A DNA stretch of 39,366 nucleotides from an uncultured Halieaceae bacterium (GTDB taxonomy: Bacteria; Pseudomonadota; Gammaproteobacteria; Pseudomonadales; Halieaceae): positions 1-39,366 of the forward strand of contig CAJXNM010000029.1 in the NCBI GenBank assembly GCA_913057135.1, given 5' to 3'. Below the pieces are notes generated by a model. It worked only from the letters and a program-made list of their open reading frames with translations, made no database searches and had not been told where the DNA came from. Numbering within the stretch: the stretch's first letter is position 1; every line of letters begins with the position of its first letter. A program made the translations under genes and the position numbers. Below are positions 1 through 39,366 of this stretch, piece by piece.

Positions 1-1326
1 GACAGTGACATGTACACCTTGGGTTATGACTTCAAGCCTTGGTTGGCACGCAAGTCCATCGCCGATGGTCCCTCTATTCGTGACTACGTGAACGAAACCG
101 CCGACGAATACGGCATTCGTGAGCGTATTCGGTTTGGCCATCAATTGACGGCGGCTAATTGGTCATCGGCGGATGCGCGCTGGTACCTCACGGTCACTGT
201 CGATGGGCAAACACGCCACATGAGTTGCGGGTTTTTGCTGATGTGTTCGGGCTATTACAGTTATGACAAGGGCTACGAGCCTGACTTTCCGGGCAAAGAG
301 CGTTTCGCCGGCCATTGGATTCATCCGCAATTTTGGCCTGAATCCTTGGACTACAGCGGCAAGCGCGTCGTCGTGATTGGCTCGGGCGCCACCGCTGTGA
401 CCTTGGTACCCAGCATGGCGCCAACAGCGGCCAGTGTGACCATGCTGCAGCGCTCCCCTAGTTACGTCATTACGGCACCCGAGGTCAGCGCCTTCGCGCA
501 TTTCGTGCAGACGATTCTACCCGCCCAGATGGCTTACGAGTTGGTGCGCTGGCGTAATGTGCTGTTTCAGCAGTGGCTCTATGGTTTGAGTCGGGTGGCC
601 CCCAAATTCATGCGCTGGATGTTATTGCGCAAGGTGCGCAAGACGCTGGGTGATCATTTAGACGTCGATAAACATTTCACCCCCCATTACAACCCCTGGG
701 ACCAGCGTCTGTGTGCGGTGCCAGACGACGATCTCTTTAAGGCTATTCAGTCGGGGAAAGCCACGGTCGTGACCGATACCATCGACAGCATCACCGAATC
801 CGGTATTAAGCTGCAGTCGGGGGACACCCTAGAGGCCGATGTGATTGTGTCGGCTACCGGTCTCGAGTTGGTTATTTTGGGTGGCGCCGAATTCACCCTC
901 GACGGTGAGCCTATCGACTTTGCCAACAGTTGGACCTACAAGGGCATGATGTGCTCTGACATCCCCAATATGGTGCACACCTTTGGTTACATCAATGCCT
1001 CTTGGACGTTACGTGCCGATTTGATTGCCCGGTGGAGTTGCCGGCTGCTAAACCATATGCAGCAGCAGGGGGTCGATACGGTGGTGCCGCGTATTGATGC
1101 GGCGCTGGCGGCGGCTATGCCCCAGCGGTGGTGGATTGATGACTTCTCTGCAGGTTACATGCAGCGAGCGCTGCCGCGCTTTCCTAAGCAGGGCGACCGC
1201 GCACCTTGGATTAATCCCCAACACTATCGCAGCGATCGAACCCTGTTCCGAGATGAACCCATCGATGACGGTACACTGGTCTTCAGCAGTGCCGCTGACG
1301 ATAAGCTATCGGTAAAAGCCGCCTAA
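1..1326 (+). CDS. Flavin-containing (Baeyer-Villiger-type) monooxygenase, 5' end missing
   Basis: The reading frame is open from the first base, and the DMYTLGY-like stretch at its start is internal in this family, so the N-terminal FAD-binding Rossmann domain lies outside the window. The Baeyer-Villiger fingerprint FxGxxxHxxxWP is present (FAGHWIHPQFWP, bases 304-339). It is followed by the second, NADPH-binding Rossmann motif GSGATA (bases 382-399). The family uses FAD and NADPH to insert oxygen into ketones or to oxidise sulfur and nitrogen. The DMYTLGY stretch resembles the EthA branch of ketone monooxygenases. The substrate cannot be told from sequence. No partner gene for ketone or ester breakdown is visible downstream. 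The family call is secure; the specific activity is not. Confidence 0.85.
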   Translation, partial: DSDMYTLGYDFKPWLARKSIADGPSIRDYVNETADEYGIRERIRFGHQLTAANWSSADARWYLTVTVDGQTRHMSCGFLLMCSGYYSYDKGYEPDFPGKERFAGHWIHPQFWPESLDYSGKRVVVIGSGATAVTLVPSMAPTAASVTMLQRSPSYVITAPEVSAFAHFVQTILPAQMAYELVRWRNVLFQQWLYGLSRVAPKFMRWMLLRKVRKTLGDHLDVDKHFTPHYNPWDQRLCAVPDDDLFKAIQSGKATVVTDTIDSITESGIKLQSGDTLEADVIVSATGLELVILGGAEFTLDGEPIDFANSWTYKGMMCSDIPNMVHTFGYINASWTLRADLIARWSCRLLNHMQQQGVDTVVPRIDAALAAAMPQRWWIDDFSAGYMQRALPRFPKQGDRAPWINPQHYRSDRTLFRDEPIDDGTLVFSSAADDKLSVKAA

Positions 1327-1455
1327 ACGGTTTTGGCGGTGCAGTCGCCGTTAGGTGTTGTTGTCGTCGATAACAACTATCTGTTGGATTTGATTAAAAA
1401 CACGGGTGCTGGACATGATTGCCCTTCGTACAGCCGTCAATGATTGTGGTGGCCA

Positions 1456-1650
1456 ATGATGATGGAGTTGCAAGAGACCTCGGTGTATTGCCCCTACTGC
1501 GGTGAACCCATTTCGGTGCTGCTAAACCCGGAAGACGTGGGGCTCGATTATATTGAAGATTGCCAGGTGTGCTGCCGACCTATCGAGTTCAGCATTTTTG
1601 AAGCGGGTAACGGTGCTCTTGAGGCCCTGGTGCGCTCCGATACCGAGTAG
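1456..1650 (+). CDS. CPXCG-motif cysteine-rich small protein
   Basis: A protein of about 64 residues with a CPYC pair near the N-terminus and a CQVCC cluster about 30 residues later. This is the layout of the CPXCG family of small zinc-ribbon-like proteins of unknown function, common in gammaproteobacteria. The four spaced cysteines probably bind one zinc ion. Three consecutive ATG codons (1456, 1459, 1462) are candidate starts, and no strong Shine-Dalgarno sequence separates them. The gene is preceded by about 130 bp of non-coding sequence and is probably transcribed alone. The family is recognised by motif only; no role is claimed. Confidence 0.75.
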   Translation: MMMELQETSVYCPYCGEPISVLLNPEDVGLDYIEDCQVCCRPIEFSIFEAGNGALEALVRSDTE

Positions 1651-1673
1651 CGCCCCAGAACAGTGGCGGCCGC

Positions 1674-1696
1674 TTTAATCGTAAAAAACGATTAAA
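1674..1696. promoter_or_regulatory. AT-rich inverted repeat
   Basis: TTTAATCG and its exact complement CGATTAAA are separated by seven bases. The repeat lies between the CPXCG gene and the peroxiredoxin gene. It could be a short intrinsic terminator of the upstream gene (an A-rich loop, but no long T-run) or an operator. The inverted repeat is visible directly; the function is not. Confidence 0.4.
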
Positions 1697-1747
1697 TTCA
1701 TCCAATCAATTTGTTTTACCGCGAACATTGCTGGATCTACACTTCAT

Positions 1748-1766
1748 CTGTGTCGTATTAACACAG
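1748..1766. promoter_or_regulatory. Inverted repeat CTGTGT-N7-ACACAG before peroxiredoxin
   Basis: A perfect 6-bp-arm inverted repeat ends 18 bp before the peroxiredoxin start codon and just upstream of its Shine-Dalgarno (GGAG at 1772). The outer bases recall CTGT/ACAG, but the spacing is N11, not the N8 of a LexA box. It is a possible operator or leader hairpin controlling the peroxiredoxin. Confidence 0.4.
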
Positions 1767-1784
1767 ACCACAGGAGATTTAGCT

Positions 1785-2360
1785 ATGTCTGTAACGAAAG
1801 TACCCAATGTTGTGTTTAAAACCCGCGTCCGTGACGAGGCGGTTGAAGGCCCTAATCCGTTCCGCTGGGAAGATAAGTGCTCCGCTGATCTGTTTGGGGG
1901 CAAGCGTGTGGTGGTGTTTTCGCTGCCCGGTGCCTTTACGCCCACCTGCTCGTCTAACCATTTGCCCCGTTACGACGATCTCTATGAGGAGTTTCGTAAA
2001 GAGGGCATCGACGACATTATTTGTGTCTCAGTCAACGACGCCTTTGTGATGTTCAAGTGGGGTAAAGAGCTGGGTAACCGCAATATCTTCCTGCTGCCCG
2101 ATGGCAATGCTGAGTTCACCCGCAAGATGGGCATGCTGGTTGATAAATCGAACCTGGGCTTTGGTATGCGCAGCTGGCGTTATTCGATGGTGGTGAACGA
2201 CGGCACTATCGAAAAAATGTTTGTTGAGCCCGGTCTTGATGACAACTGCCCCACAGACCCCTTCGAAGTGTCCGACGCCGATACCATGCTGGCCTGGCTG
2301 CGTGGCACTAACCTCGAATCGGTGCAGGTATCAGAGCCGGTTAAAGCTTTCGAGGGTTAA
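1785..2360 (+). CDS. Peroxiredoxin (Prx5/AhpC-TSA type)
   Basis: A 191-residue cytosolic thiol peroxidase that reduces hydrogen peroxide and organic peroxides. The peroxidatic cysteine is Cys55 in the motif PGAFTPTC, diagnostic of the Prx5-type branch. Another cysteine lies near the C-terminus (GLDDNCPTDP) and may act in resolution or glutathionylation. The start at 1785 is chosen because GGAG lies about ten bases upstream and the family begins at this point; the frame extends further upstream without a ribosome site. It is monocistronic. Two inverted repeats (1674-1696 and 1748-1766) precede it, and a long hairpin (2374-2444) follows its stop. The bacterial Prx5 family often uses glutathione and glutaredoxin; no such partner is seen here. 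Confidence 0.93.
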   Translation: MSVTKVPNVVFKTRVRDEAVEGPNPFRWEDKCSADLFGGKRVVVFSLPGAFTPTCSSNHLPRYDDLYEEFRKEGIDDIICVSVNDAFVMFKWGKELGNRNIFLLPDGNAEFTRKMGMLVDKSNLGFGMRSWRYSMVVNDGTIEKMFVEPGLDDNCPTDPFEVSDADTMLAWLRGTNLESVQVSEPVKAFEG

Positions 2361-2373
2361 TCGTAAGGGTAAT

Positions 2374-2444
2374 GCCACGCCCTCATGTCAGAGTCACTGT
2401 AAGTGCTGCACTACAGGCTGTGGGCACTGACGAGGGCGAGTGGC
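2374..2444. terminator. Long bidirectional hairpin between peroxiredoxin and dnaE2
   Basis: Left arm: GCCAC (2374-2378), GCCCTC (2379-2384), AT, GTCAG (2387-2391). Right arm: CTGAC (2427-2431), GAGGGC (2432-2437), GA, GTGGC (2440-2444). Sixteen pairs form with small bulges. A second, smaller dyad lies inside the loop (CTGT...ACAG around 2397-2416). It sits between two convergent genes, so a bidirectional transcription stop is the simplest reading, although there is no long T-run. Confidence 0.5.
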
Positions 2445-2471
2445 GGTTAGCGGGGGCTTATGGAAGCTAAC

Positions 2472-2503
2472 GCTAATGGGGACTAATGCTAATGGGAACT
2501 AAT
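2472..2503. repeat. 16-bp tandem direct repeat (two copies)
   Basis: GCTAATGGGGACTAAT (2472-2487) is followed directly by GCTAATGGGAACTAAT (2488-2503), with one mismatch. The second copy contains the dnaE2 stop codon (2499-2501). It probably arose by replication slippage and has no evident function. Confidence 0.6.
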
Positions 2504-5500
2504 GAAAGTCCCGTGAGCGCACCTTAAGTTCGGCCAGTGCATGGCTATGGTCATACAGCGCGCCGGCTATAACGTGCATTACCCCGTCTCGGCTCTCGAG
2601 GGTGCCCTTAACCAGTAGTAATTGGGCAGTCATGAGGGCGTCGCGAAAATGGTCCTGCACCTTCGGCCAGACCACCACATTATGGTTGCCGGTCTCGTCT
2701 TCGAGGGTTAGAAAAATAACCCCCGAGGCGGTGCCCGGCCGCTGACGACAGGTGACTAGGCCAGCAATCCGAACGAATCGGTTACTGCCAAGGGCGTGTA
2801 ATTCAGTTTGGCGTCGACACTGATTGAACGGTGCGGTGTGTCGCAGTAGAGCCAGTGGATGTTCCCTTAAGGTGACCCCTGTGCTTTGGTAATCGGCTAA
2901 TACGTTATCAACCGTGGTCGGTGCTTGAATACGGTTCGCCTCATTGGCATCAGGTGTGGGTTGTTCGGTGGGTAATAGCGGCCGCTCGGGTTCTAAAGCC
3001 ATGACTTGCCACTGGCTTTGATGGCGGTGACCGCTAAGGCTGGCCAGCGCATCTGCCGCCGCTAAGGTTTCTAAGTCTTGTCGTTGCAGGGCAGCCCGTC
3101 GGCGCAAATCGGCAATACTGTGAAATAGCTGGTGCTCACGCGCCGCCACAATGCGCTGAGCGGTTGCTTGGCTTAAACCCCGGACCAATCGAAAACCCAA
3201 GCGAATGGGCGGCTGTCCTTGATTGGCTTGTGGCAGTAATTGGTGGTCCCAGTGGCTTTGTTGTACGTCAATTGGCAGTATCGTAATGCCGTGTCGCCGG
3301 GCGTCTTGTAGCAGCTGGGAGGGGCTGTAAAACCCCATGGGCTGGCTATTGAGTAGGCCCACATAAAACGCCGCAGTGTGATGGCATTTGAGCCACGCCG
3401 ATACATAGGCTAACAGCGCAAAGCTTGCAGAGTGGGACTCGGGAAAGCCGTAACCTCCAAAGCCTTTAATTTGATCGAACAGGCGCTCGGCAAAACCTGG
3501 GCTGTAACCCCGTTCAAGCATGCCCTGTTTCAACTTGTGCTCAAACGTTAACAGCTTGCTGTCCTTGCCCCAGTTGGTAATGGCGCGTCGCAGAGCATCG
3601 GCTTCACCGCCGCTAAAACCCGCGGCGACCATCGCGAGTCGAATGACTTGCTCTTGGAAGATGGGCACCCCTAAGGTGCGCTCAAGGACCGAGCGGATGG
3701 CATCATTCGGGTAGCTGATGGGTTCGAGTCCGTGTTTGCGTCGCAAGTACGGGTGCACCATGTCTCCTTGAATAGGCCCTGGCCGCACAATGGCAATCTC
3801 AATAACGAGATCATAAAAGGAGGCGGGTTTTAGGCGTGGCAGCATCGACATTTGCGCCCGTGATTCAATTTGAAAGACTCCCATGGCATCGGCTTTTTGC
3901 AGCATTCGATAGGTGGCGGGATCTTCCCGGGGAATGCTTTGCAGTGTGTTGAGATGGGGCTGGTCGCGCTGCACCAGTGCCAGCGTTTTACGAATAGCCG
4001 ACAGCATGCCCAGCGCCAGCACATCCACTTTCAACAGACCCAGCGCCTCGATATCGTTTTTATCCCACTGGATGACCGTTCGATCGGGCATGCTGGCGTT
4101 TTCTATGGGGACCATATTCGATAGTGGTCCGCGGCTAATCACGAAGCCGCCCACGTGCTGAGACAAATGTCGCGGAAACCCCAACAGTGTTTGTACCAAG
4201 GTCAGAAACAGTTGTGCCTGATGCCCAGGCATACCGATGCCCTGCTGCTCAAAACGCTGCTGCAGCTCTCGCTCCCGATTCCACCAGGCCAGGGATTGCG
4301 CTAAGTCTTCGACAATAACCGGATCGAACCCCAGGGCTTTACCCACATCGCGTACGGCACTGCGCGAGCGATAGGTAATAACCGTGGCCGCCAGTGCCGC
4401 ACGGCGTCGACCGTATTTCTGGTAGATATACTGAATGACCTCTTCCCGCCGTTCATGCTCGAAGTCCACATCAATATCGGGGGGTTCATCCCGCTCCCTT
4501 GAGATGAAACGCTCGAATAGCAGGGAGATTTGCTCGGGGTTCACTTCGGTGATGTGTAGGCAGTAGCACACCACGGAATTGGCGGCTGAGCCTCGGCCCT
4601 GGCATAAAATGCCGCGCTCGCGGGCAAAGCGCACCACATCGTAGACGGTTAGAAAATAATACTCGTAGCGTAGCTCGGTAATGAGATCGAGCTCGGTGTG
4701 AATACGGGTTTCAATAGCCGTGGGTACACCCTGCGGCCAACGTTGAGCCGCGCCTCTGGCGACCTGCTGGCGCAGATAACTGTTGGCGTCATAGCCCTCG
4801 GGGATAACCTCTTCCGGGTACTCATAGCGCAGTTCGTCAAGACTGAACTGGCACTGCTGGGCAATACGCAGGGTCTCGCTGGTGAGCGACGGTGGATAGA
4901 GGGGCAGTAGCTTATTCAGTCGTCGCAGATGTTGTTGGCTATTGGCTAGTCGTCGTTGCCCCAGGCGCTCGACGGTGGTGCGATGACGCAACGCGGTTAA
5001 CACGTCGTGCAGTGGCTTGCGGCTAGCACAGTGCATTTGCACGTCGCCACAGGCCACCATAGGTAAGTTAAGGGACTGGGCTAATTGCCAGCGCTGTCGA
5101 AAGCGTCGCAGCTCGTCATTACCCAGAAGCCGCGATATACCCACCCAAACCCGGCCTTTACACAAGCGTGCTAGTTGCTGACCGTAGCCGATTTGCTGCT
5201 CATCATCGCTTGGCAGCCAAATGATGAGGCAACGCTTTAGGTGAAAGGCAATATCGGGTAAGCGGGTGGTGTATTCCCCTTTGGCGCTGCGCCGCCGAGA
5301 TCGGCTAATAAGCCCCGATAACTCCCCGTAAGCGGCCCGATTGGGCGCTAGGGCAATAAGCCGTAAGCCTTCGCTGAGGTTAAATTCGCTGCCAACAATG
5401 AGCTTGAGTTGGTGTTCTTTAGCCGCCACATGTGCTTTGACGACACCCGCTAAGGAGCATTCGTCGGTAATGGCGAGTGCGCTATAGCGGCACTCGGCGG

Positions 5501-5582
5501 CCCGTTGTACCAATTCTTCGGGGTGGGAGGCGCCTCGTAAAAAGCTGTAATTGCTTAGGCAATGGAGTTCGGCGTAGGACAT
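2499..5582 (-). CDS. dnaE2: Error-prone DNA polymerase III alpha subunit DnaE2 (ImuC)
   Basis: A 1027-residue C-family polymerase that carries out mutagenic translesion synthesis during the SOS response together with ImuA and ImuB. It has an N-terminal PHP domain (YAELHCLSNYSFLRGASHP, residues 2-20). The polymerase palm aspartates are in PDIDVDF (Asp369, Asp371, Asp373), and GRGSAANS and the thumb/fingers follow. There is a C-terminal helix-hairpin-helix and OB-fold region (about 780-1000). The length is that of DnaE2; replicative DnaE is about 130 residues longer. The ATG at 5582 is preferred over TTG at 5594 because the family begins MSYAELHC. A perfect LexA box ends 15 bp upstream. It stands alone rather than in an imuA-imuB-dnaE2 operon. 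Confidence 0.95.
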   Translation of the reverse strand: MSYAELHCLSNYSFLRGASHPEELVQRAAECRYSALAITDECSLAGVVKAHVAAKEHQLKLIVGSEFNLSEGLRLIALAPNRAAYGELSGLISRSRRRSAKGEYTTRLPDIAFHLKRCLIIWLPSDDEQQIGYGQQLARLCKGRVWVGISRLLGNDELRRFRQRWQLAQSLNLPMVACGDVQMHCASRKPLHDVLTALRHRTTVERLGQRRLANSQQHLRRLNKLLPLYPPSLTSETLRIAQQCQFSLDELRYEYPEEVIPEGYDANSYLRQQVARGAAQRWPQGVPTAIETRIHTELDLITELRYEYYFLTVYDVVRFARERGILCQGRGSAANSVVCYCLHITEVNPEQISLLFERFISRERDEPPDIDVDFEHERREEVIQYIYQKYGRRRAALAATVITYRSRSAVRDVGKALGFDPVIVEDLAQSLAWWNRERELQQRFEQQGIGMPGHQAQLFLTLVQTLLGFPRHLSQHVGGFVISRGPLSNMVPIENASMPDRTVIQWDKNDIEALGLLKVDVLALGMLSAIRKTLALVQRDQPHLNTLQSIPREDPATYRMLQKADAMGVFQIESRAQMSMLPRLKPASFYDLVIEIAIVRPGPIQGDMVHPYLRRKHGLEPISYPNDAIRSVLERTLGVPIFQEQVIRLAMVAAGFSGGEADALRRAITNWGKDSKLLTFEHKLKQGMLERGYSPGFAERLFDQIKGFGGYGFPESHSASFALLAYVSAWLKCHHTAAFYVGLLNSQPMGFYSPSQLLQDARRHGITILPIDVQQSHWDHQLLPQANQGQPPIRLGFRLVRGLSQATAQRIVAAREHQLFHSIADLRRRAALQRQDLETLAAADALASLSGHRHQSQWQVMALEPERPLLPTEQPTPDANEANRIQAPTTVDNVLADYQSTGVTLREHPLALLRHTAPFNQCRRQTELHALGSNRFVRIAGLVTCRQRPGTASGVIFLTLEDETGNHNVVVWPKVQDHFRDALMTAQLLLVKGTLESRDGVMHVIAGALYDHSHALAELKVRSRDFH

Positions 5583-5595
5583 GGCTATGATCAAA

Positions 5596-5638
5596 TACTG
5601 TATATATATACAGTAAATGGCTGCTGGTATTTAGGCAA
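5596..5638 (-). promoter_or_regulatory. dnaE2 SOS promoter with consensus LexA box
   Basis: CTGTATATATATACAG at 5598-5613, flanked by TA on both sides, is the E. coli consensus LexA operator. Read on the minus strand, TTGCCT (5638-5633) and TACTGT (5615-5610) are 17 bp apart and make a sigma70-type -35/-10 pair, with the -10 inside the LexA box. Bound LexA would therefore block polymerase. The predicted start of transcription gives a leader of roughly 20 nt. Confidence 0.92.
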
Positions 5639-5746
5639 TAGGTGTTTGTGTGCCTTGTCGGTGATGCCACTGGCTTCTTGTGTCCCACAGCTTGCATTAT
5701 GGGTAGTGGCCCATCACTCTAGCTGCCCCAATCTAAGGAGTAGACC

Positions 5747-6265
5747 ATGGCTTTCACTCTGCGTAGCGCCCTCCCTCTTTGCCTAATGCTGTTAATAACG
5801 GCCTGCACTGGTGTACCCGACGGCGTTGAGCCCGTCACTGGTTTTGATAAGGACCGCTACCTTGGGCGTTGGCACGAAATCGCCCGGCTTGATCACAGTT
5901 TTGAGCGGGGTCTCACCGCTATCACCGCCGAGTACAGCCTGCGCGATGACGGCATGATTCGGGTTGTTAACAGTGGTACTCGCATCGATAACGGCGAGCG
6001 GGATGTGGCCGAAGGGAAGGCCACTTTCGTGGGCGCCGATGATACCGCTCATTTGAAGGTGTCTTTCTTTGGCCCCTTCTACGGCAGCTATGTGGTGTTC
6101 GAATTAGGCAGCAACTACGACTACGCCTTTGTGGCAGGTCCAACCACCGACTACCTGTGGCTATTGGCCCGGGAGCCTCAAGTCGACGATGGCTTAAAGC
6201 AGCGTTTTGTAGCGCGTGCTAGTGCCTTGGGTTTTGATATCGACGATCTGATTTGGGCTGAGTGA
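5747..6265 (+). CDS. blc: Bacterial lipocalin (Blc-type) outer-membrane lipoprotein
   Basis: A 172-residue lipoprotein. The signal peptide ends in the lipobox LITAC, so Cys20 is the predicted lipidated residue. Position +2 is Thr, not Asp, which favours transport to the outer membrane. The lipocalin signature GRWHEIARLDHSFERGL follows at about residues 40-56, and the late conserved segment DYLWLLARE is present. Lipocalins form an eight-stranded barrel that binds fatty acids or lysophospholipids. A clear AAGGAG (5735-5740) precedes the ATG. The phosphatase gene starts ten bases after its stop, so the two are probably co-transcribed. The family call is firm; the ligand is inferred from relatives. 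Confidence 0.92.
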   Translation: MAFTLRSALPLCLMLLITACTGVPDGVEPVTGFDKDRYLGRWHEIARLDHSFERGLTAITAEYSLRDDGMIRVVNSGTRIDNGERDVAEGKATFVGADDTAHLKVSFFGPFYGSYVVFELGSNYDYAFVAGPTTDYLWLLAREPQVDDGLKQRFVARASALGFDIDDLIWAE

Positions 6266-6275
6266 GGGCGGGGTT

Positions 6276-7028
6276 TTGAGTAACTATCGTCGACTGGGCG
6301 CGCTGCCCATTTGCGGGGGCGGCTCTTTAGTCGCTGACCAAGTTGTACGTTCGGCTCAGCCCAGTGATTTTGCAGTGTCAGATCGGCAGGCATTTTTATC
6401 CCATCGTATTCAGACGGTCGTCGATTTACGTAGCAGTCATGAGCGGCAGCGATATCCCAGTACTTGGCTAAACGATCAGTCCCTGTCGGTCATTTATGCT
6501 GCGATTACCCGAGATCTACGTGCCAGCGAGGCCTACCGCGAGCGACTACGCCAAGACCTTAGCGCGCAAGGTGCTACCAACACCATGAAGGCTATTTACA
6601 GCGATTACCCGCTGGCTGCCATACATCGTGTGACTCAGCTTTGTCATACCTTGCTGGCCCGTCGTGGGCCCGTGCTGGTGCACTGCGCCGCCGGTAAGGA
6701 TCGCACAGGGTTTGTCATTGCCATGTTGCTCGAGGTTATTGGCGTCGAGCGCGAGGCGATTATTGAGGATTATTTGTTATCGAATGATCATGTGGCTGGC
6801 GATATCGAGCAGCAGCGACAGCGCCTGAAGGTGCATTTTCAGTTGCCAGATCACATGTCACCCCCAGACGGTGTTGTCACCGCGCTTATGGGGGTGAGTG
6901 CTGAGTATCTTGAGTCCGCTTACGCAGCCATCCAACAACAGTTTGTCACGGTTGATGGCTATTTGGCTGCGGCGGGAATCACGCCTAAAAAGCGTGAGCA
7001 ACTAAAGCACTTACTGTGTCGTGCTTAG
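6276..7028 (+). CDS. Tyrosine-protein phosphatase (DSP/Y_phosphatase3 type)
   Basis: A 250-residue protein with the cysteine-phosphatase P-loop HCAAGKDRTG (HCxxGxxRT; bases 6680-6709). The catalytic Cys and Arg are present, and the general-acid loop would lie upstream. The N-terminus resembles the family's RDLGGY-like segment followed by RSAQP. The only start that keeps this segment is TTG at 6276, preceded by GAGGGCGGGG. The gene begins ten bases after the lipocalin stop, so translation is likely coupled. Relatives dephosphorylate phosphotyrosine or phosphoinositides. The partner here is unknown. No signal peptide is seen, so it is cytosolic. Confidence 0.85.
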   Translation: MSNYRRLGALPICGGGSLVADQVVRSAQPSDFAVSDRQAFLSHRIQTVVDLRSSHERQRYPSTWLNDQSLSVIYAAITRDLRASEAYRERLRQDLSAQGATNTMKAIYSDYPLAAIHRVTQLCHTLLARRGPVLVHCAAGKDRTGFVIAMLLEVIGVEREAIIEDYLLSNDHVAGDIEQQRQRLKVHFQLPDHMSPPDGVVTALMGVSAEYLESAYAAIQQQFVTVDGYLAAAGITPKKREQLKHLLCRA

Positions 7029-7035
7029 GCTCGGC

Positions 7036-7368
7036 TTACGACTCAGAGGTTAGCAACTGCCATTCATCTTTGCCGTTTCGGCGCTGATAGCGATATGTGA
7101 TTTCTGCGCCTTCGGGCAGTGAGCGAATCTGATCGAGTTCGCTGGCCTTAAAGCGAATACTGGCCCGAGCTTTGCCGCGTTTCATTCGACAGGGGGCGTT
7201 ATCGCCGGCGGCAATATCGCGGAAAGTCACGCGAATCTGGCCGCTCGATGTGTCGTTAACGTGCCCGGTGAGTATGCACTCGCGGGTAACATCGGCGTTA
7301 GCAACACCGCTCGTAATGGCACCGGTCGCAACGAGGGTGCTTAGTAGACAGGCTTTTACTATTTTCAT
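7036..7368 (-). CDS. Small exported protein of unknown function
   Basis: A 110-residue protein with a typical Sec signal peptide (MKIVKACLLSTL..., cleavage predicted after VANA, about residue 25). The mature part is about 85 residues, basic, and has two cysteines (in REC and APCRM) that could form a disulfide in the periplasm. AGGAG lies at the right distance before the ATG (revcomp of 7373-7380). I do not recognise the family. It converges on the phosphatase gene with a 7-bp gap. The ~230 bp upstream is non-coding and AT-rich (7490-7600), with no distinct element recognised. Confidence 0.75.
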   Translation of the reverse strand: MKIVKACLLSTLVATGAITSGVANADVTRECILTGHVNDTSSGQIRVTFRDIAAGDNAPCRMKRGKARASIRFKASELDQIRSLPEGAEITYRYQRRNGKDEWQLLTSES

Positions 7369-7601
7369 CGTTAGTCTCCTTGCGCTTCACAGCGCGTCAA
7401 TCGCTTCACAGCGGTTATGAACTCTCGGTTGCCTGTAGCGAGGCGGTTAAACCGAGAACTCTTGCCACAGACTGTAGGCGCTGATGTTGTTTCTTACCAG
7501 AGCCTCATATATCTGTAACATAAATGAAACAAAAATGTCACAAAATCGTTTTATTTCTCTTTAAACCTATGATTTTTAAGCCATTTTATTTTCAAGTGCA
7601 T

Positions 7602-9068
7602 TTATGCCATGACCCCATGAACGTACCAGTGACGATTGTGCCGGTCTTGAAATAGCCATAAGGGCTGTCCTTGCGCATCGGTGGCTATGTAATAGTCACG
7701 GCTAATGGGGCGTTGCCACCAATTATCTTCAATACGTTCAGGGCCATGGCGTAAGGTTAAAGGGCCATTCCAGAACAGCTGACCCTGTTCCTGACGCACC
7801 GGTTGGGGTTCTGCCATTAACCAGAAGGGCCGTTGTTGCGGTGGGGTAACGTCACTGCTGCTGGGCGCAAATTCAGTGCTACTTTGGTGATGGTGTTCAG
7901 GCACGTGACTGTCTCGAAGGCCTATATGTTGCACTGCCATTAATCCCAGGCGATTTTTAAGTCGATCGAGTAACGCCTGTCGGGGTTCTCCCGTGCGCTC
8001 AAGGCTGAACAGGTCGGATACCGTGGTTGTTGGCTCTTGGAAATCACGCACGCTTAGGGCGAGACCCTCAACATTGTCGGCGAGTGTGCATTGGGCCAAC
8101 TGGAGTAAAGTCAGTTCTTGCCAGCGTGCTGGGTTGTTGTAGGCACCTGTGGCGCGAACACTGACGCATTGCGGCGGCCCTTTGGCGCGCAATAACTGCC
8201 ATTCGATGCATTGGGTTTCCCGTTGAATGTTCTTTAGGAACTGGCACAAGCTATTCAGCAGTTGGCTTATGGCGGGCACTAATTCGTCAGTGTGCCGAAT
8301 ATCGAACCCAAACCAGAGCGCATCATAGAAGTGGGTAGGTAACTGATAGTCAGCGCTTACTTGGTCATGATGGGCTGTCAGCGAAGCTAGCCAGCGCACA
8401 AAAGCGGTGCCGCAACGCTTGGCTAGTGACGCCGGTGGTAGCGCAAGTAATGAATGAAACTGTTCGATGCCCGCCCGCTGTAAGCGCGTCACCGTCTGGC
8501 GGTGGTCTTCCCTGTGATCATGATTGATGAGGCTAATGGGTAAGTTAGCAGCCCGCTGGCCGACCGCTGTGTGACTGTCGAGTGCCTGCTCCGGGTCTGC
8601 TAAAAACGTCATCAACCAGGCGCCGGTGCGGCTGTAGGCGGCACCCATTTGCGTTGTGAAGCCGCGCTGGGTAAGTGCTAATTTGGCTTTTTGGGTTATC
8701 GATTCGACACTGCCGTACAGCCGCAGGCAGCGACCAATTTCTAGCTGTAAACAATTGTTATTCCACGGCTCAAGTGTAGGGCTGATGCTATAGGCCCATA
8801 GCTGTAGCCGCTCGAGGGTCGTCTGTTCTTGTTTGGGATCGCGCTGTAACAATAGCAGTGTGTTGTCGTCTATGAGTGCTCTAACGCTGGCACTGCTGTA
8901 ACCCAGCTTGACACCGGCGGCCATGGCCGCTGCATTGGCTGCAATGACCCGCTGTTGCTCAATAACAACCACGGGCTGCTCGTGGTTGTCTTCGTTACCG
9001 TAGCTAATAGGGTGGGGCTGGCAGTCGAGTGCCAGTTGCGGAAAGCGAATGCAAAGCCAAAGGGACAT
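7602..9068 (-). CDS. imuB: ImuB, Y-family polymerase-like SOS mutagenesis protein
   Basis: A 488-residue non-catalytic Y-family homolog that links DnaE2 to the sliding clamp. It opens with the ImuB-typical LWLCIRFPQLALD. It keeps the fold (VVVIEQQRVIAANAAAMAAGVKLG) but lacks the acidic catalytic pair: where polymerases have a Asp-Glu motif it reads LEIGRCLRLYGS. The C-terminal half has SDLFSL before LLDRLKNRLG, and QGQLFW further on, a candidate clamp-binding motif of the QxxLF kind. An alternative ATG at 9077 would leave only 4 bp to the LexA box. ATG 9068 matches the family start. It is not adjacent to imuA or dnaE2, unlike the usual operon. Confidence 0.93.
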   Translation of the reverse strand: MSLWLCIRFPQLALDCQPHPISYGNEDNHEQPVVVIEQQRVIAANAAAMAAGVKLGYSSASVRALIDDNTLLLLQRDPKQEQTTLERLQLWAYSISPTLEPWNNNCLQLEIGRCLRLYGSVESITQKAKLALTQRGFTTQMGAAYSRTGAWLMTFLADPEQALDSHTAVGQRAANLPISLINHDHREDHRQTVTRLQRAGIEQFHSLLALPPASLAKRCGTAFVRWLASLTAHHDQVSADYQLPTHFYDALWFGFDIRHTDELVPAISQLLNSLCQFLKNIQRETQCIEWQLLRAKGPPQCVSVRATGAYNNPARWQELTLLQLAQCTLADNVEGLALSVRDFQEPTTTVSDLFSLERTGEPRQALLDRLKNRLGLMAVQHIGLRDSHVPEHHHQSSTEFAPSSSDVTPPQQRPFWLMAEPQPVRQEQGQLFWNGPLTLRHGPERIEDNWWQRPISRDYYIATDAQGQPLWLFQDRHNRHWYVHGVMA

Positions 9069-9081
9069 GCAGGTCATTATA

Positions 9082-9097
9082 CTGTATTTTTATACAG
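9082..9097 (-). promoter_or_regulatory. LexA box upstream of imuB
   Basis: CTGTATTTTTATACAG fits CTGT-N8-ACAG exactly and lies 13 bp before the preferred imuB start at 9068. No -35 hexamer is found at the position used by the dnaE2 and imuA promoters, so the promoter details are less clear here. The box orientation and closeness point to imuB. The divergent DUF885 gene is 205 bp away and is less likely to be controlled. Confidence 0.9.
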
Positions 9098-9302
9098 TTA
9101 TTTGTCGATAAATGGATGATGTCGTTGGCGTCTCGTGTTTGAGATTTTGGGGGCGGGTAGGGCCGTGTTTGTGTTCGCGTCTGAGTTGATACGTCGACCT
9201 TTGCGCCGTTTTGGCTTAAGCCTATGGATGCTATTGTTCGCGCGGTTTGCGAAACTATGACCTTTCAATGACACCCATTTGTCAGTTACTAAGGAGAGTT
9301 CG

Positions 9303-11183
9303 TTGACCACATCACGCTGTGCGCAGGTTGCGCTTTACATCGCTCTAACCGCCCTTGCTGCTTGCTCCAAGCCCACACAAGACGTGGCCCCTGAAGCCAA
9401 CGCCTCTGTCGAGGCTGGTGTCACGGAGCAGACACAGCAATCATCGGAGCAGGCCCGGTTGCAGCGCTTTTTCGAGCAATCATACGCCGAGGATATGCAA
9501 CGCTATCCCTTTACGGCGAGTTACCGGGGTATCAAAGATCAGCACGATCAATGGAACTCCTACGCCGAGGCGTTTCAAGACGAAACCCGTGCCATCAATG
9601 AAGCGCGGCTTGAATTCTTAAACGCCATCGATGCCGACCAGCTCGATGCCGACAGCCAGTTGTCCCTATCACTCTATCGCCGCGACCTTGAGCGTCGAAT
9701 CATGCTCGATGATTTCCGTGACCAGGACTATGTTATCCATCAGTTTTGGGGTCCCCATACCACCGTCCCCAGCAGCCTCATCAATATCCATCAAGTGACC
9801 GATGTGGCCGACGCCGAGGCCTACATTGGGCGTATTCGTAACGTCTCGGTGTTTTTCGATGAGGTTATTGAGCAGCTCAACATTCGCACAGAAGCCGGGT
9901 TAACGCTGGTTGATTGGATGTATCCGCAAATTCTCGATGCCGCCAAAAATGTGATCACTGGCGCGCCCTTCGAGGCAGCCGGCGAAGACACCGAGGATTC
10001 CGCCATCTGGGCAGACTTTCAAGAGAAGGTTGCCAGTCTTGATATTGAGCCGGCACAACGAACCCAGTTGCTGGATGCCGCGAAAAAAGCCCTGATTGAA
10101 CAGTTGCAGCCAGCGTATCAGCGCTTAATTGCGGCCATTGAAGCGCAAAGCGACATCGCGGCTAGTGATGACGGTATCTGGCGGTTTGAAAACGGCGATG
10201 TCTATTACCAGACATTACTCAACTGGTTTACTACCACCGAGCTTACCGCCGATGAGATTCATGCCCTGGGCCTTGCCAATGTTGCTCGCTTGCAGGAAGA
10301 GATGCGAGGAGTCATGGCAGAGGTGGGTTTCGAGGGCGACTTGCAGGCATTCTTCGCCGAGATGCGTGAAAATCAGGATTTGCGATACCCCAACACCGAC
10401 GAGGGTCGAGAGCAGTATTTAGCCGATGCCCGTGCCGCCATCGATGCTATGAGCGCAAAGTTGCCCGATTATTTTGGTCTGTTGCCGAAGGCGCCGTTGA
10501 AGGTGAAGCGTGTTGAGCCATTTCGAGAGCGCAGCGCCGGTAAGGCGTTTTATCAGAGCCCGCCACCCGATGGATCTCGCCCGGGTATTTATTACGCCAA
10601 CTTGTACGACATGAGCGCCATGCCCCGGACCGATCTCGAGGCCTTGGCGTTCCACGAGGGTGTACCCGGTCATCATTTACAGCTGTCTATCTCTGCCGAG
10701 CTCGACGAGGTGCCCGACTTTCAGCGCTACTTACGCTTTACCGCGTTTTCTGAGGGCTGGGGTTTGTACTCGGAATATCTCGCGAAAGAGATGGGCTTCT
10801 ATCAGGACCCGTACTCAGAATTCGGTCGGCTTGCCATGGAGCTTTGGCGTGCGGCGCGACTGGTTGTCGATACCGGGTTGCATTCAAAGCGTTGGACCCG
10901 GGAAGAGGCCATCGATTACCTGTTACAGAATACGCCAAATGCCGAATGGGATTGCGTGAAGGCCATTGAACGCTACATTGCGATGCCCGGCCAGGCCACC
11001 GCTTACATGATAGGCAAAATACGCATCCTTGAACTGCGCGACAGGGCACAACAACAACTTGGCGATGCTTTCGATATTCGCGAGTTTCACGACACAGTGC
11101 TTGCGAGTGGGCCGGTCCCTCTCGATGTATTAGCCGCCAACGTGGAGCGCATGATTGCCAATAAACAAGGGACTGCCATCTAA
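9303..11183 (+). CDS. DUF885-family metallopeptidase-like lipoprotein (paralog 1)
   Basis: A 626-residue DUF885 protein. The start is TTG at 9303, chosen because AAGGAG lies at 9291-9296. It begins with a signal peptide ending in the lipobox ALAAC, so it is a predicted lipoprotein with the body in the periplasm. Candidate zinc ligands are in HEGVPGHH (residues 451-458), and Glu484 in FSEGWGLY follows, an HExxxH-like arrangement typical of the family. These are thought to be zinc-dependent hydrolases or peptidases, but few are characterised. The C-terminal segment NAEWDCVKAIERYIAMPGQATAY is also conserved. It has a close paralog at 14113-15990 with the same motif numbering. Confidence 0.88.
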   Translation: MTTSRCAQVALYIALTALAACSKPTQDVAPEANASVEAGVTEQTQQSSEQARLQRFFEQSYAEDMQRYPFTASYRGIKDQHDQWNSYAEAFQDETRAINEARLEFLNAIDADQLDADSQLSLSLYRRDLERRIMLDDFRDQDYVIHQFWGPHTTVPSSLINIHQVTDVADAEAYIGRIRNVSVFFDEVIEQLNIRTEAGLTLVDWMYPQILDAAKNVITGAPFEAAGEDTEDSAIWADFQEKVASLDIEPAQRTQLLDAAKKALIEQLQPAYQRLIAAIEAQSDIAASDDGIWRFENGDVYYQTLLNWFTTTELTADEIHALGLANVARLQEEMRGVMAEVGFEGDLQAFFAEMRENQDLRYPNTDEGREQYLADARAAIDAMSAKLPDYFGLLPKAPLKVKRVEPFRERSAGKAFYQSPPPDGSRPGIYYANLYDMSAMPRTDLEALAFHEGVPGHHLQLSISAELDEVPDFQRYLRFTAFSEGWGLYSEYLAKEMGFYQDPYSEFGRLAMELWRAARLVVDTGLHSKRWTREEAIDYLLQNTPNAEWDCVKAIERYIAMPGQATAYMIGKIRILELRDRAQQQLGDAFDIREFHDTVLASGPVPLDVLAANVERMIANKQGTAI

Positions 11184-11192
11184 GCTGAATTA

Positions 11193-11277
11193 GTAACAAC
11201 AGTTACAATGTGCCGTACCACCCGATGGTGCGATATCCAAGCGCTGGTTTATGACTTCCAACCCACCCGAGCGGGTG
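11193..11277. other. Intergenic hairpins between DUF885 paralog 1 and dgkA
   Basis: Two short perfect inverted repeats: GTAAC-N4-GTTAC (11193-11206) and CACCCG-AG-CGGGTG (11264-11277). They lie between convergent genes and may help end transcription, but neither is followed by a T-run. No gene is supported in 11184-11331. Confidence 0.3.
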
Positions 11278-11331
11278 AGGCGGCTACAGCTCTCCTTATT
11301 ATTAGTAGAGATTTCTGTCTGAAGTCGCGAC

Positions 11332-11697
11332 TCACTTTGTTAGCTGCGTCCAAACAATGGGTGTCCATATTACGAGCCAAAGAATCAGCGAGAGAGTGAC
11401 GGCGAGTGACCCCAAATCTTTCGCTAGTCCCGACAGTTCATGATACTCAGAGCCGATTCGATCTATCGCCGCTTCCACCGCAGTATTGAGCGTTTCAACG
11501 ATGAGCACAAAGAGGGTTGCGGCAACCATCAAGCTGATTTCAAGTTGGCTGGGCCCAATTAGCACAGCGGCAGGAATCAAAACGACGCTGAGAGCCAGCT
11601 CGAGTTGAAACGCCTCTTCTTTGCGGAGTAGAAACGTCAAACCTTTCACCGAGTTTACTAAGGTGAATAGGAGCCTCGCGAATCCTGTTCGTTTCAT
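11332..11697 (-). CDS. dgkA: Diacylglycerol kinase
   Basis: A 121-residue integral inner-membrane kinase (E. coli DgkA has 122 residues). It phosphorylates diacylglycerol to phosphatidic acid, recycling lipid released by membrane-derived oligosaccharide and LPS modification. The family signature is present (VETLNTAVEAAIDRIG, then LSGLAKDLGSLAV). EEAFQLEL carries the N-terminal conserved Glu. Three transmembrane helices are evident. ATG 11697 gives the usual N-terminus and has a weak AAGAAG upstream; an ATG at 11712 is also possible. The 133-bp gap to the arsC-like gene upstream suggests its own promoter. Confidence 0.93.
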   Translation of the reverse strand: MKRTGFARLLFTLVNSVKGLTFLLRKEEAFQLELALSVVLIPAAVLIGPSQLEISLMVAATLFVLIVETLNTAVEAAIDRIGSEYHELSGLAKDLGSLAVTLSLILWLVIWTPIVWTQLTK

Positions 11698-11845
11698 CAC
11701 TTCTTTTTGCATAGGGCTGGCTCTGTGAAATTGGAGATGCGAGAAATTGTAACGTTGCTCTCTTAATCAACCCTTAATCTGCTACCAGCGTGGCCCCTCG
11801 CCCTGTGCTTCGACCAAGTGAGTTGGCAATATCTGAGACGGCGTT

Positions 11846-12196
11846 CTAATCGATTAGATTGAGGACGTTTTCCGGCGGGCGACCGAGTACTGCCCGATCG
11901 CCACGGATGACCACAGGTCGTTCGATCAGCACCGGGTATTTGCTCATGGCATCAATCAGCTCCGCCTCGGAAGCGTCTTTGTTGAGGGCCAGCTCTTTAA
12001 ATGCGGGCTCGCCGCGACGCACGAGATCAATGGCAGGGATGCCGAGCTTATTAAGGACGTCTTTGATCTGCTGCTTGCTTGGCGGGGTTTCGAGATAGCG
12101 CAGGTCTTCCGGTTCTATACCGTGATCCTGAAGCAGTGTGAGCGTCTGTCGGGATTTAGAGCAGCGGGGGTTGTGCCAGATGACGTAGTCACTCAT
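11846..12196 (-). CDS. ArsC-family (YfgD-like) thioredoxin-fold reductase
   Basis: A 116-residue ArsC-family protein. The catalytic cysteine is in NPRCSKSRQ near the N-terminus, and the later segment YPVLIERPVVI carries the conserved arginine of the arsenate reductase family. ArsC enzymes reduce arsenate with glutathione and glutaredoxin. YfgD-type homologs are widespread and have not all been shown to do this, so the activity is uncertain. AAAGG lies just before the ATG at 12196. The gene starts 15 bp after the HD-domain gene stop, so it is very likely the third gene of that operon. No arsR or arsenite exporter gene is nearby. Confidence 0.85.
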   Translation of the reverse strand: MSDYVIWHNPRCSKSRQTLTLLQDHGIEPEDLRYLETPPSKQQIKDVLNKLGIPAIDLVRRGEPAFKELALNKDASEAELIDAMSKYPVLIERPVVIRGDRAVLGRPPENVLNLID

Positions 12197-12211
12197 AACC
12201 TTTGTAGCCAA

Positions 12212-12763
12212 TTAAAACTCAACGGGTCGGGAGAAAATTTGGTGCACCATGGGTGCAAAATGACTCAGGGGCTTGGTTGGGTAGTCAGGGTCAAAGGAGG
12301 CTTGATCCCAGCGCTCGCAAAAATTGACGCAGCTGTCATAGAAAGGGTGATCTCTGTACTTATCCCGTCCATTGCGATCCATACCCATGTGGTGTGCCCA
12401 ATAATAGGTTTGGAACACACCATGCTTTTCAACAACCCAGCGTACTTCCTCGCGTACATAGGGTCGCAGTAAAGCGGCTGCAAATTCTGAATGATTGGTG
12501 GGCGCTAATTCGTCACCGATATCGTGTACCAGCGCCGCGACTATCCATTCGATATCGGCGCCATCACTCTCGGCGCGAGTAGCCGATTGGAGTGAATGCT
12601 CGAGCCGGTTGATCTTGTAGCCCGCCAATCCATGAGCCAGTGCTTCAAGAGACTGGAGAATACGATCGGGCAGCCCTACTATATGCTGTCTTTCAAGCTC
12701 CGCCAATAGCTGGTAATCCGCCGGGGTACCAGCCTTCATTTCGGTAAAGGCAACTTCAGCCAT
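12212..12763 (-). CDS. HD-domain oxygenase-like protein (PhnZ/TmpB-type candidate)
   Basis: A 183-residue HD-fold protein. Metal-ligand candidates in order are His56 (EHSLQ), His80-Asp81 (LVHDIGD), His91 (TNHSEF), His114 (EKHGVFQ) and Asp153 (ERWDQASFD). The 24-residue step between the first two and the 23-residue step between His91 and His114 resemble the mixed-valent diiron HD oxygenases of the PhnZ/MIOX type, which cleave the C-P bond of hydroxyphosphonates. The gene overlaps the preceding 2OG oxygenase by 8 bp and has AAGAGAAA before its ATG, so the two are translated together. That pairing is the one known for TmpA-TmpB (trimethylaminoethylphosphonate to glycine betaine and phosphate). 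The substrate is inference; an ordinary HD phosphohydrolase remains possible. Confidence 0.7.
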   Translation of the reverse strand: MAEVAFTEMKAGTPADYQLLAELERQHIVGLPDRILQSLEALAHGLAGYKINRLEHSLQSATRAESDGADIEWIVAALVHDIGDELAPTNHSEFAAALLRPYVREEVRWVVEKHGVFQTYYWAHHMGMDRNGRDKYRDHPFYDSCVNFCERWDQASFDPDYPTKPLSHFAPMVHQIFSRPVEF

Positions 12764-13823
12764 TTTTTCTCTTCAATACGGTCAGGAGATTACGCACATT
12801 GTCATGCTCAAAGTAGGCGTCTTGCAAATGGCGTTTGCCGGCGGTTTCTATCGCTTCACGACCGTGGAGTACGCGGTGGCTGGCGGCGACGATAATCTGC
12901 CCACCTTCAAGTCGGAAACGAGATTCAAAGGGTGAATCAAATATTTGCTGACTGAGCAGGTGATAGGCATTGTAAAAATCAGCGGTGTCGGTGCTCGAAG
13001 GATCGAGTGGTTGCATTAGCTGATTTGAATAACGGAATAGCGCGATATTGCCCTTGGAATCCAGCTGAATCATCGGCGCGATAGCAAAGGTTTCATTGTT
13101 ATCGTCAAACTCGCGGAAGGGCACGGGTACCCTACAGAGGGTCTCGAATTGATCAGGATACTGCGCCCGAAATGCCTCGAGTGCGCCCCATCCATCGAGG
13201 AGAGTGGAGCGACCCCCTTCGGCTTCGTTCACCAACATATGCAATGCCTGTACGCTAGGCGGCCAGGAGTAGCTGGCAAAATCATTGTGTGGTGGCAGGG
13301 GGAGGTTGGTGTGCGCAACGTTGTAGCCATTTGGATCCACCTGCACATTGTGGATACGTTCAAATAAAAGCTCCCGTACGGGACCGAGGCGGGGTGCAAG
13401 TGCTTCGAGGGTATTCATCTCGCGGGGTGCTTGGTCGATGATGATGACCCCATCTTTCAAGAAAACCTGAATTGCCTCTATTGCTATCCGATCGTTAGTT
13501 AAAAATTCGGTGTAGTCCACGTACCGGGGCAGAAATCCTTTTTGCCATGGCTGCCAGTCCTGCTTGATCGATTGGCTACAGCCCATCAGAAATTCACGTG
13601 AGTAGTGACTTTCATGACCTTCAGGCCAGCGAATAACAAGCTGATCAGCCTCGACCTGAGCCTGATCCGGCGCATAGTCGATGGGCACGCTCGCGATATG
13701 AAATCTTTTTTCCTGAGTCTGTGTCACTCGGCAGTCAGGACATGGGCAATTATCGCGAAGCCATAGGGTGGAGAAGGCAGCACTTTGGCCGTCAGGCCAT
13801 TGGATATCAAGCATATTAGGCAT
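12756..13823 (-). CDS. Fe(II)/2-oxoglutarate dioxygenase, gamma-butyrobetaine hydroxylase/TmpA-like
   Basis: A 355-residue protein. It has an N-terminal zinc-binding domain of the GBBH N-terminal type (LWLRDNCPCPDC, residues 23-34). The TauD-like oxygenase core has iron ligands His179-x-Asp181 (PPHNDF) and His320 (VLHGRE), with the arginine after it for 2-oxoglutarate. Relatives hydroxylate quaternary amines: gamma-butyrobetaine in carnitine synthesis, or trimethylaminoethylphosphonate in TmpA. The overlapping HD gene downstream favours the TmpA type. ATG 13823 and 13835 are both possible starts and neither has a strong ribosome site. Confidence 0.8.
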   Translation of the reverse strand: MPNMLDIQWPDGQSAAFSTLWLRDNCPCPDCRVTQTQEKRFHIASVPIDYAPDQAQVEADQLVIRWPEGHESHYSREFLMGCSQSIKQDWQPWQKGFLPRYVDYTEFLTNDRIAIEAIQVFLKDGVIIIDQAPREMNTLEALAPRLGPVRELLFERIHNVQVDPNGYNVAHTNLPLPPHNDFASYSWPPSVQALHMLVNEAEGGRSTLLDGWGALEAFRAQYPDQFETLCRVPVPFREFDDNNETFAIAPMIQLDSKGNIALFRYSNQLMQPLDPSSTDTADFYNAYHLLSQQIFDSPFESRFRLEGGQIIVAASHRVLHGREAIETAGKRHLQDAYFEHDNVRNLLTVLKRKNG

Positions 13824-13918
13824 GGCTAATACCATCGCGTTAACTCGGGTTTTCTACCATGCTTTTTCAAGTTGTGGGAAGCGTTTTTGACATGCCGTCG
13901 GGAATTTGATTTGGCTGA

Positions 13919-14116
13919 CCCCCTCGGGGGAATCTGTCAGACTATGGTAATGAGCTTCAGGCTCTTGTGCATTATTCAGCTGCTGGAGATAGCCGGGTAG
14001 AAATCCTGCTCATTCACGGCGGATGGCCGGGATCTTTGGAGGATGTCGCTGCGGCACTGGGCACTGGCTCGGTTTGCCGATCAGACCGACGGACCGTTAC
14101 GAGAGAAGTCTTGTGA
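13919..14116 (+). pseudogene. Alpha/beta-hydrolase N-terminal remnant
   Basis: An open frame with GTG at 13967 reads HYSAAGDSRVEILLIHGGWPGS, then loses family character before the stop at 14114-14116. The HGGWPGS strand-turn resembles the oxyanion-hole region (HGG/HGxP) of alpha/beta hydrolases, which are about 250-300 residues long. Only about 30 recognisable residues remain. Its stop overlaps the likely start of the next gene (GTGA), so it may now act as a leader for coupled translation. This is a weak call from a short match. Confidence 0.35.
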
Positions 14117-15990
14117 TTGCATCATTACATGCTCGCGTCATTCTGCTGCGTCGGCGGCTGCTATTGGCATTTTTCATGACCTTGGTGGTGGTGACGGCTG
14201 AATCGGCAAGGTCTGACGCCAGTAACTTCGCGAGCCCCGGGTTGACAGGCAATACAGCTGCTCAGGAGCAGCGTCGCCTTGAAAGATTCTTCGACGATGT
14301 GTTCGAGCGCGATCTCGAGCGCTCCCCGATCCAAGCTGCCTTTGCCGGTGAGCCGAGTGGGCAGGATCGCTGGGATGATCTGTCAATCTCATTTCAAGAG
14401 GAATCAACGAGACTCATAGCTGCCGATCTAGAGGCGATTAGCCGTTTCGATGACGCCCTGTTAAGCCCCAGTCTGCAATTATCAAAACAAGTATTTATCC
14501 GAGATCGCCAGCAGCAGTTGGCTTGGCAAGAATTTCGCGATGAGCATTATTTGGTTGAGCCCTTGTGGGGAGCGCAGGCGCCCATCACCGCCGTATTAAT
14601 GGGCGCGCACCCGGTGAATACCGTTGCCGATGCCGAGGACTACATTACGCGCATTGACGCGGTGCCGGCGTATCTCGATGAGGTGCTGCGGCAACTCGAG
14701 TCCCGTGCGGCGAAGGGATTCTATCTTGTCGACTGGATGTATCCTCAGGTCATTGCTGTCACGGAGGCGGTCATTTCCGGTGCTCCCTTTGATGGCAGCG
14801 ATCAACCATCTCCCCTCTGGGAAGATGTTCAAGAGAAGTTTAATCGCCTGCCCATAAGCTCTAGCCTGCGGGACGAGTTACTGGCCGACGCCCAAAGTGC
14901 ACTGGTATTAGGATTGGCACCAGCCTACCGTCGACTCATTGACACTCTGCGACGGCATCAACCCCAAGGGGCTACGGCCGATGGCGTCTGGCGCTTTGAG
15001 CGGGGTCAGCAGTTCTACCAAATGCTGCTGACGTTCTACACCAGCACTAACCTCAGCGCCGATGCTATCCATGCACTGGGTTTATCGGAAGTTGCCCGCT
15101 TACATCTCGAGATGCAGAGGGTGATGACGCAGCTTGAGTTCGACGGGTCTTTGTCAGATTTTTTTGACCATGTGCGCACCGATGCAGCCCTGCGATTCCC
15201 CGATACCACTCAGGGGCGAAACGATTACATGGCTGAGGTGGCGGCAGTTATTAAGGCCATGGAGGGGAAGTTACCCCAGTACTTCGGGCGCTTGCCCGAG
15301 GCGGATTTTGTGGTGAAACCGGTTGAGTCATACCGTGAGGCCACCGAGACATTGGCTTTCTACCAATCGCCTTCGTTAGATGGGCGCAGGCCGGGTATTT
15401 ATTATGTGAACTTATATGACATGGCTGCGCTGCCGCGCACCGATTTAGAAGCGCTGGCTTTTCACGAAGGTATTCCCGGCCACCACCTAGAAGCAAGCCT
15501 AGCCCTAGAGGCGAATATCCCCGATTTCCAGCGTTATACACCGTTTGTGGCGTTCTCCGAAGGCTGGGGGTTGTACGCTGAGTCTTTGGCGAAAGAGATG
15601 GGTTTTTATACCGATCCCTACGCAGAATTTGGTCGCTTGGGGATGGAGTTGTGGCGAGCAACTCGATTGGTGGTTGATACGGGTATTCATGCCAAGGGCT
15701 GGAGTCGTGAACACGCCATCGCGTACCTTGAGGCGAACACCCCTAATGCTTACTCAGATTGTGTCAGTGCCGTAGAGCGTTATATCAGCTGGCCCGGTCA
15801 AGGTACCGCATACACCTTGGGTAAATTACGCCTAATGGCATTGCGTGACTTGGCGCAATCGGCGCTAGGCCAGCAATTTGATATCCGTGAGTTTCACGAT
15901 ACGGTGCTGGCGAACGGTCCATTACCGCTGGATTTATTGGAAGCCAATATCAAGGCATATATCGCTGAAAAACAAGCGCGTGATGGCTGA
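14113..15990 (+). CDS. DUF885-family metallopeptidase-like exported protein (paralog 2)
   Basis: A 625-residue paralog of the 9303-11183 protein, similar along its whole length, with HEGIPGHH at residues 451-458 and FSEGWGLY following. The preferred start is GTG 14113, which overlaps the stop of a short upstream frame (GTGA) and follows GAGAGAAG at 14101-14108; ATG 14023 is the longer alternative. The N-terminus has LLRRRLLLAFFMTLVVV, a signal peptide with no lipobox cysteine. This copy is therefore predicted to be soluble in the periplasm, while paralog 1 is a lipoprotein. The zinc-hydrolase role is inferred from the family. Confidence 0.87.
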   Translation: MIASLHARVILLRRRLLLAFFMTLVVVTAESARSDASNFASPGLTGNTAAQEQRRLERFFDDVFERDLERSPIQAAFAGEPSGQDRWDDLSISFQEESTRLIAADLEAISRFDDALLSPSLQLSKQVFIRDRQQQLAWQEFRDEHYLVEPLWGAQAPITAVLMGAHPVNTVADAEDYITRIDAVPAYLDEVLRQLESRAAKGFYLVDWMYPQVIAVTEAVISGAPFDGSDQPSPLWEDVQEKFNRLPISSSLRDELLADAQSALVLGLAPAYRRLIDTLRRHQPQGATADGVWRFERGQQFYQMLLTFYTSTNLSADAIHALGLSEVARLHLEMQRVMTQLEFDGSLSDFFDHVRTDAALRFPDTTQGRNDYMAEVAAVIKAMEGKLPQYFGRLPEADFVVKPVESYREATETLAFYQSPSLDGRRPGIYYVNLYDMAALPRTDLEALAFHEGIPGHHLEASLALEANIPDFQRYTPFVAFSEGWGLYAESLAKEMGFYTDPYAEFGRLGMELWRATRLVVDTGIHAKGWSREHAIAYLEANTPNAYSDCVSAVERYISWPGQGTAYTLGKLRLMALRDLAQSALGQQFDIREFHDTVLANGPLPLDLLEANIKAYIAEKQARDG

Positions 15991-15992
15991 CG

Positions 15993-16205
15993 TCAGAGTC
16001 CACCGTGCTCCATCAGATACTGAATAACGCCTTTAATGGTGAAGCCTAGTATGCCCATGGCTAAAGCGATGTAGAGCACGAACGTGCCGTAACGCCCCGC
16101 GTCGTGTTTGCGTGCAAGATCCCACACGATAAACACCATAAAGACCATGAGTCCGCCAACGCCGACGGTTACGCCCCATTCGGTCATCCAGTCATCGAAC
16201 GACAT
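15993..16205 (-). CDS. DUF2788 membrane protein
   Basis: A 70-residue protein with two transmembrane helices (VGVGGLMVFMVFIVW and FVLYIALAMGILGFTI) joined by a charged loop LARKHDAGRYG. This matches the DUF2788 family of small inner-membrane proteins in gammaproteobacteria, whose role is unknown. Its ATG lies one base after the osmC-like stop (TAGCATG), so it is co-translated with that gene. Its end is 2 bp from the convergent DUF885 gene. Confidence 0.85.
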   Translation of the reverse strand: MSFDDWMTEWGVTVGVGGLMVFMVFIVWDLARKHDAGRYGTFVLYIALAMGILGFTIKGVIQYLMEHGGL

Positions 16206-16206
16206 G

Positions 16207-16644
16207 CTAGGCGTAGGCTACGGCAAACTCGAGAGAAATAGCGGCGTTGAGCGAGTTGGTGATGAGGCAGCCTTCTTCGGCTTTATGAAGCAATCGCTCT
16301 ACCTGTTGCTCTGATACATCGCCAATAACAGTAACCGCAACACTCAGACCAATATCCGTGAACTGTGTTTTTCGATCGACCCGATCGAGGGTGCCGGTAG
16401 CTTCAACGGTGAGTGCTTGCCAGTCCAGTTTTGAGGCGCGGGCAATGGCGCGAAAGGTAAGTATGAAGCAGTCGGCAACGGCCGCCATCATGAGCGCTTC
16501 GGGGCTCCATTGATCACCGGGCCCCCCGAATTCGGCGGGGGCATCGGTGACGATATCGCTGACCCCTGAGCTGCTGACCACGACATGGGATGTGCTGTTG
16601 TTTCCACTGGCGGCAACGGTGTAATAGTGGGGCAGGGCGTCCAT
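16207..16644 (-). CDS. OsmC-family protein
   Basis: A 145-residue OsmC/OhrA-fold protein. The conserved segment PEALMMAAVADCFILTFRAIA carries one thiol (Cys of ADCF). The second cysteine is in EEGCLITNSL, as in peroxide-reducing OsmC/Ohr proteins. These reduce organic hydroperoxides in the cytosol. ATG 16644 is chosen because GGAG lies 9 bp upstream; a TTG at 16656 falls inside that site. It is the first gene of a two-gene unit with DUF2788. The region 16657-16777 upstream shows no gene. Confidence 0.88.
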   Translation of the reverse strand: MDALPHYYTVAASGNNSTSHVVVSSSGVSDIVTDAPAEFGGPGDQWSPEALMMAAVADCFILTFRAIARASKLDWQALTVEATGTLDRVDRKTQFTDIGLSVAVTVIGDVSEQQVERLLHKAEEGCLITNSLNAAISLEFAVAYA

Positions 16645-16777
16645 GGCAGGCTCCAAAAGTATCTTTTCAGTTGACGCTTATTGTAGCCTGCTCCTTGTGC
16701 GGGCGCCACGTAGGTTGGTTGCTAGTCGCCGATTATTTTCTGCTGTTACGGCCCTTAATGGGTCTACATAGTGGGTT

Positions 16778-17518
16778 TTAGCAGACCGGAGCTAAATGGC
16801 GTTGTTGTATAGGTAGCGTGTGGGGTTGTGGTAATTCCCATAGCTGCGGCTGTTCGGGGTAGTCATCTTCACTGTTAAGGGTGATGTGGCGGATGGGTTG
16901 TCCGCCCCGTTGCTTGAGAATATCGACGGTTCGATAACCGCTGATAGCCAGACGCAAGCTAGCTGGTGTATGGCTGTCGGCGGCGCTATTAGCTCGAAAT
17001 AACAGTGCCAAGGTATCACTGTCGGCGGCGGCAATTTGCAGTTTACGTAGTTCTGCGTAGCGATAGTCAGTGGCACCTAGCCAGCTAAAAACGGCGCTGC
17101 AGGTTGTGCTGCGCAAAGCCTGTTCGGTTGCCCAAAGCAACTCTTCTTTGTTCTTAGGGTGTACCATGAGTACCTGTTGTATATCGATGCCGCGAGCCGC
17201 AAGCAAGGGTGCGTAGGGCGTTTGAGGGGGCGCAATGAATACCTGCCAACGCTTCTGTTCGCTGAGCTTTTCCATGGCGGGTAGGAACAGTCCCATGGAG
17301 CCCATACCACAGCCATCGCTAAGCACTTCGATGCTGCCTCGTAGCGGCCAACCCTTGAAGGTAAGTTGCTCATCTAATGGATTGAAACCCGTGGGGAGTG
17401 CATCGACACCGTGCCAATCGCTGTTAGCGGAGGTTGGTAATAGTGTCCTGCTATAAGGTGCATCGAAGCCGCGCCAGGTATCTGGACGATTGATAATGTG
17501 TGCCAGTGGGTCACTCAT
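16778..17518 (-). CDS. imuA: ImuA, SOS mutagenesis accessory protein
   Basis: A 246-residue RecA/SulA-like protein that works with ImuB and DnaE2 in damage-induced mutagenesis. The N-terminal half has the typical ALPTGFNPLDEQLTFKGWPLRGSIEVLS. The Walker A position is degenerate (GCGMGSMG), as in other gammaproteobacterial ImuA proteins. AAGGAG precedes the ATG at 17518, and a LexA box lies 67 bp further up. In most genomes imuB follows at once; here the next gene downstream is OsmC and imuB lies 7.7 kb away. Residues about 18-60 are duplicated at 19293-19420. Confidence 0.92.
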   Translation of the reverse strand: MSDPLAHIINRPDTWRGFDAPYSRTLLPTSANSDWHGVDALPTGFNPLDEQLTFKGWPLRGSIEVLSDGCGMGSMGLFLPAMEKLSEQKRWQVFIAPPQTPYAPLLAARGIDIQQVLMVHPKNKEELLWATEQALRSTTCSAVFSWLGATDYRYAELRKLQIAAADSDTLALLFRANSAADSHTPASLRLAISGYRTVDILKQRGGQPIRHITLNSEDDYPEQPQLWELPQPHTLPIQQRHLAPVC

Positions 17519-17582
17519 ACTGTGCTCCTTATGCTTGTATGTCATGTCCTGTGTTTGATGCGCCGACTGCGCCCAGCAAAAG

Positions 17583-17625
17583 TACTGTATGAATAAACAG
17601 TAGTTGTCTGGCGCCCACAAAGCAA
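17583..17625 (-). promoter_or_regulatory. imuA SOS promoter with LexA box
   Basis: CTGTATGAATAAACAG (17585-17600) is a LexA box with flanking TA/TA. On the minus strand TTGCTT (17625-17620) and TACTGT (17602-17597) are 17 bp apart. This is the same arrangement as at dnaE2, with the -10 inside the operator. The -35 lies in the 63-bp direct repeat. Confidence 0.9.
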
Positions 17626-17674
17626 GAGGTTATTTTTTGGAGAGTCGTCAAAAGCGACAGGTGCGTCGATCGGC
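17612..17674 (+). repeat. 63-bp direct repeat, left copy
   Basis: Identical base for base to 19425-19487. It carries the imuA -35 element on one strand, and on the other the AGAGG and TTG start of the MFS transporter with its first 12 codons. The copies are 1813 bp apart. Confidence 0.95.
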
Positions 17675-17714
17675 TTTGACGGTCCTCGTTCCGTCAGTGA
17701 GCGCGCTGCGCTAA
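17637..17714 (+). pseudogene. Truncated 5' end of the MFS transporter gene
   Basis: TTG 17637 begins the same reading frame as the intact MFS gene at 19450 and matches it for about 14 codons. It then runs into unrelated sequence and stops at 17712-17714. A short dyad (TGACGG-N8-CCGTCA, 17677-17696) begins right at the break. It is a remnant, not a functional gene. Confidence 0.8.
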
Positions 17715-17728
17715 TGCATCAGTCACTG
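17677..17728. repeat. Inverted repeats at the junction
   Basis: TGACGG-N8-CCGTCA (17677-17696) overlaps with a second pair CAGTGA (17695-17700) and TCACTG (17723-17728). They start three bases after the 63-bp repeat ends. They may be recombination-site remnants or the terminator of the ATPase transcript. No gene lies in 17715-17814. Confidence 0.4.
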
Positions 17729-17814
17729 GCGTAGGTGTTTGATGATTGGACGGGCCTGTGACTTCTCAATGCGCTGTCGCTCATCTGCGTCCTGAGCTGG
17801 ATTGTCTGAACTGA

Positions 17815-19083
17815 TCAGTTTCTTGGCTGGGCGCCGAGCAACACCCCGAATGGGATCGCAAAAAACGCCATTGAACCTTGTTGAAATGGCAGTATTTCCC
17901 GCCCGTTATATAAAAGGATACCCCGCTCGAAGGCCTTGCCGGCAAATTCCGCCAGAGTTGCGAGACCCTTGAAGTCTCTAGGGCTCACGCTGGCAGACGC
18001 TTTAACCTCAATGCCTATTATTTTTGAATTGCTGCGCTCCAGAACAAGGTCGACCTCGCGCTTGCGCTTGTCCCTGAAGTGGAAAATTCCCACTTCCTCC
18101 TGGGACCATGCCGAGTGCTTACAGATTTCCGTGTGGACCAGACTTTCCAGCAAACCCCCGTAGTACTGGCTGCTGAGTACTTGTTCTTCGTTGCGTAAGC
18201 CGAGGAGGTGGCATGCAAGCCCCGTATCCACATAGTGAAGTTTCGGCATCTGAGTGGCTAAACGTTTGGCCCTGTTCTTAATGTAGGCGGGCACTCTGCG
18301 AATAATGAACATGAGTTCAAGAATTTCGATGTAAGTCTTGCTGAGTCTGTCATCCAACTCGAGATCGTTGGCGATATTGGCGTACTTGACTAAGTTGCCA
18401 CTCAGTCCAGCCAGGTAGGGAGCTAAGGCCTGTAGCCTGGAGTGGTAATCACCCCTTGCCGCGTAGAGTGACTCGAAGTCCTTATATAGCCTGCCTTCCA
18501 TATAGGATCGATACCAGATTTGTCTGGCTCGGGTGCTCTTTCCTTGTACTTCCGGGTAGCCGCCGCGCAATACCAGCTGTGCGATGTCTTCCCGTGTTGG
18601 GTGCGCGCCGGAGGCAGAAAAGAAGTCTCCAGTCATCATATAGTCGAGCCAATTCAACGACTGCCCGTCGATTTCATTAATTGACAGCGGTAGGAGTTCC
18701 AGCCTTGCCATATGGCCAGGCAGCGCCTCCTGCGTTCGGGCCGAACGAAAAATGTCAGTAGATCCCGTCAGCAAAAACTTACCCTTTTCACTGGGCTCAA
18801 GTTGATCTGAAGCTTCTTTGATCGCTGGAATGAGAGTGGGGGCATACTGGAACTCATCGATTACTACACGCCTGGAACCCAGTGAGCGGATAAAACCGTG
18901 AGGGTCGTTTTCCACAGATGCCAACGTAGCCTGATCATCCAGCGTGATGTATCCCATGTTCCGATCGTTGGCAATCGCCCGTGATAGCGTGGTTTTGCCT
19001 GATTGTCTGGGCCCAGTCAGATAGACGATGCGAAATTCATCGAGTAGTTCGAGGATGGTTGCTTGCAGCTTTCGTTCGAACAT
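17815..19083 (-). CDS. ATP-binding protein, AAA_14 plus DUF4143
   Basis: A 422-residue ATPase with Walker A GPRQSGKTT at residues 24-32 and Walker B RRVVIDEFQY. The C-terminal DUF4143 domain has a nuclease-like segment (REVDLVLE...GIEVKAS) of the restriction-endonuclease-like fold. The family is widespread, patchily distributed and often mobile; its function is not established. It lies alone between two copies of the imuA/MFS boundary. Upstream are four 22-bp-spaced repeats that may control it. No convincing ribosome site precedes ATG 19083. Confidence 0.88.
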   Translation of the reverse strand: MFERKLQATILELLDEFRIVYLTGPRQSGKTTLSRAIANDRNMGYITLDDQATLASVENDPHGFIRSLGSRRVVIDEFQYAPTLIPAIKEASDQLEPSEKGKFLLTGSTDIFRSARTQEALPGHMARLELLPLSINEIDGQSLNWLDYMMTGDFFSASGAHPTREDIAQLVLRGGYPEVQGKSTRARQIWYRSYMEGRLYKDFESLYAARGDYHSRLQALAPYLAGLSGNLVKYANIANDLELDDRLSKTYIEILELMFIIRRVPAYIKNRAKRLATQMPKLHYVDTGLACHLLGLRNEEQVLSSQYYGGLLESLVHTEICKHSAWSQEEVGIFHFRDKRKREVDLVLERSNSKIIGIEVKASASVSPRDFKGLATLAEFAGKAFERGILLYNGREILPFQQGSMAFFAIPFGVLLGAQPRN

Positions 19084-19167
19084 ACCTGTAGTCTCAATAG
19101 GATATGGTGGATGAACTTGGCTCTATGTGTGAAGGTCGAACAATTCTGCCAAGCTGTGGTTCAAATG

Positions 19168-19249
19168 TTAATGCGAAAAATACCAATTCTTATTGCGAAA
19201 TATACGCTATTTTATTGCACAAAATACATGAGCTTCTCGCGAGAAATAT
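19168..19249. repeat. Array of four 16-bp repeats with exact 22-bp period
   Basis: The copies start at 19168, 19190, 19212 and 19234: TTAATGCGAAAAATAC, TTATTGCGAAATATAC, TTATTGCACAAAATAC and TTCTCGCGAGAAATAT. The first three differ pairwise at two or three positions, and the fourth matches the first at 11 of 16. The fourth includes the perfect palindrome TTCTCGCGAGAA. A 22-bp period puts all sites on one face of the helix. The array lies 85-166 bp upstream of the ATPase start. It could be operators or plasmid-type iterons. Confidence 0.7.
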
Positions 19250-19292
19250 GCGACATTACTTAACGCCAGTCTATGAAGCTGGCAGCCGCCGA

Positions 19293-19420
19293 GTAGCGCC
19301 CAACCCTTGACAGTGAGTTGCTCATCTAATGGATTGAAGCCTGTGGGAAGTGCGCCGGCACTGTGCCAATCGCTGTTGCCGGAAGTTGGTAATATTGTCC
19401 TGTTATAAGGTGCGTCGAAG
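19293..19420 (-). pseudogene. Fragment of imuA (codons ~18-60), diverged duplicate
   Basis: Aligns without gaps to 17341-17468 in the intact imuA, with 17 mismatches in 128 bp by hand count (about 87 per cent). The reading frame is kept, with no stops. The imuA start codon, ribosome site and LexA box are absent: 143 bp present in the left copy (17469-17611) are replaced by 4 bp here. The 3' side breaks off into unrelated sequence at 19292. Confidence 0.88.
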
Positions 19421-19424
19421 CTGC

Positions 19425-19487
19425 CGCCCACAAAGCAAGAGGTTATTTTTTGGAGAGTCGTCAAAAGCGACAGGTGCGTCGATCGGC
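19425..19487 (+). repeat. 63-bp direct repeat, right copy
   Basis: Identical to 17612-17674. It forms the ribosome site and the first codons of the intact MFS transporter. Confidence 0.95.
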
Positions 19488-20679
19488 CTTGGCCGAGCCT
19501 GCGTTTCGTCGTTATTTCCCCGCAAGTTGGTTTTCGAGTCTTGGCTCCTGGATGCTGCGATTTTTGCTGGGATGGAGTGCTTGGGATCTCACAGAATCCG
19601 CAACCTGGGTCGGCCTTGTGGCGGCTCTTATGCTGGCGCCCGCGTTTGTGTTGTCACCGCTATTTGGAATAGTGTCTGATCGCGTTAATCCCCGACATGG
19701 TCTTATCGTCTCAATGGGGGTTCACGCAGGTATTGGTATCGCCGGTACCGTTTTTTTAGTGACCGAGCTGTTTAATTTAAACGTACTGTTATTGCTTGCT
19801 TTTGCCATGGGTGCGGTGACCTCTGGCCATAGCCCTATGCGATTGGCACTCATACCCCTGTTGGTCCAGAGAGACGCCTTACCCAGTGCCGTAGGCTTGT
19901 CGGCGATGACCTTTAATGTGGCGCGTATTATTGGCCCAGCTTTAGGTGCCTGGCTTATCAGTCAGTGGGGGGCGGGCAGTGCCTTTGCCCTATCCGTTGC
20001 CATGTTTACTGGCTCGGCCCTTGTCCTTCTAAGTCTTCGAGGTATTGGTCAGCGTGCACCGAAACCCCGTGAACCGTTTCGGCAGCAGTTGACGGCGGGT
20101 TTGCGATACGCAAGCCAGCACTCGGGTATTCGTTTGCTATTCGCTTTGACGGTTGTGAATGGGTTGTTGGCACGGACAACCATCGAGTTACTTCCGGCTT
20201 TGTCCGGCGCTTTGCTGGGGGGTAAAGCCGATGATCTGGCTGCACTCACTGCCAGTGCCGGGGTGGGTTCCATCCTGGGTGGTTTAATCGTTAGTCGTCA
20301 AAGTGCCGACCTGAGTCGTCTATTACATATGGTCATGATGGCCATTGGCTCGGCCACCTTACTCATGATGAGCCTACACTGGATGCAGGATCTGTGGCGT
20401 TTGGGTGGGCTGGTGGCTCTACTGGCCATGTGCGCCACCATGGCGGGTACCGGTTGTCAGACCATGACACAGCTATCTGTCGAGGAGGACTTCCGCGGGC
20501 GGGTTATAAGCCTGTGGACGCTGCTTGCCATGGGTGCACCCGCGCTGGGTTCTGCGCTATTTGGGCATTTATCCGATCAATTAGGGTTTGTCGTGGTACT
20601 GGCCTCGGCAGCGGGTGTAGGCTTGGCCGCTGTGATGGTGTTTTACTTGCGTCGTAGCGCATTACTGGGGCGCACCTGA
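19450..20679 (+). CDS. MFS transporter (enterobactin-exporter-like, MFS_3)
   Basis: A 409-residue major facilitator with about 12 hydrophobic segments, beginning with the N-terminal RRSALAEPAFRRYFPASWFSSLGSWM typical of the MFS_3 branch. That branch includes siderophore and drug exporters of the inner membrane. The start is TTG at 19450, with AGAGG about 8 bp upstream. The gene's first 14 codons occur again at 17637. Its C-terminal 37 bp overlap the convergent holA end. The promoter was probably shared with imuA before the rearrangement; the present copy lacks the LexA box. The substrate is unknown. Confidence 0.85.
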   Translation: MESRQKRQVRRSALAEPAFRRYFPASWFSSLGSWMLRFLLGWSAWDLTESATWVGLVAALMLAPAFVLSPLFGIVSDRVNPRHGLIVSMGVHAGIGIAGTVFLVTELFNLNVLLLLAFAMGAVTSGHSPMRLALIPLLVQRDALPSAVGLSAMTFNVARIIGPALGAWLISQWGAGSAFALSVAMFTGSALVLLSLRGIGQRAPKPREPFRQQLTAGLRYASQHSGIRLLFALTVVNGLLARTTIELLPALSGALLGGKADDLAALTASAGVGSILGGLIVSRQSADLSRLLHMVMMAIGSATLLMMSLHWMQDLWRLGGLVALLAMCATMAGTGCQTMTQLSVEEDFRGRVISLWTLLAMGAPALGSALFGHLSDQLGFVVVLASAAGVGLAAVMVFYLRRSALLGRT

Positions 20680-21683
20680 CGACCTAGGGCCATATGCACC
20701 ACCAGCTCCTCTAGTAGGTCCCAGGGGTCCTCTTTGTGGAATCCCTTAACGGCTGCGTCGGTGTTAAATGCCATGGTTTGTAGGTGCCGTAAACTCTCTG
20801 AGTCGTGCCGTTTTATAGCCCCTTGTACTAAGCCCATTCGGTTTTTCCAGACCCCCTGTTGCTGCATGGCCTGATTCAGTGTCACGCCCCTCCGACACTG
20901 CTCATCGAGCGATAACAGTAAGCGCGCTTCTCGGGCCACTGCCCACAAAACGGTTGGCGGTGCATTACCTTCGGCCTCTAAACCGCGTAGCGATCGAACA
21001 GCCGCGCGCGCGTCGCCTCCCAGTGTTGTATCAACTAGGCTAAAAGGATTGTAGCGTGCGCTTTCGGCCACAGCGTCGAGCACCGTCGATACGGTGACAT
21101 GGTCTGAGTTTGCTAGCAGCTTGAGCTTTTCGACTTCCTGCGCAGCAGCCAGCAGATTGCCCTCGACCCGTTCGGCGAGCATTTCAACCGCGTCTCGATC
21201 GGCTTTTAAGCCCGCCGCTGCCAGGCGTTGATGGAGCCACTGGGGAAGCTCGGCGGGGCGCACTGGCCACAGGGTGACCACGACGCCACCCTGATCAAGG
21301 GCGGTGTACCATTTAGCCCGTTGCGATTGTCGATCTATTTTTCCCGCAATAATGAGTAGTACGTCGTCACTCTCGAACTGCAGATATTCTTGTAGTGCTT
21401 TACTACCCTCAGCGCCTGGCTTACCTGACGGCAGACGTACTTCAATTAATTTTTTATCCGCGAACAGCGACAGGGCACCGGCACTTTGCAGTAGCGTTTG
21501 CCACTGTTCGCCTTTGGGGCCAATATCGATGATTTCACGCTCAGTACAGCCATGGGCGCGCGCGGCCTGCCGCACGGCATCGCTGCATTCTTGCTGCAAC
21601 AGAGGCTCATCCCCAGTAATGAGGTAACAACGTGCCAAGCCCTTGGCGAGTTCTCGGCTTAGTTGCTCGGGTCGAACCTGCAT
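20643..21683 (-). CDS. holA: DNA polymerase III delta subunit
   Basis: A 346-residue clamp-loader subunit that opens the beta clamp. It shows the N-terminal segment CYLITGDEPLLQQE, the HolA signature. A later stretch, AESARYNPFSLVDTTLGGD, matches the family's FxLxDAxLxGD segment. The ATG follows the lptE stop directly (TAAATG). It is the last gene of the leuS-lptE-holA run. In many gammaproteobacteria nadD follows; here the convergent MFS gene lies there instead and overlaps by 37 bp. Confidence 0.93.
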   Translation of the reverse strand: MQVRPEQLSRELAKGLARCYLITGDEPLLQQECSDAVRQAARAHGCTEREIIDIGPKGEQWQTLLQSAGALSLFADKKLIEVRLPSGKPGAEGSKALQEYLQFESDDVLLIIAGKIDRQSQRAKWYTALDQGGVVVTLWPVRPAELPQWLHQRLAAAGLKADRDAVEMLAERVEGNLLAAAQEVEKLKLLANSDHVTVSTVLDAVAESARYNPFSLVDTTLGGDARAAVRSLRGLEAEGNAPPTVLWAVAREARLLLSLDEQCRRGVTLNQAMQQQGVWKNRMGLVQGAIKRHDSESLRHLQTMAFNTDAAVKGFHKEDPWDLLEELVVHMALGRQVRPSNALRRK

Positions 21684-22193
21684 TTAATTGCGTAAGCTAT
21701 GGCTGATACGGCGTGTGATTTGGGCCGCTAGATCGTGGCGCATCTCCTCTCGGAGCAGCCGTAGCTCTTCGGTCTTACCGACCACATTACGCGGGTCATT
21801 GAGAAACTGACGCACAACTTGCGCTTCCGTGTTACCCACAAGAACCTGTCGGCCACGCAGTAGATCAAAAGCGGTACTGAGGGTCAGCTCTACCTCTGCC
21901 GATCTGGCTTGGGCCGTCAGGGATAAATTGCGTTGCTCGAAGCGTTCCGCACCTAATTTGAGTACCAGCGTCGAGGGTTCTGGCGCACCAATGATGGCCC
22001 CTTCGAGCCCCAATTGTTGCACCACAGCAGCGGTCAATTCAGCTTGGGGCTGTGCACTGATAATTGCAATAGTGCGTCCCTCTAGGGAATTGTTGGGCCC
22101 ACTGCCGCTACCTTTTAGCTGAAAGCCACAGCCAACCAGCAAGAGGCACAGTAGCAGCTGCAGACTGAGCTGACGATTGCTAGGCCCAGTCAT
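21684..22193 (-). CDS. lptE: LPS-assembly lipoprotein LptE
   Basis: A 169-residue outer-membrane lipoprotein that plugs the LptD barrel and helps insert LPS. The signal peptide ends in LLVGC (lipobox; Cys22), followed by GFQLKG, the family's GFxLRG motif. Conserved later segments include the beta-strand region and LREEMRHDLAAQITRRI. It overlaps the leuS stop by one base (TAATG), so the two are translationally coupled. Confidence 0.93.
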   Translation of the reverse strand: MTGPSNRQLSLQLLLCLLLVGCGFQLKGSGSGPNNSLEGRTIAIISAQPQAELTAAVVQQLGLEGAIIGAPEPSTLVLKLGAERFEQRNLSLTAQARSAEVELTLSTAFDLLRGRQVLVGNTEAQVVRQFLNDPRNVVGKTEELRLLREEMRHDLAAQITRRISHSLRN

Positions 22194-24649
22194 TAGTTAG
22201 CCACCACGTTCACTAATTTACCCGGCACAACAATGACTTTGCGCACAGTTACACCCTCGAGGAAGCGCTGGACGTTGTCATGGCCCAGGGCCGTCGCTTC
22301 AATGGTGTCTTTTGTGGCGTCGGCAGGTACTTGAATTTTGGCCCGGACTTTACCGTTCACCTGTACCACGATGTCCAGTTCATCCCTAACAAGTGCTTGT
22401 TCGTCCACGGCGGGCCATGCTTGCTCCAGGATGTTCTCGCCGGTCATGGCCTGCCATAAAGCCTGGGTAATGTGGGGCACGATGGGATTGAGCATGAGTA
22501 GGGCAGAGCGCAGAGCCTCGGCGATGACAGCGCGGTCATTGGCATCGCTGTTATTCAGTTTGGCAATGTCATTACACAGCTCCATCACCGCAGCAATAGC
22601 GGTGTTGAAGGTCTGACGACGACCGTAATCGTCTGCAACTTTACGCAGGGTTTCATGGGTTTTACGACGTAAATCCCGTTGTGGTCGGCTCAGGGACTCG
22701 AGGGTCGGTATGTCGATGGTTGCCTGCCCATCACTGTGTTGCTTGTATTCGGATACGAGACGCCAGAGTCGTTTTAAAAAGCGATTGGCGCCCTCAACCC
22801 CGGAATCGGACCACTCCAAGGACTGCTCAGGGGGAGCAGCAAACATGCTGAATAGGCGCACAGTATCGGCGCCGTAGTGATCGATAAGGGCTTGCGGATC
22901 AACCGTGTTGCCCTTTGACTTTGACATTTTAGCGCCGTCCTTGAGCACCATGCCTTGGGTTAATAAACGCTTGAAGGGTTCGTTAGTGTTTACTAACCCT
23001 TCGTCCCGAAGCAGCTTGTGAAAGAATCGGGCGTAAAGTAGGTGCAGAATGGCGTGCTCAATACCGCCTACATATTGATCGACTTCAAGCCAATAATTGG
23101 CATCGTCATCGAGCATGGCTTGGTCATTGTTGGCGCTGGCATAGCGTGCGTAGTACCACGACGACTCCATGAAGGTATCGAAGGTATCGGTTTCTCGCTC
23201 GGCGCTGGCGCCACATTTTGGGCAGTCCACCGCTTTAAATTCGGCCACCTCTTTTAACGGGGAGCCTACGCCCTGAAACGCCACATCGGTGGGCAGCACT
23301 ACCGGTAGATCTTGCTCGGGGACCGGTACTGCGCCGCATTGGCCACAGTTAATGACGGGTATAGGTGCACCCCAGTAGCGCTGGCGGGACACACCCCAGT
23401 CCCGCAGCCGGAAGTTGACTGTCTTTTCACCGGCGCCACGTGCTGACAGCTCAGTTACGATGGCATCGCAGGCCTCGCTGAAGCCCAGTCCATCATAAGC
23501 CCCCGAGTTCACTAGTGTGCCTTTGTGCGTGTAAGCGGCTTTACTGAGATCGATGGTATCGTCGCTGCTGCTGACCACCTGCTTAATAGGCAGGCCGTAT
23601 TTGGTGGCAAACTCCCAGTCGCGCTGGTCATGGCCTGGCACCGACATAACAGCCCCCGAGCCGTAACTCATGAGCACGAAATTGGCGACCCATACAGGCA
23701 GCTCGTCACCGGTGAGTGGGTGATACACGCTTAAACCCGTGGCCATACCCTCTTTTTCCATGGTGGCCATGTCGGCTTCGGCGACTTTTATGTGGGTCTG
23801 GCTATCAAGGAACGCCGCCAAGGTTGGGTTGTCTTGAGCTGCGCGCAGGGCCAACGGGTGCTGTGGTGCAATGGCCAAATAGGTGGCGCCCATAAGGGTA
23901 TCAGGGCGTGTTGTATAGACCTCGACCGTGTCACCGGTGTTGGTCTCAAAGCGAATGTTGGCTCCTTCGCTACGCCCAATCCAGTTGCGCTGCATGGCAA
24001 CCACTTGCTCTGGCCACTGGTCCAGGGAATCTAAGTCATCGAGCAGCTGTTGTGCGTAATCGGTTATCTTGATGAACCATTGGTTAATAGCCCGACGCTC
24101 TACGGCGTTATCGCAACGCCAACATTTGCCATCGACCACTTGCTCATTGGCCAATACGGTTTGATCGGTTTCGCACCAGTTGACTTCGGCTTCCTTTTTG
24201 TAGGCCAAGCCCTTGTCCATGAGTCGAGTGAAGAACCATTGCTCCCAGCGATAGTAGTCGGGTTGGCACGTGGTCACTTCGCGCTCCCAGTCGTAGGCAA
24301 ACCCGAGCCGGCGCAACTGGCTGCGCATATCCTCAATGTTGTTCAAAGTCCAATGGGCAGGCGGTACGTTATTTGCAATAGCCGCATTTTCTGCCGGAAG
24401 ACCGAAGGCATCCCAGCCCATGGGTTGCAGCACATTTTTACCCATCATGCGCTGAAAGCGCGCAATAACGTCGGCGATCGTGTAGTTCCGCACGTGACCC
24501 ATATGCAGCTTGCCGCTGGGATAGGGGAACATGGCCAGACAGTAAAATTTTTCCCGGGTATCGTCGCGCTGGGCGCGGTAAACGCCGTCTTCAGCCCACG
24601 CTTGCTGCAGTGATAACTCGATGTGTTCGGGATGGTATTCCGGATTCAT
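22193..24649 (-). CDS. leuS: Leucyl-tRNA synthetase
   Basis: An 818-residue class I aminoacyl-tRNA synthetase. The HIGH motif is HMGH at 49-52 and the KMSKS loop is at 574-578. The CP1 editing domain between them includes [19 protein letters not shown] with the Asp that blocks misacylated leucine release. A zinc-ribbon-like CxxC pair (CGQCG, then CPKCG) is present before the catalytic tail. The length is slightly below E. coli LeuS (860). An 86-bp gap separates it from lnt upstream, which probably holds its own promoter. Confidence 0.97.
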
Positions 24650-24735
24650 AAAAACTCTAATTGGGATGGTTGGGCGCCAAGCGCATACATACTGGGGCGT
24701 AAGAGTGTATCAGTATTGATTGGTACCACGGTGAA

Positions 24736-26241
24736 TTAGACCGTGACTTGTCTGCTTTTGGTGTGCCGCCAGAGGGCGCCCATGACAACAAACGCAGCTA
24801 ATAACAAAGCCGGCCAGCTGCCGGTGATCATGATAGGTGTGCTGCCTGCTCTGGGCTGTAATTCGCCCCGCAGTGTGGTTTCAACAAATTGCGGGCTTGT
24901 CTGAATCAGTTGGCCCTTGTGATCAATAATGGCCGATACCCCATTGTTGGTGCCTCGTAACATCGGGCGAGCAGTGGCTAGAGCGCCAAAGCGAGCCATC
25001 TGTAGGTGCTGCAAAGGACCAATGGAGTCACCGAACCAGCTGTCATTACTGACTGTCACCAGCCAGTTGCTGCCCTTGGCCCCGTCGGTGACGAAATCCG
25101 GGTAAACCACCTCGTAGCAGATAAACGGTGCAACCCGGGTAGCTCCTGCGGACAGTTGGCTATATTCCCTATTGCTTTTGGTGAAGCTCGACATGGGGAG
25201 ATCAAAAAAGGCGATAAGGCCGCGCAACCAGTGTTCTAGCGGTACATACTCACCGAAAGGCACGAGTTTTTGTTTATGGTGGATGCCATCCCCGTGCCCC
25301 ATCGAGACGATGCTGTTGTGTAATCCCTGATCGCCTCGTACGGCAATGCCAGTAATGAGCGCCGTGTCGTGCCTGCGCGCTTGACTGGCTGCTTCACCGA
25401 GGTAGTCGGCTACTTGGCTTCGTAAGGCGGGAAGTGCCGATTCTGGCCAAAGCACAACGTCATGACTGGCATATAAGGGATCGGTGGCCTCTTCATACCG
25501 CGCCAAAATTTGCCGGCGGTAGCGTCTGTCCCATTTTTGTTGCAAGGGGATGTTGGGCTGGTATAGCGCCACGGCCAATGGCTCACCTACCGGCTGTGTC
25601 CAGGACCAGCGCCCCAGCCACTCACCCGTTACACCTACGATGGCGATCACCGTCAGTTGAAGCGCGAGGGGGGCACGTTGTTTCGAGAGCGCCAGGGCAA
25701 TGCCCGTGGTGCCAAGGGCTACCAACCAAAATGACAGCCCAAACACCCCTATAAGCGGGGCCCAACCTGCCATACTGGTATCGAGGGCGGCGTAACCCCC
25801 ATAAAGCCAGGGAAACCCTGTCAGTAGCCAGCTGCGAAGCCACTCAAATAAAACCCAAAGGCCAGTAAAACCCCATACCGAAACGCTGCCGTCCTCAGGT
25901 TTTAGCCAGCGCGTATAATAGCTGCTTAAGACGCCGAAAAGCGTTGCTTGCCCCAAACAGAAGACGGCAGTTAGCAGCGCCGCAAGGGGAGCCGGTGCGT
26001 GACCGTAGACCTTGATACTGACGTAGACCCATGATGCACCGGTCAGAAACAACCCTGCCCCGTAGAGCCATCCCGTCAGGAAGCTACTGCGAGATTGAAA
26101 TAGGTGGAGCGTCAGCAATAACAGGCCGCTGCTGGCCGAGATGGCTATCCATATGTCAAAGGGCGCCAAACCCAGGGGGAATAAAGCCCCGGATGTTAGA
26201 GGGAGGCCGTAGCGCATCAGCTCGCTGAGGGCGCGCCCCAT
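24736..26241 (-). CDS. lnt: Apolipoprotein N-acyltransferase
   Basis: A 501-residue inner-membrane enzyme that adds the third acyl chain to lipoproteins such as the LptE and lipocalin encoded here. About seven N-terminal hydrophobic helices precede the nitrilase-fold domain. The catalytic triad is visible: Glu267 in LWPESALP, Lys325 in KQKLVPFGEYVP and Cys375 in FICYEVVYPD. It follows the corC stop by 3 bp. Confidence 0.95.
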   Translation of the reverse strand: MGRALSELMRYGLPLTSGALFPLGLAPFDIWIAISASSGLLLLTLHLFQSRSSFLTGWLYGAGLFLTGASWVYVSIKVYGHAPAPLAALLTAVFCLGQATLFGVLSSYYTRWLKPEDGSVSVWGFTGLWVLFEWLRSWLLTGFPWLYGGYAALDTSMAGWAPLIGVFGLSFWLVALGTTGIALALSKQRAPLALQLTVIAIVGVTGEWLGRWSWTQPVGEPLAVALYQPNIPLQQKWDRRYRRQILARYEEATDPLYASHDVVLWPESALPALRSQVADYLGEAASQARRHDTALITGIAVRGDQGLHNSIVSMGHGDGIHHKQKLVPFGEYVPLEHWLRGLIAFFDLPMSSFTKSNREYSQLSAGATRVAPFICYEVVYPDFVTDGAKGSNWLVTVSNDSWFGDSIGPLQHLQMARFGALATARPMLRGTNNGVSAIIDHKGQLIQTSPQFVETTLRGELQPRAGSTPIMITGSWPALLLAAFVVMGALWRHTKSRQVTV

Positions 26242-26244
26242 GGC

Positions 26245-27090
26245 TCAATCGTCCGGGTTGAGGGGAGTTACCCGAAGACTAATGAGCTTGCGTTGGTCGG
26301 CGTTGACCACCTTGAATTCAAAGCCGTCGAAGCGGGTGGTCTCGTTGCGGGCGGGTAAATGCCCGAGGGCATTCACCACCAAGCCTCCAATGGTGTCGAA
26401 TTCTTCCTCGCTAAGCTTGCTGTTGAAGTATTCGTTGAAGTCCTCAATAGGGGTTTGTGCCTGCACGAAAAAGTCCGTGTTACTGATGCGTCGAATATAA
26501 CGCCCCTCATCGACATCGGTCTCGTCTTCAATATCCCCGACGATTTCTTCGAGAACATCTTCAATGGTCACAAGGCCCGCAACACCACCGTACTCATCTA
26601 TGACAATGGCCATGTGGTTACGGTTCTGTCGAAATTCCCGCAGTAGTACGTTTAGTCGTTTGCTTTCGGGTACCACAACAGCGGGGCGCATGAGTGTGCG
26701 TATGTTGAAAGGGCTGTCGCGGTTAAGCAGAAGCTGCAGCAGATCTTTCGCCAGCAAAATACCCACAACATTGTCGAGACTGTCGTCAATGACCGGGTAC
26801 CGACTGTGCGCTGCGTGAATCACTTGCGGCAATGCTTCATCGAGTTCCGCGTCCACTTTAATCACTGTCATCTGAGCGCGTGGAATCATGATGTCGCGCA
26901 CTTGCATGTCGCTGACCGACAGTGCGCCTTCCATGATGCTGCGTGCATCGTCATCGATGATTTCGTTATCGGCAGCTAAGCTCAGAACCCCTTCAAGGTC
27001 GGCCTTGCTCTGGGGTGTTCCCGACAAGAAGTGGGTTAAGCGCTCTAGCCAAGAGCGATCGTCGTTATCAGCTGGTTGTGTGTCTTGCAC
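26245..27090 (-). CDS. corC: CorC/YbeX (CBS-pair magnesium-efflux-type) protein
   Basis: A 281-residue cytosolic protein with two CBS domains (about 70-190). The C-terminal CorC/HlyC transporter-associated domain contains YFNSKLSEEEFDTIGGLVVNALGHLP. Relatives bind AMP/ATP and act in Mg2+/Co2+ efflux or in ribosome-related metabolism beside YbeY. The start is GTG at 27090. No strong ribosome site is visible, so it probably relies on coupling to ybeY 18 bp upstream. Confidence 0.93.
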   Translation of the reverse strand: MQDTQPADNDDRSWLERLTHFLSGTPQSKADLEGVLSLAADNEIIDDDARSIMEGALSVSDMQVRDIMIPRAQMTVIKVDAELDEALPQVIHAAHSRYPVIDDSLDNVVGILLAKDLLQLLLNRDSPFNIRTLMRPAVVVPESKRLNVLLREFRQNRNHMAIVIDEYGGVAGLVTIEDVLEEIVGDIEDETDVDEGRYIRRISNTDFFVQAQTPIEDFNEYFNSKLSEEEFDTIGGLVVNALGHLPARNETTRFDGFEFKVVNADQRKLISLRVTPLNPDD

Positions 27091-27108
27091 GGGCGCAGGC
27101 TCTACCGT

Positions 27109-27576
27109 TTAGTTTCTGGATTGGTAAGGGTCATCAAAACCCAGAGTCGCAAGAATGCGTGTTTCATGTTGCTCCATGATGACCGCCTCTTCCTCGTTAA
27201 TATGGTCATAACCCAGCAGGTGCAAGACCCCATGCACGGTCATGTGGGCCCAATGGCTCTCTTGGGTTTTCTGTTGTGCATGGGCCTCAGCGGCCACGAC
27301 TGGCGCACAGATGGCGATATCGCCCAGCAGGCCGAGATCTACCCCGGCGGGAAGATCTGCCGGAAAGGACAGCACGTTAGTGGCCCCCGTTTTGCCTCGG
27401 AAACGCTGGTTGAGCTCGGCCATTTCTTGGGTGTCGTTGATACTGAGACAAATCTCGGGCTCAGAGGGGACAGTACGATTTTGTTGCTCGAGTGCGGCGG
27501 CTACCCACCGCCTGAAACAGTCATCGTCGGGGGCTTCAACGCCCTCGGACCGGCTCACGGACACGATCAGTGTCAT
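27109..27576 (-). CDS. ybeY: Endoribonuclease YbeY (rRNA maturation)
   Basis: A 155-residue metalloprotein with the invariant zinc motif HGVLHLLGYDH (HxxxHxxxxxH). It acts in 16S rRNA 3'-end maturation and 70S quality control. The ATG overlaps the phoH-like stop by 4 bp (ATGA). The usual ybeZ-ybeY-ybeX order is kept. Confidence 0.95.
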   Translation of the reverse strand: MTLIVSVSRSEGVEAPDDDCFRRWVAAALEQQNRTVPSEPEICLSINDTQEMAELNQRFRGKTGATNVLSFPADLPAGVDLGLLGDIAICAPVVAAEAHAQQKTQESHWAHMTVHGVLHLLGYDHINEEEAVIMEQHETRILATLGFDDPYQSRN

Positions 27577-28586
27577 CGGTCGGACGGTTCCTGTGTGCTG
27601 CGGGTCATTGCCTCGAAGCGGTCATAGGCGGTTACTACCCGCTGCACCACCGGGTGGCGCACAACGTCTTTATTGGCAAACCAGGTAAACGAGATGCCTT
27701 CAACACCCTCGAGCACTTGGGTGGCGTGGGTAAGACCGGATTGCTGGCCACGTGGCAGATCAATTTGCGTTGCGTCGCCGGTAATGACAGCGGTTGAGCC
27801 GAAGCCAATTCGAGTGAGGAACATTTTCATTTGTTCCCGGGTTGTGTTTTGAGCTTCGTCGAGGATGATGAACGCATTGTTGAGTGTTCGCCCGCGCATG
27901 AATGCCAGAGGTGCCACTTCGATGATGTTGCGCTCGATGTACTTAGTGACGGTTTCGAAGCCGAGCATCTCGTACAGCGCGTCGTACAGGGGCCGCAAGT
28001 AAGGGTCCACTTTTTGGCTTAAATCGCCGGGCAAAAACCCCAGTCGCTCACCGGCTTCCACAGCGGGTCTGACCAGTAGAATACGACGCACCTGCTCATC
28101 CATGAGTGCTTGTACGGCACAGGCTACGCCCAAGTAGGTTTTACCTGTGCCTGCAGGTCCAATACCGAAGTTGATGTCATGGCGTGCAATGGCCCGTACG
28201 TACTGCTTTTGATTACTGCCACGGGGTTTAATGGACGCGCGTTTGGTACGGATCAGTAGCACACCGTCGGCGTCTTCCTCGGGCGCGCTATCACCGGTGC
28301 TATGCAACAAGTGCTCAAGACCCGATTGCTGCAAATGCAGATGAATGGCTTCTGGACTCAGGCCAATGCCGCGCTGTACATCGCTGTACAGTGTATTGAG
28401 CAACGCGGCAGCGGCATTCGCCGATGGCTCTGGGCCATCGACCGTAAAGTGATTGCTACGATTGCGCACCGTTACGCCCAAGCGGGATTCGATTTGGCGC
28501 AGATGGCTGTCGAGCTGGCCACACAGGGCCGCCAGATGTCGCGCATCATTAGGTTCGAGCGTGAAGCTGAGCTGGATAGCCGACAT
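27573..28586 (-). CDS. ybeZ: PhoH-like ATPase YbeZ
   Basis: A 337-residue RNA-associated NTPase with Walker A GPAGTGKT and DEAQNT (Walker B-like) typical of PhoH proteins. It works with YbeY in RNA processing. I prefer ATG 28586 (MSAIQLSFTLEP), where the family begins; TTG 28628 gives a longer form and lacks a ribosome site. Confidence 0.93.
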   Translation of the reverse strand: MSAIQLSFTLEPNDARHLAALCGQLDSHLRQIESRLGVTVRNRSNHFTVDGPEPSANAAAALLNTLYSDVQRGIGLSPEAIHLHLQQSGLEHLLHSTGDSAPEEDADGVLLIRTKRASIKPRGSNQKQYVRAIARHDINFGIGPAGTGKTYLGVACAVQALMDEQVRRILLVRPAVEAGERLGFLPGDLSQKVDPYLRPLYDALYEMLGFETVTKYIERNIIEVAPLAFMRGRTLNNAFIILDEAQNTTREQMKMFLTRIGFGSTAVITGDATQIDLPRGQQSGLTHATQVLEGVEGISFTWFANKDVVRHPVVQRVVTAYDRFEAMTRSTQEPSDR

Positions 28587-28695
28587 GGATTCGCTGGCGG
28601 AATCTACGGGCTGACTTTCAGTGTCCAACGTCTGTTTGATCGCTCTTGTATGAAGTAGAAGGCCGACGATACAGGGGTTTGCACGGGAGTCAACC

Positions 28696-30039
28696 TCAAT
28701 GGGCTAGTAGCCGACCCCGCAAGGAGTTCGGAAGAGCCTCAACGATGTCCACCGTCGCGAACTCGCCAATGAGCCCTGCATCGGTGCAGGCAAAATTGAC
28801 GACCCGATTATTCTCGGTGCGCCCGGATAGTTGTCCCGGATCTTTTTTCGATACGCCCGTGACTAAAATACGTTGCTGGGTACCCACCATGCGCCGGCTA
28901 ATACCTTGGGCTTGCTGTGAGATGCGACTTTGCAGCGCGTGCAGCCGGGCCTTCTTGACGGACTCGGGTGTGTCATCGGGTAAGTCGGCCGCTGGGGTGC
29001 CCGGGCGGGCACTGTAAATAAAGCTAAACGAGTTATCGAAGCCAACCTCATCGATAAGACGCATGGTGGCCTCAAAATCAGCATCGGTCTCACCCGGAAA
29101 CCCTATGATGAAATCCGACGACATGGAGATATTGGGGCGGATGCGACGCAGTGCTCGAATTTTGGCTTTGTACTCCAGCGCCGTATGGCCACGCTTCATG
29201 GCCATCAGTATGCGATCGGAGCCACTTTGCACGGGCAAATGAAGGTGATCGACAAGAGCGGGTATATCCGCGTAGGCATCGATGATGGCGTCGCTGAATT
29301 CCACAGGATGCGACGTGGTGTAGCGAATGCGTTCAATACCGGGCACACGATTTACGAAGTGCAGCAGGTCGGCAAAATCGACCACCTCGCCAAGGTGGTT
29401 ATGGCCTCGGTAAGCGTTGACGTTCTGTCCGAGTAGATTGACTTCTTTGACGCCGCGCTCCGCCAAACTGGCAATTTCCGCAATGACGTCGTCGAGTGGG
29501 CGCGATACTTCCTCGCCACGGGTATAGGGTACGACGCAAAACGCACAGTACTTACTGCAGCCCTCCATAATGGATACAAACGCTGAGGGCCCGTCTACTT
29601 TGGGCTCAGGTAGGCGATCGAATTTTTCGATTTCAGGGAAGCTAATGTCGACCACCACCGGCTCTCCCCCGCGTCGGCTATCGATCATCTCGGGCAGGCG
29701 GTGCAGGGTTTGGGGGCCGAAGATAACATCGACATAGGGCGCGCGTTTGCCGATTTCGGCGCCCTCCTGACTGGCGACACAACCACCGACACCAATGATT
29801 AGGTCGGGGTTGGCCTGCTTCAGGGGTTTCCAGCGGCCCAGCTGATGAAACACTTTTTCCTGTGCTTTTTCCCGAATAGAGCAGGTATTGAGCAGGAGCA
29901 CGTCCGCTTCTTCTGCCTTATCTGTGGGAACCATGCCGTGACTGGCGCGCAGCAAATCTGCCATGCGCGCCGAGTCGTACTCGTTCATTTGGCAACCGTG
30001 GGTTTGTACAAACACTTTTTTGGGCTGTAGGTCAGTCAC
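28696..30039 (-). CDS. miaB: tRNA-2-methylthio-N6-isopentenyladenosine synthase
   Basis: A 447-residue radical-SAM methylthiotransferase for A37 of tRNAs. The first cluster site uses Cys16 (QTHGCQMN), the cysteine in NTCSIREKA and that in GGCVAS. The SAM cluster is [10 protein letters not shown]-terminal TRAM domain follows. The start is GTG at 30039, the only one preserving the family N-terminus. It leads the long minus-strand operon and is divergent from DUF1820 across 160 bp (30040-30199), which likely holds both promoters. Confidence 0.96.
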
Positions 30040-30199
30040 GCTAGAGCTCGGGCCGTTGTTGTCGGGGCGACGGAGTATACCGATGTTGAGCTAAATCAAC
30101 GAGATACGGGCTGGCAGAAAGTGTCGTTAGTGGTACCATTGCGCCCCTTTTTTTGCACACTTCGGTGTTTAACCGCCCAAGAAGCGATCGAGTTGCTTT

Positions 30200-30544
30200 A
30201 TGCCTAATCACCCCGTCTACAAAGTGATCTTCCACAACGGCGATCAGGTGTTCGAGGTATTCGCGCGTCAAATTTATCAGAGCGATATGTGGGGCTTCAT
30301 CGAAATCGAAGAATTATTATTCGGTGAGCGATCACAGTTGTTGGTCGATCCCGCCGAGGAGAAACTCAAAAACGAGTTTGCCGGTGTCAAGCGCAGCTAC
30401 ATTCCTATGCACTCCGTGGTGCGTATCGATGAAGTGGAAAAAGAAGGTCCCGCCAAAGTGACAGAGCCTTCAGCGGCCAGCGGCAAGGTGACCAATTTGC
30501 CATTTGCGAAGTTCCCACCCAAAACCCCCAGCTCGGACGACTAA
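30200..30544 (+). CDS. DUF1820 protein
   Basis: A 114-residue cytosolic protein beginning YKVIFHNGDQVFEVFARQIYQSDMWGFIEIEELLFG, the DUF1820 family, found next to miaB in several gammaproteobacteria. The function is unknown. The C-terminal 30 residues are proline-, serine- and lysine-rich and probably disordered. Confidence 0.85.
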   Translation: MPNHPVYKVIFHNGDQVFEVFARQIYQSDMWGFIEIEELLFGERSQLLVDPAEEKLKNEFAGVKRSYIPMHSVVRIDEVEKEGPAKVTEPSAASGKVTNLPFAKFPPKTPSSDD

Positions 30545-30853
30545 CTGAGCTCTGCGGGATTGGTGTGTGTGCCTAGGAGCGACACATGCCACCCCTTTTT
30601 ATGCGTGACCTACTTCTGCGTAATGCATGCGCGATGACGTGCCCTGACGGTTCTCGTCAGCGTTGTAGTGATTGGTGGATTTGGCATCGGTCGTCCACAG
30701 CACCGACACGATATCTGCCGTCTGCTTGAAGTTCGGGGCATTAAGACCCATTTCACTGGTCAAAGGCGAAACGGTTGCATGGTCTACAGGGAGTGAATTC
30801 ATTACTTGTGGCCATGGGGGTTCGCAGCGGAAACAGCACAGGGATGACTAGCC
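30545..30853. other. 309-bp gap between DUF1820 and lon
   Basis: The gap contains an imperfect hairpin followed by CTTTTT around 30560-30600 (GGTG...TGTG / CACA...CACC), a possible terminator of DUF1820. It also holds one candidate minus-strand small gene. No sigma32-type heat-shock promoter for lon was recognised by eye. Confidence 0.35.
30599..30802 (-). CDS. Possible small protein, 67 residues
   Basis: The open frame lies between DUF1820 and lon on the opposite strand. The product (MNSLPVDHATVSPLTSEMG...) is hydrophilic with no signal peptide or recognisable domain. Codon choice looks natural, but no Shine-Dalgarno precedes ATG 30802. It could be chance; nothing else fills the gap. Confidence 0.35.
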   Translation of the reverse strand: MNSLPVDHATVSPLTSEMGLNAPNFKQTADIVSVLWTTDAKSTNHYNADENRQGTSSRMHYAEVGHA

Positions 30854-33352
30854 ATGACAGATGACGATCATGTATCCGACGATGACACGCAGGGGGCGGA
30901 GGACGCTATCGATAACTTTATCGAAGGGGTATCCGCCCAGTTTGTCATTGAGCGCGATGGCGATGGTCAGAAGCGAGGCAGTGGATCGGCGCCGGCGCTG
31001 GCGGATGACGTTCTCCCTGAAACCCTCGTATTGTTGCCGTTACCTGGCAGGCCCTTTTTTCCAGGTCAGGTGCAGCCCATTGGCTTAAATCCAGAACACT
31101 GGCAAAAGACCTTAAAAGCGGTCAGTGATCAAGGATCGGGCTTACTAGGCTTGGCATGGGTGGGTGATATCAATCCACTGCACGCCACGGAAGCCGATTT
31201 TCCCACCATGGGCTGCGTCGTGCGTTTGCATCGAGCGCCTGCAGCGGGGGAGGGGAATATCCAATTTCTTGCCCAGGGTGTGCGCCGCTTCCGTTTGGTC
31301 CGATGGCTCAATAGTGAAGGACCCTTCATCGCTCAGGTGGAGTATCCTCGGGCGCCTGACGATACCGACAGCGATGAAGTGAAGGCCTATGCCATGGCCA
31401 TCATTGCCGCTATTAAAGAATTGCTGCCGCTAAATCCCCTGTACAGTGAAGAGCTTAAGCACTACATCGGCAACTTCAATCCAAACCAACCAAGTTTATT
31501 GGCCGATTTCGCGGCGGCTATGACCACCGCCACCGGCGATAAATTACAAGCGATTCTCGAAACCCTGCCTTTGACACAGCGTATGGCGCAGGTATTGGAG
31601 CTGCTGAAACGGGAGCGTGAAGTCGCGGAGATTCAGGGGCAAATATCGAGCCAAGTGAATGAGAAGGTCTCTGAGCATCAGCGTGAGTTTTTTCTCAAAG
31701 AGCAGATGAAAATAATCCAGCGGGAGCTGGGTTTATCGAAAGACGACAGAACATCAGACGCCGAGCGTTTCGCCGAGCGCATGGCTCAGTTGAATGCGCC
31801 CGATCACGTTATGGCCCGGTTTGAGCAAGAGCTCGACAAGCTGAAGGTGCTGGAATCCGGGTCGCCAGAGTATGGGGTGACTCGGAATTATCTTGACTGG
31901 ATAACGTCAGTGCCCTGGGGACAGGTGTCTGAGGATAATCTCGACTTAGCCCATGCTCGCCAAGTCCTCGATAGCCATCATGATGGCCTTGATGATGTGA
32001 AGAAACGCATTATCGAATTCCTTGCAGTGGGCGCGTTCAAAGGCGCTATCGACGGTTCCATTGTTTTGCTGGTCGGTCCACCGGGGGTGGGCAAAACCAG
32101 TATTGGTCGATCGATCGCCGATGCCCTGGGCCGTCAGTTTTATCGCTTTAGTTTGGGTGGCATGCGCGATGAAGCTGAGATTAAGGGCCATCGCCGCACC
32201 TACATTGGCGCTATGCCTGGCAAGTTGGTGCAGGCACTAAAAGAAGTGGCGGTCGAGAACCCCGTCATTATGCTTGATGAAATCGACAAGGTCGGTGCTT
32301 CCTACCAAGGCGACCCCGCTTCAGCCTTACTCGAGGTACTGGATCCCGAGCAGAACGGCGAATTCCTCGATCACTACCTCGATTTGCGGGTGGATTTGTC
32401 AAAAGTGCTCTTTGTGTGCACCGCAAATCAGCTCGATACCATCCCGCCTGCGCTGCTCGATCGAATGGAAACGATTCGTCTGGCCGGGTATATCGCCGAG
32501 GAGAAGCTGGCCATTGCCAAAAACCATCTTTGGCCAAAGTTGCTTCAACGGCATGGGGCTAAGACGTCCCAGATCAAGATTAACGAAGCTGCACTCAAGG
32601 TCGTTATTGAGTCCTATTGCCGAGAAGCAGGTGTGCGCCAACTGGAAAAACAGTTAGCGAGCCTGATACGCAAATCGATTGTGAAGATGCTCGATGAGGA
32701 CATCGATCGAGTTCGTCTGAGCAAAAAAGAAGTGGTCGAGTTGCTAGGCCAGCCAAGATACAAAAATGACCGGCCCACCCGTGGTCGTGGTGTTGTCACC
32801 GGGTTGGCCTGGACCGCGAATGGTGGTGCCACTTTGGCCATTGAATCGAGCAAAATTCACACACTGAATAGAGGCTTCAAGGTGACCGGGCAACTGGGCG
32901 ATGTGATGAAGGAGAGCGCCGATATCGCCTACAGCCACGTGGTGGCCCACTTACGTGATTTCGGTTGCGATGAAGATTTTTTCGATATGTCCATGGTGCA
33001 CTTGCACGTGCCGGAGGGAGCAACGCCCAAAGATGGTCCCAGTGCCGGTATCACCATGGCGACAGCCTTGGTATCGCTGGCTCGCCGCGAGCGTATCAAG
33101 CGCCCGTTGGCCATGACCGGCGAGTTGACCCTCACAGGCCAAGTGTTGGCGGTGGGCGGTATTCGAGAAAAAATTATCGCAGCACGGCGAGCGAAAATCC
33201 CCGAGATTCTGCTGCCCAATGCCAATAAGCCCGATTACGAGGCGCTGCCCGATTACTTGCGCGACGGCTTAACCGTGCACTTTGTACGCAGTTTCCGCGA
33301 GGTATTCGACGTGGTGTTCGACAACGCTCGGGATTCCCAGCAACTGCATTAA
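30854..33352 (+). CDS. lon: ATP-dependent protease Lon
   Basis: An 832-residue Lon-family protease (E. coli Lon has 784). An acidic extension of about 50 residues precedes the substrate-binding LON domain. Walker A is GPPGVGKT (408-415), and the AAA+ sensor region follows. The protease dyad is Ser730 (GPSAG) and Lys773 (GIREK), 43 apart as in E. coli. It degrades misfolded and short-lived regulators; in SOS-active bacteria Lon can turn over UmuD- or SulA-type factors. clpX and clpP do not precede it, so it may be a second Lon paralog. Confidence 0.95.
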   Translation: MTDDDHVSDDDTQGAEDAIDNFIEGVSAQFVIERDGDGQKRGSGSAPALADDVLPETLVLLPLPGRPFFPGQVQPIGLNPEHWQKTLKAVSDQGSGLLGLAWVGDINPLHATEADFPTMGCVVRLHRAPAAGEGNIQFLAQGVRRFRLVRWLNSEGPFIAQVEYPRAPDDTDSDEVKAYAMAIIAAIKELLPLNPLYSEELKHYIGNFNPNQPSLLADFAAAMTTATGDKLQAILETLPLTQRMAQVLELLKREREVAEIQGQISSQVNEKVSEHQREFFLKEQMKIIQRELGLSKDDRTSDAERFAERMAQLNAPDHVMARFEQELDKLKVLESGSPEYGVTRNYLDWITSVPWGQVSEDNLDLAHARQVLDSHHDGLDDVKKRIIEFLAVGAFKGAIDGSIVLLVGPPGVGKTSIGRSIADALGRQFYRFSLGGMRDEAEIKGHRRTYIGAMPGKLVQALKEVAVENPVIMLDEIDKVGASYQGDPASALLEVLDPEQNGEFLDHYLDLRVDLSKVLFVCTANQLDTIPPALLDRMETIRLAGYIAEEKLAIAKNHLWPKLLQRHGAKTSQIKINEAALKVVIESYCREAGVRQLEKQLASLIRKSIVKMLDEDIDRVRLSKKEVVELLGQPRYKNDRPTRGRGVVTGLAWTANGGATLAIESSKIHTLNRGFKVTGQLGDVMKESADIAYSHVVAHLRDFGCDEDFFDMSMVHLHVPEGATPKDGPSAGITMATALVSLARRERIKRPLAMTGELTLTGQVLAVGGIREKIIAARRAKIPEILLPNANKPDYEALPDYLRDGLTVHFVRSFREVFDVVFDNARDSQQLH

Positions 33353-33370
33353 AAGGCGCCTGCAACAGTA

Positions 33371-34357
33371 CTAAGCGTCGGCGGTCACAATGGCCCTACA
33401 GGGTGCTGGATAACCCTCTATCGTTAAGCTTGGATCGTCGGGGTGCAGGAACTGGGCAAGGGAATGGAAGCGCATCCAGTCGGTGCTGCGCTGCTCATCG
33501 CTGCTTGTGACATTGGTGTCGATAACGCGACAGTTTTTGAAGCCCAGTTTAGTCAGCCATTGGCACAAAGTGGCGGTGCTGGGCAAAAACCATACGTTGC
33601 CCATGCGGGCATAGCGTCCTTGGGGTACCAGTGCCGTCTGTTCATCCCCTGGGACTACCAGCGTTTCTAGCACCAATTGGCCGCCGGGCCTCAAGGCATC
33701 CTTGAGTTCTAACAGGTGATCCATGGGTGAGCGTCGGTGATAGAGGACGCCCATTGAAAAGACCGTATCGAAGGCCTTCAGGGGCCGCGGAACCTGTTCC
33801 ATGGCCAGGGGCAATACATGGATATTGGGCTGTTGTAGGAAGTGTTGTACCGCTTTGAATTGCAATACAAAGAGCGGTGTCGGATCGATACCGATGACTT
33901 CTTGTGCGCCAGCCCCCAGCATGCGCCAGCAGTGGTAGCCACTGCCGCATCCCACATCGAGTACTCGACGTCCCTCAAGCGGCGCTAGGCCAGGCAGTAG
34001 CCGTTGCCATTTCCAATCAGAGCGCCACTCGGTGTCTATGTGCACATCGAATAACCGATAGGGACCTTTGCGCCAAGGATGCAGCCCTTGCAGGGCGTCA
34101 TGTAGAGCACGATTTTGTGCGGCCGACCCACTGCCCGTACAGCCAACATTGGCGTCATTCAGGTGCAGGGTTTCAACCTTAAGGGGTGGTAGTGCTGATA
34201 ACGCCTCGCGCCAGCGAGGTAGATCACCGTAGCGTTTCTCGGCCATGCCCTCGGCTAATTGTTGGGGTAGCTGTACAAGCCAAGGCTCTAACTCGGATTC
34301 GTGCCAGCGCGTTTCCAGTGCTCGGAGGTCGGGCAGTAGCTCGGGAGGAATGGTCAC
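33371..34357 (-). CDS. cmoB: tRNA 5-carboxymethoxyuridine methyltransferase CmoB
   Basis: A 328-residue carboxy-SAM-dependent enzyme that makes cmo5U at position 34 of tRNA. The SAM site is VLDVGCGSGYHCWRM, and later GVLYHRRSPMDHLLELKDAL is conserved. The start GTG 34357 overlaps the cmoA stop (GTGA), which suggests coupled translation; a GTG at 34390 is less likely. It converges on lon with an 18-bp gap. Confidence 0.95.
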   Translation of the reverse strand: MTIPPELLPDLRALETRWHESELEPWLVQLPQQLAEGMAEKRYGDLPRWREALSALPPLKVETLHLNDANVGCTGSGSAAQNRALHDALQGLHPWRKGPYRLFDVHIDTEWRSDWKWQRLLPGLAPLEGRRVLDVGCGSGYHCWRMLGAGAQEVIGIDPTPLFVLQFKAVQHFLQQPNIHVLPLAMEQVPRPLKAFDTVFSMGVLYHRRSPMDHLLELKDALRPGGQLVLETLVVPGDEQTALVPQGRYARMGNVWFLPSTATLCQWLTKLGFKNCRVIDTNVTSSDEQRSTDWMRFHSLAQFLHPDDPSLTIEGYPAPCRAIVTADA

Positions 34358-35085
34358 GCCACCGCCACCAGTGAGGCGAAGTTGAAGCACTGAAACCAGA
34401 CGTCGGCGTGACTGAAGCCGGCCTCTAAAAGGCGCGCTTTGTGGGTGTCTCGGGTTTCCGGTACCAGCACGTTTTCCAGCGCTTGGCGTTTGTTGGCTAT
34501 TTCTAAATCACTGTAACCCTGAGCCCGTTTGAAGTCGTGGTGGAGTTTCACCATTAAGTCGTTCATGGCCTCGGGTTCCAGGCTTAGCTTCTCTGAGAGA
34601 ATGAGAATGTCACCCGGGCTTAGGGCGGCTCGTAGCTGTTTAAGCAGTGGCAAACGCTGGGCTATGGGAACAAATTGCAGGGTGTAGTTGAGAATGCAGA
34701 CGCTGGCGTTTTCATAGTCGACGGCTGTAATGTCGGCCTGAATCAATGTCACTTTGCGTTCGGGTAGTTCGTTGGCAAGATTCGCTCTGCACTGGTTGAG
34801 CATGGCGTCGGAGTTATCGATGCCCACTAATTCGCAGGCCTCGGTCTCGACGTGTTCAGCACATGACAATAGTGAGGCTCCTAGAGAGCAGCCAAGGTCA
34901 TAAATACGCGTGCCCGGGCGGGCATGCCGAGCAGCGAGCAAGCCGGTCATCGCAATGACCGAACCGTAGCCCGGTACAGAGCGTTTGATCATGTCGGGAA
35001 AGACGCTGACCACAGCACTATTGAAGGTAAAGAGACCGGGATCACCCAGTGTCTTTGCGTACAGCGTGTCACGGTGGGTCGACAT
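34354..35085 (-). CDS. cmoA: Carboxy-S-adenosyl-L-methionine synthase CmoA
   Basis: A 243-residue enzyme that turns prephenate and SAM into carboxy-SAM for CmoB. The motif IYDLGCSLGASLLS binds SAM. The ATG at 35085 (MSTHRDTLYAKTLGD) is the family start; the frame runs 32 codons further upstream without support. cmoA-cmoB are an operon with a GTGA junction. Confidence 0.95.
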   Translation of the reverse strand: MSTHRDTLYAKTLGDPGLFTFNSAVVSVFPDMIKRSVPGYGSVIAMTGLLAARHARPGTRIYDLGCSLGASLLSCAEHVETEACELVGIDNSDAMLNQCRANLANELPERKVTLIQADITAVDYENASVCILNYTLQFVPIAQRLPLLKQLRAALSPGDILILSEKLSLEPEAMNDLMVKLHHDFKRAQGYSDLEIANKRQALENVLVPETRDTHKARLLEAGFSHADVWFQCFNFASLVAVA

Positions 35086-35216
35086 GGCCGTTTGAATACC
35101 TGCAATAAAAGGGCGCGTAGCATAACAATTTACGGCCTTAGACGGGCAGAAGCAGTGGCAACGGCCCAGCCGAAGCCCCATACTTCTTTCTCTATTTTTT
35201 ACTGACGAGAGTTACC

Positions 35217-36407
35217 ATGTTCGAGCATCTGCCTGTCTTACCCCCCGACTCGATCCTCGGTCTTGCTGCCGCCTGCCGTGCTGATACCAACCCCAATAAG
35301 GTGGATCTCACCATTGGTATTTACATGGATGAAGCTGGCGTCTGTCCTGTTTTTGAGGCAGTGAAGCAGGCTCAACGGCAGCTTATCGACGAGGAGGTGA
35401 CCAAAGCCTACATTCCACCGCAAGGGGATCAAGCCTTCATTGATGGCATGACCAAACTTATTTTGGGGGAGCAGCGGCTGGCCGATCGTGCGGGTCATGT
35501 GGCGGCTGTGCAGGCACCGGGTGGATGCGGTGCCGTACGCTTGGGTGCCGAGGTATTGAAAGCGGCCAATGGCGCTGGTCGGGTGTGGGTTAGTGATCCT
35601 ACTTGGCCAGTCCATTTGCCATTGATTGGCAGTGTGGGCCTAGAGATTACCCAGTATCGCTATTATGACCCCGCGACCCACGGCGTTAACTTCGACGCCA
35701 TGATTGAAGACCTAAAACAAGCTGGGCGCGGCGATATCGTGTTATTCCATGGCTGTTGTCACAATCCAAGCGGCGCTGATCTCAGCACTGAGCAGTGGCA
35801 AGTCATGGCAAATATGGCCGCTGACCAAGGATTCACGCCCATGGTGGATCTGGCGTATCAGGGCTTTGGCGACGGGTTGGAAGCGGATGTGATTGGACTA
35901 CGTGCCCTTGTCGATAGCGTGCCCGAGGTCGTTATTGCCGCATCTTGCTCCAAGAATATGGGGCTTTACCGGGAGCGGACCGGCTTGGCGGTGTTCGTCT
36001 GTAACAGTCAACGCGATGCCGACGCCACGGCAAGCCAAGCCAAATCGGCTGCGCGGCGCATTTACTCAATGCCACCAGCCCATGGCGCCATTATTGCGGG
36101 TCGTATTCTTGCGGATGACCAGTTGCGCAGCACCTGGGAACTCGAGCTCAATGCCATGTGCGAGCGAATCAACGGTTTGCGTGCCCAGTTCCGCGATCAA
36201 CTGCAAACGCGTACAGGGCGCGACTTCTCGTTCATTGCCCGAGAAAAAGGTATGTTTTCCTTTTTGGGTCTGAGTACCGAGCAGGCACAAAAGGTACGCG
36301 CCGATCGTAGCCTGTACATGCTCGATTCGTCCCGCATCAATATCGCAAGCTTGAACGCGGGGAATATGGACGCTGTGGTCGAGGCGGTCGCCTCGGTGTT
36401 GGCGTAA
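35217..36407 (+). CDS. Aspartate/aromatic amino acid aminotransferase (class I)
   Basis: A 396-residue PLP enzyme. The PLP lysine is Lys246 in SCSKNMGLYRERTG. The C-terminal substrate-binding arginine is in SSRINIAS. The glycine-rich AVQAPGGCGAVRLGAE is conserved. It is of the AspC/TyrB type that exchanges amino groups between aspartate or aromatic amino acids and 2-oxoglutarate; which substrate dominates is not clear. The gene runs tail to tail with uup and has no gap (TAA|TTA). Confidence 0.93.
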   Translation: MFEHLPVLPPDSILGLAAACRADTNPNKVDLTIGIYMDEAGVCPVFEAVKQAQRQLIDEEVTKAYIPPQGDQAFIDGMTKLILGEQRLADRAGHVAAVQAPGGCGAVRLGAEVLKAANGAGRVWVSDPTWPVHLPLIGSVGLEITQYRYYDPATHGVNFDAMIEDLKQAGRGDIVLFHGCCHNPSGADLSTEQWQVMANMAADQGFTPMVDLAYQGFGDGLEADVIGLRALVDSVPEVVIAASCSKNMGLYRERTGLAVFVCNSQRDADATASQAKSAARRIYSMPPAHGAIIAGRILADDQLRSTWELELNAMCERINGLRAQFRDQLQTRTGRDFSFIAREKGMFSFLGLSTEQAQKVRADRSLYMLDSSRINIASLNAGNMDAVVEAVASVLA

Positions 36408-38321
36408 TTAATCGTCCAACTCAGCCCACCGCTCAAGAGCCGTGTCTAATGCCTCGGACACGGCTTTGAGCTCAGCCATCTTGGCATTGACACTCTCTAG
36501 ATCCTGATTAAAAAAGGCCGGGTCAGTCATGGCAGCCTCGAGGGCAGCCTGCTCATTTTCTAGCGCCTCTATTTTTGCGGGTAGGGCATCGAGCTCACGT
36601 TGCTCCTTGTAGCTGAGTTTGCGCTTCGGTGTACTGGCGGTGCCACCACTAGCTGGTTGCGCAGGAGCTGTTTCCACGGGTTTACTTGCTTGTAAGCTAC
36701 CCTGAGCTTCATCGGGTTGCGCCTCGAGTGCCACCAATTTACCCCCGCGCGCCTCCCAGTCACTGAATCCTCCGGCCTGTTCTTCAACACGCCCGTCACC
36801 CTGCATGACCAATAAGCTGGTGACGCATCGATCCATGAAATCGCGATCGTGGCTTACCAACAAGACGGTGCCATCAAACTCCATCAGAATTTCTTCAAGC
36901 AGCTCGAGGGTTTCTATATCGAGGTCATTGGTAGGTTCGTCAAGAACAAGCAGGTTGGCGGGTCGGGTAAAAAGCTTGGCCAGAATGGCTCGGTTGCGCT
37001 CGCCACCCGATAGCGCTTTTACCGGTGTCCGCACTCGGTCGGGGGTAAATAGAAAATCACCCAGGTAACTAATGGCGTGTTTGCGTTTGCCGTTGATTTC
37101 AATGAATTCCTGGCCGCCACAAATGTTGTCGATAAGGTTGGCCTCGGGGTCGAGGTGACCGCGTAGCTGATCGGAATAGGCAATTTCTAGTTTTGTCCCG
37201 ACCTTTACCTGCCCTTCAGTAGGTGCCAGTTGCCCCAAGAGCAGCTTCACAAGGGTGGTTTTCCCCACGCCATTTCGGCCGACAATACCAATGCGATCAC
37301 CCCGTTGAATGATGGTAGAAAACTGCTGCACGATGTTTTTATCGTTGTAGGCAAAGCTGACGTTTTGTACCTCGGCCACTATTTTGCCGGATGCGGATGC
37401 CGCCTCTACATCAAAATTCGCGGTGCCCTGGCGCACCCGCCGTTGTGAGCGCTGCTCACGCATAGCCTCAAGTGTTCTGACACGACCTTCATTGCGGGTG
37501 CGACGAGCCTTAATGCCCTGCCTGATCCACACTTCCTCTTGCGCCAATTTCTTATCAAACAGAGCGTTGGCACGCTCCTCAGCTGCCAGGGTTTGCTCGC
37601 GATAGTTAAGAAATCCACGGTAGTCACCGCGCCAAAGGGATAAATGGCCCCGGTCGAGTTCGGCAATGCTAGTGGCCACTTGCTGCAAAAAGCGTCGATC
37701 GTGGGTGATGAGCACCAATGCACCCCGGTAGCTGGCCAACTGTTCCTCGAGCCATTCGATGGTAGGTATGTCGAGATGGTTAGTGGGCTCATCAAGCAGC
37801 AAAATATCGGGTTCACCCACCAGTGCTCGCGCCAGAGAGACGCGCCGTCGCCATCCCCCTGATAATTCGCTAAGACGCTTACTCAAGGGCAGGGCCAGTC
37901 GGTCGATGGTGGCCTCCACTTTCTGCTGCAGTTGCCAACCATCATGGGTTTCAAGGGCGTGTTGTACTCGAGCGAGCTCGTCCATGTCGGCATCGATGCC
38001 CTGCTCAATCAATTGGTGATAGCGTGCTATCCATTGGCCCGCTTCCGCTAGGCCCCCTGCAACTAAATCGTAAACCGTCAGGTCATCGGTAGCGGGTAGC
38101 TCTTGTTCCAGGCGCGCTAAACGGGTGGTGGGTGCCATCCATCGCTCGCCATCATCGGGGATAACGTCGCCAGCGAGCACTTTGAACAGGGTGGTTTTGC
38201 CAGCGCCATTGCGGCCGAGGAGACCGAGGCGGTCGCCACGTTGAAGTTGCAGATTGACGCGATCGAGGATGATGTGGGTACCGAAATGCAGTTCAACCTG
38301 ATCGAGACGTAGAATTGACAT
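36408..38321 (-). CDS. uup: ABC-F ATPase Uup
   Basis: A 637-residue cytosolic ABC-F protein with two nucleotide-binding domains: Walker A GRNGAGKTT and GRNGVGKTT, signatures LSGGW and LSGGER. A linker lies between them and there is a C-terminal coiled coil. It has no membrane domain. ABC-F proteins act at the ribosome; Uup also affects precise transposon excision and DNA-branch processing. AAAGGAG precedes the ATG. The 113 bp to the divergent ctaA gene holds both promoters. Confidence 0.95.
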   Translation of the reverse strand: MSILRLDQVELHFGTHIILDRVNLQLQRGDRLGLLGRNGAGKTTLFKVLAGDVIPDDGERWMAPTTRLARLEQELPATDDLTVYDLVAGGLAEAGQWIARYHQLIEQGIDADMDELARVQHALETHDGWQLQQKVEATIDRLALPLSKRLSELSGGWRRRVSLARALVGEPDILLLDEPTNHLDIPTIEWLEEQLASYRGALVLITHDRRFLQQVATSIAELDRGHLSLWRGDYRGFLNYREQTLAAEERANALFDKKLAQEEVWIRQGIKARRTRNEGRVRTLEAMREQRSQRRVRQGTANFDVEAASASGKIVAEVQNVSFAYNDKNIVQQFSTIIQRGDRIGIVGRNGVGKTTLVKLLLGQLAPTEGQVKVGTKLEIAYSDQLRGHLDPEANLIDNICGGQEFIEINGKRKHAISYLGDFLFTPDRVRTPVKALSGGERNRAILAKLFTRPANLLVLDEPTNDLDIETLELLEEILMEFDGTVLLVSHDRDFMDRCVTSLLVMQGDGRVEEQAGGFSDWEARGGKLVALEAQPDEAQGSLQASKPVETAPAQPASGGTASTPKRKLSYKEQRELDALPAKIEALENEQAALEAAMTDPAFFNQDLESVNAKMAELKAVSEALDTALERWAELDD

Positions 38322-38434
38322 GAAGTTCTCCTTTGAGGAGCGCGGATTCTACGCGAAGCCGTCGTTAAAGCGCGCGATCCGCTAGAATAGCGGCTCAAAA
38401 TTACCCCGATTCGCTGTTTTTCTGAGAGTTCAGT

Positions 38435-39366
38435 ATGTATAGCCACATTCCCGACACCAACGATCGCTGGATTGCTCGCTGGTTGACCCTGTGTGCCGCT
38501 GTTATTTTCGGCATGATCTTGCTGGGCGGCGTCACCCGGTTGACCGGTTCGGGTTTGTCGATGGTGGAATGGCAGCCCATTATGGGAACGCTGCCACCGC
38601 TATCGGATCAGGCGTGGCAGGAGGCCTTTGATAAGTACAAGCAATACCCCGAATACCAGAAAATAAACTTCGATATGGACCTCAGCGGTTTTAAGGTCAT
38701 TTTTATGTACGAGTACCTGCATCGTGTACTCGGACGTCTAATCGGTCTGCTGTATCTATTGCCACTGGTCTACTTCATCGTGCGTGGCATGGTTCGCCGA
38801 GAATTGCTGATGCCGCTTCTAACGCTGTTTGTGCTCGGTGGCTGCCAGGGTTTGTTAGGGTGGTATATGGTCAAGAGCGGACTGGTTGATCGCCCCGATG
38901 TCTCTCAATATCGATTAACCGCTCACCTCGGATTGGCGGTGGCTGTTTACGGCTTTATGGTGTGGTTGGTGCTGCGTATTACCGCGCCGACTAGGCGGAT
39001 TCCCAACAGCCCCCACTGGGCGCCCATACTGTTACCGGTAGCGGTGTACCTAATGATTTTGTCGGGAGGATTTGTCGCGGGCACCGATGCTGGATTCTCA
39101 TACCCCACTTGGCCGCTCATGGGTGAGCACTTTTTCCCCCCCAGCTTGTATGCCGATGGACTCAGTTCTGCCTTCGAGCAGGTCACCACGATTCAATTTA
39201 ACCATCGTATGTTTGCTTACTCCTTGGCTGTTTTGATTCCCATTGTCGCTGTTATTAATTGGCGTACAACTGATGACGGTACGGTGCGACTAGGTTCCCT
39301 GCTAATGGGCTTAGCTTTGGTTGTACAGATTGTACTGGGCATTAGCACATTGCTTACCCACGTTGC
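38435..39366 (+). CDS. ctaA: Heme A synthase (CtaA/Cox15), 3' end missing
   Basis: The first 310 codons of an integral membrane enzyme that oxidises the C8 methyl of heme O to make heme A for cytochrome oxidase. It begins MYSHIPDTNDRWIARWL. Histidine ligands appear in EYLHR (about residue 92-96), TAHLG and QFNHR. Conserved GGVTRLTGSGLSMVEW is the Cox15 type signature. The reading frame is open to the end of the window. Confidence 0.94.
   Translation, partial: MYSHIPDTNDRWIARWLTLCAAVIFGMILLGGVTRLTGSGLSMVEWQPIMGTLPPLSDQAWQEAFDKYKQYPEYQKINFDMDLSGFKVIFMYEYLHRVLGRLIGLLYLLPLVYFIVRGMVRRELLMPLLTLFVLGGCQGLLGWYMVKSGLVDRPDVSQYRLTAHLGLAVAVYGFMVWLVLRITAPTRRIPNSPHWAPILLPVAVYLMILSGGFVAGTDAGFSYPTWPLMGEHFFPPSLYADGLSSAFEQVTTIQFNHRMFAYSLAVLIPIVAVINWRTTDDGTVRLGSLLMGLALVVQIVLGISTLLTHV

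Follow-up and report, generated by a model that had tools for sequence, protein, structure and literature searches.

The window analysed here is a stretch of 39,366 nucleotides from an uncultured Halieaceae bacterium (contig CAJXNM010000029.1). An ATPase gene sits at what should be the boundary between imuA and a gene for an MFS transporter (Table 1). To its left are a whole imuA and the cut 5' end of the MFS gene. To its right is a fragment of imuA fused directly to the 5' end of a whole MFS gene. A sequence-only reading had claimed this geometry, and comparing the repeats confirms it.

Table 1. Features around the duplicated imuA/MFS boundary (positions in the window)
Feature	Position	Strand	Evidence or remark
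imuA (SulA/ImuA-like), whole copy	16778..17518	-	Pfam SulA 1.8e-8
Left target copy: imuA 5' part, intergenic DNA, MFS 5' end	17333..17678		Repeat comparison
LexA-like box between imuA and MFS, left copy only	17583..17602		In 8/8 aligned relatives
Inserted unit, 1606 bp, between both target copies	17679..19284	-	Edges set by repeats
AAA_14 - winged helix - PD-(D/E)XK (DUF4143) ATPase, 422 aa	17815..19083	-	Pfam, PADLOC, AlphaFold2
Four 22-bp-phased array units upstream of ATPase	19161..19248	-	Tandem Repeats Finder, pattern match, reading
Right target copy, without ~139 bp (17473-17611)	19285..19491		Repeat comparison; imuA part apparently decaying
MFS transporter, whole	19450..20679	+	Pfam MFS_3 6.1e-44

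Two blocks are directly repeated. One pairs 17333-17472 with 19285-19424 (140 bp, 85% identity) and the other pairs 17608-17678 with 19421-19491 (71 bp, 97% identity). Blast finds them at E 1e-31 and 1e-30, with alignments of 129 bp (86.8%) and 63 bp (100%). The perfect 63-bp repeat (17612-17674 and 19425-19487) reported from sequence alone is exact, and the 128-bp imuA repeat put at about 87% is recovered under either alignment. The stretch missing from the right copy holds the imuA start codon, the intergenic DNA and what we take to be a LexA box. Since the right copy lacks only this part, the two blocks amount to a single stretch of roughly 342 bp in duplicate, with an internal loss on the right. 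The E-values, together with the control genes and windows described below, rule out a chance origin. The ATPase gene is the only substantial ORF between the repeats, and no plasmid functions lie there. Neither a transposase nor an integrase gene shows up in the inserted unit by ORF list or Pfam, and no Rfam family reaches its gathering score in the window.

The two parts of the duplication have not diverged equally. The right imuA fragment has 10 changes, only 3 of them at third positions and 5 at sites invariant in 8/8 outgroups. The left copy has 9 changes, 6 of them at third positions. The numbers are small, but the right fragment seems to have changed without visible constraint, as a piece decaying in place would. 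From this contrast between the copies, the divergence seems to have arisen after the duplication. These polarised changes disfavour the import of a working imuA copy from a donor. The earlier suggestion that a related-strain donor explains the divergence is thus not borne out, and decay after duplication fits, within the limits of such small numbers. Given this divergence, 63 identical bases are unexpected (p 3.6e-5), so gene conversion or a second event is needed. That gene conversion made the block perfect is a guess.

The imuA/MFS boundary is undisturbed in relatives. There are imuA matches in 34 of the 36 other genomes of the same genus, and imuA and MFS adjoin without the ATPase unit in all 29 loci that were read (29/29). 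This is the uninterrupted boundary that the sequence-only reading expected of an insertion relic. None of the 36 genomes searched has an ATPase match at E 0.001. A second empty site exists for a homologue beside lptE, where three relatives (G332, G333 and G342) have a single-copy leuS-lptE junction. Empty sites were also sought for L177 and L070, where relatives are absent or too distant, and for the Agrobacterium and R. etli copies, where the flanks are rearranged and no exact site was found.

The ATPase matches Pfam AAA_14 (2e-23) and DUF4143 (6e-40), both above cut-off, and has a weak nSTAND3 match. PADLOC places it in PDC-S01 at 9.8e-135 over residues 2-416 of 422. We take COG1373 to be equivalent to AAA_14 plus DUF4143 (PDC-S01). 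The AlphaFold2 model has a pLDDT of 89.5. The protein reads as an AAA+ ATPase, a winged helix and a PD-(D/E)XK nuclease, the last two domains being read from the model and from motifs. In an alignment of 41 sequences 21 positions are invariant, including G24, R26, Q27, G29 and K30, D76 and E77, D345, E359 and K361. The Walker and nuclease residues are among those kept throughout, and the gene product is ATP-driven and probably cuts DNA. No PDB sequence matches at E 0.01 or better. The best fold matches are 2fna (E 1.3e-6) and 2qen (E 2.9e-6).

The leader of this gene carries an array with a 22-bp period. Tandem Repeats Finder gives 2.9 copies of the unit. Three units were found by pattern match and the fourth by eye from the sequence between them. 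The array is also found in the leaders of closer relatives of the ATPase. At 33% protein identity or more, 21-23 bp is the best lag in 57/71 leaders, the window included. Over 149 leaders the count is 74, against 17/139 for controls.

It is worth asking whether homologues elsewhere carry the same scar. After 17 loci with flanks under 400 bp are removed from 122, there are 105 usable loci. Repeats hug the gene at 16 of these, against 0/106 control genes (p 7.6e-6) and 1/320 control windows (p 1e-9), with the controls drawn only from 20 genomes of the Gammaproteobacteria sample and the homologues from a more mixed set. One control gene does have a repeat, but it does not hug the gene. The short or partial homologues L037-L044 are outside the 105; of these, L037-L040 were compared for repeats, and L040 has one of 38 bp (E 2e-6). 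The repeats at homologue loci run from about 30 to 400 bp. Several are pieces of a target gene, of which one copy is whole or nearly so. Reading the translations names these as tatC (272 bp, 92% identity), queA (54 bp, 98%), lptE (about 371 bp) and, in a later sample, a Zn-ribbon-like ORF (62 bp, 89%).

Not all of the 16 are equally clean. The repeats at L055 and L124 are locally dispersed, part of the 76-bp repeat at L077 is dispersed in its genus, the one at L138 resembles tRNA 3'-end DNA by eye, and at L096 and L150 the copies share only 73% identity. The later sample has repeats at 3/19 loci, and the repeat at L243 occurs three times. L256 gave the impression of a recent 161-bp target duplication, but it is not counted as clean because the repeat takes in the unit's own leader. 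Beyond the 105, no flank repeat was found at L222-L228, L230 and L231 at E 1e-3, nor at L229 in a later test. No identical, fresh target duplication was found among the homologue loci examined.

Close copies of the unit lie in differing contexts on Agrobacterium and Thermus plasmids, and what they share is the gene and its leader. L226 and L227 are 99.0% identical over 1509 bp, with no other same-strand match at E 1e-3. L222 and L223 are 95.0% identical over 1319 bp, with no other match at E 1e-20. Among the matches listed, a Rhizobiaceae unit keeps the same edges in about 20 plasmid records whose flanking DNA is not that of the query. The borders take several forms. A sequence like a tRNA T-arm terminates the Agrobacterium and Rhizobium units and resembles the border of an attachment site. 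ARAGORN found no whole tRNA at such T-arm-like borders in 11 loci, and inspection by eye recognised no T-arm-like end in the window or in L056, L070, L077 or L177. In several contexts the Agrobacterium units are bounded on either side by a short direct repeat. Strain-level sites in Thermus thermophilus have the unit next to a CRISPR repeat, and no long duplication is seen there. In 14 units compared, terminal inverted repeats were never clear (the best 20-nt end-to-end comparisons give 9-13/20, taken without a shuffled control), so the alternative border that would have spoken against the sequence-only reading was not found at the ends of the ATPase unit. That reading also pointed to circular plasmids as carriers. 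Relatives of the ATPase do occur on plasmids, in 394 of 72,556 records, but all are below 60% identity. Carriage by phages was rejected, with only 8/50,697 phage records matching at E 1e-5.

There is, then, a duplication, a single-copy empty site, a scar that recurs and near-identical units in differing contexts. The best reading of these is that insertion of such a unit can duplicate its target. We lean towards the view that the ATPase gene and its leader array are a one-gene mobile unit whose insertion at the imuA/MFS boundary copied about 342 bp of target. The insertion itself would make the duplication, for example by far-apart nicks on opposite strands and fill-in, or by replicative repair. 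Since the target would be copied and not cut through, an intact imuA would remain on the left and an intact MFS gene on the right, and the redundant pieces would later decay. The encoded protein would perform the insertion: its winged helix may bind the 22-bp-phased array, its AAA+ part may assemble there and its PD-(D/E)XK part may cut the DNA. In addition to moving, the unit may serve the host or its defence. Several observations count against the mobile unit: the majority of homologue loci without a hugging repeat, the less clean cases among the 16, the Thermus sites with no long duplication, the attachment-like ends in Agrobacterium and Rhizobium, and the 63 identical bases in the window.

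One can imagine a circle that carried the ATPase with an imuA-5'/MFS-5' segment of a related strain and recombined once with the chromosome. This was the preferred mechanism of the sequence-only reading. It yields exactly the geometry of the window, with direct target repeats at both ends. Plasmid relatives are known, the short end repeats of the Agrobacterium units fit a circle with one homologous segment, and a near-identical donor is possible as the source. However, the same scar recurs at unrelated targets, so the donor must already have held the unit at imuA/MFS, lptE, tatC and queA alike. Decay in place seems to be the history of the right imuA fragment, the repeats enclose no other substantial gene, and the 36 other same-genus genomes searched give no ATPase match at E 0.001. 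The relic of an insertion stands, but a single crossover is possible without being favoured over a one-gene mobile unit, and we consider it quite improbable.

It is also possible to deny that there is any element. A sessile defence gene could have spread by chance illegitimate recombination during uptake or repair of foreign DNA, and the duplications would be by-products, marking no element of its own. The 89/105 loci with no hugging repeat are in line with this, as are the heterogeneous borders in Thermus, Agrobacterium and Rhizobium and the PADLOC class of defence candidate. An archaeal survey, in the part available, says of a similar architecture that it is "likely involved in defense (or some plasmid gene)" (PMC4158269). 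Chance recombination does not account well for a moved piece that, in the sets compared, consists of gene and leader and ends sharply at shared edges, or for hugging repeats far commoner than at control genes. We think this scenario unlikely. A passenger moved in trans, by an IS1634-type transposase or by a tyrosine recombinase using the tRNA-like ends, is decidedly unlikely. Direct repeats of IS1634 and IS1549 span 8-514 bp according to the available part of PMC2266710, L222 and L099 have IS1634-family transposases nearby, and the T-arm-like ends would suit a recombinase. Against this, the 14 units compared lack clear terminal inverted repeats, and the window's unit has no transposase or integrase gene of its own.

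The one-gene mobile unit can be extended to the whole family, but only tentatively. It is a rather doubtful proposal that AAA_14-DUF4143 (PDC-S01) genes are an undescribed self-moving class that recognises its own array, cuts with PD-(D/E)XK, copies tens to hundreds of bases of target and inserts beside or inside genes that survive. Since some relatives in unrelated bacteria share the scar, a gene that ranks among the commonest with the label "unproven phage-defence" may be a mobile element of a new kind. The available portions of PMC12988326 describe PDC-S01 as a defence candidate, with 9,986 archaeal and 29,494 bacterial systems. The family is reported to be the fourth commonest prokaryotic defence. 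To this the window's unit adds a leader array and a target duplication; in the portions available, the literature searched describes no leader arrays, unit mobility or target duplications for PDC-S01. If the proposal is true, then the fourth commonest defence candidate is at least partly a selfish element, a family with tens of thousands of "phage defence" copies is (also) mobile by an unknown insertion chemistry, and defence censuses that rest on "guilt by embedding" need correction.

Other known systems resemble the unit in part. SSO1545 and PABY2304, the archaeal ATPases behind the best PDB folds, are only 16% identical, with a TM of 0.42-0.51. Compared by description, arCOG03166 from archaeal dark-matter islands, an "AAA+ superfamily ATPase fused to HTH and RecB nuclease domains", has the same domain order, and borders or duplications are absent from that description in the part of PMC4158269 available. 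A site-specific integrative element would have an integrase, and this unit has none. The closest parallel for the duplications is IS1634/IS1549, whose long variable target repeats cover the range seen here and for which the available part of PMC2266710 gives no mechanistic model as of its writing. Elements of that family carry a DDE transposase and are bounded by terminal inverted repeats (in part after PMC2266710). In the window's unit neither was found, and its sole gene is AAA+/winged-helix/PD-(D/E)XK. If our reading is true, insertion would spare the target by copying it, an unusually gentle strategy, and the unit would give a second, unrelated enzyme system for testing long variable target duplications.

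Direct repeats flank the ATPase gene, as the sequence-only reading had stated and a repeat comparison of the window confirms (see the table). The left block holds the complete imuA gene (minus strand) and the initial bases of the MFS gene (plus strand). The right block is an imuA fragment fused straight to the MFS 5' end, followed by the complete MFS gene. The right copy lacks a segment with the imuA start and a LexA-like box, so both blocks are a single stretch of about 342 bp in two copies, with an internal loss in the right one. This LexA-like box is present in 8 of 8 aligned relatives. The ATPase is the only substantial ORF in the 1606 bp between the target copies.

The uninterrupted imuA-MFS boundary that the same reading proposed to look for in other strains exists. 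A search of the window's own genome and 57 others found imuA in 49 of the 58, and in 34 of the 36 other genomes of the genus. These 34 gave 29 loci for comparison (30 were supplied, one being the window's own), and imuA and MFS are direct neighbours in all 29, although in L009 the contig end falls inside MFS. No ATPase match (E 0.001) was found in the 36 other same-genus genomes, many of them incomplete; 6 of the 58 genomes have one, own genome counted. The own genome has a second AAA_14-DUF4143 gene (L002), 36% identical to the window copy. Its leader is also 22-bp-phased, though the repeated word is another one, and no repeats flank this gene.

Coordinates of the features discussed (window positions unless a locus or protein is named)
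Feature	Position	Size, identity	Remark
ATPase gene	17815-19083 (minus)	422 aa	AAA_14-DUF4143
Inserted unit	17679..19284		gene plus leader
Repeat pair 1, imuA part	17333-17472 / 19285-19424	140 bp, 85%
Repeat pair 2, MFS part	17608-17678 / 19421-19491	71 bp, 97%	includes 63 identical bp
Identical block	17612-17674 / 19425-19487	63 bp	beside repeat pair 1
Segment absent from right copy	~17473-17611
Putative PD-(D/E)XK core, residues in AlphaFold2 model	helix 308-324; strands 332-338, 343-349, 355-360; helix 368-384
Agrobacterium plasmid copies L226/L227	-218 to +39 around gene	1509 bp, 99.0%
Thermus plasmid copies L222/L223	-53 to +45 around gene	1319 bp, 95.0%
Rhizobium plasmid copies L225/L230		1502 bp, 88.4%
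Duplicated target, L056	tatC 3' end	272 bp	complete gene upstream; remnant downstream, from ATPase stop
Duplicated target, L177	near queA 3' end	54 bp, 98%
Duplicated target, L077	leuS-lptE junction	~371 bp	includes lptE start; complete lptE downstream
Duplicated target, L245	start of small Zn-ribbon-like ORF		complete copy begins at ATPase stop
Duplicated target, L070	start of an ORF		complete copy downstream
Repeat at L256	1225-1494 and 2778-2979 (ATPase strand)	161 bp, 97%	continues into second leader copy after gene
T-arm-like borders	L226 about 3705-3730 and 5191-5212; 3' edges of L225, L230, L240, L242
Second ATPase gene, own genome (L002)	G000:C7:23550-24782
ATPase on Agrobacterium pAspH13-3a (L241)	3014-4007		DUF4143 piece of 3492-4007 beside opposing ORF
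IS1634-family transposase genes	L222 5732-7360; L099 5765-7480		downstream of ATPase units

The imuA part has 21 differences, which were polarised by the majority of eight outgroups, giving 9 on the left branch, 10 on the right and 2 ties. Third codon positions take 6 of the 9 changes in the whole gene and 3 of the 10 in the fragment (p 0.18), while sites invariant in 8/8 outgroups take 0/9 and 5/10 (p 0.03). On this polarisation the right imuA fragment has apparently degenerated in situ. The MFS part conflicts with a uniform clock: it has 0 differences in 63 bp, where about nine are predicted from the imuA rate (p 3.6e-5), beside the 140-bp block that holds all 21. Gene conversion between the copies, an idea shared with the sequence-only reading, would do this; otherwise the identical block is unexplained.

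The same scar occurs around homologues. One script was run on 122 homologue loci, 105 of them usable (400 bp or more on either side), to find direct repeats across the gene (blastn E 1e-6). Repeats were called hugging when the upstream copy ends <300 bp before the start and the downstream copy begins <400 bp after the stop, limits fixed after the first 53 loci had been inspected. A repeat spans the gene at 21/105 loci and hugs it at 16/105, against 2/320 and 1/320 control windows from 20 genomes with the gene, and 1/106 and 0/106 control genes in the same stretches (Fisher 7.6e-6 for hugging). Control genomes were taken from one class sample, whereas the homologues come also from other phyla and plasmids. 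The majority of homologue loci have no repeat. Among the 16, L055 and L124 have theirs in 4 and 5 places of their own locus and are probably dispersed repeats; we see L138 as tRNA-like and consider L096 and L150 weak. A later sample, without a control of its own, gave 3 hugging loci in 19 usable (20 drawn): one is clean (L245), one dispersed (L243), and at L256 the repeat contains the unit's own leader; either unit and flank were duplicated in tandem there or a second copy has left its remains. At L056, L177, L077, L245 and L070, with gene names read from translations, the target gene is left whole or nearly so each time. The leuS-lptE junction is single, without the ATPase, in three genomes (G332, G333, G342), and two (G335, G345) have other DNA there. 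It must be noted that the genus carries dispersed copies of 76 bp of the L077 duplication.

The sequence-only reading took the locus for a relic of single-crossover integration. The insertion relic stands, but the single-crossover account is too narrow, since homologues elsewhere bear the same scar. We lean towards a mobile unit of one gene that duplicates its target on insertion, with confidence slightly lowered because the plasmid copies are repeat-free: none of nine (L222-L228, L230, L231) has flank repeats at E 1e-3. These copies do present gene plus leader in differing surroundings with sharp edges. A Rhizobiaceae unit keeps the same edges across about 20 listed records, several of them conspecific and possibly sharing a site. 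Matches occur in 59/274 members of the class sample (E 1e-30) and 17/349 of the phylum sample (1e-40), own genome counted in both, and in 394/72,556 plasmids versus 8/50,697 phages. The L241 copy looks broken, because the ATPase is annotated there only in part.

Some borders fit poorly. In T. thermophilus the unit lies between pxpA and a CRISPR array, directly before the array, in L223, L234 and L235; it is absent from L232 and L233, and no long duplication is seen at the site. At the 3' edge of the HB27 copy (L222), which lies elsewhere, is a broken stretch resembling a CRISPR repeat. Units of Agrobacterium and Rhizobium terminate in tRNA-T-arm-like sequence, with no whole tRNA predicted in the loci scanned. 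The L226 site has been rearranged, since its left flank matches L236 and its right flank L238, where the ATPase is absent. A single insertion route may be insufficient for the whole family. Two units have an IS1634-family transposase gene downstream, and two members of this family are noted for target repeats of great and variable length.

Upstream of the window gene are four units at 22-bp spacing. When the 130 bp preceding each gene are compared with themselves, the best lag falls at 21-23 bp in 74 of 149 usable homologue leaders (152 in all) versus 17/139 control stretches. Grouped by identity to the window protein, the counts are 18/20 at 50% or more (window included), 39/51 at 33-50% and 17/78 below 33%. 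By eye, the repeated word varies by subfamily, as it should if each protein recognises an array of its own, and leaders of more distant homologues differ in kind, some being palindromic.

Pfam finds AAA_14 and DUF4143 in the protein, and PADLOC calls it PDC-S01; no NCBIfam family or PDB sequence match was found. We read the AlphaFold2 model (17-sequence input, pLDDT 89.5, pTM 0.90) as a predicted AAA+ core, a winged helix (about 213-264) and a PD-(D/E)XK core, the last label resting on motif and topology. The ATPase and nuclease parts look intact, because the Walker A and B residues, D345, E359 and K361, among others, are invariant in 41 aligned sequences. That the encoded protein itself mobilises the unit is a bolder reading, which we think less likely than not.

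In the literature covered, which leaves out most subscription papers, we found no account of an AAA_14-DUF4143 gene moving as a unit and duplicating its target; the portions seen of PMC5296598 and PMC5426353 are about other elements. In the excerpts available, DUF4143 is mentioned (PMC4406477), COG1373 has 19 genes among those shared horizontally (PMC10782964), and PDC-S01 is the fourth most common defence over all prokaryotes (PMC12988326). Among solved folds, the archaeal ATPases SSO1545 and PABY2304 are nearest, followed by Cdc6/Orc1; RuvB and FtsH are among the matches after these. An ATPase-HTH-RecB nuclease arCOG is described in part of PMC4158269 as 'likely involved in defense (or some plasmid gene)'. 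The excerpt of PMC2266710 gives no mechanistic model for IS1549/IS1634, whose repeats run from 8 to 514 bp.
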